From the IMG/VR virus record IMGVR_UViG_3300031227_000003, positions 1 to 40,506 of that record: a stretch of 40,506 nucleotides of DNA; one strand, 5' to 3'. Made by a program: the position numbers and the translations under genes. This document shows, one piece after another, positions 1 through 40,506 of this stretch (its first letter is position 1; every line of letters starts with the position of its first letter). The DNA comes from a virus. The notes beneath the pieces are model-generated. The model saw only the letters and a program-made list of their open reading frames with translations, was not told the DNA's origin and did no database searches.

Positions 1-104
1 GGATGATTAAAGCATTAATATTCTTTTTTTGTGTTATGGTATCATATTTTATCGTAACGGGTAAATACCATTCAGTTAAGACTGAAAAGGTGACTAAAAA
101 ATGA
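1..104 (+). CDS. C-terminal part of 42-aa membrane microprotein (crosses the join)
   Basis: This is the remainder of the gene that starts at 40355. It encodes one hydrophobic segment and a short Lys-rich tail ending in VTKK, with the stop TGA at 102-104. The stop overlaps the ATG of the next gene (101-103), the ATGA coupling seen throughout this operon. See the 40355 entry for the full gene. Confidence 0.6.
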   Translation, partial: MIKALIFFFCVMVSYFIVTGKYHSVKTEKVTKK

Positions 105-127
105 AACAAGAAATAGAAAGATATGGA
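1..127. repeat. terminal direct repeat, left copy
   Basis: Bases 1-127 are identical to bases 40380-40506, so the two ends of the window are the same stretch of a circular or circularly permuted molecule. The repeat covers the end of a 42-residue membrane protein gene and the first codons of the next gene, so it is coding DNA rather than a dedicated terminal repeat. A length of exactly 127 equals a k-mer size often used in short-read assembly, so this is probably an assembly overlap. Confidence 0.95.
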
Positions 128-298
128 GTTTTAATTATGGTACTAACTCTAGTTACTGTTGTTTGTGCTATTCTTTCTGAAGTAGCGATTAAGAAAGAAA
201 TTTTTCTAGTATTAGGGATTATAACCTTTTTGTTAGTTGTTTTTCTTATCTGTAAGGTCGCTTATACTGAATTGGTCAGTAAGGCGAAGGAGGAATAA
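101..298 (+). CDS. small two-helix membrane protein, 65 aa
   Basis: No family is recognised. Residues about 8-27 and 33-52 are two hydrophobic helices separated by a short loop containing EVAIKKE, and the tail is charged (SKAKEE). It overlaps the preceding membrane microprotein by ATGA, and the gene after it starts one base past its stop, so the three are translationally coupled. Its last codons (GCGAAGGAGGAATAA) double as the ribosome site of the next gene. The role is unknown; an early membrane-remodelling or superinfection-exclusion protein is possible but not shown. Confidence 0.65.
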   Translation: MKQEIERYGVLIMVLTLVTVVCAILSEVAIKKEIFLVLGIITFLLVVFLICKVAYTELVSKAKEE

Positions 299-299
299 G

Positions 300-554
300 A
301 TGTTTAGATTAATAAAAAGGGGAAGAACAGTTTGCAAAGAATGTAAAGTTGGAGTGTTACTTCACATCATGGATAATCGTTGGAGTTGTAGTTTATGTGA
401 ATCAGAATTTATTGATGATCAACAAGCAGAGGGTTTGTTTGAAGAGAAATGTTTAATTTGTAAAGGTGAAGGCAAGAACTGGATAGATGAAGATGGAAAG
501 AGAGTTTGGCAAATATGTCAAAAGTGTGATGGTAAGGGGTGCGAAGTACAATGA
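300..554 (+). CDS. zinc-ribbon protein with DnaJ-like CxxCxGxG motifs, 84 aa
   Basis: An earlier in-frame ATG exists at 237, but the ATG at 300 follows an excellent GGAGG and starts just after the upstream stop. Residues 12-15 (CKEC) and about 31-34 (CSLC) form one zinc knuckle pair. CLICKGEG near residue 51 and CQKCDGKG near 73 match the CxxCxGxG repeats of the DnaJ cysteine-rich domain. There is no J domain, so this is not a chaperone of the usual kind; such stand-alone motifs occur in small phage proteins that bind nucleic acid or protein. Function unknown. Confidence 0.7.
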   Translation: MFRLIKRGRTVCKECKVGVLLHIMDNRWSCSLCESEFIDDQQAEGLFEEKCLICKGEGKNWIDEDGKRVWQICQKCDGKGCEVQ

Positions 555-582
555 TGAGAGAAAGAATACTAGAGGTGTGGAA

Positions 583-864
583 ATGAATTGTAGAAATATG
601 ATGAAATTACAAAAAATATTTGGTTCAGGGCCTCAAATTAGAATCATGGAATTTTTACTTGATTTTGATGAATATCATGTGACAATAAGTGATATTGCAA
701 GAGAAACTAATGCTAGTAGAAACACAACAACTAAAATATTGAAAAATCTTTTTATTGAAGGATTGATAGAACAATCTAAAAGAAAAGTTCAAGGAAGGAG
801 AAAATATTTTATCCTAAATAATAAGAGTAAAATTGTAAAACTATTAAGACAAATGTGTATTTGA
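583..864 (+). CDS. winged helix-turn-helix transcriptional regulator, 93 aa
   Basis: The sequence is a compact winged HTH of the ArsR/MarR-like type common in archaea. MKLQKIFGSGPQIRIMEFLL forms helix 1, ISDIARETNASRNTTTKILK the recognition helix-turn-helix (residues about 44-63), and GLIEQSKRKVQGRRKYFILN the wing (residues about 69-88). A longer in-frame reading from 487 overlaps the upstream gene, so the ATG at 583, which follows AGAGGTG, is preferred. An 11-codon ORF at 551-586 lies just before it and may couple translation. It probably regulates viral promoters; the operator is unknown. Confidence 0.8.
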   Translation: MNCRNMMKLQKIFGSGPQIRIMEFLLDFDEYHVTISDIARETNASRNTTTKILKNLFIEGLIEQSKRKVQGRRKYFILNNKSKIVKLLRQMCI

Positions 865-867
865 AGT

Positions 868-980
868 AAATTATGAAGAGAATGCGAAAGGGTCAATGGA
901 TTGTTTAAACTGACGAGTTTATTAATGTTGACACAAAGGTCAGCACCTAACAAACTCTCGCAATATTCCTTTCATAAAAA
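868..980 (+). ncRNA. structured intergenic element, copy 1
   Basis: The basal stem is formed by 873-887 and 958-975: 15 pairs with one A-C mismatch and a 3-nt bulge on the 3' side (962-964). Three more pairs (890-892 with 955-957) and an internal CTGAC/GTCAG hairpin (910-914 with 939-943) follow. Copies at 1271-1362 and 2848-2939 keep the same stem with compensatory changes, including G892-C955 here for U-A in copy 2. The element lies between the winged-helix gene and a zinc-ribbon gene whose protein starts MKC. It matches no RNA family known to me and could be an RNA element or a protein-binding DNA hairpin. Confidence 0.55.
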
Positions 981-1000
981 TAATGAGAGGTTAAAAGAAA

Positions 1001-1240
1001 ATGAAATGTGATAAATGTAATTCAGAAAGAATCCTTAAATGTTATTGTCAAGGCAGAGACACGCATAGCTTATCTTTTAAGGGAAAAGATTATAGTGGAT
1101 ACATGAGAGAAGGATTAAATTTGTATGGGAACTATGGAGATGCAATGGAATTTAATCTTTGTATGGATTGTGGAAAAGTTCAAGGAAAATTCCCTGTAAC
1201 TGATGAAGTAATAGATGAAGCACTGAAAGAAGAAGAGTAA
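1001..1240 (+). CDS. zinc-ribbon protein, 79 aa
   Basis: Cysteine pairs CDKC at residues 3-6 and CMDC at about 54-57 make a zinc ribbon, with two further cysteines (CYC) at residues 14-16. The C-terminus is acidic (DEVIDEALKEEE). The ribosome site is GAGAGG. This is the first of three zinc-ribbon genes that directly follow a copy of the hairpin element, and all three proteins begin MKC. Function unknown; a small nucleic-acid- or protein-binding factor is the likeliest role. Confidence 0.7.
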   Translation: MKCDKCNSERILKCYCQGRDTHSLSFKGKDYSGYMREGLNLYGNYGDAMEFNLCMDCGKVQGKFPVTDEVIDEALKEEE

Positions 1241-1264
1241 CTGCGTAAAAATAAACAACAGTAA

Positions 1265-1399
1265 AGAACTAAATTATGAAGAGAATGCGAAAGATGTTTA
1301 TCGGTTGCTACCAAAAATGGTGTGTAAAAGATATATCCAATCTCGCAAGATTCCCTTCGTAAAAATAAACAATGAAATGTAAATGTAATGATTGTGGAA
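1265..1399 (+). repeat. 135-bp direct repeat, copy A
   Basis: Bases 1265-1399 match 2842-2976 at 134 of 135 positions without gaps; the single difference is T1336 versus C2913. The repeat contains the whole hairpin element and the first nine codons of a zinc-ribbon microprotein. The two copies are 1577 bp apart and bracket four small genes and the DNA methyltransferase, so homologous recombination between them would remove or duplicate that cassette. Confidence 0.9.
1271..1362 (+). ncRNA. structured intergenic element, copy 2
   Basis: The stem 1276-1290 with 1343-1360 repeats the architecture of copy 1: 15 pairs, the same A-C mismatch and a 3-nt bulge (1347-1349). It is continued by 1293-1295 pairing with 1340-1342 and an apical ACCA-AAAA-TGGT hairpin (1310-1321). 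Relative to copy 1, U-A becomes U-G at the base, G-U becomes G-C, and inner G-C becomes U-A, all keeping the pairing. A 28-codon ORF (1276-1362) runs through this copy, but copy 1 breaks it after 11 codons, so structure looks more conserved than peptide. Confidence 0.55.
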
Positions 1400-1443
1400 A
1401 GAAATGTAGAGATAAAGCAAAAGAACAAGGAACTTTGCTTTAA
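1372..1443 (+). CDS. truncated zinc-ribbon microprotein, 23 aa
   Basis: The ORF begins MKCKCNDCGKKC and ends after 23 residues. Its first nine codons are identical to those of the 29-aa protein at 2949, because both lie in the 135-bp repeat. Unlike that paralogue it lacks a second CxxC pair after the shared start and may be a degenerate copy. No good ribosome site is visible, so expression is uncertain. Confidence 0.4.
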   Translation: MKCKCNDCGKKCRDKAKEQGTLL

Positions 1444-1470
1444 AACTCGTAAATTGTGGGGACTAAGAAG

Positions 1471-1668
1471 ATGGAAATAGTACAATGTGAACGATGTCAT
1501 GATGCTGCAGAGTTAGATAAGTCATATCCAGTTAACAATAGTTGGTCAGGATATTTTAAGTTACCAAATAAGTGGAAAATGGTGAAGGGCCATGCATTAT
1601 GTCCAAATTGTCTAAAGGAACTTAATGCTGTTGTAAAGAAGTTTATAATATGTGGGGAGAACGAATGA
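1471..1668 (+). CDS. zinc-ribbon protein, 65 aa
   Basis: CERC at residues 6-9 and CPNC at about 44-47 form a treble-clef or ribbon zinc site. The segment between (SWSGYFKLPNKWKMVKGHALCP) resembles small zinc-binding phage proteins of unknown function. The ATG at 1471 is preferred; a GTG at 1456 would add five residues. Its stop overlaps the next start (ATGA). No function is assigned. Confidence 0.65.
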   Translation: MEIVQCERCHDAAELDKSYPVNNSWSGYFKLPNKWKMVKGHALCPNCLKELNAVVKKFIICGENE

Positions 1669-1787
1669 TAAATGAAATAGATATACGTTTGGCTTTAATG
1701 GGTACATCTATACTATTACTTGCAATTGTAATGTTATACCAAAACAAAAAAATTAGGAAATTAGAAGAATATGCACAATTGAAGTAG
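1665..1787 (+). CDS. single-pass membrane microprotein, 40 aa
   Basis: The ORF starts in an ATGA overlap with the preceding zinc-ribbon gene. Residues about 8-25 (LALMGTSILLLAIVMLYQ) form one transmembrane helix, followed by a basic then acidic tail (KKIRKLEEYAQ). Several such microproteins are scattered through this genome. Function unknown. Confidence 0.55.
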   Translation: MINEIDIRLALMGTSILLLAIVMLYQNKKIRKLEEYAQLK

Positions 1788-1803
1788 GAGATGAAGAAAA
1801 ATA

Positions 1804-1902
1804 ATGGCAAGAAAAGAAATAAAATATTGGTGTCCTCATAATTGTGGACACAATGAACAAGAAGATTTTACTGAATGTCCTAGATGTGGTGAAAAATGTT
1901 AG
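1804..1902 (+). CDS. zinc-ribbon microprotein, 32 aa
   Basis: Nearly the whole protein is one zinc ribbon: CPHNC at residues 10-14 and CPRCGEKC at 25-32. A GGAG ribosome site lies upstream at 1787-1790. The last codons overlap the start of the methyltransferase gene by 7 nt, so the two are probably co-translated and the protein could be an accessory of the methyltransferase; that link is inferred from position only. Confidence 0.55.
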   Translation: MARKEIKYWCPHNCGHNEQEDFTECPRCGEKC

Positions 1903-2843
1903 AAATAAACAAAATACATAACATGGACTGTCTTGAAGGAATGAAGCAATTAGAAGATAATTCAGTTGATTTGGTAGTGATAGACCCACCATATAACATA
2001 TCAATAGATGAATGGGACAAATTTGATGATAAAAAATATTTAATTTGGATGGAGTCTGTTTTTGATGAAATAATAAGAGTAACAAAAAGGACATCAGGAA
2101 TTTATGTATTTGGTGATTTTAGATTTATCGCTGATATAAAAGTTATGTTAAACAAAAAAGAAGTTAAATTAACATCATGGATAATCTGGGACAAAGGTTC
2201 AAAAGAACAAAATGCAATAAGAAGTTATGCTAATGTTACAGAACATTTATTATTTTTCACAAAACCAAAAAGTCAAATTAATAATCCTATTTGGGAATAC
2301 CTAAATGAAGCAAGGAAAAACAAAAATTTATCATTATCTGATATAAATAAAAATTTAGGGTGGGCATCGACAGGAGGAGGTTGTGCTTCATGTTATATGG
2401 GAAACAAAAAAGATGTTATGATTCCTTCTAAAAATCATTATGATAAATTAAAGAAAATTCTTGAATTAAATAAAGATTATAGAGATTTTAAGTCTCTAAT
2501 TTATACATTTAACCATGAATCAATAAGGATTAAGAGGAATCCAAGAGACAAAAGAAAATTTAGTTATGACAAACAAATAATGCCTAATGTTTGGTATTAC
2601 AACAATAAATTAGAAATGACTAAATACAATCACCCAACAGTTAAACCTATCGAAATGATAAGAACAATCATCAAAGCTTCAAGTAATGAGGGTGACTTAG
2701 TTTTAGATTGCTTTATGGGAAGTGGAACTACTGCTGTTGCCTGTCATCAACTAAGCAGAAATTTTATTGGGTTTGAATTGAATACAGATTACATAAAAAT
2801 TGCTGAAGAAAGATTAACTCAAAAAGGGTTAACTTCGTACTAG
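1896..2843 (+). CDS. DNA methyltransferase, beta-class N6-adenine/N4-cytosine type
   Basis: This 315-residue protein transfers a methyl group from S-adenosylmethionine to DNA. The catalytic motif IV, DPPYNI, is near residue 30 and the SAM-binding motif I, DCFMGSGTT, near residue 272, the order of the beta class (CcrM/HinfI-like, PF01555). DPPYN favours adenine-N6. The middle (residues about 135-200) carries an HTH-like insertion seen in many phage methyltransferases and probably reads the target. HPTVKP near residue 248 is the usual motif X region. No restriction enzyme partner is nearby, so it is an orphan, probably masking viral DNA. The gene lies between the two 135-bp repeats. Confidence 0.92.
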   Translation: MLEINKIHNMDCLEGMKQLEDNSVDLVVIDPPYNISIDEWDKFDDKKYLIWMESVFDEIIRVTKRTSGIYVFGDFRFIADIKVMLNKKEVKLTSWIIWDKGSKEQNAIRSYANVTEHLLFFTKPKSQINNPIWEYLNEARKNKNLSLSDINKNLGWASTGGGCASCYMGNKKDVMIPSKNHYDKLKKILELNKDYRDFKSLIYTFNHESIRIKRNPRDKRKFSYDKQIMPNVWYYNNKLEMTKYNHPTVKPIEMIRTIIKASSNEGDLVLDCFMGSGTTAVACHQLSRNFIGFELNTDYIKIAEERLTQKGLTSY

Positions 2844-2976
2844 AACTAAATTATGAAGAGAATGCGAAAGATGTTTATCGGTTGCTACCAAAAATGGTGT
2901 GTAAAAGATATACCCAATCTCGCAAGATTCCCTTCGTAAAAATAAACAATGAAATGTAAATGTAATGATTGTGGAA
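2842..2976 (+). repeat. 135-bp direct repeat, copy B
   Basis: This is the second copy of 1265-1399, with one substitution (C2913). It starts at the last two bases of the methyltransferase gene and ends inside the next zinc-ribbon gene. The near identity implies a recent duplication or continuing gene conversion. Confidence 0.9.
2848..2939 (+). ncRNA. structured intergenic element, copy 3
   Basis: The stem is 2853-2867 with 2920-2937 and has the same mismatch, bulge and apical hairpin as copy 2. The single base difference from copy 2 (C2913) lies in the loop, not in the basal stem. It precedes the 29-aa zinc-ribbon gene at 2949. Confidence 0.55.
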
Positions 2977-3038
2977 CTGAATTTGAGTATGATTACAAAA
3001 TAAGTATTTGTAATAAATGTTTATTAAAATACAAATGA
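2949..3038 (+). CDS. zinc-ribbon microprotein, 29 aa
   Basis: CKCNDC at residues 3-8 and CNKC at 21-24 form a minimal zinc ribbon. The N-terminal nine residues are shared with the ORF at 1372 through the 135-bp repeat, whereas the rest is unique and keeps the second cysteine pair, so this is the intact paralogue. It directly follows copy 3 of the hairpin element. Confidence 0.5.
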   Translation: MKCKCNDCGTEFEYDYKISICNKCLLKYK

Positions 3039-3050
3039 GAGGAAAATAAA

Positions 3051-3230
3051 ATTATAAATAAATTAAAAGAATTTGCTTTGGAATGTTATTCAAATTCCGC
3101 ATTTAGAAAATACAAAGAATCAAATAAAAATGAAATTGATTTTGAATTACTACAATTAAAGGTAAAAATGGCTAAATTAATGAGAAGGGAATTAATATTA
3201 GATTTGATTTTAGAAACTTCGCATAACTAA
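3051..3230 (+). CDS. 59-codon ORF without a standard start codon
   Basis: An open frame runs from the TGA at 3036 to the TAA at 3228 and encodes an amphipathic helical protein (INKLKEFALE...MAKLMRRELILDLILET). No ATG, GTG or TTG stands at the proper distance from the GAGAGG ribosome site at about 3037-3042. The codon there is ATT (3051); a TTG at 3078 is possible but far. Either a rare ATT/ATA start is used or the start was lost by mutation. Codon use looks like the neighbours. Function unknown. Confidence 0.4.
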   Translation: MINKLKEFALECYSNSAFRKYKESNKNEIDFELLQLKVKMAKLMRRELILDLILETSHN

Positions 3231-3260
3231 TACGGAAAGATAAACAAATGAGAGGTAAAA

Positions 3261-3521
3261 ATGGAGAAAAATAAAAAAGAACTAATTGGCGGCCATTACA
3301 GTACAGACATCATTAATTTAATGAATAAAAAAGGCACCTGTTCCGTACGATTTGTATTTAAATATTATGAGATGTTTAATGTTCACACAAAAGATTATGT
3401 TTTTATGCCATATTACCAATTAGGGATTAAGTACATTGAGTTTGAAAACTATGAAGATAAGGAGACTTTAGATAGTATTAATGAACAATTACTCGCAGAA
3501 TTAATAACTTCGCTTTCCTAA
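3261..3521 (+). CDS. hypothetical protein, 86 aa
   Basis: A good ribosome site (GAGAGG) precedes the ATG. The sequence is rich in aromatic residues (FKYYEMFNVHTKDYVFMPYY) with an acidic C-terminal half and no cysteine motif apart from one Cys. No family is recognised. It is the last gene of the rightward operon. Confidence 0.6.
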   Translation: MEKNKKELIGGHYSTDIINLMNKKGTCSVRFVFKYYEMFNVHTKDYVFMPYYQLGIKYIEFENYEDKETLDSINEQLLAELITSLS

Positions 3522-3729
3522 TAAATTATACTCAACTTGCAAGGACGAGACAGGACTTGGAACCAACAAACTGTATTAAATTGGTTATCTACTGGATGCC
3601 GTGTTATGCCAGTATAATCCGCACAATACTAATAAATCACACTAGCTTAACTCCGGACAACGAAAGCAAGATTTTTTAACATCAGTTTCGACCACTTTTG
3701 TTATCATCTCTTCTTACTGTCTTGAGGAG
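3522..3729. other. convergent intergenic region with inverted repeats
   Basis: This is where the two operons meet. It holds three inverted repeats: AACCAA/TTGGTT (3561-3566 with 3581-3586), ACTGG/CCAGT (3591-3595 with 3609-3613) and CTTAACTCC/GGAGTTAAG (3646-3654 with 3726-3734). A T6 run at 3672-3677 could end rightward transcription. No coding frame or tRNA fits. Its likeliest role is bidirectional termination. Confidence 0.45.
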
Positions 3730-3864
3730 TTAAGTTATCCTTTGCCTACACCAATGACAGAACATCGCAGTGCATCCATCAAATTTAAAGAAATGAGATT
3801 TGCATTTACAATAATCACAAGTTAACTTAATTCGATACTTCTTAACTGCCGGTGAGATTTCCAT
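3730..3864 (-). CDS. zinc-finger microprotein, 44 aa
   Basis: The translation contains CDYCKCKSH at residues 16-24 and GCTAMFCHWC at about 30-39, a zinc-binding knuckle pair. The gene starts one base after the stop of the upstream ORF, with no ribosome site of its own, suggesting re-initiation. It is the last gene of the 32-kb leftward block, and its stop codon lies in the arm of a 9-bp inverted repeat. Confidence 0.5.
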   Translation of the reverse strand: MEISPAVKKYRIKLTCDYCKCKSHFFKFDGCTAMFCHWCRQRIT

Positions 3865-3865
3865 G

Positions 3866-4033
3866 CTAATTAATGGAGTAAGGGGATTTATCTGGAAAAA
3901 TATATACTAAATTATTATTATAATCAATAATTGAAAAATGTCTCTCCTCACCCATCTTAATTAATTCTTGAACTGGAATGTGATAAACTAAATTATCCAT
4001 ACCATCGGCTAACATTTGTTCCAGGTAAGTCAT
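3866..4033 (-). CDS. hypothetical protein, 55 aa
   Basis: The start overlaps the preceding stop by ATGA. The sequence (MTYLEQMLADGMDNLVYHIP...) has no cysteine or membrane segment and is mixed alpha/beta by appearance. The ribosome site is weak, so it is probably translated by coupling. No family is recognised. Confidence 0.5.
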   Translation of the reverse strand: MTYLEQMLADGMDNLVYHIPVQELIKMGEERHFSIIDYNNNLVYIFPDKSPYSIN

Positions 4034-4239
4034 TCTGCCAATTCCATATGATATTCAACATGAGTGCAGAAAGGTATTCTTTGCGGATCACCTCGTTCTT
4101 GTAATGGACAATAAGCATTATTCATACAATAATCTCTCCCTTCAAATCGAAAATGATATATCCTCCCATCAGGTTCACAACAACTTCGAGTTCTTTGTGA
4201 AGCTTCATTCAATTCTTTTGTTATTTTTCCTAAATCCAT
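4030..4239 (-). CDS. cysteine-rich small protein, 69 aa
   Basis: The ATG at 4239 shares its A with the upstream TAA stop and sits five bases after GAGGTGG; a GTG at 4248 would overlap that ribosome site and is less likely. Five cysteines (RSCCEPDG, DYCMNNAYCPLQ, PFCTH) plus C-terminal histidines suggest a metal site. FRFEGRDYCMNNAYCPLQ resembles Fe-S or zinc loops but matches no family known to me. Confidence 0.6.
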   Translation of the reverse strand: MDLGKITKELNEASQRTRSCCEPDGRIYHFRFEGRDYCMNNAYCPLQERGDPQRIPFCTHVEYHMELAE

Positions 4240-4511
4240 TATGGCCACCTCGTTTGTTCACGTTTCAATGTTCCATCTTCAAATTCAATCAATCCATCAT
4301 GGAGCAACTTTTCAATTCTCTTATCATCATATGCTAGTCTTTTAGTTGGATTAATGTTACTAGAAAAAGGATGAACAGTATGCATTGCATGGGAGTAACC
4401 ATACAACTTAAAATCATCACCAACTAAACAAGAGCGTACTATAGGTTTACCAGTCAACGGATTATCTATTCGGTAATATAGTTGACCTACAACTTTAACT
4501 AAGTCTACCAT
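4239..4511 (-). CDS. hypothetical protein, 90 aa
   Basis: The ATG at 4511 follows GAGGTG by six bases; a GTG three codons upstream is an alternative. The protein starts VDLVKVVGQLYYRIDNPLTG and contains HAMHTVHPF, with no membrane segment. It lies after the putative lysis group and is coupled to the next gene by TAATG. Function unknown. Confidence 0.6.
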   Translation of the reverse strand: MVDLVKVVGQLYYRIDNPLTGKPIVRSCLVGDDFKLYGYSHAMHTVHPFSSNINPTKRLAYDDKRIEKLLHDGLIEFEDGTLKREQTRWP

Positions 4512-4532
4512 TCTAATCACCTCAATGATTAA

Positions 4533-4718
4533 TTAATTGTTCTTTACAAAATATTCAATAACTGCATACAAAAAGTCAGCACCAGCACTTGCCATCAATG
4601 TATATGTTGGGTCAGCAGTTGCAATCCAACCAGCAAGACCACCAATAACTGCAATTAATAACTTCTTTCTACCTTTAAAAAAACTCTTTACATCCCATCC
4701 ATCTAAACTCCATTTCAT
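4533..4718 (-). CDS. small membrane protein, holin candidate, 61 aa
   Basis: Hydrophobic stretches at residues about 19-33 (KLLIAVIGGLAGWIA) and 41-57 (LMASAGADFLYAVIEYFV) with charged ends give a two-helix protein of holin size. It follows the transglutaminase-like gene by one 47-aa gene, a spacing like endolysin-holin pairs. No holin family signature is visible, so the role is inferred from size, topology and position. Its ATG overlaps the upstream stop and follows GGGAGG. Confidence 0.55.
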   Translation of the reverse strand: MKWSLDGWDVKSFFKGRKKLLIAVIGGLAGWIATADPTYTLMASAGADFLYAVIEYFVKNN

Positions 4719-4858
4719 TTTTTCTTCCTCCCAATATATTTTTGCTTGTGTAAATCGTAAACCAAATATTTATCATGACATTCAGCAAGTTTCTTAATTT
4801 TTTTAGTAATGTAACTTTTTAACCAAACATTTAATCTGTTCCGATAAATCCTAAACAT
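4715..4858 (-). CDS. basic microprotein, 47 aa
   Basis: The protein is strongly basic (FRIYRNRLNVWLKSYITKKIKKL... KYIGRKKK). It overlaps the end of the upstream gene by 8 nt and the start of the holin candidate by ATGA. The last codons include the ribosome site of the next gene, so its translation may mainly feed the membrane protein. Function unknown. Confidence 0.5.
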   Translation of the reverse strand: MFRIYRNRLNVWLKSYITKKIKKLAECHDKYLVYDLHKQKYIGRKKK

Positions 4859-5654
4859 TATAATCCCCTTTACTTATTGAAACTGACTTTTGTGCCCAAC
4901 TAAATTGTTCATTAAAAGTATAGTTAATTGTTCCATATTGTAAATTCAATTTTTGTGATTTATTTCCGAAATTTAAAATAGCTCTTGGTCGATAGAAAGT
5001 TGATTCAACTGTGTAAAATTCCCCATCAGAATGTAACCACATTAAATAGAAATGCCGACCAGCATAAACATTGATAGTTCCAACATTGTAAACGTGACCG
5101 TCAACACACTTCAACCGATGTTTAACAAACTCCCACACTTTCAACATTTTAAATATTTCTCTGATCAGATAATACTCAACAATACCATAACCGTCACAAT
5201 CGTTTACTTTAGTTCTAAGGACATCTTCTGGCTTCTCCCATATTTCTCCTTTATCTAACTTATACTTGAACACACCAGCTTTAAACTCCTTCTCAACCCA
5301 TTTCATCACCACTAGTGGAATCTTATCCACAGATACATTGTGCAAATTATGAAGAGCAATAAGTAAATTAGCTGTGATAGTAATCCCTTCAATAGGTCTA
5401 TAAGCCAAATACTCTGTGACTTTTTTCCTTTTCGGAGCTGAATATTTGATGGTGTTTTTTTGCCACTTTTCATTCCAATAGTCTGCATTATTAACCTCTT
5501 CATGTTTCTTCATCTCCAACTGTTTTATTTGACTTTTAAGTAATTCAATTTGATCCAAATGTGCCTTGTTACCTTGAAGTAAATCTGCACAAGTATCTAC
5601 AATTTGTGGATAATCAGTTATCCTTCTGATCCATTCTTGTATTGTTTTTATCAT
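4851..5654 (-). CDS. transglutaminase-like cysteine peptidase, possible cell-envelope hydrolase
   Basis: This 267-residue protein has a coiled-coil-prone N-terminus (residues about 25-55) and a transglutaminase-fold core. The likely nucleophile is the Cys in VNDCDGYG (near residue 152), the His is in AGRHFYLMW (near 200), and an acidic partner follows (GEFYTVEST). Archaeal viral pseudomurein endopeptidases (PeiW/PeiP, family C71) use this fold and triad, so a role in host envelope cleavage or tail-tip degradation is plausible. It comes directly after the tail fibre genes and before a small membrane protein, an order resembling tail tip then lysis. There is no signal peptide. Confidence 0.65.
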   Translation of the reverse strand: MIKTIQEWIRRITDYPQIVDTCADLLQGNKAHLDQIELLKSQIKQLEMKKHEEVNNADYWNEKWQKNTIKYSAPKRKKVTEYLAYRPIEGITITANLLIALHNLHNVSVDKIPLVVMKWVEKEFKAGVFKYKLDKGEIWEKPEDVLRTKVNDCDGYGIVEYYLIREIFKMLKVWEFVKHRLKCVDGHVYNVGTINVYAGRHFYLMWLHSDGEFYTVESTFYRPRAILNFGNKSQKLNLQYGTINYTFNEQFSWAQKSVSISKGDYNV

Positions 5655-6634
5655 CCGTAATAGTATGCATAACTTGTAAGTGTTGGAATATTCATTGCAG
5701 AAGCACTTATTGTTGTTTCAAAAGCAATTCTAAATCTAAATTTAACACCTGTCCCTGCTACAGTTGCCTTAATTAAAGTTTTTTGATCACCAGTGGCATA
5801 ATTAGAACCATTGTCAGAACTATATACAATTTCACTTGACCCTATTGAACCAGCAGACATATTGCCCATAATGATACCAGCTTCTGAATTTGAACTTGCT
5901 GTTTCTGTATCAGTGACAACATCTTGAGTTCCAGTTGTATCCGTTTCAGCATAACTTACTTGTAAAATTTTTAATACACCAGTACCTCCAGTTCGATAAA
6001 ATCTTATATACCAATTTGTTGTAACTGAACTGATATCAACATCATTGTCTGTTAATGTATCATCAGTATAAACATCCATTGTTTCCCCAGCTTGATTAAT
6101 TACAACTCTGTATAAATGAGCAGTAGCAGTTCCATTACCATCAGCAATATTTATGTGAGTTGTACCATTTGAGATTGTGACTGACCAATCTGCTCCTGAA
6201 TCCCCATTTGTAGGATTAACATCAATTATAATTTCTGAATTACCACTAAATGTTTTTGCATCAAATCCTGATGCCCCACTACTAATTACAATATCTCCAG
6301 AACTACCAAGATTTAAATAACCACCAGTTTCAGTTGGTGTTCCCGTAGTATTCCATTTGGTAGCATCAATAGAAGCATCACCAAAATCATCAAATGATTC
6401 ACAAAATAAGTATCCTCCTATCGGACTTGAAAAATAAGCAGTAGTGTTACCTGTATCTATCCCCGTTGTATTCGCAAGAGCATCATACTTAAAATTACCT
6501 TGATTTGTTGTTGTAGCTCCATCAATAGCATATGCTAACATATTTCCCAAAATAAATGAATGATTAGTAATCAATTCATCCACATCTGGACTTTCTCCAT
6601 TAATTGGTTTCTTTAAAGCAAATATAACTGTCAT
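5651..6634 (-). CDS. tail-associated beta-sandwich protein, 327 aa
   Basis: The sequence is Thr/Ser/Gly/Asn-rich with no cysteine-rich or enzymatic motif. Residues about 75-225 look like a concanavalin/LamG-type jelly roll (SFDDFGDASIDATKWN at its start, WYIRFYRTGG near its end). The N-terminal 70 residues are probably the particle attachment domain and the C-terminus ends TLTSYAYYYG. A strong AGGAGG precedes the ATG. It is the most distal tail gene and a good candidate for receptor or glycan binding. Confidence 0.6.
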   Translation of the reverse strand: MTVIFALKKPINGESPDVDELITNHSFILGNMLAYAIDGATTTNQGNFKYDALANTTGIDTGNTTAYFSSPIGGYLFCESFDDFGDASIDATKWNTTGTPTETGGYLNLGSSGDIVISSGASGFDAKTFSGNSEIIIDVNPTNGDSGADWSVTISNGTTHINIADGNGTATAHLYRVVINQAGETMDVYTDDTLTDNDVDISSVTTNWYIRFYRTGGTGVLKILQVSYAETDTTGTQDVVTDTETASSNSEAGIIMGNMSAGSIGSSEIVYSSDNGSNYATGDQKTLIKATVAGTGVKFRFRIAFETTISASAMNIPTLTSYAYYYG

Positions 6635-6646
6635 ATTTTATTCCTC

Positions 6647-7567
6647 CTAGTTAAGTCGATCTTGTATCACAAATGTGAATTTATCAGTTGAACTTTTCGA
6701 TTCAGATGTATACACATCTTCACCGCTCATCTTCCGAGCAGTATCAGTATTAAAATCACCAATTGAATCTAAATCAAATCCATTAGCTTCTGTTGTGATT
6801 AATTCTCCTCGCATCTCAGCAATGAAAGTTGATTCATTAATGAAGGGATATGTACCTGATACCCAATTTTTTAATGTATCATCCTCTCCCCATTGACGAA
6901 GTAAATCATAAATTACCTCCCCACTTGCCAAAGTATCAGTGGCATTAGCTTTAGTTATCTCAATAGTAAAATCATTAATTGGTGACCCAACAGTTCCAAC
7001 TGAACCTGATGAATTTAATTGAGTACCTGAACTTAACCAATTCCACCCAACTTTAAGTTGAGATTTAGTTCTTTGCCAATAATAATAATCAGTTGCAGTT
7101 CCACTACCTAACCTAATCTCAACTGCAGTTCCAGTTGATAATTTTGCATAAGTAGTAGCATCTTTAATATAAATCCAACAAGCTGTTTCTTTGGTTCCAG
7201 AGGCATTGTTAGATAATGTTGTCAAGAACCAACTTGCAGTTCCACTTGATGTTCCTGAAGCAATAAGATTTTGGGAAGTAGCATCATTTGTACCAGCCCC
7301 TTCTTTATAAGTGGTGGTGTTACTTGTTGAAACTGTACCACTATTTGAAGCTGACATATTAACATCACCATCATCAAGAACTGTCCCATTACTTATTGGA
7401 ATGGTATTATCCAAATCAGTATCTGCAATGTTTGGAGCATCTGAATCTATCCCCACTTTAAATTGAGTTGGTATAGTATAGTCAGGTGTTGCCTTGTATG
7501 CTCTATTAATGATTATTTGTTTCCCTTGATTTGTTATTATTGATCCTACAGTTGATATTTTAATCAC
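6647..7567 (-). CDS. tail-tip or baseplate protein, 306 aa
   Basis: It starts with GTG overlapping the upstream stop (GTGA). The N-terminus (TVGSIITNQGKQIIINRAYK) resembles phage tail-tip proteins that begin with a short particle-binding motif. The middle (residues about 80-220) is a Thr/Ser/Gly-rich sandwich with WIYIKDATTYAKL. The C-terminus ends SSTDKFTFVIQDRLN. No exact family is recognised; position between the hub and the fibre supports a structural tail role. Confidence 0.55.
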   Translation of the reverse strand: MIKISTVGSIITNQGKQIIINRAYKATPDYTIPTQFKVGIDSDAPNIADTDLDNTIPISNGTVLDDGDVNMSASNSGTVSTSNTTTYKEGAGTNDATSQNLIASGTSSGTASWFLTTLSNNASGTKETACWIYIKDATTYAKLSTGTAVEIRLGSGTATDYYYWQRTKSQLKVGWNWLSSGTQLNSSGSVGTVGSPINDFTIEITKANATDTLASGEVIYDLLRQWGEDDTLKNWVSGTYPFINESTFIAEMRGELITTEANGFDLDSIGDFNTDTARKMSGEDVYTSESKSSTDKFTFVIQDRLN

Positions 7568-9444
7568 CCCTCTATTAATGTCATTGTTATTGCTGGAGAA
7601 GTTACTTCCCCATATGAATTGACAGTATTTTGAATTGTACCACTTGAAGTTCCAGATTCTGTAATTCTTAAATAAGTTGATGTGCCACTATCACTTACGC
7701 TTGTTAAAGTATTATTAGTTAATCTTTCCCAATTTGTTTTCCCATCATTACTTGCATCAATGTTAAATGTTCCAGATGTTGTTCCTAATACAACTTTCCA
7801 TTGATTAATCTCAGTTCCAATATCAATTGCACTTGTTTGAAATACTGAACCTGTTGAAAATGAAATGTTAGTAGTTGATGGTGAAGTTCCACTTGTAGTT
7901 GCCACTGCATCTGTACTACCTGAATCAAAAAATTCATCATCTCTCAAATCTTCATAATAAGTCATGTCACCTTGAATTAACTTCTGTGTCGTTGCAGTAT
8001 CAAATTGAGTTCCATCTCCACCCCAGACACCACCATCAGCAGTAATTTGAGTATAACTTCTATATCCACCTGGTAAATCTCCCCATACCCATCCAGCTGA
8101 GGATAATACTGCTTTTAATAATTTAGCAAATCTTCTACGAGGTTTGTAATTTCTATAAAAAGATAATATTTGAGTAATTAAATCACCTTGTGTTTCATTC
8201 CTTCTTTCCAATCTTTCAATCCTTTTCCTAAAAGCATTTATTAAAATATAATCATCATATATTGGTTCATCATCAACATCAATCTTGTCAATTATTTCTG
8301 GATAATTGTAAACATATCTTCTAATATTAACAATTCTATTTTCATCATTTACGGTATCTATAATTTTTACTTGTTGTCCTGCCTTGCCACCATAAATGTT
8401 GTAAATACTAACTGCTTGTGCAGTCACAGTTGGATTTGGAAATTTAGTAAGAATTTCATCAATTTTTGATTCTGCATCAACTGTTGTTTGAATTGTATCA
8501 ATGGCTTTGTGAATAGCATGGACCCCATAAGTAGAAATACTTTCTGGGTTCTTTTTCCTAACTTTGATTGGTCGCAAGAAAGAATACGAAACTGTCCCTG
8601 AAGAACTTGTTGTTGATGCAAAATTAATTATTTTATTCTCTTTATCTACTGAATAATCAAATTCTGAATCTTGGTCAGTAACACCTCCTGTTAATAATAT
8701 ATTATCTCCAAATACTTTTACTGATTCAGGTTTGTTTGATAATGTTAATGTATCTACTCCATTTGCATAAACCTCATCAGTTTCTATTTCCTGTAAATCT
8801 CCAGTAAGTGTAATATCATTTGAGATTTTAGTATAATCATAACTCCATTGAGGTACTGAAATAAGATTTACCCCCACTTGTAAAGTAGTCTCAAAGGTTT
8901 CAAATCCACGAGAACGAAATTGCACAGTATCTGTTTCTGGATCATAATAAATCCAATAATCAATTAAGTCAGCTAATTCTTGTAAGTGATCAAGAATATT
9001 GTCAGAACGAATAATATATTTATCAATCTTTGTCGCTGATCCACTATCTTCAACATTAGGAGTTAATCCCCCTCGGATAATTAAATCAGAAGCAATCGCA
9101 CTAACAACACCAGCTTCAGTATCAATATTCTGATCATAAGAAATTGTTATTGTTTGTCTTGATAGTAACCACAATTTATCAAGTGCAGTAACTCTGATAT
9201 TATATCCCTGTGCCTTAGTTATTTTACTGATGTTTCCTTTAAATATAATATAATCTGTTGGGGTATTTGTTCCCCTTGTAATAATTATTTCTTGATCTTC
9301 TTGTAACTTAATGATATTAATAATACTATTAGTGAAAATGATATTAGCAGGAGTTATATCAGCTACAGTGTCTACTACTTGATAATTTATTACATAACTT
9401 GTAATATCTGTCCCATCTACTGTTACTTTGGTTTGAAATGTCAT
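7564..9444 (-). CDS. tail hub/baseplate protein with C-terminal carbohydrate-binding-like domain, 626 aa
   Basis: Residues 1-90 (VDGTDITSYVINYQ... GNISKITKAQGYNIRVTALD) and residues 100-400 resemble the gp27/late-control-D tail hub fold that ends the tail tube. A basic joint at about 405-450 (FRKRIERLERRNE) leads to a Ser/Thr-rich C-terminal sandwich (residues about 510-626: GSTDAVATTSGTSPSTTNIS, WKVVLGTTSGTFNIDASNDG) like discoidin-type domains on phage fibres. It probably closes the tail and starts the host contact. The family call rests on overall pattern and gene order. Confidence 0.6.
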   Translation of the reverse strand: MTFQTKVTVDGTDITSYVINYQVVDTVADITPANIIFTNSIINIIKLQEDQEIIITRGTNTPTDYIIFKGNISKITKAQGYNIRVTALDKLWLLSRQTITISYDQNIDTEAGVVSAIASDLIIRGGLTPNVEDSGSATKIDKYIIRSDNILDHLQELADLIDYWIYYDPETDTVQFRSRGFETFETTLQVGVNLISVPQWSYDYTKISNDITLTGDLQEIETDEVYANGVDTLTLSNKPESVKVFGDNILLTGGVTDQDSEFDYSVDKENKIINFASTTSSSGTVSYSFLRPIKVRKKNPESISTYGVHAIHKAIDTIQTTVDAESKIDEILTKFPNPTVTAQAVSIYNIYGGKAGQQVKIIDTVNDENRIVNIRRYVYNYPEIIDKIDVDDEPIYDDYILINAFRKRIERLERRNETQGDLITQILSFYRNYKPRRRFAKLLKAVLSSAGWVWGDLPGGYRSYTQITADGGVWGGDGTQFDTATTQKLIQGDMTYYEDLRDDEFFDSGSTDAVATTSGTSPSTTNISFSTGSVFQTSAIDIGTEINQWKVVLGTTSGTFNIDASNDGKTNWERLTNNTLTSVSDSGTSTYLRITESGTSSGTIQNTVNSYGEVTSPAITMTLIEG

Positions 9445-9839
9445 TATCCTGAAGTAATCGTTTCATCGTAAAATTGTAATGTCCACCCAATAATATTAGT
9501 ATTTGGAGAAGTATTATGTGTAAAATTGTTTATTTTTACTGTATACTTTTTATTAATACCACTAGTGTAATTAATTTCAGACTGAGGTGCTTCCATCTGA
9601 TCTTCTATGTTTTCAACAAACGTTTTCATTTCAGATGCTGTACCTCTAAATTGTCCAGCAATTTGTATAACTTTAAATATTGCTCGTAAACCTATATTTT
9701 CAGTTATACTAGATAATGGTATTCCAAAATGGAATAATTGTGCATCTATATTAAGCGATTCTGAATTAATTAAATTTGCATCTGAATTAAATAATGAACC
9801 AGATGTAAATCCTTGTCCTAGTAGTTGTGGTTTTACCAT
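9444..9839 (-). CDS. small tail protein after the tape measure, 131 aa
   Basis: Position between the tape-measure candidate and the hub is where distal tail or tube-initiator proteins (SPP1 gp19.1-like, LysM-less gp53-like) are encoded. The sequence NITENIGLRAIFKVIQIAGQFRGTASEMKTF followed by a beta-rich end (KKYTVKINNFTHN...GWTLQFYDET) is consistent with a small tail-tip protein. Start and stop are tightly coupled to both neighbours. Confidence 0.5.
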   Translation of the reverse strand: MVKPQLLGQGFTSGSLFNSDANLINSESLNIDAQLFHFGIPLSSITENIGLRAIFKVIQIAGQFRGTASEMKTFVENIEDQMEAPQSEINYTSGINKKYTVKINNFTHNTSPNTNIIGWTLQFYDETITSG

Positions 9840-9840
9840 T

Positions 9841-10743
9841 TTATATGAAACTTCTCCCAGTTACGTTGGCCCAAGTTATGCTACTTTCTGGCATCACAGG
9901 CATCGTTGGGTCAAATACAGTTCCTGCCAATGGATTGATTTGGGAAAAACCACCAGCTGAGCTTTGACTGTTTGCTGCGTGAACAGCATCAGGAAATGCT
10001 GTACTCATTTGTCCAGTTGTTGTTGTAGCTACAAATTCACTTGGAGTATGAAGAGTTGGAGTAATTCCTCCCACATTACCTCCAGTTACAAAATTCATTA
10101 TATCTATTATTGCATTAGGGATTGATTTTATTGCATTAGTTGCTATAGCTACTCCATCTCCAAATAAATTCATTAAAGTTGTATCTTCACCAAACGTATC
10201 AATAAGATTGCCGAATGAATCTCTTAATTCAATAGTTCCATCATCCAATTCAACTAATCCATCAGCAGCATCTAATCCTTTTTCTTTTAATTCTTTCATT
10301 GCTCGTTCTCTTCTTATTTCTGGAGGTCTCTTATACCCTGGACCTTCATCCCCCGGTATTACTGCTACCCCTGCTAATAATCCTCCAATACCTAAAAATC
10401 TTAAAAAACCCATTAATCCCATTCCTGCAGAAGCACCACCGGCAGCTCCTGCCGCACCCGCTGCCCCTGCTGCCCCTGCCCCTGCTGCCCCTGCCCCTGC
10501 TGCCCCTGCTGCCCCAACTGCTCCTACTCCAACAGCTGCCCCCACTGCCGTAGTCACAACATCAACAATTACATCCCCAAACTTACCCTTTAGAAATTTA
10601 GCAGTAAGACTTGTCGCCCTCATACTTTTTAACTGTTCTAAACGAAATGAACGTTGTTCAGAATTTGAAAAAGGGCTTCCACTACTCCCTTTGCCATTTC
10701 CAGTAACTAATTCAAGTTTTGCTTTTATAGTTGGTGTAGCCAT
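9841..10743 (-). CDS. short tape-measure protein candidate with Gly-Ala zipper, 300 aa
   Basis: It follows the two chaperone-like genes and precedes the tail-tip genes, the fixed place of the tape measure. At 300 residues it is short for the family, implying a short tail of roughly 45 nm by the usual 0.15 nm per residue rule. Residues about 60-110 are an alternating Ala/Gly run (GAAGAAGAGAAGAG type) running into GLMGFLRFLGIGGLLAGVAV, a glycine-zipper membrane segment suited to DNA ejection. The rest is mixed, with an N-terminal basic helix (RLEQLKSMRATSLTAKFLKG). The tract makes a GC-rich island in AT-rich DNA. Confidence 0.6.
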   Translation of the reverse strand: MATPTIKAKLELVTGNGKGSSGSPFSNSEQRSFRLEQLKSMRATSLTAKFLKGKFGDVIVDVVTTAVGAAVGVGAVGAAGAAGAGAAGAGAAGAAGAAGAAGGASAGMGLMGFLRFLGIGGLLAGVAVIPGDEGPGYKRPPEIRRERAMKELKEKGLDAADGLVELDDGTIELRDSFGNLIDTFGEDTTLMNLFGDGVAIATNAIKSIPNAIIDIMNFVTGGNVGGITPTLHTPSEFVATTTTGQMSTAFPDAVHAANSQSSAGGFSQINPLAGTVFDPTMPVMPESSITWANVTGRSFI

Positions 10744-10937
10744 TATTTGTTTTGCCTTTTCATTTCTTCAAACTTCTTTTTTCGTTTTCGCTTCGCCAAT
10801 ACTAAAAATAAATAATGCATTATATTTGTTGGCATGTTTTGAATTTCGTCGTTATTAAATCCAAAAGTATTTTTTAATATTTGTTCTGTTTTGATATTAT
10901 CCTCAGCTTCTTTAATTGGATTTACTAGGGCTAACAT
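10743..10937 (-). CDS. tail assembly chaperone, second frame, 64 aa
   Basis: It overlaps the end of the preceding chaperone gene by 26 nt in another frame, the layout of tail chaperone pairs made by ribosomal frameshifting (lambda G/GT). The shift needed here would be +1 (or -2) around GAAAAAGATG; alternatively the ATG at 10937 is used directly, after GGAG. The protein ends strongly basic (AKRKRKKKFEEMKRQNK). Function inferred from position before the tape measure. Confidence 0.6.
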   Translation of the reverse strand: MLALVNPIKEAEDNIKTEQILKNTFGFNNDEIQNMPTNIMHYLFLVLAKRKRKKKFEEMKRQNK

Positions 10938-11223
10938 CTTTTTCAGTCTCCAATATGATTAAATTACTAGCTAAAATATATCGGTCTTCTTCAGTCAATT
11001 TATCCAAGTTATCCATAGTAACTTCAAATGGTGCTTTTGTAATAGAAGCTAATATCTTCAAATCATCCATTAAATCAATACTACGAAATTGTTGAATATT
11101 TCCCTTATACTCTTTCAAAACAATACATTCTTCTCTTGCTTTCTTAATCTCTTTCCAAAGTAAGGTCTTCTGAACAACCTCAACCTCTTGACCTTCCCAT
11201 TTAATTTTTACTGATTTTTCCAT
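10912..11223 (-). CDS. tail assembly chaperone, first frame, 103 aa
   Basis: The protein begins with a beta hairpin (SVKIKWEGQEVEVVQKTL) and continues in helices, as tail chaperones often do. It lies directly after the tail tube gene and overlaps the second chaperone frame. It is expected to coat and solubilise the tape-measure protein during tail assembly. The ATG follows AGGTGATAAG. Confidence 0.65.
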   Translation of the reverse strand: MEKSVKIKWEGQEVEVVQKTLLWKEIKKAREECIVLKEYKGNIQQFRSIDLMDDLKILASITKAPFEVTMDNLDKLTEEDRYILASNLIILETEKDVSPSKSN

Positions 11224-11231
11224 CTTATCAC

Positions 11232-12239
11232 CTATTCATCATACCATTTCAATGGAACATTATCCCCATCTTCTTCCTTTCCAGCAAGACTATTCCCATT
11301 TATTGTAATGGAAACCACTCCTCCTTCTAAACTTGGACTTTCTGCCCAATCGTTAATGTAACTATCTTGTAATTGAACTATTGCAGTTTTACCAGTGCCA
11401 TTTCCATCTTTGATAGTTATGATTAAATCTCGTCCATTAGTAGTTCCACTTGTTAATGCGTGGTCGGTTGTTCCTAAGAACTCGTTCATCATTTCATCAC
11501 TTGAAATTATTCCTGCACCATTATCATAATGTTTGTTTGCAGTTAATGTCCAGTTGTATCTTCGAACTCCTTTAGTTGGTTGTTTAACAAATCTATCAAA
11601 TACTTCCCTTGGATAATTTGAAGGATAAGTATTACCTACACTAAACTGAGTACAACTAAATTCTTCACTATTCCAACTTACAGAACCACTTGTAAAAGTA
11701 AATGTACTTCTTCCATCTGGTGTATATCCAGTTAAGGTTGTTCCTACCTTTACATCTCTTGCAGTAAAGTCTGAACTTAATTGAAGTTCTGCACCCTGTT
11801 CACCTGATAAATTCCAACCATTAAATGAAGCTCCACCTAAAGTATAAACCTTATTATTGCTTAATGATTTTGAACCTAATTCAAATGTTGCAGTTCTGAT
11901 GAATGTTCCTGAGTAACCAATGTTATCACCTGAAACTAATTTGTATGGATCTGCTGAAGTTCCTGCCCCATCAACTGAACCTGAAATGAATGTTAAGAAA
12001 TGAAATTCAGTTGGTTTAACTGTGATACTTCCGCTAACATCAAAGTTTCCATTACGAACAGACGTTGCATTTGCTCCTTCACCAACACCTTGTGAAACTA
12101 TAATATTATTTTTGAATGTATAACTCACATTTTGTAATTTACTAACCGTATTTATTGCAACTGGAGTACCAGTTCCATAAGTTGATTCTACACCATAAAT
12201 CATGTAAGTATCTTTTCCGTCTCGATATTCTCGTGTCAT
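11232..12239 (-). CDS. major tail tube protein, 335 aa
   Basis: The beta-rich sequence (VESTYGTGTPVAINTVSKLQ near the start, NGNFDVSGSITVKPTEFHFL near residues 65-85, STFTFTSGSVSWNSEEFSC near 180) fits the tail tube fold, whose subunits stack as hexamers to form the tube. The N-terminal E-x-x-x-G-T pattern is typical of tube proteins. It lies between tail terminator and chaperone genes as expected. It is longer than many tube proteins and may include a surface domain. Confidence 0.7.
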   Translation of the reverse strand: MTREYRDGKDTYMIYGVESTYGTGTPVAINTVSKLQNVSYTFKNNIIVSQGVGEGANATSVRNGNFDVSGSITVKPTEFHFLTFISGSVDGAGTSADPYKLVSGDNIGYSGTFIRTATFELGSKSLSNNKVYTLGGASFNGWNLSGEQGAELQLSSDFTARDVKVGTTLTGYTPDGRSTFTFTSGSVSWNSEEFSCTQFSVGNTYPSNYPREVFDRFVKQPTKGVRRYNWTLTANKHYDNGAGIISSDEMMNEFLGTTDHALTSGTTNGRDLIITIKDGNGTGKTAIVQLQDSYINDWAESPSLEGGVVSITINGNSLAGKEEDGDNVPLKWYDE

Positions 12240-12337
12240 TATATGTCCCTCACTAAATATTTAATTAAAACATTATTAATTTCTATATCTTGTTCCGCAG
12301 ACCAAGATTTACCTTTTACTTTAACATACTTCTTCAT
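12239..12337 (-). CDS. hypothetical microprotein, 32 aa
   Basis: The start overlaps the upstream stop by ATGA and its stop overlaps the tail tube start by TAATG, so it is squeezed into one coupled chain. It begins KKYVKVKGKSWSAEQDIEIN. It is too short for a family call and may chiefly maintain coupling between the tail terminator and the tube. Confidence 0.5.
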   Translation of the reverse strand: MKKYVKVKGKSWSAEQDIEINNVLIKYLVRDI

Positions 12338-13083
12338 ATTCCTTCACCTGCATTATAAGCTCTAAATTGATATTCAACAGTTTGTCTGAATATCCCTAAA
12401 TCTTCATCAAAAGGAATTGGAGTGTTAGAAATTTTCAATGGATAAAGTAACCCATTAATAGTTGTATCACTTCGCCAATTATTCTTAATCGCCTTAACTA
12501 TCTTACGAGCAAGATATTGACATAATTTCTTCCCTTCTAATGTTGTAACTGAAGTTGATGTGATTGCTTCTGTATCATCACTAGCTACATCAGTTGAATC
12601 AAAATTAAGATCACCAGTTGAAAATGCCCATTGAACTGTCCCTGAACCTAATGTTGCAGGAGTACCAAAATCAGAAATTGTTGATACTTTAGCTACAGTT
12701 GAATAACCAGACCCAGCATGTTTAATATTAGTTACAGTACTTGGCACGTCAGTAAATGTTAATCTTGAAGTATTAATTGTTGAAGCCATTGTCCCCATTG
12801 CTTCATCAGTAGTAGTCACATCATAAGTTAATCCTTTCTTCGCAACAATATCAATTTGAAAATTAATTGTTTCCCAACTATCATCATCATACATACCTAG
12901 GTAATCACCAGATTCATCAATGATAGTAATACCTACTCTTGGAAAATCAGAATCACCTATGTTATCAATTCTTGGAAAGTCTGGAAATATAAATGCATTT
13001 GAACGAGATGAATTGACATCGGTAATATTAGATCTAAGAAAATTTGTAAGTACACGATCTGGTTCTATTTTAGCTTTTGTCAT
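12334..13083 (-). CDS. tail terminator/neck protein, 249 aa
   Basis: It is placed between the gp10-like neck gene and the tail tube, where tail terminators (lambda gpU, SPP1 gp17) are found. The start PDRVLTNFLRSNITDVNSS and IGDSDFPRVGITIIDESGDY, then NFQIDIVAKKG and a C-terminal TVEYQFRAYN, fit an alpha/beta terminator fold. The middle (residues about 95-190) holds a Thr/Ser-rich insertion. It is the first gene after a late promoter copy and has a GTGAGGTGAC ribosome site. Confidence 0.55.
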   Translation of the reverse strand: MTKAKIEPDRVLTNFLRSNITDVNSSRSNAFIFPDFPRIDNIGDSDFPRVGITIIDESGDYLGMYDDDSWETINFQIDIVAKKGLTYDVTTTDEAMGTMASTINTSRLTFTDVPSTVTNIKHAGSGYSTVAKVSTISDFGTPATLGSGTVQWAFSTGDLNFDSTDVASDDTEAITSTSVTTLEGKKLCQYLARKIVKAIKNNWRSDTTINGLLYPLKISNTPIPFDEDLGIFRQTVEYQFRAYNAGEGI

Positions 13084-13105
13084 TAGTCACCTCACTCGGT
13101 AATTT

Positions 13106-13127
13106 TTGAAATATCAATCTATTTCAA
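13106..13127 (-). promoter_or_regulatory. perfect 8-bp hairpin at the predicted transcript start
   Basis: TTGAAATA (13106-13113) and TATTTCAA (13120-13127) are perfect inverted repeats with a 6-nt spacer. They lie about 25 nt downstream of the late TATA-like element at 13147-13156, so they could form an operator or the very 5' end of the mRNA for the tail terminator gene. Confidence 0.45.
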
Positions 13128-13139
13128 TATTATAAATGA

Positions 13140-13162
13140 ATTAAGGTATTTAAATAATATTA
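13140..13162 (-). promoter_or_regulatory. late promoter element, copy 1
   Basis: Reading leftwards, the sequence is a TATTTAAATA box followed by CCTTAAT and preceded by AATATTA. The same 20-plus bases recur at 24084-24107 and 27560-27586. Each copy overlaps the stop codon of the gene before it and lies 40-80 nt before a gene start, here the tail terminator at 13083. The box itself is palindromic, so the direction is inferred from gene context. Confidence 0.65.
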
Positions 13163-13588
13163 TTTAGAAGCTGATTTAACTGCCTTATTAATAATCTGAG
13201 CCATCTTATTTTGATTCCATAATACTTTACGAAAAAATCCGAATGGTTGAACACCCTTTGGTAATTTACTTGCTGCCTTCCTACTAATATTCTTCTTCTT
13301 AGGATCAGGAGTTGAAGGGAAAGAATCTTTACCATATTGGTCAAAGTAAGCAAATGAACCATACTCTAAGTAAGGAGCATGTTTTGCAGTATTCCCAATA
13401 ACTAAATTGTTACCTTCAACATCAACAGTTAAACTTCCTCGCAATTCACCAGTATCAACTAACCGCATGTTATCAATTTGTTTCCTGATTTCATTCTCAG
13501 CTTGAAAACCTATTGCGTAAAGTAACTTAGAAGAAAACTCTTTCCAATTTGTAATTTCATACTTCTGTCCATTATGGTTGATGATCAT
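13160..13588 (-). CDS. HK97 gp10-like neck/tail-completion protein, 142 aa
   Basis: The hallmark of the gp10 family is clear: MRLVDTGELRGSLTVDVEGN (residues about 41-60) then AKHAPYLEYG (near 68-77). The C-terminal part is basic. Members join the head-tail connector to the tail. It overlaps the upstream head-closure gene by ATGA-type coupling, and its stop lies in the late promoter copy. Confidence 0.75.
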   Translation of the reverse strand: MIINHNGQKYEITNWKEFSSKLLYAIGFQAENEIRKQIDNMRLVDTGELRGSLTVDVEGNNLVIGNTAKHAPYLEYGSFAYFDQYGKDSFPSTPDPKKKNISRKAASKLPKGVQPFGFFRKVLWNQNKMAQIINKAVKSASK

Positions 13589-14007
13589 TTTCCTGTATCA
13601 TCACTTTCAATCAATCTCTTACAACGATAAGAATAGTGAGTTACAAAACCACCCAGTTCAGGAGATTCAACAGCTGAATTAATTTCCCATTTAGAATTGG
13701 TAGAAGTATCTTCAATAATATCTTCAGGAACAGGTAATGTACTTAATGCATTTGGTTCAATGTAAAGAATAGCATCACCCACTTCAACCATTCCAGTAGT
13801 TATGAATCGATGATCTAAATCTAATCCAAATTGTATGTCACCAATGAAAGTTTCACTCGCAGTACTTCTAGCTGATAATTGTCCGAAATCATCAAGAGTT
13901 TCAGTTACTCGAGTTATAGTTAAAGTTCTACCAAGGATGTTTTTAATAGCCTCTTTTGTTATTCTTCTACTGAATTTAGCATCTTTACTTACTTTTGTTT
14001 TGACCAT
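13585..14007 (-). CDS. head-closure (stopper) protein, 140 aa
   Basis: The sequence LGRTLTITRVTETLDDFGQLS...FIGDIQFG, then DAILYIEP...DIIEDTSTNSKWEINSAVESPELGGFVTHYSYRCKR, is the beta-barrel pattern of SPP1 gp16-like closure proteins, which seal DNA in the head. Its start lies inside the last 19 bases of the inserted HNH gene and has no ribosome site, so translation may depend on coupling with that gene. Confidence 0.65.
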   Translation of the reverse strand: MVKTKVSKDAKFSRRITKEAIKNILGRTLTITRVTETLDDFGQLSARSTASETFIGDIQFGLDLDHRFITTGMVEVGDAILYIEPNALSTLPVPEDIIEDTSTNSKWEINSAVESPELGGFVTHYSYRCKRLIESDDTGK

Positions 14008-14603
14008 TTTATTTTTTTATGTCTATTCATTAAACCACAACTGATTGAACAAAATTTTTGATTGTTTTTATAAGTTATAAATTCCTTTTTACACCAATAA
14101 CATTTCTTTATTTTTTCCTTTTCTCTTATTTTTCTATGTAAAGTCATATGACAATGATGACACATATACACCCAATCTGTTATATCCCTTTTGTATAAAC
14201 CACTTATATTATGGGCATGTTTATTTTTTTCTTCATTACAAATAGGACAAGTTTTTGGAATTGGTTTATGTCTCCTAACCCATGAATGTAACCCACCATA
14301 TCCAACATCATCACCTTTCCAGGAATGATGTTCTTCACCAATATTTTCTCCTTTTTTAAACTCTGTTATAGGACTTAATCTTTGCCCTTTTTTAATTGCT
14401 GTTGATGGTAAATTATTTTTTGTTCCTACACTAACTTTATCTTTCCACTGTTTTGCTTTTTCAATACCAACCAAATCTTCATATTTTTTCCCTTTTCTAC
14501 TTTTTCTATAACAAAGATCACAACAATATTTTATCCTTGCTAAACAAGGTGGTCGGTAAAATGGTTTCCCACATTCTAAACATTTTTTATTTGGTGGTTT
14601 CAT
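13989..14603 (-). CDS. HNH homing endonuclease with zinc fingers, 204 aa
   Basis: Residues 8-35 hold a zinc ribbon (CLECG, then CCDLC). The centre (GLHSWVRRHKPIPKTCPICN) leads into an HNH core with CPIC/CHHC zinc ligands (residues about 117-160), ending HMTLH. A third finger (CYWCKKEF...CSISCG) is at the C-terminus. Such free-standing endonucleases cut DNA to spread their own gene. It sits between two connector genes, has a TATA box 27 nt before the ATG, and overlaps the next gene, all consistent with insertion as a mobile gene. Confidence 0.85.
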   Translation of the reverse strand: MKPPNKKCLECGKPFYRPPCLARIKYCCDLCYRKSRKGKKYEDLVGIEKAKQWKDKVSVGTKNNLPSTAIKKGQRLSPITEFKKGENIGEEHHSWKGDDVGYGGLHSWVRRHKPIPKTCPICNEEKNKHAHNISGLYKRDITDWVYMCHHCHMTLHRKIREKEKIKKCYWCKKEFITYKNNQKFCSISCGLMNRHKKIKWSKQK

Positions 14604-14624
14604 ACATTAAGTTAATGTAAGCTT

Positions 14625-14635
14625 CTTTATAAAAC
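14625..14635 (-). promoter_or_regulatory. TATA box of the HNH gene (leaderless)
   Basis: On the minus strand the sequence GTTTTATAAAG is centred about 27 nt before the HNH start codon at 14603. In archaea transcription starts about 25 nt after the TATA box, so the message would begin at or next to the ATG. There is no ribosome site. Confidence 0.55.
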
Positions 14636-14638
14636 TTC

Positions 14639-15970
14639 CTATATTACTGAAATATCTCCTCTTTTTCCAATCATGTTTAATATCTCCTCTATTCTTCTCT
14701 TAAATTGAGTTAATACTTCTCTAATGTTAACGTAAACTTCTCCAACAGTGTAACTCTTACTTCCAAGACTAAATGAAGTGATGTCATCATATGATCCACC
14801 TGATAAATCTACATATGCTTGAACGGAAGCTATTAATATTGCCAATTCTTTAATGTACCCTGGTGTTGTTGCTAATCCATAAGAATAATCAACTCTGACA
14901 TTAAGTTGCCCGTCTGGTATTTTAACTCCATTACTAAAATTCAATATCCCATTATCTCGATAAAGTAAATTTCTAGGTTCTAAAATGCTACTTACTCCAT
15001 CCTGAATATTCATAGTTGCACATACTGGATCTGTTGAATAGTTATCAGTTAATGTTCCCCTAATCCAATAAAGAGTAGTTCCATTGACTGAATTTTGTGT
15101 CCAACCATACGGGTAATCCCATGTGAATTTTCCACTTGCAAGGAAGGTACTTGACCCAGTATCAATTTCAGTTTCAGTAATATCTGCCCATGCTGTCCCA
15201 TTATAATATTCCCAATCAATAGTGGAAGCACCAACACCAACTGTACTTAAGTTAACATCCAATCCTAAAAATGCAACTGCTGAACCAATATAAATAATAT
15301 CATTTGTTGCAGGAGCAGCATTAAATAGAGTAAATGGAGTTTCAGTACTACTGTTAACTTCATCCGTTTTATCAGTGTAGGTGGTTGTTCCTAAATCATA
15401 ATTGAAAAACTTATTGATAGATTGTGGTTGTGATAAAAAGAATACATTATCAATTTTAGTTACTGGCCATTTCTTCAATACAATAAAATCAGGTTGATCC
15501 CAATCTGCCATGTAAGGTCTGTCAGTCATTGGATAAGTTGAACTTCTTCTCCCATCATAATATTCACTTGTTGATGTTGGAGTATCCCATTTCCTACCAG
15601 TTAATTTATCAATCTGGTCAGTTGCATTATCAATCAAAGCAGTAACTGTTGTATCATTAAATGCATCAATGTAAGTATATACAGCATAGAGTGTATCTTC
15701 TCCTAATTTACCAGCACCAGTTCCAGTAGTATAAATTCTACCACTTTCTTTATCTAAAACATAATCATCAGTTTCAGTTAAATCAGTGAATACATTACTA
15801 CCACTAACTGCATGGCTTAAAGTATAAGTACCAGCAACAACATTATTATTATCCAAATCAAAACTTTGTACTGCAGTAGCTGTCCCTGAACCTGTTCCTA
15901 CTGTTTCATCAACTTGTCTTAATCCAAGTCCACTTCTTTGTGAAAATTCATCATTTGTTGCATATGCCAT
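14639..15970 (-). CDS. head-tail adaptor with a large inserted beta domain, 443 aa
   Basis: The adaptor fold (gp15/gp6-like) is split: the N-terminal helix pair is seen as AYATNDEFSQRSGL and TALIDNATDQIDKLTGRKWD (residues about 110-130). Its C-terminal helices are GYIKELAILIASVQAYVDLS and EVLTQFKRRIEEIL (residues 375-435). Between them lies about 220 residues of Thr/Ser-rich beta sequence including WEYYNGTAWADI and TWDYPYGW. Usual adaptors are 100-150 residues, so an Ig-like or carbohydrate-binding domain seems to have been inserted and probably decorates the neck. Confidence 0.6.
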   Translation of the reverse strand: MAYATNDEFSQRSGLGLRQVDETVGTGSGTATAVQSFDLDNNNVVAGTYTLSHAVSGSNVFTDLTETDDYVLDKESGRIYTTGTGAGKLGEDTLYAVYTYIDAFNDTTVTALIDNATDQIDKLTGRKWDTPTSTSEYYDGRRSSTYPMTDRPYMADWDQPDFIVLKKWPVTKIDNVFFLSQPQSINKFFNYDLGTTTYTDKTDEVNSSTETPFTLFNAAPATNDIIYIGSAVAFLGLDVNLSTVGVGASTIDWEYYNGTAWADITETEIDTGSSTFLASGKFTWDYPYGWTQNSVNGTTLYWIRGTLTDNYSTDPVCATMNIQDGVSSILEPRNLLYRDNGILNFSNGVKIPDGQLNVRVDYSYGLATTPGYIKELAILIASVQAYVDLSGGSYDDITSFSLGSKSYTVGEVYVNIREVLTQFKRRIEEILNMIGKRGDISVI

Positions 15971-15971
15971 A

Positions 15972-16175
15972 TTAAATCAAGGTAACAATCAGTGCAATAA
16001 TACCAATTAACCCTCCTCCTCCTGCAAGCCATTTCCAAGTTACCATACTGCCTTTAAGCATTTTCCATTCTGTAAGTAATCCTGGTTTACCATTACCCAT
16101 AAGTTCTTTATAGATAACATCTAGTTTAGTTTCCATCTTAATTACTTTATCGTGAATTTCTAATAATTGTTCCAT
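15972..16175 (-). CDS. XhlA-like membrane protein, 67 aa
   Basis: An N-terminal coiled coil (EIHDKVIKMETKLDVIYKEL) is followed by a C-terminal transmembrane helix (GGGGLIGIIALIVTLI). This is the layout of XhlA/hemolysin-like phage proteins that work with holins. It lies among head genes far from the transglutaminase-like gene, so a membrane-anchoring role for the particle is an alternative. The ribosome site is weak. Confidence 0.6.
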   Translation of the reverse strand: MEQLLEIHDKVIKMETKLDVIYKELMGNGKPGLLTEWKMLKGSMVTWKWLAGGGGLIGIIALIVTLI

Positions 16176-16176
16176 T

Positions 16177-17463
16177 CTATAATCCTTTAATTACAATATC
16201 TTTAATTGAATCACCAGTATCAATATCAAATACCATATATTTACTAGTAGTATTAGTATTATCAATTACTGGATTTGATCCTGACGTTGCAGGAATTAAT
16301 GTTCTTATCTCATTAACAACTTCATAAAAACTGAATTCACCAGCTTCATTTCTTTCAATCTCTAATATGAAATCTTCAAATAAAGGAATTGTACCAGCAG
16401 CAGTACCAAAAAGCCATGCTGGTGTCCCTGTTGTATCTTCAGCGAAATTTATTGAACCATCGGAAGGACTATAAATATGATATCCTGTTGTATTAGTTCC
16501 ATTTATAACATCATTAATGAAATATAGAAAAACAGCACCATTCTTATTAATTGTAAACCTGATAGTACCATAAGCGATTCTTTGAGGTGCATAAAATATT
16601 CCACTAGTAGTACTATGAATTTTCTTAGTATCACCAGATTTTCTTACTGACCATGCACCAGTATTTGCTATACAACCAGTATTGCTGATATAACCAGAAC
16701 TAACATTAGCTGTTGTTGCATTCCACCCTTGACCTAAATAAACAACAGATTCTTTTATTTGTCCATCAGATGATTTGATAATATTAATGTAAGTTTTATC
16801 AAAATGTGCTTCATTTAAACTTTCAGTATAATTTGTACTAACCTCTTGTGGAGATAAAGCAACATTATACATCACTATTTCTCCAAGTTGTCCACCATAA
16901 TATAATGTTGGAGTTGGACCTGCACCACCAACAATGAATGTATAAGTAGTATTATAATCAACACCATCACCAGCACTAATATCACCAGGAGTACAATCAA
17001 GTAACCCATTAATGTAAACTGAACAGTTTCCATCCCTATCAAATGTAACAGTATAATGATACAAGACACCAGGTAAAATAGTAGTATTTGCTGTAGTTTC
17101 AACAACTGACCCAACATCAATACCAGCAATAAATGCACCTGCTTCAATCCTGAAATAATATCTACCATCAACATTTTTTCCAGTATGAGTTTTCCCATAA
17201 AGGTATTGTGAAGTTGTTGGATTATCACATTTGAACCAACCAGTAAAAGTAGCATCATTAGTTCTTAAATTAAAATTATTAACATAAGTAAAAAAATCAT
17301 TAGATCCATCATAAAACATGGTTTTCCCATTAGGACTGTTCATAAAATAAGGAACACTACCAATTGCAACAGCAACTTCACTAGGTCCTAAATCATCAAC
17401 GTTACCAGTACGTGGATCAAATCTAAATACAACATTGTCTTCATATGTGTCTCTTATTCTCAT
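16177..17463 (-). CDS. LamG-domain adhesin, 428 aa
   Basis: Residues about 45-210 form a LamG/concanavalin jelly roll: GKTMFYDGSNDFFTY, ATFTGWFKCDNPT, YHYTVTFDRDGNCSVYINGL, then GGQLGEIVMYNVALSPQEV, the classic end of Laminin_G_3. A second beta-sandwich fills residues about 240-428. LamG domains bind glycans, so this is probably a host-attachment or capsid-surface protein. It overlaps the end of the next adhesin gene by ATGA, and the two likely act together. Confidence 0.8.
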   Translation of the reverse strand: MRIRDTYEDNVVFRFDPRTGNVDDLGPSEVAVAIGSVPYFMNSPNGKTMFYDGSNDFFTYVNNFNLRTNDATFTGWFKCDNPTTSQYLYGKTHTGKNVDGRYYFRIEAGAFIAGIDVGSVVETTANTTILPGVLYHYTVTFDRDGNCSVYINGLLDCTPGDISAGDGVDYNTTYTFIVGGAGPTPTLYYGGQLGEIVMYNVALSPQEVSTNYTESLNEAHFDKTYINIIKSSDGQIKESVVYLGQGWNATTANVSSGYISNTGCIANTGAWSVRKSGDTKKIHSTTSGIFYAPQRIAYGTIRFTINKNGAVFLYFINDVINGTNTTGYHIYSPSDGSINFAEDTTGTPAWLFGTAAGTIPLFEDFILEIERNEAGEFSFYEVVNEIRTLIPATSGSNPVIDNTNTTSKYMVFDIDTGDSIKDIVIKGL

Positions 17464-19952
17464 TTTAATAATCTCGTATGTTTATTATGCCAAGTTCTAA
17501 TTTGAACTGGTGTCCATGCTATGGTAGATATATTGAAATATTTCATAAGATATTGATAATCAATCCCAATCAATAAATCACCTGAAGATAATGTTGGAGT
17601 TGTTTCAGGGAATGTTCCTTCTACAATTACTGGTTTTAAAACTCCATCAATATAAATTTTTACTCTATTGTTTGCTACTGCTTGTGTTCCATCATAAACG
17701 ACAAATATTGAATGATATCCCCCTGTTGGAATAACTTCCGTTGTGCGACAATTAGCATTAGTAGTTGCCCCATTCTTAACATAACAATAAATCACACCAT
17801 TACTTGACCAATATATAATAATACTATTACTAGCATCAGCTAATTGATAAAACAAATATCGGGTTGATGAAATATCATCAGTCTTAAATGAACCACCTAA
17901 TGTAAATTTAGATTGATTATCTAATCCAGATGTTGCAAATGTTAATTGGTCACCACCATCAAAATCAAAACCACCACTAGTAAGTTTGGGGAAAGTTGTG
18001 GTTGTTACTCCATTTGTTCCCATTAATACATCTCCACCAGTTCCTGAATTTGGGGTATAATATTTACTATCTGTATGTAAATAATAAGTATCCATTGGTA
18101 AATAAAGTAAAGAATTACTTGCATCTGTTTCTGAAAAGGTTGTTTCATTTGAAATGTCTGAAACTTCATCTGTAGTAAGAAGTCCATGACTAAATGATAC
18201 ATGATTAATATCACCATCAAAATAAACACTACCACCAGATAATGCACCAAAATTCAGGGTATCTATATCTACATCTGCCCATGCTGAAAAATCAGCAGGA
18301 ACTATTAATGTCCCATTCAACCAAACATTAGTTGAACCTGATATAGCAGAAAGTATTAATGTGTTTTTTTCACCAACATTCCAAGCCGGACTATAAGTGG
18401 CTTCAGTAATATCTCTGATTGTGTTTCCACCCATAGTTAACCTGATCTTGTTATCTAAAGAATTGGCTCTTTTAATCATACCGAATGTATAATCAGATGA
18501 ATAAAATAAGACTCGTTGTACATCTTCATCAGTTTCAAAATTTGGAGTGAATTCAAAAATAAATGTAAATTCTTTTAAATTACTAAGTTTTTTATTAGTG
18601 GACCAGTAACAATATGAATTATCATTTATTCTTAATCCACTATCAATTTCTTCTGCACCAACAACAGTAATATCATTATTCTTCCATGAACCAGTATTAT
18701 CAAAATCTTCCCTCATGATAACTTTTTCAGACTTATATCTTAAAGTAACATTCCTTTGATCTGGTAATGCAGTTTTTGTTGAATAAGTAGCCCCGTTAGT
18801 AAAAGTTAAGTAAGTGTAAGTATAAAGTTTTTCTGTGCTACTTCCTTGCCCCATTATGAAATATAATTTACCATTCCCATCAATCCACCCATCTTCAACA
18901 TAATCATTACCAGCTTCATCAAAAGTATCTTCTAATGTTAATGCTCCCGGTGTACCTGAATATAAGTAAGCTTTAGTATCATCACTTGTTACTAACCAAT
19001 AACCCAACGCATAAGTTACACTAGTGATGTCATCTGTTGGTCCTGTTTGTGTATCAACTGCAGCATATGGAGAGGTATTGTTATACCAATAAACTGTCCC
19101 ACTGCTAGTATCTGACCCAGCAACAATATAATCACTCAAAAATCTTGTTACTTCAACTGATGATGTTGGTCCAGCAAAATCATTTTTAATTAATGTTGGA
19201 CTTGTTCTGATATTCCTACTATACAATGCAACAGTATTATCATTAGATCCACTAATTAAATTATCTCCACTAGTGTCAATACTTCTAACATTATCAGTGT
19301 GAGGTTTGTAAGTGTTTTGAGTTAATGTAGCTATATCATAATAATAAATTGTTCCATCACTATTTCCAAAATAAACATATTCTTCTTCATCATCAACATG
19401 AACTGATCTAAGATCATCAGCACCAGGATCAGAAGTTGCAGTAAAACTAAGAATCAATGTGGTTGTACTCATATCATACAAATATCCATCATCACCAAGA
19501 ACAAAAGCTAAATATCGACCTTTGATACAAACTCTAGCTCCACCAGTTACTCCAGAAGGACCGAATGTTGAATCTAATGATAAGTCAGAACGATTATATT
19601 TTCTTATTGCTCCCCCAGTCGCTCCAGTTAAATAAAGAAATTTGTTATCAACAGCAATACCTAATGGTACCATCCCAGTAGTAGTTGTATCTGTTACTGC
19701 ACCAACACTAAGAGAATCTGTACTCCCAAAGAAACTGAAATAATATCTTTGATTTGCATCTAAATGAGTTATTTTTACAGTTGTATCTTCACCATGATAA
19801 CCTAATTCACCATCAGTTACACTTGATGGGTAATCACCAGTCTTATACCTAATCATAGTTTTGGTTGAATCAACCGCAGCTGTCCAACTAAATGAAACAC
19901 TATTATGTGTACTATCAGTTACTACAATGTCACTTGGTGTTGTTATTGCCAT
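17460..19952 (-). CDS. large adhesin: FN3, WD40-like propeller and two LamG domains, 830 aa
   Basis: Residues 1-90 are a fibronectin type III domain (SVSFSWTAAVDSTKTMIRYK...LDANQRYYFSFFGS). Residues about 95-390 form a beta-propeller with WD40-like blades, best seen in HTDNVRSIDTSGDNLISGSN. Residues about 420-600 and 630-830 are two LamG-like jelly rolls (KEFTFIFEFTPN; KFTLGGSFKTDD, VKIYIDGVLKP). No signal peptide is present, as expected for a particle protein. Its place between decoration-like genes and connectors, not at the tail tip, suggests it sits on the head or neck. Confidence 0.75.
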   Translation of the reverse strand: MAITTPSDIVVTDSTHNSVSFSWTAAVDSTKTMIRYKTGDYPSSVTDGELGYHGEDTTVKITHLDANQRYYFSFFGSTDSLSVGAVTDTTTTGMVPLGIAVDNKFLYLTGATGGAIRKYNRSDLSLDSTFGPSGVTGGARVCIKGRYLAFVLGDDGYLYDMSTTTLILSFTATSDPGADDLRSVHVDDEEEYVYFGNSDGTIYYYDIATLTQNTYKPHTDNVRSIDTSGDNLISGSNDNTVALYSRNIRTSPTLIKNDFAGPTSSVEVTRFLSDYIVAGSDTSSGTVYWYNNTSPYAAVDTQTGPTDDITSVTYALGYWLVTSDDTKAYLYSGTPGALTLEDTFDEAGNDYVEDGWIDGNGKLYFIMGQGSSTEKLYTYTYLTFTNGATYSTKTALPDQRNVTLRYKSEKVIMREDFDNTGSWKNNDITVVGAEEIDSGLRINDNSYCYWSTNKKLSNLKEFTFIFEFTPNFETDEDVQRVLFYSSDYTFGMIKRANSLDNKIRLTMGGNTIRDITEATYSPAWNVGEKNTLILSAISGSTNVWLNGTLIVPADFSAWADVDIDTLNFGALSGGSVYFDGDINHVSFSHGLLTTDEVSDISNETTFSETDASNSLLYLPMDTYYLHTDSKYYTPNSGTGGDVLMGTNGVTTTTFPKLTSGGFDFDGGDQLTFATSGLDNQSKFTLGGSFKTDDISSTRYLFYQLADASNSIIIYWSSNGVIYCYVKNGATTNANCRTTEVIPTGGYHSIFVVYDGTQAVANNRVKIYIDGVLKPVIVEGTFPETTPTLSSGDLLIGIDYQYLMKYFNISTIAWTPVQIRTWHNKHTRLLK

Positions 19953-19989
19953 TTTCTATTTATTATAAATATTAAAAAATAAAAAATAT
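19953..19989 (-). terminator. T-rich intergenic segment after the capsid unit
   Basis: Read leftwards the 37 bases contain TTTTTTATTTTTTAA, the kind of oligo-T tract that stops archaeal RNA polymerase. It separates the 202-aa head protein from the adhesin genes, and the adhesin has no ribosome site of its own. Confidence 0.4.
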
Positions 19990-20598
19990 TTAATATAATT
20001 TCTTGAAATACAATGCCCAATCTGCTAAACTATTTCCATCAGTTGCATCCACTTCAAACCTTAAATACTTTACACACGTTGGAACATCTCTTTGAATTAT
20101 TCCACTAGTTCCAGAACTTGTTGCAAAACTGCCACTGCCAAACCAGGTATTAGTCACATCAGTAAACAAACATGAAGCTACTGCAGTTCCATCATCTTGA
20201 AGACTTGCTAATACAGTTATTCCTGAAGTTCCACTTAAACTATATTGAAGTGCAAAAGTTCTAAATCCATCCATGTCAACGTGATAATCATACGTTCCCG
20301 CTGTACCATTAGTTACATCTGCTAAAGTTTCCTCAGTATGATGTTCACTTATTGGATTAATCTCAAATACTTTATTTGAATCTGTTGCAGTCTCATAAGC
20401 TAGATTAGTAGTTGAAGTCATTAACTCCCCAGAACTAGTAACTCTAAAGAATCCGAATTGTTCATCTGTTAATGTTGGATCTGCTGCAGTATATTTACCT
20501 GCACCAACTACTCCAAAAACTGTGTTTATACCAGAGTTTGTACCACTGGTTAAATTTTTAACATGACTACCATATTGTCGATCGTTTAAATCTCCCAT
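19990..20598 (-). CDS. virion beta-sandwich protein, 202 aa
   Basis: The sequence is beta-rich with Thr/Ser/Gly turns: YDYHVDMDGFRTFALQYSLSG, then VTVLASLQDDG-like strands and a C-terminal CVKYLRFEVDATDGNSLADW. This resembles the single sandwich domains of head or tail appendages. It has a strong AAGGAGG site. It stands with the decoration-like genes, so a capsid surface role is likely. No family is recognised. Confidence 0.55.
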   Translation of the reverse strand: MGDLNDRQYGSHVKNLTSGTNSGINTVFGVVGAGKYTAADPTLTDEQFGFFRVTSSGELMTSTTNLAYETATDSNKVFEINPISEHHTEETLADVTNGTAGTYDYHVDMDGFRTFALQYSLSGTSGITVLASLQDDGTAVASCLFTDVTNTWFGSGSFATSSGTSGIIQRDVPTCVKYLRFEVDATDGNSLADWALYFKKLY

Positions 20599-20668
20599 TT
20601 TATTTATTCCTCCTTAATTAATTATTATCAGCTGCTAATCAGAGGAGACAGCTCGCCGTTACGGTTAC

Positions 20669-20926
20669 TTAAAGACTTTGTCTTTGAGTAGTTCTTCGCC
20701 TTGGTTTTTCAGTTTTAACTTCTTCAACCTTTTCCTCAACTTTAGGAACCTCTTTTACTGGTTCTACAATTTTAACTTCTTCCTTCATAATAATTCCACC
20801 ATGTGCTAAATATGGTTGAACTAAATTCTCAGGAATATCTTGCCCTCTGTAAAAAGTATGCCAGACACAATCATGTCCTTTACCACCAGTTTTTACATGA
20901 ACAACTTTACTTTCTGCTTTTACCAT
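20669..20926 (-). CDS. small head protein with charged C-terminal tail, 85 aa
   Basis: The N-terminal half (HDCVWHTFYRGQDIPENLVQPYLAHGG) is compact. The second half is a Lys/Glu/Val/Pro repeat (VKIVEPVKEVPKVEEKVEEV) ending in basic RRRTTQRQSL. Short proteins with such tails are found between capsid and connector genes in many phages, but the function is unknown. It follows the first pair of decoration-like paralogues. Confidence 0.55.
   Translation of the reverse strand: MVKAESKVVHVKTGGKGHDCVWHTFYRGQDIPENLVQPYLAHGGIIMKEEVKIVEPVKEVPKVEEKVEEVKTEKPRRRTTQRQSL
20671..20685 (-). other. hairpin overlapping a stop codon
   Basis: AAAGAC and GTCTTT (6 bp, loop of 3) form a hairpin whose one end is the TAA stop of the 85-aa gene. 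The following 70-bp gap (20599-20668) contains no ORF and ends in a strong ribosome site for the next gene. It could slow RNA decay or cause partial termination. Confidence 0.3.
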
Positions 20927-20927
20927 T

Positions 20928-21173
20928 TTATCTTCCCCACAAAGTTAATGTACACATTTTATCAGTTTGTCCATTCCAATTAATTGTTGCTGTTGCCCCA
21001 CTAAATGTAACATTAATGTGGGAATCAGTATTATAATTAGATTTGACACTTGCTGCTTGAATGGTTGTATATTTTCTTGTTAAGTACGTTTCACCATCAG
21101 ATGCAGTTAATACTACAACTTCTTCTGTTGGATCAGGTGATTCAATGACTCTTAATACTGTTGCCGCTGCCAT
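20928..21173 (-). CDS. decoration-like small beta protein, pair B copy 2, 81 aa
   Basis: It is a paralogue of the next gene upstream (21174-21419): both are 81 residues and share the pattern T.RKF/Y.TIQAA, then INVTFSG.ATINW and a CTL.LWG end. The sequence is nearly all beta. Two tandem copies just behind the capsid gene suggest a protein binding the capsid surface in many copies. No known decoration family is recognised. Confidence 0.6.
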   Translation of the reverse strand: MAAATVLRVIESPDPTEEVVVLTASDGETYLTRKYTTIQAASVKSNYNTDSHINVTFSGATATINWNGQTDKMCTLTLWGR

Positions 21174-21419
21174 CTATTCACCCCACAAGACTAATGTACA
21201 ATCACTCTTTGCTACTGAAGCCCAATTTACAGTTGCCACTGTTCCACTAAAAGTTACGTTAATGTGTGCATCTGAATCAGCATTCCCTGTTACTTCTGCT
21301 GCTTGAATAGTATTAAATTTTCTACTTGTATATGTATCCTCATCGTCAACGTTTAATCTAACAACTTCCTTGTTAGTGTTCATCGTTTCAACGACATATT
21401 CTACTGTTCCACTTGCCAT
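21174..21419 (-). CDS. decoration-like small beta protein, pair B copy 1, 81 aa
   Basis: Same length and layout as its neighbour at 20928, with SRKFNTIQAAEVTGN, HINVTFSGTVATVNW and a CTLVLWGE end. About half the residues look identical by eye. The ribosome site is a strong AGGAGG. The two genes are adjacent without a gap, so the duplication probably arose in tandem. Confidence 0.6.
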   Translation of the reverse strand: MASGTVEYVVETMNTNKEVVRLNVDDEDTYTSRKFNTIQAAEVTGNADSDAHINVTFSGTVATVNWASVAKSDCTLVLWGE

Positions 21420-21446
21420 GGTTTTTTCCTCCTATTTGTTAATAAA

Positions 21447-21464
21447 AATAAAAATATTTTTATT
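21447..21464. terminator. 18-bp perfect AT palindrome between decoration-like genes
   Basis: AATAAAAATATTTTTATT is identical on both strands and overlaps the stop codon of the 83-aa gene at 21460. As RNA it makes a hairpin followed by a short U run, so it may be a partial terminator or a processing site that sets the dose of pair B relative to pair A. Confidence 0.4.
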
Positions 21465-21711
21465 GATTTTCACTTATTGCTTGAAAAAATACAGTGTTAC
21501 TAGATTCTGCCAACGTTACAGTTCCAGATGTAGTACTAAAAGTTACTGTTCCTGAACCTGCTACAGCATAAGTAATTCCATTGATTTTGTTACCCATGAT
21601 ATGTTGAATACCAATATTATCTCCTGTTGCTGCTCCAGTTACTTCAACTGAACCCAACCAAAAGTCTCCTAAAGGAGAGGCTACAACTGTTCCGCTTGTG
21701 TGATCTGCCAT
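21460..21711 (-). CDS. decoration-like small beta protein, pair A copy 2, 83 aa
   Basis: The first 20 residues (MADHTSGTVVASPLGDFWLG) are identical to those of the gene at 21764, and the later part shares GNKINGI/GRKIGGI, TFSTTSGTVTL and VFFQA. It is all beta and has no cysteine. Duplicated small proteins encoded right after a capsid gene are candidates for capsid cementing or decoration proteins. Confidence 0.65.
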   Translation of the reverse strand: MADHTSGTVVASPLGDFWLGSVEVTGAATGDNIGIQHIMGNKINGITYAVAGSGTVTFSTTSGTVTLAESSNTVFFQAISENQ

Positions 21712-21763
21712 TTTTTATTTACCTCTTAATTGTAAAAAATATAAAAAATAAAAAAATATATTT
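21712..21763 (-). terminator. T-run intergenic segment after decoration gene A1
   Basis: Read leftwards this gap has successive runs of seven, six and six T, then a GAGG ribosome site. Oligo-T runs terminate archaeal transcription, so this may be a leaky terminator that lowers expression of the genes downstream of the first decoration gene. Confidence 0.45.
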
Positions 21764-22015
21764 TTATTGTGCTTTACTCAATGCTTGAAAAAAGACAAAG
21801 TTACTTGTTCCGGATAATGTTACGGTTCCAGATGTAGTACTGAAAGAGCAAGTTCCTGAATTAGCATTTGCAAATGCAATTCCCCCAATCTTTCTACCCA
21901 TAATAGCTTGAATACCTACATTATCAGCATCTTGTCCATTACTTAATTCTATTGTACCTAACCAAAAGTCACCTAATGGAGAAGCAACAACAGTTCCACT
22001 TGTGTGATCTGCCAT
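21764..22015 (-). CDS. decoration-like small beta protein, pair A copy 1, 83 aa
   Basis: It is the first gene after the major capsid protein and carries a strong AGGAGG site. It matches the 21460 gene over its full 83 residues with an identical 20-residue start. The middle differs (LSNGQDADNVGIQAIMGRK) and one cysteine is present (GTCSFS). Likely a capsid surface or cement protein; the assignment rests on position, size and duplication. Confidence 0.65.
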   Translation of the reverse strand: MADHTSGTVVASPLGDFWLGTIELSNGQDADNVGIQAIMGRKIGGIAFANANSGTCSFSTTSGTVTLSGTSNFVFFQALSKAQ

Positions 22016-22027
22016 TTGTTTTTCCTC

Positions 22028-23080
22028 CTAAGCTAATCCAGTCCTTTGCACCATAGCTGATTCGAATGTAACAACCAATGCTCCGTACCATTTTAGCATG
22101 TATTTTTGACTATCGTTGGTTTTTGCTAACTCTTCAAAAGTAATGTCTTGAAGTACCGCTAAGAATAAATATCTTGTATCTAAGTATAATATTCTTCGAG
22201 ATGCTGCAGTTGTTGGCATATATCTGTCCTTAATGATCAAGATACCATCAAACATAAATGCGTCAGGAATACCGAAATCCATACTGCCACTTGGTCTTTC
22301 AACATTTCTTTGGAAGTCTTGTAACAATCCTTTCATGTATTGTTGAGTTTGCCCGTCAGTTACAGCTAAGTCAATTAAACCATTAGCTTCGAATGAAGTG
22401 TTAGTATCAGTTCTAAACTGTTCTAAAGTTAATCTTGCACCAGCGTTAGCACTGCTGTTAGTTGAGATAGTTTGAATTAAACCTTGAAAACCATTTGCAT
22501 CTGTTGATGTGTTTCCGTTAATGATTTCATTCTCTAATGCTTCATTCATACTTGCAGTTTTAACTCGAATATCTTCAGTTAATAAGTTAAGGTATCCTTG
22601 TCCACTTACTTGTGCAGGTCCAGTTACTCTTCCAACCGCGTATAAGTATTTCATATGTACAGTTGATGTACTTCGAGTATCAACTTGATCCGCTAAAGAT
22701 GCGTCGTCTGCTAAGAAACTTGCTCCACCTTTTGCTGTAATAATGTTGTAAACATAACTTCTTCCCCTAATTGCACGTCTAGGTAACAATTTTACTAAAG
22801 GAGTTTCCCGCATAGTTTTATCAACAATACTTGGATCTAAGAAAGGAGGCATCATACCATAACCAGTATAAGTTCCACCACTAGTTGTGACCAAAGAAGG
22901 ACCTTTTTGAACTTGATTCCAAGTTTTATTCATCTCTACTATTTTCTCATCACATTCTTTTTTACTACCTTGCAAACCAGAATAATAACACTCTTCGTGA
23001 TTTACTCCAGCTTTACCAAAAACTTTGTCAAAATGATAGAATGATTCATAATCGTTCATTCCCATTGTTCCAAATCCCAT
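22028..23080 (-). CDS. major capsid protein, HK97 fold, 350 aa
   Basis: It directly follows the protease/scaffold gene. The region RAIRGRSYVYNIITAKGGASF (residues about 103-123) is like the start of the HK97 core, with ASMNEALENEIINGN (near 180-195) as the spine-helix segment. Further on are the loop DGILIIKDRYMPTTA (near 280) and the closing LYLDTRYLFLAVLQD and WYGALVVTFESAMVQRTGLA. The N-terminal 60 residues contain three cysteines and could be cleaved or form the N-arm. AGGAGG precedes the start. It forms the icosahedral shell. Confidence 0.8.
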   Translation of the reverse strand: MGFGTMGMNDYESFYHFDKVFGKAGVNHEECYYSGLQGSKKECDEKIVEMNKTWNQVQKGPSLVTTSGGTYTGYGMMPPFLDPSIVDKTMRETPLVKLLPRRAIRGRSYVYNIITAKGGASFLADDASLADQVDTRSTSTVHMKYLYAVGRVTGPAQVSGQGYLNLLTEDIRVKTASMNEALENEIINGNTSTDANGFQGLIQTISTNSSANAGARLTLEQFRTDTNTSFEANGLIDLAVTDGQTQQYMKGLLQDFQRNVERPSGSMDFGIPDAFMFDGILIIKDRYMPTTAASRRILYLDTRYLFLAVLQDITFEELAKTNDSQKYMLKWYGALVVTFESAMVQRTGLA

Positions 23081-23081
23081 C

Positions 23082-23462
23082 TTAATTTCCTCCTATATTA
23101 GCTTGAAGCATTTGTTTAATAGTTAATACTTCTGCTAATGGTTTGTTATACATTTTCTCAATAGCTGCTTTACTTTCAACAGTTCCTTTCATAACTGCCT
23201 TACCTTTAATATCCGCTAATTCTTTAGTTAATCTTAAAACGTCTTCTTTCAATGATTTATTCTCATCAACAATTACTTGAGGATCAACAGCTGGTACTTC
23301 TTCTGCTTTCTCTTCAACAACTGGTTCGGCTTCAACTTTAACTTCAGGGTTAACTTCTTCTACTACTTCTTTAACTTCTTCCTTCACTTCTTCAACAACT
23401 TCAGCAACTGCTTCTTCTTGTTGAACTTCTTCAGGAATTTCTTTTGTAATTTGTTCACTCAT
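23082..23462 (-). CDS. nested scaffold protein from internal start, 126 aa
   Basis: In frame with the protease gene, the ATG at 23462 is preceded at seven bases by GGAGGG (23470-23475), stronger than most sites in this genome. The product (MSEQITKEIPEEVQQEE...) is the acidic, coiled-coil-ending scaffold without the protease. This repeats the lambda C/Nu3 plan, in which a nested gene supplies extra scaffold. Confidence 0.6.
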   Translation of the reverse strand: MSEQITKEIPEEVQQEEAVAEVVEEVKEEVKEVVEEVNPEVKVEAEPVVEEKAEEVPAVDPQVIVDENKSLKEDVLRLTKELADIKGKAVMKGTVESKAAIEKMYNKPLAEVLTIKQMLQANIGGN

Positions 23463-23990
23463 TTTGGAACCCTCCAATTTATTTACTTCTATATCAAAAC
23501 TTTTTGCAAGACTAGTGAAACTAGCATTACGATTTGATTGTATAGGTACAATAGTAGCTTCTACTATTTCCGCTGACTTATATCCTAAATGTTCTTTCCC
23601 ATCCATTTCCTTCTTAACTGTCTCATGAGGAATAGCACCAATAGAAATACCAACATTAAGTCCTTTTGATAATGCTTCTTCAACCATAGCTTTAGTTTGT
23701 CTACCCAATGGGTTAGATTCAAGAAAAAATGGTTTGGCAGTTAATGCATTATTCTTACCTTTTGAAATTAACCTTTTATCTGTCCATCCACCAACTAACT
23801 TTTCAATCTTATTTTCATGATTAGCTAACATTGGTAGAACATTTTTATTCATTGCCCAAGATTGTAATAGTTCTTTTGTCATAAACTCGCCGTCTCTATC
23901 AATAGAATCATCAGAAAGAATACCAACAAATTCACCATCGAGACCTTTTGAAATTGGCATCCAACACCTTATCATTTTATCAGTTTTCAT
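23082..23990 (-). CDS. prohead protease fused to scaffold, 302 aa
   Basis: Residues 1-165 are the HK97-type serine protease: GEFVGILSDDSIDRDGEFM, the catalytic His in LPMLANHE (near residue 57) and the Ser in GLNVGISIGAIPHE (near 115). Residues 177-302 form a Glu/Val-rich scaffold with a coiled coil near the end (NKSLKEDVLRLTKELADIKG). The protease matures the shell and removes the scaffold. A strong internal ribosome site and ATG at 23462 mark a separate scaffold product. GGAGGG precedes the first ATG, which overlaps a 26-aa leader ORF. Confidence 0.85.
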   Translation of the reverse strand: MKTDKMIRCWMPISKGLDGEFVGILSDDSIDRDGEFMTKELLQSWAMNKNVLPMLANHENKIEKLVGGWTDKRLISKGKNNALTAKPFFLESNPLGRQTKAMVEEALSKGLNVGISIGAIPHETVKKEMDGKEHLGYKSAEIVEATIVPIQSNRNASFTSLAKSFDIEVNKLEGSKMSEQITKEIPEEVQQEEAVAEVVEEVKEEVKEVVEEVNPEVKVEAEPVVEEKAEEVPAVDPQVIVDENKSLKEDVLRLTKELADIKGKAVMKGTVESKAAIEKMYNKPLAEVLTIKQMLQANIGGN

Positions 23991-24067
23991 TTTAATCCCT
24001 CCAAAACAAAAGACTTTAATGATTTGTGCTTTTCCATATATCCATATTTGTATTTTTTACCTATCAT
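23987..24067 (-). CDS. 26-aa leader peptide coupled to the protease gene
   Basis: The ORF (MIGKKYKYGYMEKHKSLKSF...) lies between the late promoter copy 2 and the protease. Its ATG is about 29 nt after the centre of the TATA-like element, so translation would be nearly leaderless. Its TGA overlaps the protease ATG (ATGA), and its last codons contain the GGAGGG site. It is probably a coupling peptide, though a small basic protein is possible. Confidence 0.4.
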   Translation of the reverse strand: MIGKKYKYGYMEKHKSLKSFVLEGLK

Positions 24068-24083
24068 ACCACTTTTAATACAC

Positions 24084-24107
24084 ATTAAGGTATTTAAATA
24101 ATATTTA
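24084..24107 (-). promoter_or_regulatory. late promoter element, copy 2
   Basis: The same TATTTAAATA core with CCTTAAT downstream as at 13140-13162 and 27560-27586. It sits directly after the stop codon of the broken HNH gene and about 95 nt before the protease start. It would drive protease, capsid and decoration genes. Confidence 0.65.
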
Positions 24108-24108
24108 T

Positions 24109-24549
24109 TTAGTTAGGTAGAAATCGACCATCAGAACCAATGTTCCTTTTGGTGTAATGTAATTTTAAATGTTCACTTGCTGTCATTAATTCTAAATTGT
24201 CAATATTATTATTTAATGGATTAAAATCTTTATGGTGAATGTTAAAACCTTTAGGTACTTTTCTTTTATGGTACCTTTCCCATATATAATGATGTTCTAA
24301 ATACCACTCTACCTTAGGTAGATAAATTAACCAATATCCTCTTTTCCCAATCATTCTTTTTGATTTCCCTTCATTAAATCTCTTTAATGTAATATTCCTT
24401 TTTGCTTCATTGGCAGATTTAGTTATCTCAAATTTATCTCTTGTTCCATCACAATATTGTTTTAGAATTTATTTTCTTAATTTTTCTTTAGTTTTTTCAC
24501 TATGTGTTTTTCCTTTATTCCAAGGTATTTGTCCTTTTTTAAAAGTCAT
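24109..24549 (-). pseudogene. HNH homing endonuclease interrupted by in-frame TAA
   Basis: The frame opens at 24549 with a NUMOD3-like start (GQIPWNKGKTHSEKTKEKLR, residues 7-25). It is stopped by TAA at 24469-24471 (codon 27) and continues open for 119 codons to the true stop at 24109. The second part holds the HNH core, NIHHKDFNPLNNNIDNLEL followed by HLKLH. A single AAA-to-TAA change would explain it. An ATG at 24354 could still give an 81-aa HNH fragment. It lies between the gpF-like and protease genes and has its own TATA box. Confidence 0.8.
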
Positions 24550-24568
24550 AACTATAAAGAAAACAAAC

Positions 24569-24580
24569 TTATATATAAAA
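24569..24580 (-). promoter_or_regulatory. TATA box of the broken HNH gene (leaderless)
   Basis: On the minus strand TTTTATATATAA is centred about 25 nt before the ATG at 24549, so the transcript should begin at the start codon. There is no ribosome site. The arrangement is the same as for the other HNH gene. Confidence 0.6.
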
Positions 24581-24589
24581 ATTATTGAA

Positions 24590-25651
24590 CTACATTAGTA
24601 CAAAAGATACTGTACTGCGACACGATGGATGTGAGGGAGGGTGAGGAAAAGACTTACCAGTATCAATATCTAAGAATGATTGATCCAATGTAACTTCCTG
24701 CCCATCTAACCTTTTACAAATATCAGAGGTTCTATCATCAACAAACGATTCCCACCGTTTTAACCCAATAAGACCACTCTTTTCATATGATTTAACTTTG
24801 GCACTGTTTCTGTACCTATTTGATTCAGTCCTTGCAATCTTCATTGCCCGTCCTTCAGTAACGTCAGTTCCAATATATTTACTCATTGTTCCTTTAATAT
24901 TATCTTTAATTTCTTTAGAAGATGATTTAGTTTCAATTCCCTTAACAACTAATTCCCTAATTTCCTTCTGAACATCACCAGCTACTCCTTTTAGACCAGC
25001 CCAAGGTTTACCATTAATATAAAATCCATCTAATTGTCTACTCGTTGCCACTTCAACATCATTCTTAAAATCCTCATCAAAACCAATATCAACATCAATC
25101 TCTAACTCTGCTTCTTCAATCCCATCAATGAATACGCATTTAATTGCTGCAGTCAGTTTAGTTCTAAAAGTAGCTGTGTTTACTACATTGAACAATCTAC
25201 TCATAAATTCACCAAATGTCTTTTCAATAAGTGTATCTGATAACGTTACATCAACAAAACTTAATATCTGTTTCTCCCACTTCTTAAACTCACCCTCTAA
25301 GAAATCAGCATATGGTTTTACTTCCTCTGCAGTTATTGGTGCTAACTTCTTCTCAACAGGAGGTAAATTATCAACTACTTCTTCTTTAACTTTCAGTGGC
25401 ATTGCACCATGTAAGAAACTTTTCTTGAAATCTTTAACTGCTTGTTCCCTATCAACTTCATACTGTCCACCAAACTCCATTATTTTATCAATAGTAATAG
25501 TTGTGAAATATTCCCAATATTTAGCGGATTTAAGGTAAAGAGTAAACTTGTTAGAATCTTCCAGGTAATGCAACTTACGTCTATCTTGATTTTTTAATCT
25601 GTCCTGCTTCTGGAAATGATCCCAGAATACATCAAAGTTTAATTCTAACAT
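24590..25651 (-). CDS. SPP1 gp7 / Mu gpF-like head morphogenesis protein, 353 aa
   Basis: The C-terminal third has the Mu-F family signature: GRAMKIARTESNRYRNSAKV (residues about 268-287), then FVDDRTSDICKRLDGQEVTL and HPPSHPSCRST, with conserved Cys and His. The N-terminal part is helical with a Glu/Lys-rich stretch. These proteins bind the portal and are packaged in a few copies, with a role in DNA ejection. It lies after the portal and small genes as in SPP1. GGAGG precedes its start. Confidence 0.85.
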   Translation of the reverse strand: MLELNFDVFWDHFQKQDRLKNQDRRKLHYLEDSNKFTLYLKSAKYWEYFTTITIDKIMEFGGQYEVDREQAVKDFKKSFLHGAMPLKVKEEVVDNLPPVEKKLAPITAEEVKPYADFLEGEFKKWEKQILSFVDVTLSDTLIEKTFGEFMSRLFNVVNTATFRTKLTAAIKCVFIDGIEEAELEIDVDIGFDEDFKNDVEVATSRQLDGFYINGKPWAGLKGVAGDVQKEIRELVVKGIETKSSSKEIKDNIKGTMSKYIGTDVTEGRAMKIARTESNRYRNSAKVKSYEKSGLIGLKRWESFVDDRTSDICKRLDGQEVTLDQSFLDIDTGKSFPHPPSHPSCRSTVSFVLM

Positions 25652-25830
25652 TAAGTTCTATCCTCCACTTTAGCACCTGCACCAACTCTCAAATAGAGTA
25701 AGCCACTCAATTCATCATTAATAGTTAAAGTCATCTTATCATCATCTTCTGCTTTAAGAATAACTGCTTCATTAAATTGAACATTTACAGACACCCAACT
25801 GTTAGTTCCATCTTTAATCATATCTGACAT
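25651..25830 (-). CDS. hypothetical protein, 59 aa
   Basis: The ATG at 25830 follows GGGGG and the upstream stop; a longer reading from 25851 overlaps the upstream gene. The sequence (SWVSVNVQFNEAVILKAEDDDKMTLTINDELSGLLYLRVG) is a small beta barrel-like protein. It is located between portal and gpF-like genes. No family is recognised. Confidence 0.55.
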   Translation of the reverse strand: MSDMIKDGTNSWVSVNVQFNEAVILKAEDDDKMTLTINDELSGLLYLRVGAGAKVEDRT

Positions 25831-25831
25831 T

Positions 25832-26110
25832 TTATTGTACCCCCACATCACTATTTTGAATAACGGTATCCGTTAATATCATTAGATGTGTATTCATTTT
25901 TTTTAATTCTTTGAGGATATTAGTTAATAACTCCTCACTTGCATTATCTTGAATTAATTGTTTAGTTTGACTTCCTTCTGTTACTACTTCAGCTTTAGAA
26001 ATTACATTCCCTTCACTATCAACTTCTAATACTCGTCTTGCTTTTGCATCATCAGCATATGACTCATGATTCTGGTCACTAGCCATTAATTCACTATCAG
26101 AATTACCCAC
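25832..26110 (-). CDS. hypothetical head-region protein, 92 aa
   Basis: It probably starts at GTG 26110, overlapping the end of the portal gene by 8 nt; an ATG nine codons on is an alternative. RRVLEVDSEGNVISKAEVV is followed by a C-terminal helix (ASEELLTNILKELKKMNTHL). Small proteins of this kind, with an N-terminal strand region and a C-terminal helix, are common beside portal or tail genes. Function unknown. Confidence 0.5.
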   Translation of the reverse strand: MGNSDSELMASDQNHESYADDAKARRVLEVDSEGNVISKAEVVTEGSQTKQLIQDNASEELLTNILKELKKMNTHLMILTDTVIQNSDVGVQ

Positions 26111-27482
26111 GTTTCACGAAAGAGGTGAAGAGCTTTTGATATAGTTTCTTCGCATCCTCTTTTTCCTCCTCTTTCTTCTTATCTTTAGGATTGTCTTTAG
26201 AATTATCTTTGTTACCATTATCTGGCATCATTTCAGCTGCTCGCTCTTGCATTGCCATCGCCATTGGTTGATCTCCCCATTCAACAGGTTCTTTACCTTC
26301 CATGGTTCGAACTTCATTAATTGTAATTACGTTAGCATTAAGTTTAGCCATGGTTTGTTCATGTTCTAACTTCTCTGCTTGATCATCTTTAGGGAACCAT
26401 CTGAATTCTAACTCTTTATGATCAATCAATTCAGGGATAATTTCTCTATTAATCTTATCTGCAATGTGAACTAAATAAGGTCTTATTGCATTCTTAACGG
26501 TGGTCCTTTCTTGTCCTTCTTGACTAGCTCGATTAACATCATCATAGAATCCAACTTCAGCAGGACTTAATCCGTATGCACCAAAGATTAAATGGAAATA
26601 CCATTTCTCACCTTCTAACCATTGCATATCTTTCCTACTCATAGTCATTGGTACAAAATTAACAGGAACGTTAGTGAAAACTAACTTACTCCCTTGCCCT
26701 TTAGTTTGTTGTTGCCAATATGCTCTGAATCTATCCAATGCATCTTGATCCATATCAACTTGAGCTAACCCATCAGGGATAGAATTGTTTTCAAAGAATT
26801 CTTTATTTTGTCTTGCACTCTGGATCATAATTTCAATGATTTGTTGAATTGATTGTAAAGGTGACCATCCATAAGGATACATGTCATTATTAACACCCAT
26901 CTTCCCATATATCAATTCATCTTTATCGAATGGAAGTGGGGCTGATGTTGGAAATAAGAATGAAAATTGTAAGTAATGGTCAAGAATTCCATGTTGATCA
27001 ATCTTCCATAAGAATCTTCCACCATCATAAGAATATAATTCAGTTAATTCACCACTAACATTTCTCCCCTTCCAAATAACTCCTGCATCAAGATCCAAAA
27101 GGTCATCAAGGTAAGTTCCCCATAATTCACCAAATGTCATACCATTCCTATTCGGGAAATTCAATAATTGTTTTATCTTCTCAATATCTTCTTGATAAAC
27201 TTTTTCATCAGTATTTTCATCTTCATTAGTCAGAACTATATCCCAATCAGTTAACATAATTTGATTCTTGATAGTTCTCTTAACCATCTGATACCAATTA
27301 GATTTAGCGAATTGTCTAAGTTCAATTACATTGATACCTCTCGGTGATCCTAATGCCGTTTGCCAGAACCAGTTTGGTAACAATGGAGCTCTATTAGTAT
27401 TAGCCTTCCCATTACTCATAAATAGCCCACTATCTTTAGCTAGATACTTTCTTGCGTTCTTGTACAGTTCGAGGATTCCCAT
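26103..27482 (-). CDS. portal protein, 459 aa
   Basis: It follows the terminase and precedes the gpF-like gene. The family pattern is visible: INVIELRQFAKSNWYQMVKR near residue 50, then FPNRNGMTFGELWGTYLDDL near 113. In the stem region are ASQEGQERTTVKNAIRPYLV and INREIIPELIDHKELEFRWF (residues about 318-370), then MAKLNANVITINEVRTMEGK. The C-terminal tail is Lys/Asp/Glu-rich. It forms the dodecameric ring through which DNA is packaged. A hairpin in the leader covers its GAGG ribosome site. Confidence 0.85.
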   Translation of the reverse strand: MGILELYKNARKYLAKDSGLFMSNGKANTNRAPLLPNWFWQTALGSPRGINVIELRQFAKSNWYQMVKRTIKNQIMLTDWDIVLTNEDENTDEKVYQEDIEKIKQLLNFPNRNGMTFGELWGTYLDDLLDLDAGVIWKGRNVSGELTELYSYDGGRFLWKIDQHGILDHYLQFSFLFPTSAPLPFDKDELIYGKMGVNNDMYPYGWSPLQSIQQIIEIMIQSARQNKEFFENNSIPDGLAQVDMDQDALDRFRAYWQQQTKGQGSKLVFTNVPVNFVPMTMSRKDMQWLEGEKWYFHLIFGAYGLSPAEVGFYDDVNRASQEGQERTTVKNAIRPYLVHIADKINREIIPELIDHKELEFRWFPKDDQAEKLEHEQTMAKLNANVITINEVRTMEGKEPVEWGDQPMAMAMQERAAEMMPDNGNKDNSKDNPKDKKKEEEKEDAKKLYQKLFTSFVKRG

Positions 27483-27491
27483 GAATATTAA

Positions 27492-27525
27492 CCTCTTTAA
27501 ATGACCGAGAAGTCAAGCAAAGAGG
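27492..27525 (-). promoter_or_regulatory. leader hairpin covering the portal ribosome site
   Basis: In the portal mRNA, CCTCTTT (27525-27519) can pair with AAAGAGG (27498-27492), which contains the ribosome-binding GAGG. The loop holds an inner TGAC/GTCA stem (loop TTCTCG). This would hide the site until opened by a ribosome, protein or RNA, and could keep portal synthesis low. Confidence 0.5.
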
Positions 27526-27559
27526 GGTAAGGTGATAGATGTTTAATATGTAAATGACT

Positions 27560-27586
27560 ATTAAGGTATTTAAATAATATTATTTT
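27560..27586 (-). promoter_or_regulatory. late promoter element, copy 3
   Basis: TATTTAAATA core with CCTTAAT downstream, as in the copies at 13140 and 24084. It overlaps the stop codon of the 64-aa gene and lies about 90 nt before the portal start codon. Confidence 0.65.
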
Positions 27587-27774
27587 ATGTTGGGATACAA
27601 CACTCCTGGTCCAGCATATCTTTGTTCCATATATGCCATTGTATCTTCGGTTCTTATCCCTCTATTACGCATAAGTGCATATTCTACCATTAAAGGAAAT
27701 ATTACTCCAGATGCAGTATTATCGGCAAGTCTAAGTAAATGTTCCAACGTTTCATCATCTTTGTTTATTGTCAT
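27580..27774 (-). CDS. hypothetical protein after terminase, 64 aa
   Basis: The ATG at 27774 follows GGTGGAAG and is preferred over a TTG at 27801. The protein is helical and acidic to neutral (DDETLEHLLRLADNTASGVIFPLMVEYALMRN) and ends GPGVLYPNIK. It lies between the terminase and the late promoter before the portal. No family is recognised. Confidence 0.55.
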   Translation of the reverse strand: MTINKDDETLEHLLRLADNTASGVIFPLMVEYALMRNRGIRTEDTMAYMEQRYAGPGVLYPNIK

Positions 27775-27785
27775 TATTCTTCCAC

Positions 27786-29159
27786 CTAACCAGCGAACCA
27801 ACCTGCTTTATTATCATTTATTTCAAAATACATTCTCATCATCATTGCATCAGAAAAGTCTGGACTACGCCCTAATAACTCTTTAACTTTTTCTTTTGGT
27901 TCTACTTCCAACTTAGTATCTTGATCAATATTCTTACGTTTAACTTGCTCCAACTCTTCAATCAATTGTTCTTTAATCTCAACAGGAATATCTTTATAAC
28001 AACTTATCTTATGCATATTTATGTAATCAGCTAACTTAAAGTAACATTGTGATTTCAGGTTTCTATAATTCATTGGAACATACCCTAAATAATCTTTCTT
28101 TGTAGAGGCTTGTTGAAACCTTTTCTTTTCAATGGCCCTTGAATTATTAACGAAGCCTTTGATACCTTGAGTTTCATCAACAACACCACCACCAACACCA
28201 TCCTCATCTGCTATTACATGACTTCGAGGTATATGTTCGATTGTACAATCTCTTTCTATTTTCTCTCTAACTTCCTTAGTGGTATTCTTATTGAAATAAT
28301 CAATACAATAAAGATGTAATCCTTTCCAATAGAAAAAAGTAGTTTTATCTTTACCACTCCGTGCAACATCAACAGTTAAGTATTTCTTATCTGATTTAAC
28401 TTCAGCATTAGTGAACAGGTCAAGGATATTATCATACTCCATTAACCTTGCTGGATCATCATCATATTCAAAGTTCCCATACAATAACCTCTCTTTACTA
28501 ACCTTATCTAACTTCTTTAAGTTCTCAATGTAATGTGGTGATATGAATGGGTTATCCTGAACTAATGCAGGGATGAACTTACGATAAGGTAATATTGTTC
28601 CTTCTTTGTCTGGCTTATAGAAATCATAATAAAGAAAGTTCTTACTTGGGTTACTGGTCATTAACAATTTAGGTATAACCCCAAACTCCTCTAACTTATA
28701 TCTAAGCCGTGATGATAATATATTTTTAGCTTTTAATGTAACTTGTGAACATTCATCAATAAATCCTCCAGTAAATTCAGTTGAACCTAATGTATCAAAC
28801 TCAGGATCAGAAGGATATAAAAACAAATCTTTCAAATATATCTCAGACCCATTTTCAAGAAAGGTAATTACATTATCAGAAGCATTATACTTGTAATGTA
28901 CATTCTTCTTCAATCCCCACTGACTACATACCATGAAGAAAGTTAATAATGTTGATTCTCGTAATGATTTTAATATAGCCCTCCCCATTAACCAACGAGA
29001 GCCAGGATATTTTAAACAGGATATGATTAACCAACAACAACCAAGATAAGATTTACCCCCACCAGCACCACCACCATAAAATAATTCAGTGGTAGTCTTA
29101 TCATTTAAATATTCATATGCTAAATATTGTTTATGACTTGGTTTCCAATTTATTTCCAT
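27786..29159 (-). CDS. terL: terminase large subunit, 457 aa
   Basis: The DNA-packaging motor ATPase and nuclease. Walker A is GGGAGGGKS (residues about 29-37) and Walker B with the catalytic Glu is GGFIDECSQ (near 131). The coupling motif is MTSNPS (near 167). The RNase H-like nuclease domain has its acidic residues in LTVDVARSGKD (near 263) and ADEDGVGGGVVD (near 318). Length is normal. It overlaps the small-subunit candidate by 29 nt. Confidence 0.95.
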   Translation of the reverse strand: MEINWKPSHKQYLAYEYLNDKTTTELFYGGGAGGGKSYLGCCWLIISCLKYPGSRWLMGRAILKSLRESTLLTFFMVCSQWGLKKNVHYKYNASDNVITFLENGSEIYLKDLFLYPSDPEFDTLGSTEFTGGFIDECSQVTLKAKNILSSRLRYKLEEFGVIPKLLMTSNPSKNFLYYDFYKPDKEGTILPYRKFIPALVQDNPFISPHYIENLKKLDKVSKERLLYGNFEYDDDPARLMEYDNILDLFTNAEVKSDKKYLTVDVARSGKDKTTFFYWKGLHLYCIDYFNKNTTKEVREKIERDCTIEHIPRSHVIADEDGVGGGVVDETQGIKGFVNNSRAIEKKRFQQASTKKDYLGYVPMNYRNLKSQCYFKLADYINMHKISCYKDIPVEIKEQLIEELEQVKRKNIDQDTKLEVEPKEKVKELLGRSPDFSDAMMMRMYFEINDNKAGWFAG

Positions 29160-29544
29160 CTTTATTAGGCACTATTATATTAACCATAATGTTTGAATCT
29201 TTAGCCGCAATGTTAATTTGATTACTTGATTTATCCCCATGAACAGTTTTATGAAAATCCCTCCTTTTATCAATTAAGATAGGTAGGATCTTTGGTTCAA
29301 GTTTTGAACACCTCTCAAACAACTCAATATCTTTATACCATTCAAACATACTAAAATCAGGATCACTAATTATTTGATAAAATCTACCCGCAACATTAGG
29401 AGTAATATCATATTGTTTTGCAAATCTTTTAAGACCAGCAATACGTTTTTTCTCAGATTTTACTAGCCCTGCTTTTTTAGCAAATTCTTTTGTCCGGATA
29501 TCTCCGGTCTTAAATTGTGTGGATTTGTTAGGGAATTCACCCAT
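29131..29544 (-). CDS. terminase small subunit candidate, 137 aa
   Basis: It lies directly before the large subunit and overlaps it. The basic N-terminus includes FAKKAGLVKSEKKRIAGLKR, followed by YDITPNVAGRFYQIISDPDF, which can form a DNA-binding helical domain. The C-terminus is a beta strand (NIMVNIIVPNK) as in subunits that contact the large terminase. The assignment relies on position and composition. Its ATG follows AGAGGTAGACA and lies inside a zinc-finger ORF of another frame. Confidence 0.65.
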   Translation of the reverse strand: MGEFPNKSTQFKTGDIRTKEFAKKAGLVKSEKKRIAGLKRFAKQYDITPNVAGRFYQIISDPDFSMFEWYKDIELFERCSKLEPKILPILIDKRRDFHKTVHGDKSSNQINIAAKDSNIMVNIIVPNKDGNKLETKS

Positions 29545-29639
29545 TGTCTACCTCTGTTACATTTCCTACAAATTCTTGTGTATCTGGTTTCACCTTTGAA
29601 TATCTCACTACATCTTTTACATCTTCTTAAGTATAACAT
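29463..29639 (-). CDS. zinc-finger protein overlapping terminase small subunit, 58 aa
   Basis: RRCKRCSEIFKG (residues 5-16) and TRICRKCNRGR (21-31) form a basic treble-clef zinc finger. The start shares one base with the upstream stop (TGATG). The last 82 nt overlap the terminase small-subunit start in another frame, so the C-terminal 27 residues are constrained by two genes. A DNA-binding accessory for packaging is possible. Confidence 0.5.
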   Translation of the reverse strand: MLYLRRCKRCSEIFKGETRYTRICRKCNRGRQWVNSLTNPHNLRPEISGQKNLLKKQG

Positions 29640-29770
29640 CAAGCATTTAATCTTGTGTATTCTTTCGTGTCAGTCTCGTAATAAATGCTACAAGTCAGAC
29701 AGATCCAACGGGTACTGAATGATTTTGAATGATGCATTGGTTCTCCACATTTACATATTTGCGTTTTCAT
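29639..29770 (-). CDS. zinc-ribbon protein, 43 aa
   Basis: The ribbon is CKCGEPMHHS (residues 6-15) and WICLTCSIYYET (residues 23-34). It starts just after the coiled-coil gene with little ribosome site (GGTTGATAAA) and is coupled to the next zinc-finger gene by TGATG, so two zinc-binding microproteins precede the terminase genes. Confidence 0.55.
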   Translation of the reverse strand: MKTQICKCGEPMHHSKSFSTRWICLTCSIYYETDTKEYTRLNA

Positions 29771-29780
29771 TTTATCAACC

Positions 29781-30242
29781 TCATATCTTTTCAAAATCCC
29801 TTTTAACTTTCATGATTAGTGGATGAGTCATATCTAAATTATACTTCTCACACAATGGGGCCATGATTTGATTCATCTTAACAATAGCTACATCACCATC
29901 AGTGATTCTATGCCAACCAGTAGTTGCCTTATCTGCTTTAACATGGAACTTAATATCCTTCTCCAACTTATCATATTGTGGTTGAATTAATTTTGTCCAT
30001 TCAACTCTCGCTTGTTTCAACTTTCTCATTTGCTTAGCTAACATGTCACTTTCTTCTTGCATTTTCTTTTCCTTGATAGCTTTTTCAAGTTGTAAAAATT
30101 TACCTTGTAATTGTAAAACTTCTCTTTCAAGTGTATTTAATTCTTGAAATGATTCCTCTACTGGAATCGTCTTGGTGATGATTTGTTTAAACACAATGTC
30201 ATCATTTATTTTCTTAACTTCAAAACCCATATCAACTTTCAT
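29781..30242 (-). CDS. coiled-coil protein, 153 aa
   Basis: Residues about 28-100 form a long helical coiled coil (LEREVLQLQGKFLQLEKAIK...MLAKQMRKLKQARVEW). The C-terminal part (ATTGWHRITDGDVAIVKMNQ...LCEKYNLDMTHPLIMKVKRD) looks globular. It is unknown to me and lies between a DNA-binding gene and the terminase region. It overlaps the preceding small gene by 11 nt. Confidence 0.6.
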   Translation of the reverse strand: MKVDMGFEVKKINDDIVFKQIITKTIPVEESFQELNTLEREVLQLQGKFLQLEKAIKEKKMQEESDMLAKQMRKLKQARVEWTKLIQPQYDKLEKDIKFHVKADKATTGWHRITDGDVAIVKMNQIMAPLCEKYNLDMTHPLIMKVKRDFEKI

Positions 30243-30399
30243 CTTCCTTATCCTCCAATTTAATTTCAGTAAATGTGCTATTAAAACATTTTAAGTTAAC
30301 TTTGTCACAAATAGTATATACTTCTTTTATACTGAAATTATTCTCAACACATTCCAAGTAAATTTTATGTGCAAATATATCAACTTTTGTTAATGTCAT
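30232..30399 (-). CDS. hypothetical protein, 55 aa
   Basis: The start overlaps the winged-helix gene stop by ATGA and follows GGAGAGGCG. The protein is mainly helical with three cysteines (LECVENN, TICDKVNLKCFN) and an acidic end (KLEDKEDES). No family is recognised. Confidence 0.5.
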   Translation of the reverse strand: MTLTKVDIFAHKIYLECVENNFSIKEVYTICDKVNLKCFNSTFTEIKLEDKEDES

Positions 30400-30770
30400 T
30401 TCTTCGCCTCTCCTAAATTTTCTAAATGTTCAACTCGCTTATTCAATATCTTCATTTCTCTCAATTGAATGATTGCCAATACTTGCTCGGCTCTCCACTC
30501 TCGCCATTCACGTTGATTTCTTAAATATTTATACTCATGTTTAATTTCTTCAATATAATCATCTTTTATCCTGTAACAATATAATTTCTTGATTGCACCT
30601 TGATTTGGTAACTTAATTTCTTTATAATCCAAATCTTTTGATTCTCTCAATTTCTTTAATATTGCTAATGCGGATTGAATGTTAATTCCCAATATCTGTG
30701 CTACATCTTCAGCTGGAAAAAAACTATCTGCATTCTTTTTAAAAAAGTTCATTGCGTCTGATTGTCCCAT
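30396..30770 (-). CDS. winged-helix DNA-binding protein, 124 aa
   Basis: FFPAEDVAQILGINIQSALA (residues about 17-36) followed by ILKKLRESKDLDYKEIKLPN and YCYRIKDDYIEEIK is a winged HTH. Residues about 75-124 form a helical coiled tail. It may be a regulator or a packaging-region DNA-binding protein. Confidence 0.65.
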   Translation of the reverse strand: MGQSDAMNFFKKNADSFFPAEDVAQILGINIQSALAILKKLRESKDLDYKEIKLPNQGAIKKLYCYRIKDDYIEEIKHEYKYLRNQREWREWRAEQVLAIIQLREMKILNKRVEHLENLGEAKK

Positions 30771-30793
30771 TATTCTTTATCCTCTTTCTACCA

Positions 30794-30865
30794 CTATTGA
30801 TAGGTGTGTTTTCTGTGTGTTTCCATATGACATTTTTCACATAATTTACATTTTATTAATACCAT
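30794..30865 (-). CDS. zinc-knuckle microprotein candidate, 23 aa
   Basis: The short ORF contains CKLCEKCHMETHRKH (residues 6-20), which could bind zinc. It has no ribosome site and lies in the 104-bp gap between two genes, so it may be real or chance. Confidence 0.3.
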   Translation of the reverse strand: MVLIKCKLCEKCHMETHRKHTYQ

Positions 30866-30874
30866 GGGTATGGG

Positions 30875-31420
30875 TTATGAACCAAATAAATATAAATGTC
30901 GTGAAACTAATTTGAATATAAATGCAATACCTAGGGGTACAAGAAGAACAAGTTCTTCTCCCATGCCTCGATCAATATCTTTTATCTTACCAAAGAAGTA
31001 TGTATATATCCACCCACGAACGAAAGGTTTGCGTTTACGATCTTTCGCATTAGATGCAGTTGCAGGATGAATTCTGACAAATCTACCTAACTTTTGCAAA
31101 ATGTATTTTGTAACTAATGCAATTCTACCTGAGAAAAATGCATCAGGTTTAACCTTATCTCTTGGTCCTTTGATAACATCCATCAATTTAACTTTTACTT
31201 CAGGCATGAGATTGTGAGGACCGAGATCCTGTAACAAATAAGGAACCACTTCTTTCTTACATCTGATATTATAAAATTTAATTTCACTCATGTGCGGTCG
31301 GTTATATCCTTTCCTTGCACCTTCAAAATGATATTTTCGAGCATTAACTGCTTTAACTAAATTAGCTTGTTGAGTTTTGTCCGCATCAACTGCTATTATT
31401 ATGTGTGCGATGTTGTCCAC
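30875..31420 (-). CDS. hypothetical protein with C-terminal membrane segment, 181 aa
   Basis: It starts with GTG inside the last codons of the upstream gene (22-nt overlap). The first 45 residues look alpha/beta (IAHIIIAVDADKTQQANLVK), the middle is basic (SNAKDRKRKPFVRGW), and a hydrophobic helix lies at residues about 156-171 (ELVLLVPLGIAFIFKL). No family is recognised. Together with the next genes it forms a membrane-linked cluster of unknown role. Confidence 0.6.
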   Translation of the reverse strand: MDNIAHIIIAVDADKTQQANLVKAVNARKYHFEGARKGYNRPHMSEIKFYNIRCKKEVVPYLLQDLGPHNLMPEVKVKLMDVIKGPRDKVKPDAFFSGRIALVTKYILQKLGRFVRIHPATASNAKDRKRKPFVRGWIYTYFFGKIKDIDRGMGEELVLLVPLGIAFIFKLVSRHLYLFGS

Positions 31421-32079
31421 CTCTTGATTAATTTCTGATAATTGTTAGTTGTTACTTGTGCACTTCGATGTTCTTTACAATAAATTACTTGAGGTTTTGT
31501 CCAGAAGGAAGTCATGTCAATCATTTCAACACTGGTATATTTCTTCTCACCAATAATACAAGAAATAACATATAATGGTTTCATAAAGCCATGAGGAATA
31601 ACATAATACCTTCTGATAACGGCACCTTTACTTATTTGAAAATTACCAGGGAAAGTTTCCATGACTGGCATTTCAATTAAAGATTCTCTCTGTTCACGAT
31701 TGATATGAACATTCAACTTATCTGGTGTTGTTTTAAGAACTAATGGATGCATGGTAACTATTTTTAGATTTTTGGAATCAATACGAATTAATGGATAACC
31801 GAGGGATACCACTGACCCTGCATAATTTGCAGTTGGATCATCAGTATAATCACATACTAAATCAAACGGTTCCTTGATAGTATTAAGTTTTTCCTTAATC
31901 ATATTAAAATCCTGATGAAATATTATAAATGCTTCTTTTGAATTCTCTTCAGTTGCAAAATTGATTATTGGTAAAATGAATGTACCCCTTGATTTTTTAT
32001 TTCCAATAGTTAATAGGAATGATTCAGCAGCATCTGCTTTACCTTGAACTTCTTTCATGAATGGTTTCTTCTCAGTCAT
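31399..32079 (-). CDS. hypothetical protein, 226 aa
   Basis: The open frame extends to 32208, but the ATG at 32079 follows AAGGAGG and overlaps the stop of the upstream membrane gene, so it is chosen. The protein is alpha/beta without membrane segments: KPFMKEVQGKADAAESFLLT at the start, FAGSVVSLGYPLI-like strands near 110, and a basic end (YQKLIKRWTTSHT). Unknown; its neighbours suggest association with membrane proteins. Confidence 0.6.
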   Translation of the reverse strand: MTEKKPFMKEVQGKADAAESFLLTIGNKKSRGTFILPIINFATEENSKEAFIIFHQDFNMIKEKLNTIKEPFDLVCDYTDDPTANYAGSVVSLGYPLIRIDSKNLKIVTMHPLVLKTTPDKLNVHINREQRESLIEMPVMETFPGNFQISKGAVIRRYYVIPHGFMKPLYVISCIIGEKKYTSVEMIDMTSFWTKPQVIYCKEHRSAQVTTNNYQKLIKRWTTSHT

Positions 32080-32180
32080 ATCACTGCCTCCTTTATCAAC
32101 CAGAGTAAATGGATGGCATATGCAGCTATTAACAACTTTGTAACTTGAATACAAGTTTTGAGTGGTGTCATTTTGTGCAT
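32076..32180 (-). CDS. membrane microprotein, 34 aa
   Basis: It begins MHKMTPLKTC, has one hydrophobic helix (TKLLIAAYAIHLLWLI, residues 14-29) and ends in the ATGA overlap with the 226-aa gene. GGAG lies five bases before the ATG. Three such membrane genes are chained here. Confidence 0.5.
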   Translation of the reverse strand: MHKMTPLKTCIQVTKLLIAAYAIHLLWLIKEAVI

Positions 32181-32266
32181 TTGTCTCCAAAATAATCTTT
32201 AATAACACTAATAATAATTGTTAAAGCCACAGCCAAGTAACAATAAAAAAATACATCTCCTATCAT
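32168..32266 (-). CDS. membrane microprotein, 32 aa
   Basis: One transmembrane helix (VFFYCYLAVALTIIISVI, residues 5-22) is followed by a short charged tail. It overlaps both neighbours: ATGA upstream, and 13 nt with the next gene. Confidence 0.5.
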   Translation of the reverse strand: MIGDVFFYCYLAVALTIIISVIKDYFGDKCTK

Positions 32267-32553
32267 TTCTCACACCTCTTAAACAAAGTTATAATTGCCA
32301 TCCTGACTAACATTCTCGATTTGGGATACTTCTGGAAATATAAATCACGCACATAATCTAAATCACTATGAATAACATACTCAGCATAAGGTATTGCTGT
32401 AAAATTCTCATCTTCAGCATAATCAATCAAACAATCAACATCAATAGAAGAAACATCCATAAAAACATAATATATCCAAACGAGCCCACCACCAACAAGC
32501 AACATTAAAATACATAACATAACTAAATTTCGCTTAGTTTCTTTTTGATCCAT
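32263..32553 (-). CDS. single-pass membrane protein, 96 aa
   Basis: A basic N-terminus (DQKETKRN) and one helix at residues about 10-31 (LVMLCILMLLVGGGLVWIYYVF) are followed by an acidic outer or inner domain (SIDVDCLIDYAEDENFTAI). It has a strong GGAGG site. No family is recognised. Confidence 0.6.
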   Translation of the reverse strand: MDQKETKRNLVMLCILMLLVGGGLVWIYYVFMDVSSIDVDCLIDYAEDENFTAIPYAEYVIHSDLDYVRDLYFQKYPKSRMLVRMAIITLFKRCEK

Positions 32554-32912
32554 TTGACCTCCTTTCTGGTTTCATTAAGTAAATTCCTGTTTTGCTTTTC
32601 CCAAGGACTAATCCTACTCCCACTAATAATAGCATTCCTTTGTGGTATCTTCAATACTTTAAATTCAAATAATCCAACTGAAAACCAACCAACAAACCAT
32701 AAAGGTACGAAAAAATATAATACCCATTGAGGAAGAAGTTTAAAATAGGTAATTGCACCTAATGCAGTAAGAACCATAGCTGGTTGTTTAACTTTATCAT
32801 ACCAACCTAATCCAGTACCATAATAAAAATTATACCATATCCATCCATCCCTTAATTTGGATCTAAACCCACGATTAAATTTCATAAATGGGAAATTTTT
32901 AATTATCTGCAT
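32523..32912 (-). CDS. membrane protein with two hydrophobic segments, 129 aa
   Basis: Segments at residues about 46-60 (MVLTALGAITYFKLL) and 62-80 (WVLYFFVPLWFVGWFSVGL) are hydrophobic, separated by only two residues, and the C-terminus is a basic coiled helix (NLLNETRKEVKWIKKKL). It overlaps the next membrane gene by 31 nt. It begins a run of four membrane proteins. Role unknown. Confidence 0.6.
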   Translation of the reverse strand: MQIIKNFPFMKFNRGFRSKLRDGWIWYNFYYGTGLGWYDKVKQPAMVLTALGAITYFKLLPQWVLYFFVPLWFVGWFSVGLFEFKVLKIPQRNAIISGSRISPWEKQNRNLLNETRKEVKWIKKKLSEI

Positions 32913-33042
32913 CTTTATCTAACCCTTTATCCAATACTATTGCTAATCGCCTTTGATACTCTTGCAAGAAAGAAACATAATCATCTTTCCTCAATTTTCT
33001 TAACTCCTTATCAATTGCAAAAACAGACTTTTGCATTTTCAT
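32899..33042 (-). CDS. charged helical microprotein, 47 aa
   Basis: MKMQKSVFAIDKELRKLRKD then FLQEYQRRLAIVLDKGLDKD forms two amphipathic helices. It stands next to an 18-bp palindrome. An alternative ATG is at 33036. It overlaps the next gene by 14 nt. Confidence 0.5.
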   Translation of the reverse strand: MKMQKSVFAIDKELRKLRKDDYVSFLQEYQRRLAIVLDKGLDKDADN

Positions 33043-33049
33043 ATTATTT

Positions 33050-33067
33050 ATAAACTATATAGTTTAT
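33050..33067. promoter_or_regulatory. 18-bp perfect palindrome with TATATA centre
   Basis: ATAAACTATATAGTTTAT reads the same on both strands and lies in the gap between a zinc-finger gene and the charged microprotein gene. A TATA-like sequence is at its centre and another (TTTATAAATA) overlaps its leftward side. It could be an operator over a promoter for the membrane-protein cluster. Confidence 0.45.
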
Positions 33068-33098
33068 TTAATGGTTATTGTTAATTATTGAGTGATGA

Positions 33099-33236
33099 TT
33101 AATCTTTCTTTTTTGGTGTACATTTCTTACAAACAATCTTATTTGTGGAATCTGTAACAAATTGTTTAAGACATTTTATACAGATTTTCTTATATTTTAA
33201 ATTACCTATTGGTTTAAATGTGTAGTATGATGCCAT
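33099..33236 (-). CDS. zinc-finger protein, 45 aa
   Basis: CIKCLKQF (residues 19-26) and CKKCTPKKK (36-44) make a basic zinc ribbon. It starts two bases after the nuclease stop, with GGGGGA as ribosome site. It may assist the nuclease or bind nucleic acid; this is by position only. Confidence 0.55.
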   Translation of the reverse strand: MASYYTFKPIGNLKYKKICIKCLKQFVTDSTNKIVCKKCTPKKKD

Positions 33237-33237
33237 G

Positions 33238-33666
33238 TTATTTTCCCCCTTTTGTTCTCAAATACGCTTCAAATAACTCTTCGATAACTAGCTTAGCTTC
33301 CATCCGCCCGTTACAAAAGAAGATGGGAATGTTATACTTCATGTTGATGGTAAACAATATCTTTGTTACCAACCCCCCACTCATCTTTGAATACTCTGAT
33401 CCACGAAAATGTTTAAATTTGCATGAATCAAACAAATCTTCAACAACAATTGCAAAATATTCTAATTGAAGTGCTCGTTCTAACTCTTTCTTGAATCGTT
33501 TATGACCTTGCCCTAACGTTTGATATAGATCCCCCATCGATTTACGTTCAATTGCAATGAGATGTTCCTTCCCCAACAATGAGTAATCACCAACATCTAA
33601 CTTCTTCACAACAACTCCACTCTTCCACAGAGCTCTTTTCTCCCTTGTATCAACAACTATTTTCAT
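33238..33666 (-). CDS. ERCC4-type nuclease, 142 aa
   Basis: The family signature is complete: VVDTREKR (residues about 4-11), VKKLDVGDYSLLG (near 20-32) and the metal-binding IAIERKSMGDLYQTL (near 39). The sequence then has VVEDLFD and the final helices. It is a single-domain nuclease without the helix-hairpin-helix of XPF/Mus81, as in many phages. It probably resolves branched or flap DNA in viral replication or recombination. ATG 33666 is preferred over GTG 33675. Confidence 0.88.
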   Translation of the reverse strand: MKIVVDTREKRALWKSGVVVKKLDVGDYSLLGKEHLIAIERKSMGDLYQTLGQGHKRFKKELERALQLEYFAIVVEDLFDSCKFKHFRGSEYSKMSGGLVTKILFTINMKYNIPIFFCNGRMEAKLVIEELFEAYLRTKGGK

Positions 33667-33698
33667 CTTCACCACCTAACACCATTAATATAAAATAA

Positions 33699-33712
33699 GG
33701 GCACTAAGGCCC
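33699..33712 (-). terminator. GGGC/GCCC hairpin with T-rich tail
   Basis: GGGC (33699-33702) and GCCC (33709-33712) pair around a 6-nt loop. Read leftwards the hairpin is followed by TTATTTTATATTAA, which can serve as a terminator tail and also contains a TATA-like box 20-25 nt before the nuclease gene. It may separate replication genes from the nuclease unit. Confidence 0.4.
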
Positions 33713-33724
33713 AAAAAACAATGG

Positions 33725-34054
33725 TTAAAGTTGTTCAACGTCGTAAGATGTATCGAATCGATCACCTAATCGCTTTACGCTAAACCTAACTTCAGCATCA
33801 GCAGCAACATTTTCAAAGAATGGTCTTAACTTCTTCAATAATCTCTTACTACTAACTTCCCACTTCTTCTCAACTTCAACTTCATCTTCTTCAATGACAT
33901 CCAATGTTAAGCAATTTGTCATTTCTCCAAATTTCTCTTTCCGCTCAAGTAATGGATTTTTTGCCACTAATACCTTCCGCTTCTCACTTTCTAACTTCAC
34001 ATACGCACTTGAAGTTAATGCTTCATCCCAACTAATGATTTCTGTTTGTGTCAT
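33725..34054 (-). CDS. replication-region protein, possible ssDNA-binding, 109 aa
   Basis: ATG 34054 follows GGAGGTGTCGAA; the open frame extends upstream to 34162. The beta-rich sequence (AYVKLESEKRKVLVAKNP, CLTLDVIEEDEVEVEKKWEV, VRFSVKRLGDRFDTSYDVEQ) resembles small archaeal virus proteins next to replication genes and could adopt an OB-like fold. This role is an inference from pattern and position between helicase and nuclease. Confidence 0.55.
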   Translation of the reverse strand: MTQTEIISWDEALTSSAYVKLESEKRKVLVAKNPLLERKEKFGEMTNCLTLDVIEEDEVEVEKKWEVSSKRLLKKLRPFFENVAADAEVRFSVKRLGDRFDTSYDVEQL

Positions 34055-34148
34055 TTCGACACCTCCGTCTTGACTTGACTCTTTGGTCCTGTCATAACTA
34101 TCAAATTCATCAAGCGTGTGGTTTGATATCATCGCTTTGTAACTTATT

Positions 34149-34265
34149 TTATTTTTTAGCAATTTTAATCAGTATATCCCTTATATCAACTAATACTTCA
34201 ATGAGATCCTCTTTAGGAGAACCCATAATATAATAATTACTCAACATTTCTTCTTTACTTTTCAT
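34149..34265 (-). CDS. helical microprotein, 38 aa
   Basis: The ORF begins MKSKEEMLSNYYIMGSPKED and ends with a helix (LIEVLVDIRDILIKIAKK). AAGGTGG precedes the ATG at nine bases. It lies between the AAA+ gene and the following small gene. No family is recognised. Confidence 0.5.
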   Translation of the reverse strand: MKSKEEMLSNYYIMGSPKEDLIEVLVDIRDILIKIAKK

Positions 34266-34278
34266 TTTTTACCACCTT

Positions 34279-36231
34279 CTATAATTTCCTTGCAACTCCT
34301 GCAGGGTTTTCCATGAACCATCCTCTAGCTTTCATTTTATCAATCAATCTGTCACTTAGGTTTAGTTCTTTTTTCATAATCTCAATTTTGACAGATCCTT
34401 TTTTCATCAAATAATCAACAACAATTTCTTCAGTAATTGCAATATTTTTCTGGGTTACTGGGTTACTGGAGTTACTGGAGTTACTGGGACCTAGCGGTTT
34501 TTTCTGAAAATCTTCAACAAAACTTATTTCATCGCTTTTTTCAATAATATTACTTTTTTCCATTATCTTTACTCTCCCCAGTAATCCAGTAACTTTAGTA
34601 ACCGAGTAACCTTTTGAGCTTAAATTTTCTAAAACCTCTTCTTCAAAGATATATCTAGAAAATATATTTTCCATTATATCCTTTTTCATTAGAAGTGCTA
34701 CTTTTGTCCTTCCTGATATTTTCATTCGGTGAAAATCAAGTCCCATACCCCTTAGTAACTTTGCTATTTTATGTGATGTTACTGGGTATTGGAAGTGTAT
34801 ATTCTTCTGATCTAATTGTTCCTTTATGTCACCAGGACTTGGTGACTCCCATCCATTAGCTACCATTTCAGCCAGTACATTAATGATAATTCCATCGAAT
34901 GATGATGCTCTTTCTTCAATTAATGATTCTTGATAATGTCTTAAATTTTCTTTAAATTTTTCAATTTCTTCTTTTCTATCAGCAAATAAACTAACAAATG
35001 ATCTATTAACTTGTCTTAACCTTGGTTCAAATTCACTCAAATCAATTTTCATTCCTGCTTTTGGATCAATTTTATGATAGTTTCTTAATCTCCATAGAAG
35101 TAATTTGTTCCTTAATATTCTTGTTTCTTCATAAAATTCATCAAGTAATGTGTCTGGTATGTCTGTTCTGTGCGTTTGAGTCATAATTGTTGTCATGCAC
35201 CTTGCTTCAGTTGCTTTATCTTCAAATCTTCTTCTTGTTGTGATAACTTTAGGGCAAAATACTTCAAAGAAATCAATTTGGTTTGGGTCATTTTTATCAC
35301 ATCTTCCTACTGCCCTCCCTCTTTCATACCCACAATTCATAATTTTGATGAATGTGTTAGTTTCTTCACTTTTATCCTGATCCCCTTCATCAATAATGAG
35401 CGTTCCTTTCCATTTGTCAATTAACCTAAATATTACTGCTGGCGTTAATGCTCCTGCAACCACCATTGGTTTGTAATGTAATAATCCAATTGTGTCTAAA
35501 AATCTACTTTTTCCTGTTCCTGTGTCTCCTAAAGCTCTAATATAATTTAATGTGTTGAACCTTTGATAAACCCAACTTTGAAGAATGTTATAAAATGCTA
35601 ATTGTTCATAATCTTCTGATACATCCAAATATTTGTTAATGTGTTTCTTGATATCTTTTTCTAAATCTTCATAAGTTCCATACTCTCCTGGTTCTTTTGG
35701 AAGGTGAACAACACTTTTATGTAATTCTTGTCCATAATGTGGCCGGTGGATTATTCCCCCTACTTCAAAATCTTTAACTTGTTCCCATTCACCACCATTT
35801 CTATCATATTTAATAAAATAACTAAATCCATTGTTGAAACCTTGTTCATAAATATATTTATCATCAATATGAAGACTTGTATAAACCACATCTTCCTTAT
35901 CATTTTTTTGTTTGACTTCTTTTTCTTGCCTTTGTTCTCTTAAATTCATAATTGCATACTTTTCAAAATTCTCCCAACAATATTCATCAAATCCTTCTCC
36001 TTTTAGAAATTCTAAACAATTTTTAATATCGGTAACAATTTGTGCTGGTTCCATGCTTCCAGTAAGGAATCCTTGTATTGTTTCAAATTGTAATTCAGAA
36101 TATTTACTTTTCCCATCCATCATTGCATTAAATGATGGATATTTCATATATTTTTTGAAAATTTTGTATAATTTTAATAATCCTGAAGTATTAACTCCAT
36201 TTTTAAGTAAAACATTATCACCAGTATTCAT
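34279..36231 (-). CDS. AAA+ ATPase replication protein (helicase/initiator), 650 aa
   Basis: Walker A is GDTGTGKS (near residue 237) and Walker B GTLIIDEGD (near 275), with an Arg-rich sensor-like stretch (VITTRRRFEDKATEARCMTT) near 330. The N-terminal 200 residues are an uncharacterised accessory region. Residues about 590-650 form a winged helix (VDYLMKKGSVKIEIMKKELN). The layout suits a replicative helicase or initiator of an archaeal virus. The DNA for residues about 541-592 holds an origin-like iteron array, and the corresponding protein stretch (SNSSNSSNPVT) is low-complexity, so DNA function may dictate it. Confidence 0.75.
   Translation of the reverse strand: MNTGDNVLLKNGVNTSGLLKLYKIFKKYMKYPSFNAMMDGKSKYSELQFETIQGFLTGSMEPAQIVTDIKNCLEFLKGEGFDEYCWENFEKYAIMNLREQRQEKEVKQKNDKEDVVYTSLHIDDKYIYEQGFNNGFSYFIKYDRNGGEWEQVKDFEVGGIIHRPHYGQELHKSVVHLPKEPGEYGTYEDLEKDIKKHINKYLDVSEDYEQLAFYNILQSWVYQRFNTLNYIRALGDTGTGKSRFLDTIGLLHYKPMVVAGALTPAVIFRLIDKWKGTLIIDEGDQDKSEETNTFIKIMNCGYERGRAVGRCDKNDPNQIDFFEVFCPKVITTRRRFEDKATEARCMTTIMTQTHRTDIPDTLLDEFYEETRILRNKLLLWRLRNYHKIDPKAGMKIDLSEFEPRLRQVNRSFVSLFADRKEEIEKFKENLRHYQESLIEERASSFDGIIINVLAEMVANGWESPSPGDIKEQLDQKNIHFQYPVTSHKIAKLLRGMGLDFHRMKISGRTKVALLMKKDIMENIFSRYIFEEEVLENLSSKGYSVTKVTGLLGRVKIMEKSNIIEKSDEISFVEDFQKKPLGPSNSSNSSNPVTQKNIAITEEIVVDYLMKKGSVKIEIMKKELNLSDRLIDKMKARGWFMENPAGVARKL
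34454..34610. other. candidate replication origin: 4+4 inverted iterons
   Basis: Four direct GTTACTGG units lie at 34454, 34462, 34471 and 34480. Four units in reverse orientation (CCAGTAAC or one- to two-base variants) lie at 34578, 34586, 34595 and 34603. Spacing is 8 or 9 bp in both sets. They flank about 90 AT-rich bases with several T6 runs. This resembles initiator-binding iterons next to a melting zone, inside the replication gene as lambda ori lies inside gene O. Confidence 0.6.
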
Positions 36232-36240
36232 ATTGACTTC

Positions 36241-36336
36241 CTACTCTTTTTCTTCATTTTTCTTCTCCCAATATATTCTCCTGACTTCCTGAATTGTTAC
36301 TGCGTCCGTTGCTAAAATTCTACTCCCTGCCATCAT
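36241..36336 (-). CDS. hypothetical microprotein, 31 aa
   Basis: MMAGSRILATDAVTIQEVRR then IYWEKKNEEKE; the start overlaps the AbrB-like gene by 17 nt. GGTGAAG is a moderate ribosome site. It links the regulator to the AAA+ gene in the operon. No family is recognised. Confidence 0.45.
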   Translation of the reverse strand: MMAGSRILATDAVTIQEVRRIYWEKKNEEKE

Positions 36337-36472
36337 TCTTCACCTTCTTTATCATTACTTTAACCAGATCTCCCTTTTTCATTCCAGCAAACTTAGCTAA
36401 TCTGTGAGGGATTGTGATTCTAAGAACTTCTCCGGTGTCTTTAATTTCATCATAAAACATTTCATATTCCAT
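36320..36472 (-). CDS. AbrB/MazE-like transcription regulator, 50 aa
   Basis: The swapped-hairpin pattern is clear: GEVLRITIPHRLAKFAGMKK (residues 14-33) then GDLVKVMIKKVKN. This matches the SpoVT/AbrB fold, common in archaea, that binds DNA as a dimer. It is the first gene of the leftward operon, about 22 nt from its predicted transcript start, with a GGAGGT site. It probably binds in or near the 36.5-kb divergent promoters and controls its own operon. Confidence 0.8.
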   Translation of the reverse strand: MEYEMFYDEIKDTGEVLRITIPHRLAKFAGMKKGDLVKVMIKKVKNDGRE

Positions 36473-36515
36473 TTGTGAACCTCCAAAAACTTTAATTATC
36501 TATAAATGGACCCAA

Positions 36516-36523
36516 TATATAAA
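36516..36523 (-). promoter_or_regulatory. leftward archaeal promoter (TATA)
   Basis: On the minus strand GGAAACATTTATATATTGG contains a purine-rich BRE-like GAAAC and a TTTATATA box. The predicted start is near 36494, giving a short leader before the AbrB-like gene at 36472. The 13 bp GAAACATTTATAT are repeated in inverse orientation at 36568-36580. Confidence 0.75.
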
Positions 36524-36573
36524 TGTTTCCTTTCTGGCTATATACTGCCTAGTAGTCACACAAAAACGAAACA

Positions 36574-36581
36574 TTTATATG
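36574..36581 (+). promoter_or_regulatory. rightward archaeal promoter (TATA)
   Basis: CGAAACATTTATATGTAAG carries the same BRE-like GAAAC and TTTATAT box as the leftward promoter. The predicted start is near 36605, about 30 nt before the first ATG (36638). The 38 bp between the two promoter repeats (36530-36567) are the natural place for a shared operator. A CACC/GGTG hairpin (36606-36619) lies at the start of the message. Confidence 0.75.
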
Positions 36582-36637
36582 TAAGTTATACTTATACACC
36601 ATTATCACCTTAACTGGTGTCAAGGAGGTCTAGAAAA

Positions 36638-36706
36638 ATGAAACAAACAAATTATGTGAATAAGGTAGGGATGAGATTTTGTGTCCCAACTAATAATTAT
36701 GAATAA
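36638..36706 (+). CDS. 22-aa leader microprotein
   Basis: The first ATG after the rightward promoter follows AAGGAGG at the right spacing and gives MKQTNYVNKVGMRFCVPTNN plus two residues. The strong ribosome site argues that it is translated. It may be a leader peptide. About 12 nt past its stop, TTATGAAGAGAGTGTGAGG (36718-36736) resembles the 5' arm of the hairpin elements, without a matching 3' arm. Confidence 0.45.
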   Translation: MKQTNYVNKVGMRFCVPTNNYE

Positions 36707-36743
36707 TGGGTGGAAGCTTATGAAGAGAGTGTGAGGCAATAAA

Positions 36744-37343
36744 ATGACAAAATTGTATGAGGATATTGATGATATTTTTATAAGTAAAAATAAACATAAA
36801 AGAAGTACATTAAAAAAAGAAAATGAACATCAAAAAGAAACTCCAATAACAATTGGATACCTAAACAATGCTTTATTTAAGCTAATAAAAAGAGTAAATT
36901 TAATTGATGAAGAACAGGAACAAATACAACAGACTATGTTTAAACATATTGATTCTGTTTTAAATCATCCCAATTTTATTACTTCATTTAATTCAAAAAT
37001 CATACAACTAATTACAAGGGAAATTCAAGTTCAAATAGTTAATAATGATGTATTTAATGATGTTGATTATAAAATAAGAAGTTGTATTAATAACAATTTG
37101 CCAACAATAATTAGAGAAGCAACTGATACCACTGTCAAAAACCTTGTTAAGAAATATGCAGCAGAACTTAGAGCAGCTAAGGACCTTTGTTATTCTGTTG
37201 ATTCAACAATTAAACATTGTTTGATGGAAAAACCAATATCTCTTCAATTTGAGAATAGAATTTTGATAGAATTAAGAAAAGAAATGAAAATAAGAACTGC
37301 GGCAACTTTAGGTAATAACAAAAAAATAGAGGTGTTACAATGA
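36744..37343 (+). CDS. hypothetical helical protein, 199 aa
   Basis: The protein is mostly helical and Lys/Asn/Ile-rich, with a charged N-terminal 35 residues (DIDDIFISKNKHKRSTLKKE) and long helices afterwards (KIIQLITREIQVQIVNNDVF, TVKNLVKKYAAELRAAKDLC). No family is recognised. It is the first larger gene of the early operon, so a host-takeover or regulatory role is possible. The ribosome site is GTGAGG. Confidence 0.65.
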   Translation: MTKLYEDIDDIFISKNKHKRSTLKKENEHQKETPITIGYLNNALFKLIKRVNLIDEEQEQIQQTMFKHIDSVLNHPNFITSFNSKIIQLITREIQVQIVNNDVFNDVDYKIRSCINNNLPTIIREATDTTVKNLVKKYAAELRAAKDLCYSVDSTIKHCLMEKPISLQFENRILIELRKEMKIRTAATLGNNKKIEVLQ

Positions 37344-37471
37344 ACATTTGCAAACTTTGTGGTAAAGAGGTCACAGATCAATATGTATATGATAATTTTT
37401 GTGGTATGCATGTAAAATGTGAAAATGAAATTAATGATTGTAAAGAGAGAGGTGACTATAATGTTAATTAG
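37340..37471 (+). CDS. zinc-finger protein, 43 aa
   Basis: CKLCGKEVTDQY (residues 4-15) and FCGMHVKCENE (20-30) with a further Cys form a treble-clef-like site. It starts in an ATGA overlap and its last 11 nt overlap the next gene. Part of a run of three zinc-binding genes. Confidence 0.55.
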   Translation: MNICKLCGKEVTDQYVYDNFCGMHVKCENEINDCKERGDYNVN

Positions 37472-37628
37472 TTGTCAAGATTGTCACCGGACTGCCACCA
37501 CTAATACTAAACGGTGTGCTTACTGCAATGGTTCATTAGCTGCCATATGTACTAAATGTGGTGGAGTTCGCCATGCTCGAGAATTTAAGTTTGGCTTAAA
37601 GATTTGTGAGTGTAAAGATGACAATTAA
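37461..37628 (+). CDS. double zinc-ribbon protein, 55 aa
   Basis: Three CxxC pairs (CQDC near residue 5, CAYC near 19, CTKC near 30) and CEC at the end give two linked zinc ribbons. An open frame reaches back to 37419, but ATG 37461 follows GAGAGGTG and is chosen. Such double ribbons bind DNA, RNA or proteins. Confidence 0.6.
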   Translation: MLISCQDCHRTATTNTKRCAYCNGSLAAICTKCGGVRHAREFKFGLKICECKDDN

Positions 37629-37670
37629 TTATTATGCATAAACACTCAATAAAATGGAGATGTAAATAAA

Positions 37671-37919
37671 ATGTGTTTTATACATAAATATGAATGGTTT
37701 GGTGCTGATTTACGAATTTGTGTTAGATGTAATTTAAGAGAAATGAAGGTTGGTCCAAGAAAAAATCCCCATACAAATGATTGGATTCCTGTAAGTGAAC
37801 AATGTTTTTGGAAACATGTTAAAAAATATAAAATTGAATTAATGAAATATTATATTGATTCACATTATAAAAAAATTAAGAATTTAAAAATAAAATTAAG
37901 GGTGATGAGAGATGCATAA
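37671..37919 (+). CDS. zinc-binding protein with basic helix, 82 aa
   Basis: HKYEWFGADLRICVRCNLREMKVG (residues 5-28) looks like a zinc knuckle with His and two Cys; another Cys lies near residue 45. The C-terminal half is a basic helix (KKYKIELMKYYIDSHYKKIK). It has a GGAGATG site. The pattern H..W....C..C is found in several phage zinc proteins of unknown function. Confidence 0.6.
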   Translation: MCFIHKYEWFGADLRICVRCNLREMKVGPRKNPHTNDWIPVSEQCFWKHVKKYKIELMKYYIDSHYKKIKNLKIKLRVMRDA

Positions 37920-37945
37920 AATCAAGAAAGCGAAGGAGGAATAAA

Positions 37946-38311
37946 ATGAAGAAAAAAGGATTTATTGATGTTGAATTATTAGCAATAGTAGGTATAATAA
38001 TGGTAGCAATTGTAACATTTTCATTACTATTTTTGTTAGTACAACCATTCCCATTATTTAAGTATGGAGAAGGAAGCACATATGGTGTCATGACAACTGT
38101 TGAAGAAGGAATATTTTTTGATAGTGTTTGGATTAGGGCTGAATATGAAAGTAGTCAAACTGATCAATATTGTTTGGAAGAAGATAGTCCAATTAAAGAA
38201 ATAATGAAATGGTACATACAAAGCAAGCAAAGAGTTGAATTAAAATATAAGAAACATTTTTTGGGTAGCTGTGGAGATTTAGTCATAGGAGTTAACCCAA
38301 TCATGGGATAA
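37946..38311 (+). CDS. membrane-anchored protein with prepilin-like N-terminus, 121 aa
   Basis: The start MKKKGFIDVELLAIVGIIMV looks like a type IV prepilin: basic leader, Gly-Phe cleavage point and Glu at +5, then a hydrophobic helix to residue 33. The outer domain (YGVMTTVEEGIFFDSVWIRA) resembles phage membrane proteins near superinfection-immunity genes. Two cysteines near the ends may form a disulphide. It could interfere with pili or with entry of other viruses; this is inference. A strong GGAGG is upstream. Confidence 0.55.
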   Translation: MKKKGFIDVELLAIVGIIMVAIVTFSLLFLLVQPFPLFKYGEGSTYGVMTTVEEGIFFDSVWIRAEYESSQTDQYCLEEDSPIKEIMKWYIQSKQRVELKYKKHFLGSCGDLVIGVNPIMG

Positions 38312-38486
38312 GATTCGCACAAAATCAAAAAAGCGAACCACTAAACAGCACTTGTCTTAGTTTTGACATACGATACAGGCAGTTAAAACAACCAAACTCT
38401 CAAAGTTACCATCGGATACACTGGTATGCCCTACCCGTTTGGTTGGCTGGGTGAGAGTTGTATAAACTACATAAGGTGAATGAAAA
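38312..38486 (+). ncRNA. structured 5' leader before the YopX-like gene
   Basis: The 175-bp gap has no ORF. It contains a TTCGC/GCGAA stem (38314-38318 with 38333-38337) and two long complementary pairs that share three bases: 38389-38397 with 38437-38445 (9 bp), and 38395-38402 with 38452-38459 (8 bp). They could form a pseudoknot or two alternative folds. The second pair ends 14 nt before the AGGTGA ribosome site (38474-38479), so it could control translation. Confidence 0.5.
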
Positions 38487-38879
38487 ATGAGAGAGATTAA
38501 ATTTAGAGCTTGGGATAAAGAACATAACTGTTTTAGAGGAGATGAGGAGGACAATACTTTAGATAAATATGAACGATTGGCAATATTAAATTCCTCTGAT
38601 TTTGAAATCATGCAATTCACTGGTCTTAAAGACAAGAATGGTAAAGAGATTTATGATGGGGATATTGTTGAAAGAACTTACGAATATGAAGGGAAGAAAT
38701 CCACCGCAAGAGCAAGAATTGATTGGGATGATAATCCAGCAATGTATTATTTCGATGTCTTAACAGAAGAAGAATGGATTGATGATTGGGAAATGGAGAA
38801 TTGTGGTTATTTTGAAGTTATTGGCAACATCTATGAGAATCCAGAATTAGCACAATCTCCAGAGGAGGCGAAGGAATGA
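38487..38879 (+). CDS. YopX-family protein, 130 aa
   Basis: The protein has the YopX (PF09643) signature: MREIKFRAWDKEHNCF at the start, FEIMQFTGLKDKNGKEIYDG (residues about 40-60) with DGDIVE, then YFEVIGNIYENPEL at the end. This family is widespread in phages and the biochemical function is not known. It follows the structured leader and overlaps the next gene by ATGA. Confidence 0.9.
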   Translation: MREIKFRAWDKEHNCFRGDEEDNTLDKYERLAILNSSDFEIMQFTGLKDKNGKEIYDGDIVERTYEYEGKKSTARARIDWDDNPAMYYFDVLTEEEWIDDWEMENCGYFEVIGNIYENPELAQSPEEAKE

Positions 38880-39214
38880 ACCAAGAAAACTACAGCAAAA
38901 TAGCTGAGATTATAGAAAGACACTCCTACAAAACTAAATCTATGGGTAAAGCTATACATCCCTTTTTAATTGGAGTATTAGCTAAATACTTTAAGGAAGA
39001 AGATAGTAAGTGCCAATGGTGTGGAAACTCTTGGAAAATAGGTTGTTGTGGTTGGCATGGAGAAAGAGAACCATTTAACAAACAACAATTCTTTGAGGAT
39101 TGTGGAATAAAATATACACATAATTCATCTACCACTCATAATGACACTGCTAGTTCAACATCACCTGATTTAAAGCTAAAATCAACTGCGCATATTGACA
39201 AAGAGGTAAAATAA
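38876..39214 (+). CDS. cysteine-containing hypothetical protein, 112 aa
   Basis: Residues 1-40 are helical (NYSKIAEIIERHSYKTKSMG). CQWCGNSW...CCGWHGE (residues about 46-62) is a probable zinc site. The final 40 residues are Ser/Thr-rich and look disordered (NSSTTHNDTASSTSPD). GGAGGCG precedes the ATG. No family is recognised. Confidence 0.6.
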   Translation: MNQENYSKIAEIIERHSYKTKSMGKAIHPFLIGVLAKYFKEEDSKCQWCGNSWKIGCCGWHGEREPFNKQQFFEDCGIKYTHNSSTTHNDTASSTSPDLKLKSTAHIDKEVK

Positions 39215-39216
39215 AA

Positions 39217-39636
39217 ATGGAAATAAATAAATTAACAATAGGTGAAGCAAAAAAGAAACTTGAAGAACACAAAACAGCATACGAAGAATTGTCTTCCTTA
39301 TTTGGAAAAGAAGTATGCTTACAACAATCAGCAAAAAGTAAATTCATCGGAAAGTATGTAATTGTTAGAACATACTCTGCTGGAGTATTTGCAGGAACTC
39401 TTGTAAGTAAAAATAAACAAGAAGGAATTATGAAAAACACAAGAAGATTGTGGTACTGGGACGGAGCTGCAAGTTTATCTGAATTGGCGATGAAAGGAGT
39501 AGCCAAACCTAACAAATGTAAATTTCCCTGTGAAGTACCAGAAATTGAATTGAACAGAATCATTGAAGTAATACCTTGTACAAAAGAAGCAGAAGATAGT
39601 ATCAAAAAAGTAGAGGAGTGGACAAAAAATGAGTAA
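39217..39636 (+). CDS. DUF6948-like phage protein, 139 aa
   Basis: The core GKYVIVRTYSAGVFAGTL (residues about 46-63), then RRLWYWDGAASLSELAMKG and IIEVIPCTKEAED, is a pattern I know from a conserved phage family (DUF6948 as recalled). Its function is unknown. In many phages the same gene is followed by a Gly/Ser/Asp repeat protein, as here. The ribosome site is AGAGG. Confidence 0.75.
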   Translation: MEINKLTIGEAKKKLEEHKTAYEELSSLFGKEVCLQQSAKSKFIGKYVIVRTYSAGVFAGTLVSKNKQEGIMKNTRRLWYWDGAASLSELAMKGVAKPNKCKFPCEVPEIELNRIIEVIPCTKEAEDSIKKVEEWTKNE

Positions 39637-39901
39637 AAGCGATGGCTCTGGCTATGGCTTTGGCAATGGCTCTGGCTCTGGCTTTGGCTCTGGCTCTGGC
39701 TTTGGCGATGGCTCTGGCTCTGGCTTTGGCGATGGCTCTGGCTATGGCTTTGGTGATGGCTATGGCTTTGGCGATGGCTCTGGCTTTGGCGATGGCTCTG
39801 GCTATGGCTTTGGCGATGGCGATGGCTCTGGCTTTGGCGATGGCGATGGCTCTGGCACTGGCAATGGCTCTGGCAATGGCTCTGGCAATGGAGATGGATA
39901 A
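39629..39901 (+). CDS. Gly/Ser/Asp/Phe repeat protein, 90 aa
   Basis: After MSKSDGS the whole protein is built from GFGDGSG/GYGFGDG repeats, with no Lys, Arg or hydrophobic core beyond Phe and Tyr. It must be disordered or phase-separating. The start overlaps the upstream gene by 8 nt and follows GAGGAG. The DNA is a run of near 6-bp GGCTNT/GGCGAT units, so two other frames are also open; this frame is chosen by start context. Similar proteins follow DUF6948-like genes in other phages. Confidence 0.7.
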   Translation: MSKSDGSGYGFGNGSGSGFGSGSGFGDGSGSGFGDGSGYGFGDGYGFGDGSGFGDGSGYGFGDGDGSGFGDGDGSGTGNGSGNGSGNGDG

Positions 39902-39925
39902 TTAAATTGCCAAAGGAGGAAAACA

Positions 39926-40174
39926 ATGACTAAAGCAGAATATCATAAACCACCAGAACATATACAATTATTAGAAATTGCTAACACACCACCTTGGTTA
40001 AGAATGAGGTTAAGAAAGGAAGCAATGGAAGAAGTGTTTGATGCCATTAAAGAAGAATCATTAACAAGTTGTTGTAATTCAGAACCACTTGAATTTTGTT
40101 TAAATATTGATTATAATGTGTTTGATAAGTTAAAAGAATCGTTCTTGTCAGCAAATCAGAAGGTGAAAGAATGA
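39926..40174 (+). CDS. hypothetical protein, 82 aa
   Basis: MTKAEYHKPPEHIQLLEIAN then PPWLRMRLRKEAMEEVFDAIKEE; mostly helical with a CC pair near residue 49. It has a strong AAGGAGG site and overlaps the next gene by ATGA. No family is recognised. Confidence 0.6.
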   Translation: MTKAEYHKPPEHIQLLEIANTPPWLRMRLRKEAMEEVFDAIKEESLTSCCNSEPLEFCLNIDYNVFDKLKESFLSANQKVKE

Positions 40175-40353
40175 AACATATTGATGATTACCTAAAAGGA
40201 TTAATTGAAGACTATAGTGAATATATCCATGAAATGCCAGAACACAAATTAATATGGAAATTGGTTAGAGCAGAACTGGTTGTTGCAAGAGATATTTTAC
40301 TAAAAGATGTTGAAGAACATTTAGCTTCGTTCTCCACTAAGAAAGATAATTAA
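40171..40353 (+). CDS. helical hypothetical protein, 60 aa
   Basis: MKHIDDYLKGLIEDYSEYIH then KLIWKLVRAELVVARDILLK is two amphipathic helices, acidic overall. AAGGTG precedes the ATG. It lies just before the membrane microprotein that crosses the join. Function unknown. Confidence 0.55.
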   Translation: MKHIDDYLKGLIEDYSEYIHEMPEHKLIWKLVRAELVVARDILLKDVEEHLASFSTKKDN

Positions 40354-40354
40354 A

Positions 40355-40483
40355 ATGTTAACTGAAATACAAGCAGGATGGATGATTAAAGCATTAATAT
40401 TCTTTTTTTGTGTTATGGTATCATATTTTATCGTAACGGGTAAATACCATTCAGTTAAGACTGAAAAGGTGACTAAAAAATGA
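40355..40483 (+). CDS. single-pass membrane microprotein crossing the join, 42 aa
   Basis: MLTEIQAGWMIKALIFFFCV then MVSYFIVTGKYHSVKTEKVT: one hydrophobic helix at residues 9-27 followed by a basic tail. It starts one base after the upstream stop. The same gene continues at the left end of the window, where its stop is at 102-104. The end overlaps the 65-aa membrane gene by ATGA, and that gene's first nine codons reappear at 40480-40506. Confidence 0.6.
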   Translation: MLTEIQAGWMIKALIFFFCVMVSYFIVTGKYHSVKTEKVTKK

Positions 40484-40506
40484 AACAAGAAATAGAAAGA
40501 TATGGA
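40380..40506. repeat. terminal direct repeat, right copy
   Basis: Identical to bases 1-127. It shows that the window closes on itself; the unique genome is bases 1-40379. Confidence 0.95.

Follow-up and report, generated by a model that had tools for sequence, protein, structure and literature searches.

Elements within one gene cluster

The window, the whole 40,506-nucleotide stretch of viral DNA that was analysed, probably belongs to a tailed virus of archaea, the host being probably archaeal. Three stem-loops, here called c1, c2, and c3, sit in gaps within a run of plus-strand genes forming one gene cluster.

871..977, plus strand: element c1; outer stem with A-C mismatch and the 3-nt bulge AAU (962-964); central 4-bp helix GCGA (884-887) / UCGC (958-961); 70-nt loop
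1274..1362, plus strand: element c2; stem as in c1; 3-nt bulge AAG (1347-1349); helix GCGA (1287-1290) / UCGC (1343-1346); 52-nt loop
2851..2939, plus strand: element c3; layout as in c2; 3-nt bulge AAG (2924-2926); helix GCGA (2864-2867) / UCGC (2920-2923); 52-nt loop

The first-pass annotation had placed hairpins at 868-980, 1271-1362, and 2848-2939, and the stem-loops do fall inside these intervals. It had described a 15-pair stem; the single A-C mismatch and the 3-nt bulge on the 3' strand are common to all three, but the supported stem outside the inner helix has 16 pairs by our count, with 48 of 48 cells paired. Compared with dinucleotide shuffles, the fold energies have z scores of -3.46, -4.84, and -5.24 for c1, c2, and c3, and a shuffle as good as the native fold was obtained once in 200 for c1 and never in 200 for c2 or c3. 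With more 3' context the long stem of c1 is about half populated, with pair probabilities mostly of 0.35-0.51, and is not the best fold.

A covariance model of the three copies found three strong matches in the window (c1-c3), the next best having an E value of 0.39, and outside the window the element was found only in one near-identical contig. A match in G046 (E 0.11) has three non-standard pairs and was judged to be chance, one in G039 (E 5.39) fits the model in the loop alone, and three matches to the 20-nt 5' arm among genome contigs have no model match. Rfam gave no matches across the whole window at the gathering threshold; at E values up to 10 only MALAT1 and snoU25, both far below threshold, were found in 800-3050, and these and a SNORD59 match were judged to be chance. 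No tRNA genes were found. Candidate structured RNAs at 38311-38480 (z -0.67 and -0.40) and 36600-36745 (z 0.45) are no more stable than shuffles. Features required of a K-turn or an H/ACA RNA were not seen in the elements by eye, against the usual definitions.

Relationships among the copies

The three copies are not equally distant, and c2 and c3 lie within a recent duplication.

1265..1399, plus strand: duplicated block with c2 and the first codons of a 23-aa ORF; 99% repeat of 2842-2976
2842..2976, plus strand: duplicated block with c3 and the first codons of a 29-aa ORF; repeat of 1265-1399
1241..1258, plus strand: near-copy of the element 3' end just upstream of c2, giving a direct repeat that flanks c2

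The blocks differ at a single position (1336) in 135 nt, which leaves about two independent copies of the element. The loops had been described as different, which is true of c1 compared with c2 and c3 but not of c2 compared with c3. All three elements have the same 5' arm, and the arms of c1 match those of c2 and c3 at 24 of 25 and 25 of 28 nucleotides. The loop of c1 is not alignable to that of c2 and c3; 625 of 1000 shuffles align as well.

Three aligned copies can seem to covary when two are a recent duplicate, and the covariation claimed for the stem is too weak to serve as proof of structure. In the supported stem two pairs change, both on one side (U-A to U-G and G-U to G-C), and none of the 16 pairs is changed on both sides in the three rows, about two of which are independent. 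The stem alignment has two further pair types, equal to shuffles, and no covariation measure exceeds shuffles. Because 17 of the 32 possible transitions in the c1 stem keep the pair, chance alone would give two pairing-neutral transitions in about 28% of cases. It had also been stated that every stem change keeps pairing. This holds for the two changes above; the other two, G-U to A-U and the double change from G892-C955 to U1295-A1340, are both within the 3-bp inner helix, which has a pairing probability of 0.42-0.48 in c2 and 0.65-0.70 in c3 but is barely formed in c1 (0.07).

Structure at the level of RNA is nevertheless supported for c1-c3 on the plus strand, since the arms are kept while the loop has fully diverged, the folds are better than shuffles, both stem pairs that vary are standard in the plus-strand reading alone, and the gaps in which the elements sit separate plus-strand genes. 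Of the first-pass proposal, plus-strand RNA structure is supported and covariation is not. The strand preference is qualified by c1, in which the minus strand folds better than the plus strand (-31.5 compared with -28.0).

Downstream reading frames

Each element is followed by a reading frame that starts with MKC.

1001..1240, plus strand: 79-aa Cys-rich protein (MKCDKCNSE...); Shine-Dalgarno at 985-990
1372..1443, plus strand: 23-aa ORF (MKCKCNDCGKKC...); no Shine-Dalgarno; doubtful gene
2949..3038, plus strand: 29-aa ORF (MKCKCNDCGTEF...CNKC...); no Shine-Dalgarno

The distance from stem end to ATG is 23 nt for c1 and 9 nt for both c2 and c3; 10-30 nt had been given earlier for three zinc-ribbon genes. 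These are not three independent associations, however: the 135-nt duplicated block includes the ATG of the following ORF, the MKC starts after c2 and c3 both fall inside it, and the two ORFs concerned encode 23 and 29 amino acids without a Shine-Dalgarno. The "three MKC genes" amount largely to a single association that was copied. The first-pass annotation suggested that the element may be a regulator to which the adjacent zinc-ribbon protein possibly binds, as in autogenous control. The position of the elements before Cys-rich ORFs agrees with this suggestion, but the association is a single copied unit, and the one other homologue of the 79-aa protein found, 44-45% identical and encoded in another virus contig (L005), has no covariance-model match in its record. 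Protein-family searches matched the 79-aa protein to no family, and its sole solved-structure match is weak (mS85, E 0.014). We consider this suggestion very unlikely.

Possible functions of the elements

Of the remaining explanations, one is that c1-c3 are an inserted or duplicated inverted-repeat unit that carries a zinc-ribbon ORF start, was spread by recombination, and has no function as RNA. The near-perfect duplicate of 135 nt, start codons included, is what such a unit would leave, a direct repeat of about 16 nt lies on either side of c2, and c2 and c3 stand on either side of a methyltransferase gene. A neutral repeat does not explain why c1 and c2 have kept their arms and not their loop, though, and further copies are absent from the rest of the window and from the other records searched. 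The varying stem pairs also favour plus-strand RNA, and we consider this explanation unlikely.

The elements could instead control or bridge translation, a possibility that is nearly as likely as RNA processing. For c2 and c3, a folded stem would bring the upstream stop and the downstream start closer together, allowing terminating ribosomes to re-initiate; for c1, the pyrimidine-rich 3' arm would be a switchable anti-Shine-Dalgarno sequence.

968..990, plus strand: alternative c1 hairpin; 3' arm CCUUUCAU (968-975) with AUGAGAGG (983-990), covering the Shine-Dalgarno

This pairing of 8 bp would cover the Shine-Dalgarno of the 79-aa gene, in a predicted fold whose population is about that of the long stem. 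No Shine-Dalgarno precedes the ORFs after c2 and c3 (+0.5 compared with -5.5 to -12.1 at other operon starts, with an exception of -1.1 at 40355), and the stems of c1 and c3 begin 6 and 7 nt past the stop codon of the preceding gene, but c2 begins 33 nt beyond its upstream stop. In the longer context the Shine-Dalgarno of c1 is predicted to be covered both with the 5' arm free and with a ribosome masking it, which predicts no switch. The pairing is also unspecific: at the 3051 and 3261 starts the c1 arm has partners that are as good or better. The mechanism would also have to differ between c1 and the other two elements. Hairpin-stimulated readthrough of the stop codon was rejected because past c1 and c3 the frame runs into another stop in no more than a few codons, as was a coding explanation, the excised frame being only a 15- or 16-codon ORF when read by eye.

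The reading that we favour, tentatively and short of calling it probable, is that c1-c3 are structure-specific RNA-processing sites of the bulge-helix-bulge (BHB) kind. We infer transcription through the elements, the cleavage sites, the enzyme, ligation, and the effect on expression. The host tRNA-splicing endonuclease would cut once per bulge beside the 4-bp GCGA/UCGC helix, which would release the variable loop as 74 nt from c1 and 56 nt from c2 and c3; the flanks would then be re-ligated or left cut, and the gap between two cistrons would be shortened or its sides separated. The following stretches assume that cleavage follows the second base in each 3-nt bulge.

890..963, plus strand: candidate excised stretch of c1, 74 nt, predicted from the fold
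1293..1348, plus strand: candidate excised stretch of c2, 56 nt, predicted from the fold
2870..2925, plus strand: candidate excised stretch of c3, 56 nt, predicted from the fold

If nothing but the splice-site helix is important, the arms should be conserved around a free loop, as is seen. Folds better than shuffles and the probably archaeal host also agree with this reading. A short bulge comes after each strand of the 4-bp helix, AA(G) and AAU/AAG. Compared with the canonical hBHBh' layout, the central helix is present with pair probabilities of 0.68-0.99 in c1-c3, an adjoining U-A pair can slide to make it 5 bp, and the 3-nt bulge on the 3' side is AAU or AAG (with the U-A pair shifted, AUA or AGA). 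The layout has a 3-nt bulge on the 5' side as well, but there the predicted bulge has 2 nt (or is a 3x1 loop). The layout further has helices of two or more Watson-Crick pairs beyond both bulges. The outer one is present; the inner helix is present only with the 2-nt bulge, for which the first pair has a probability of 0.07 in c1, 0.48 in c2, and 0.70 in c3, and in the strict 3-nt register its pairing probability is 0.00 in all three. Further points against processing are that the inner helix of c1 is hardly formed, that a different fold competes with the long stem of c1, that a benefit of splicing is not evident for loops in untranslated gaps, and that a search of the virus for the splicing endonuclease gave no match to PF01974.

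A scan for the same architecture gave a possible fourth element, which was picked after the fact.

3643..3737, plus strand: possible fourth element e4, unrelated in sequence; 12-bp outer stem; bulge UGA (3723-3725); helix GGAC (3655-3658) / GUCU (3719-3722); 60-nt loop

An element that is unrelated in sequence and has the same layout is expected for an enzyme that reads structure. As the top plus-strand match of the scan, e4 has a score that was reached by 3 of 60 shuffles; when loops of 3-400 nt are allowed, 0.125 matches of that score are expected per strand. Folded within a longer stretch, it has a z score of -2.54, with 3 of 200 shuffles as good. The final 8 nt of a minus-strand ORF (3730-3864) are shared with the end of e4. 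Among the 19 matches listed from nine other records, 18 are in or mostly in ORFs of at least 60 aa; three ORF matches outscore e4 (42, 37, and 37), all in the GC-richer G004, and one noncoding match, in G008, has a score of 33. The wider proposal, that several excisable BHB-like elements, with no sequence relationship between at least two of them, lie in untranslated gaps of an archaeal virus early operon, where the host tRNA-splicing endonuclease processes polycistronic mRNA and perhaps makes small circular RNAs, is doubtful. If true, the virus uses archaeal RNA splicing for its gene expression. Among the bulge-helix-bulge papers listed for archaeal viruses and introns and for viral genomes, no title or abstract opening names a BHB site in archaeal virus mRNA.

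Comparison with known systems

In T7-like phages, RNase III carries out intercistronic processing at bulged hairpins in the early operon. Elements c1-c3 are likewise bulged and lie between cistrons; however, the host of this virus is probably archaeal, and archaea are not generally known to have RNase III. In translational leader switches, a fold covers a Shine-Dalgarno. Like these, c1 has two exclusive folds, one of which lies over the Shine-Dalgarno; unlike these, c1-c3 have no Rfam match, c2 and c3 have no Shine-Dalgarno, and masking the 5' arm of c1 leaves predicted access unchanged.

Archaeal BHB sites are described in tRNA introns, rRNA processing stems, cbf5 mRNA, and an intron in the HVO_1309 5' UTR (PMC4090602, PMC7714728). 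The HVO_1309 intron is described as processed in vitro, and BHB processing beyond tRNA and rRNA as reported for very few mRNAs, namely cbf5 and HVO_1309 (PMC7714728). Unlike these sites, c1-c3 have a 5' bulge predicted to be 2 nt rather than 3 and are repeated copies in viral intercistronic gaps, with cleavage as a prediction. Like them, c1-c3 have a 4-bp helix, bulges on both strands (3 nt on the 3' strand, short on the 5' strand), a strong outer helix, and a loop that is free in both sequence and length, in a virus with a probably archaeal host; and like the HVO_1309 site, they lie outside coding sequence.

Structure and sequence of the repeated hairpin

The hairpin marked by the first-pass annotation is repeated and real, although its covariation and its association with three genes were overstated. 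The three copies (c1-c3), a possible fourth element (e4) and one further gap are as follows.

Hairpins and noncoding gap considered here
871-977, plus strand: c1, bulged hairpin with a 4-bp GCGA/UCGC helix and a variable loop
1274-1362, plus strand: c2, related hairpin
2851-2939, plus strand: c3, related hairpin
3643-3737, plus strand: e4, strong bulged hairpin with the layout of c1-c3 and unrelated sequence
38312-38486, plus-strand gene run: noncoding gap of 175 nt

In the three-row alignment of c1-c3, every one of the 48 cells is paired. One-sided variation occurs in two pairs and two-sided variation in none, and shuffled alignments gave the same values as the real one; sliding the partners lowered pairing to 36-54%, a drop partly due to the way the structure was picked. 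Two further changes claimed for the supposedly covarying stem fall in the inner helix (3 bp), which in c1 faces a competing hairpin and has a pairing probability of 0.07. Because two-sided changes are absent and these further changes lie in a weak helix, the case for structure rests on folding energy and conserved arms, not on covariation. Energies against shuffles gave z values of -3.46 (c1), -4.84 (c2) and -5.24 (c3), and in a larger set 0 of 500 shuffles were as good for c1 and for c2. The pairs that vary, U-G in both c2 and c3 and G-U in c1, are standard in the plus strand only. By folding energy, c2, c3 and e4 are more stable on the plus strand and c1 on the minus strand (-28.0 plus vs -31.5 minus).

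Copies c2 and c3 each sit in a 135-nt block; the two blocks differ at one position and extend into the following ORF, taking in its ATG and first codons. In c1 the 5' segment (24 of 25 nt) and the 3' segment (25 of 28 nt) agree with theirs. For the loop (65 nt of c1 against 47), the alignment is no better than with shuffled sequence, 625 of 1000 shuffles being as good. Conservation of the arms around a free loop is the strongest evidence for the importance of the stem. A near-identical 18-nt stretch (CTKCGTAAAAATAAACAA) is found at the 3' ends of both c2 (1355-1372) and c3 (2932-2949), with a further occurrence immediately before c2 (1241-1258); the direct repeat that thus flanks c2 is perhaps the trace of an insertion or tandem duplication.

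Genomic position and downstream ORFs

Plus-strand ORFs run from about 36638 across the circle junction to 3521 and would form one transcript. Gaps between the listed ORFs are at most 42 nt in 20 of 24 cases; the four longer ones measure 175 nt (before 38487) and 136, 131 and 105 nt, the last three holding c1, c2 and c3. The 175-nt gap folds no better than its shuffles and has no Rfam match.

Each hairpin had been placed just before a zinc-ribbon gene starting MKC. The ATGs do lie 23, 9 and 9 nt past the stem ends of c1, c2 and c3, but these are not separate cases: the ORF start lies within the duplicated block, so the association is one case, copied. The gene for the 79-aa protein, which follows c1, is preceded by a Shine-Dalgarno sequence (-7.0), and the ORFs of 23 and 29 aa that follow c2 and c3 lack one (+0.5); the other 22 listed starts range from -5.5 to -12.1, save one at -1.1 (40355), in a listing with three start positions a few nucleotides off. 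A homologue of the 79-aa protein, 44-45% identical, is encoded in another virus contig (L005), whose record has no match to R1, the covariance model of the element.

A possible fourth element

The architecture scan (outer stem, 3-nt bulge on the 3' strand, 4-bp helix, loop of 20-110 nt) was designed after c1-c3 were known, so e4 is post hoc. Its four top plus-strand matches are c1-c3 (scores 33-34) and e4, the highest at 36, which occupies a noncoding gap past the plus-strand gene run and overlaps the end of a Cys-rich ORF on the minus strand. A score of 36 was reached in 3 of 60 dinucleotide shuffles (mean 0.05 per strand), and the scores of c1-c3 come up in such shuffles 0.1-0.23 times per strand. 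When loops of 3-400 nt are allowed, a score of 36 is expected 0.125 times per strand (24 shuffles). The e4 fold has a z of -4.7 (0 of 500 shuffles as good) and, in a longer stretch, -2.54 (3 of 200). When both strands were scanned with eight other bulge settings, the strong matches among those listed were mainly near 34450-34471, with four isolated ones besides (10106, 13560 and 16555 among them), and c1-c3 were recovered again from the minus strand. Across nine other records the scan gave three scores above 36, all from the GC-richer G004 and lying entirely or almost entirely within coding sequence, and one noncoding match, with score 33, in G008.

Relatives of the element

Strong R1 matches number three in the window and three in G001, a contig 99.8-100% identical to it across two long aligned pieces. 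In the first search R1 was run against 46 records, namely L005 and 45 of the 71 terminase loci; many of the records searched with R1 are fragments. Besides G001, two of the 46 matched weakly (E 0.11 and 5.39); the other 43 had no match. No match was found at E up to 1 in the remaining 26 terminase loci, nor at E up to 10 in 7 further records. A loose arm-to-arm pattern matched 95 viral stretches; among 100 loci checked, only those of the window and G001 had the outer-stem sequence too, and exact 5'-arm and degenerate 3'-arm patterns found only G001 among viral contigs. BLAST with the 135-nt block matched 12 Aeromonas phage records, where the match is confined to 26 nt of zinc-ribbon coding sequence, and no plasmids. 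Since strong matches outside the window occur only in a near-identical contig, the comparative sample from the collections searched here is effectively one virus.

The virus and its probable host

An exact 127-nt direct repeat at both ends (1-127 and 40380-40506) suggests that the 40.5-kb record is probably complete, and circular or terminally redundant. Encoded proteins include a terminase, a portal protein, an SU10-like capsid and an ERCC4 nuclease. Several sequence features make an archaeal host probable: the nuclease and the capsid each match four phage-collection records, representing two Halorubrum and two Haloarcula tailed viruses, respectively; a wHTH protein scores best with the Sta1 and Lrs14 models, below the cut-offs of both; and BRE/TATA-like sequences lie in both directions, near 36529 (minus) and, by eye, near 36570 (plus). 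The terminase, however, speaks against a simple picture: 11 of its 22 named matches, the best hits among them, are phages of Bacteroidota genera, and no named archaeal virus is among the 20 listed.

Other repeats were also seen. Upstream of minus-strand genes lie three occurrences, 92-100% identical, of the 26-nt sequence ATTAAGGTATTTAAATAATATTATTT (13140-13165, 24084-24109 and 27560-27585), which may be a viral promoter because its complement carries the TATA-like TTTAAATA. The ORF at 39629-39901 contains short Gly/Ser/Asp-rich repeats with 12- and 18-nt spacing, has a second open frame, and gives repeated alignments with the near-identical contig. Four small consecutive ORFs (81-83 aa) occupy 20928-22015, two of them within a tandem duplication of 73-84% identity.

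Possible mechanism and comparison with archaeal splicing motifs

The hairpin probably acts at the RNA level, and as a working hypothesis c1-c3 would do so through a mechanism like that of the archaeal bulge-helix-bulge (BHB) splicing motif. Close behind is translational control by the elements, consistent with an alternative c1 fold, populated to about the same degree as the long stem, in which the 3' arm forms 8 bp with the Shine-Dalgarno, and with the ATGs lacking such a sequence after c2 and c3; in longer context, however, the c1 Shine-Dalgarno is predicted to be covered whether the 5' arm is masked or free. The third reading is a duplicated repeat confined to the DNA level.

The BHB-like reading draws on the predicted fold, in which a short bulge follows each GCGA/UCGC strand and the outer bulge is on the 3' strand, the orientation of archaeal introns. 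Passages in PMC4090602 and PMC7714728 describe BHB as a 4-bp helix between two 3-nt bulges, with splicing enzymes of some archaea tolerating other bulge lengths and the Haloferax enzyme being strict, and place a BHB intron, its processing confirmed in vitro, in the HVO_1309 5' UTR. Like that motif, the three copies have a 4-bp helix with a short bulge after each strand, but they depart from it at the 5' bulge; because this bulge does not fit the strict definition, c1-c3 as modelled are BHB-like rather than members of the BHB class.
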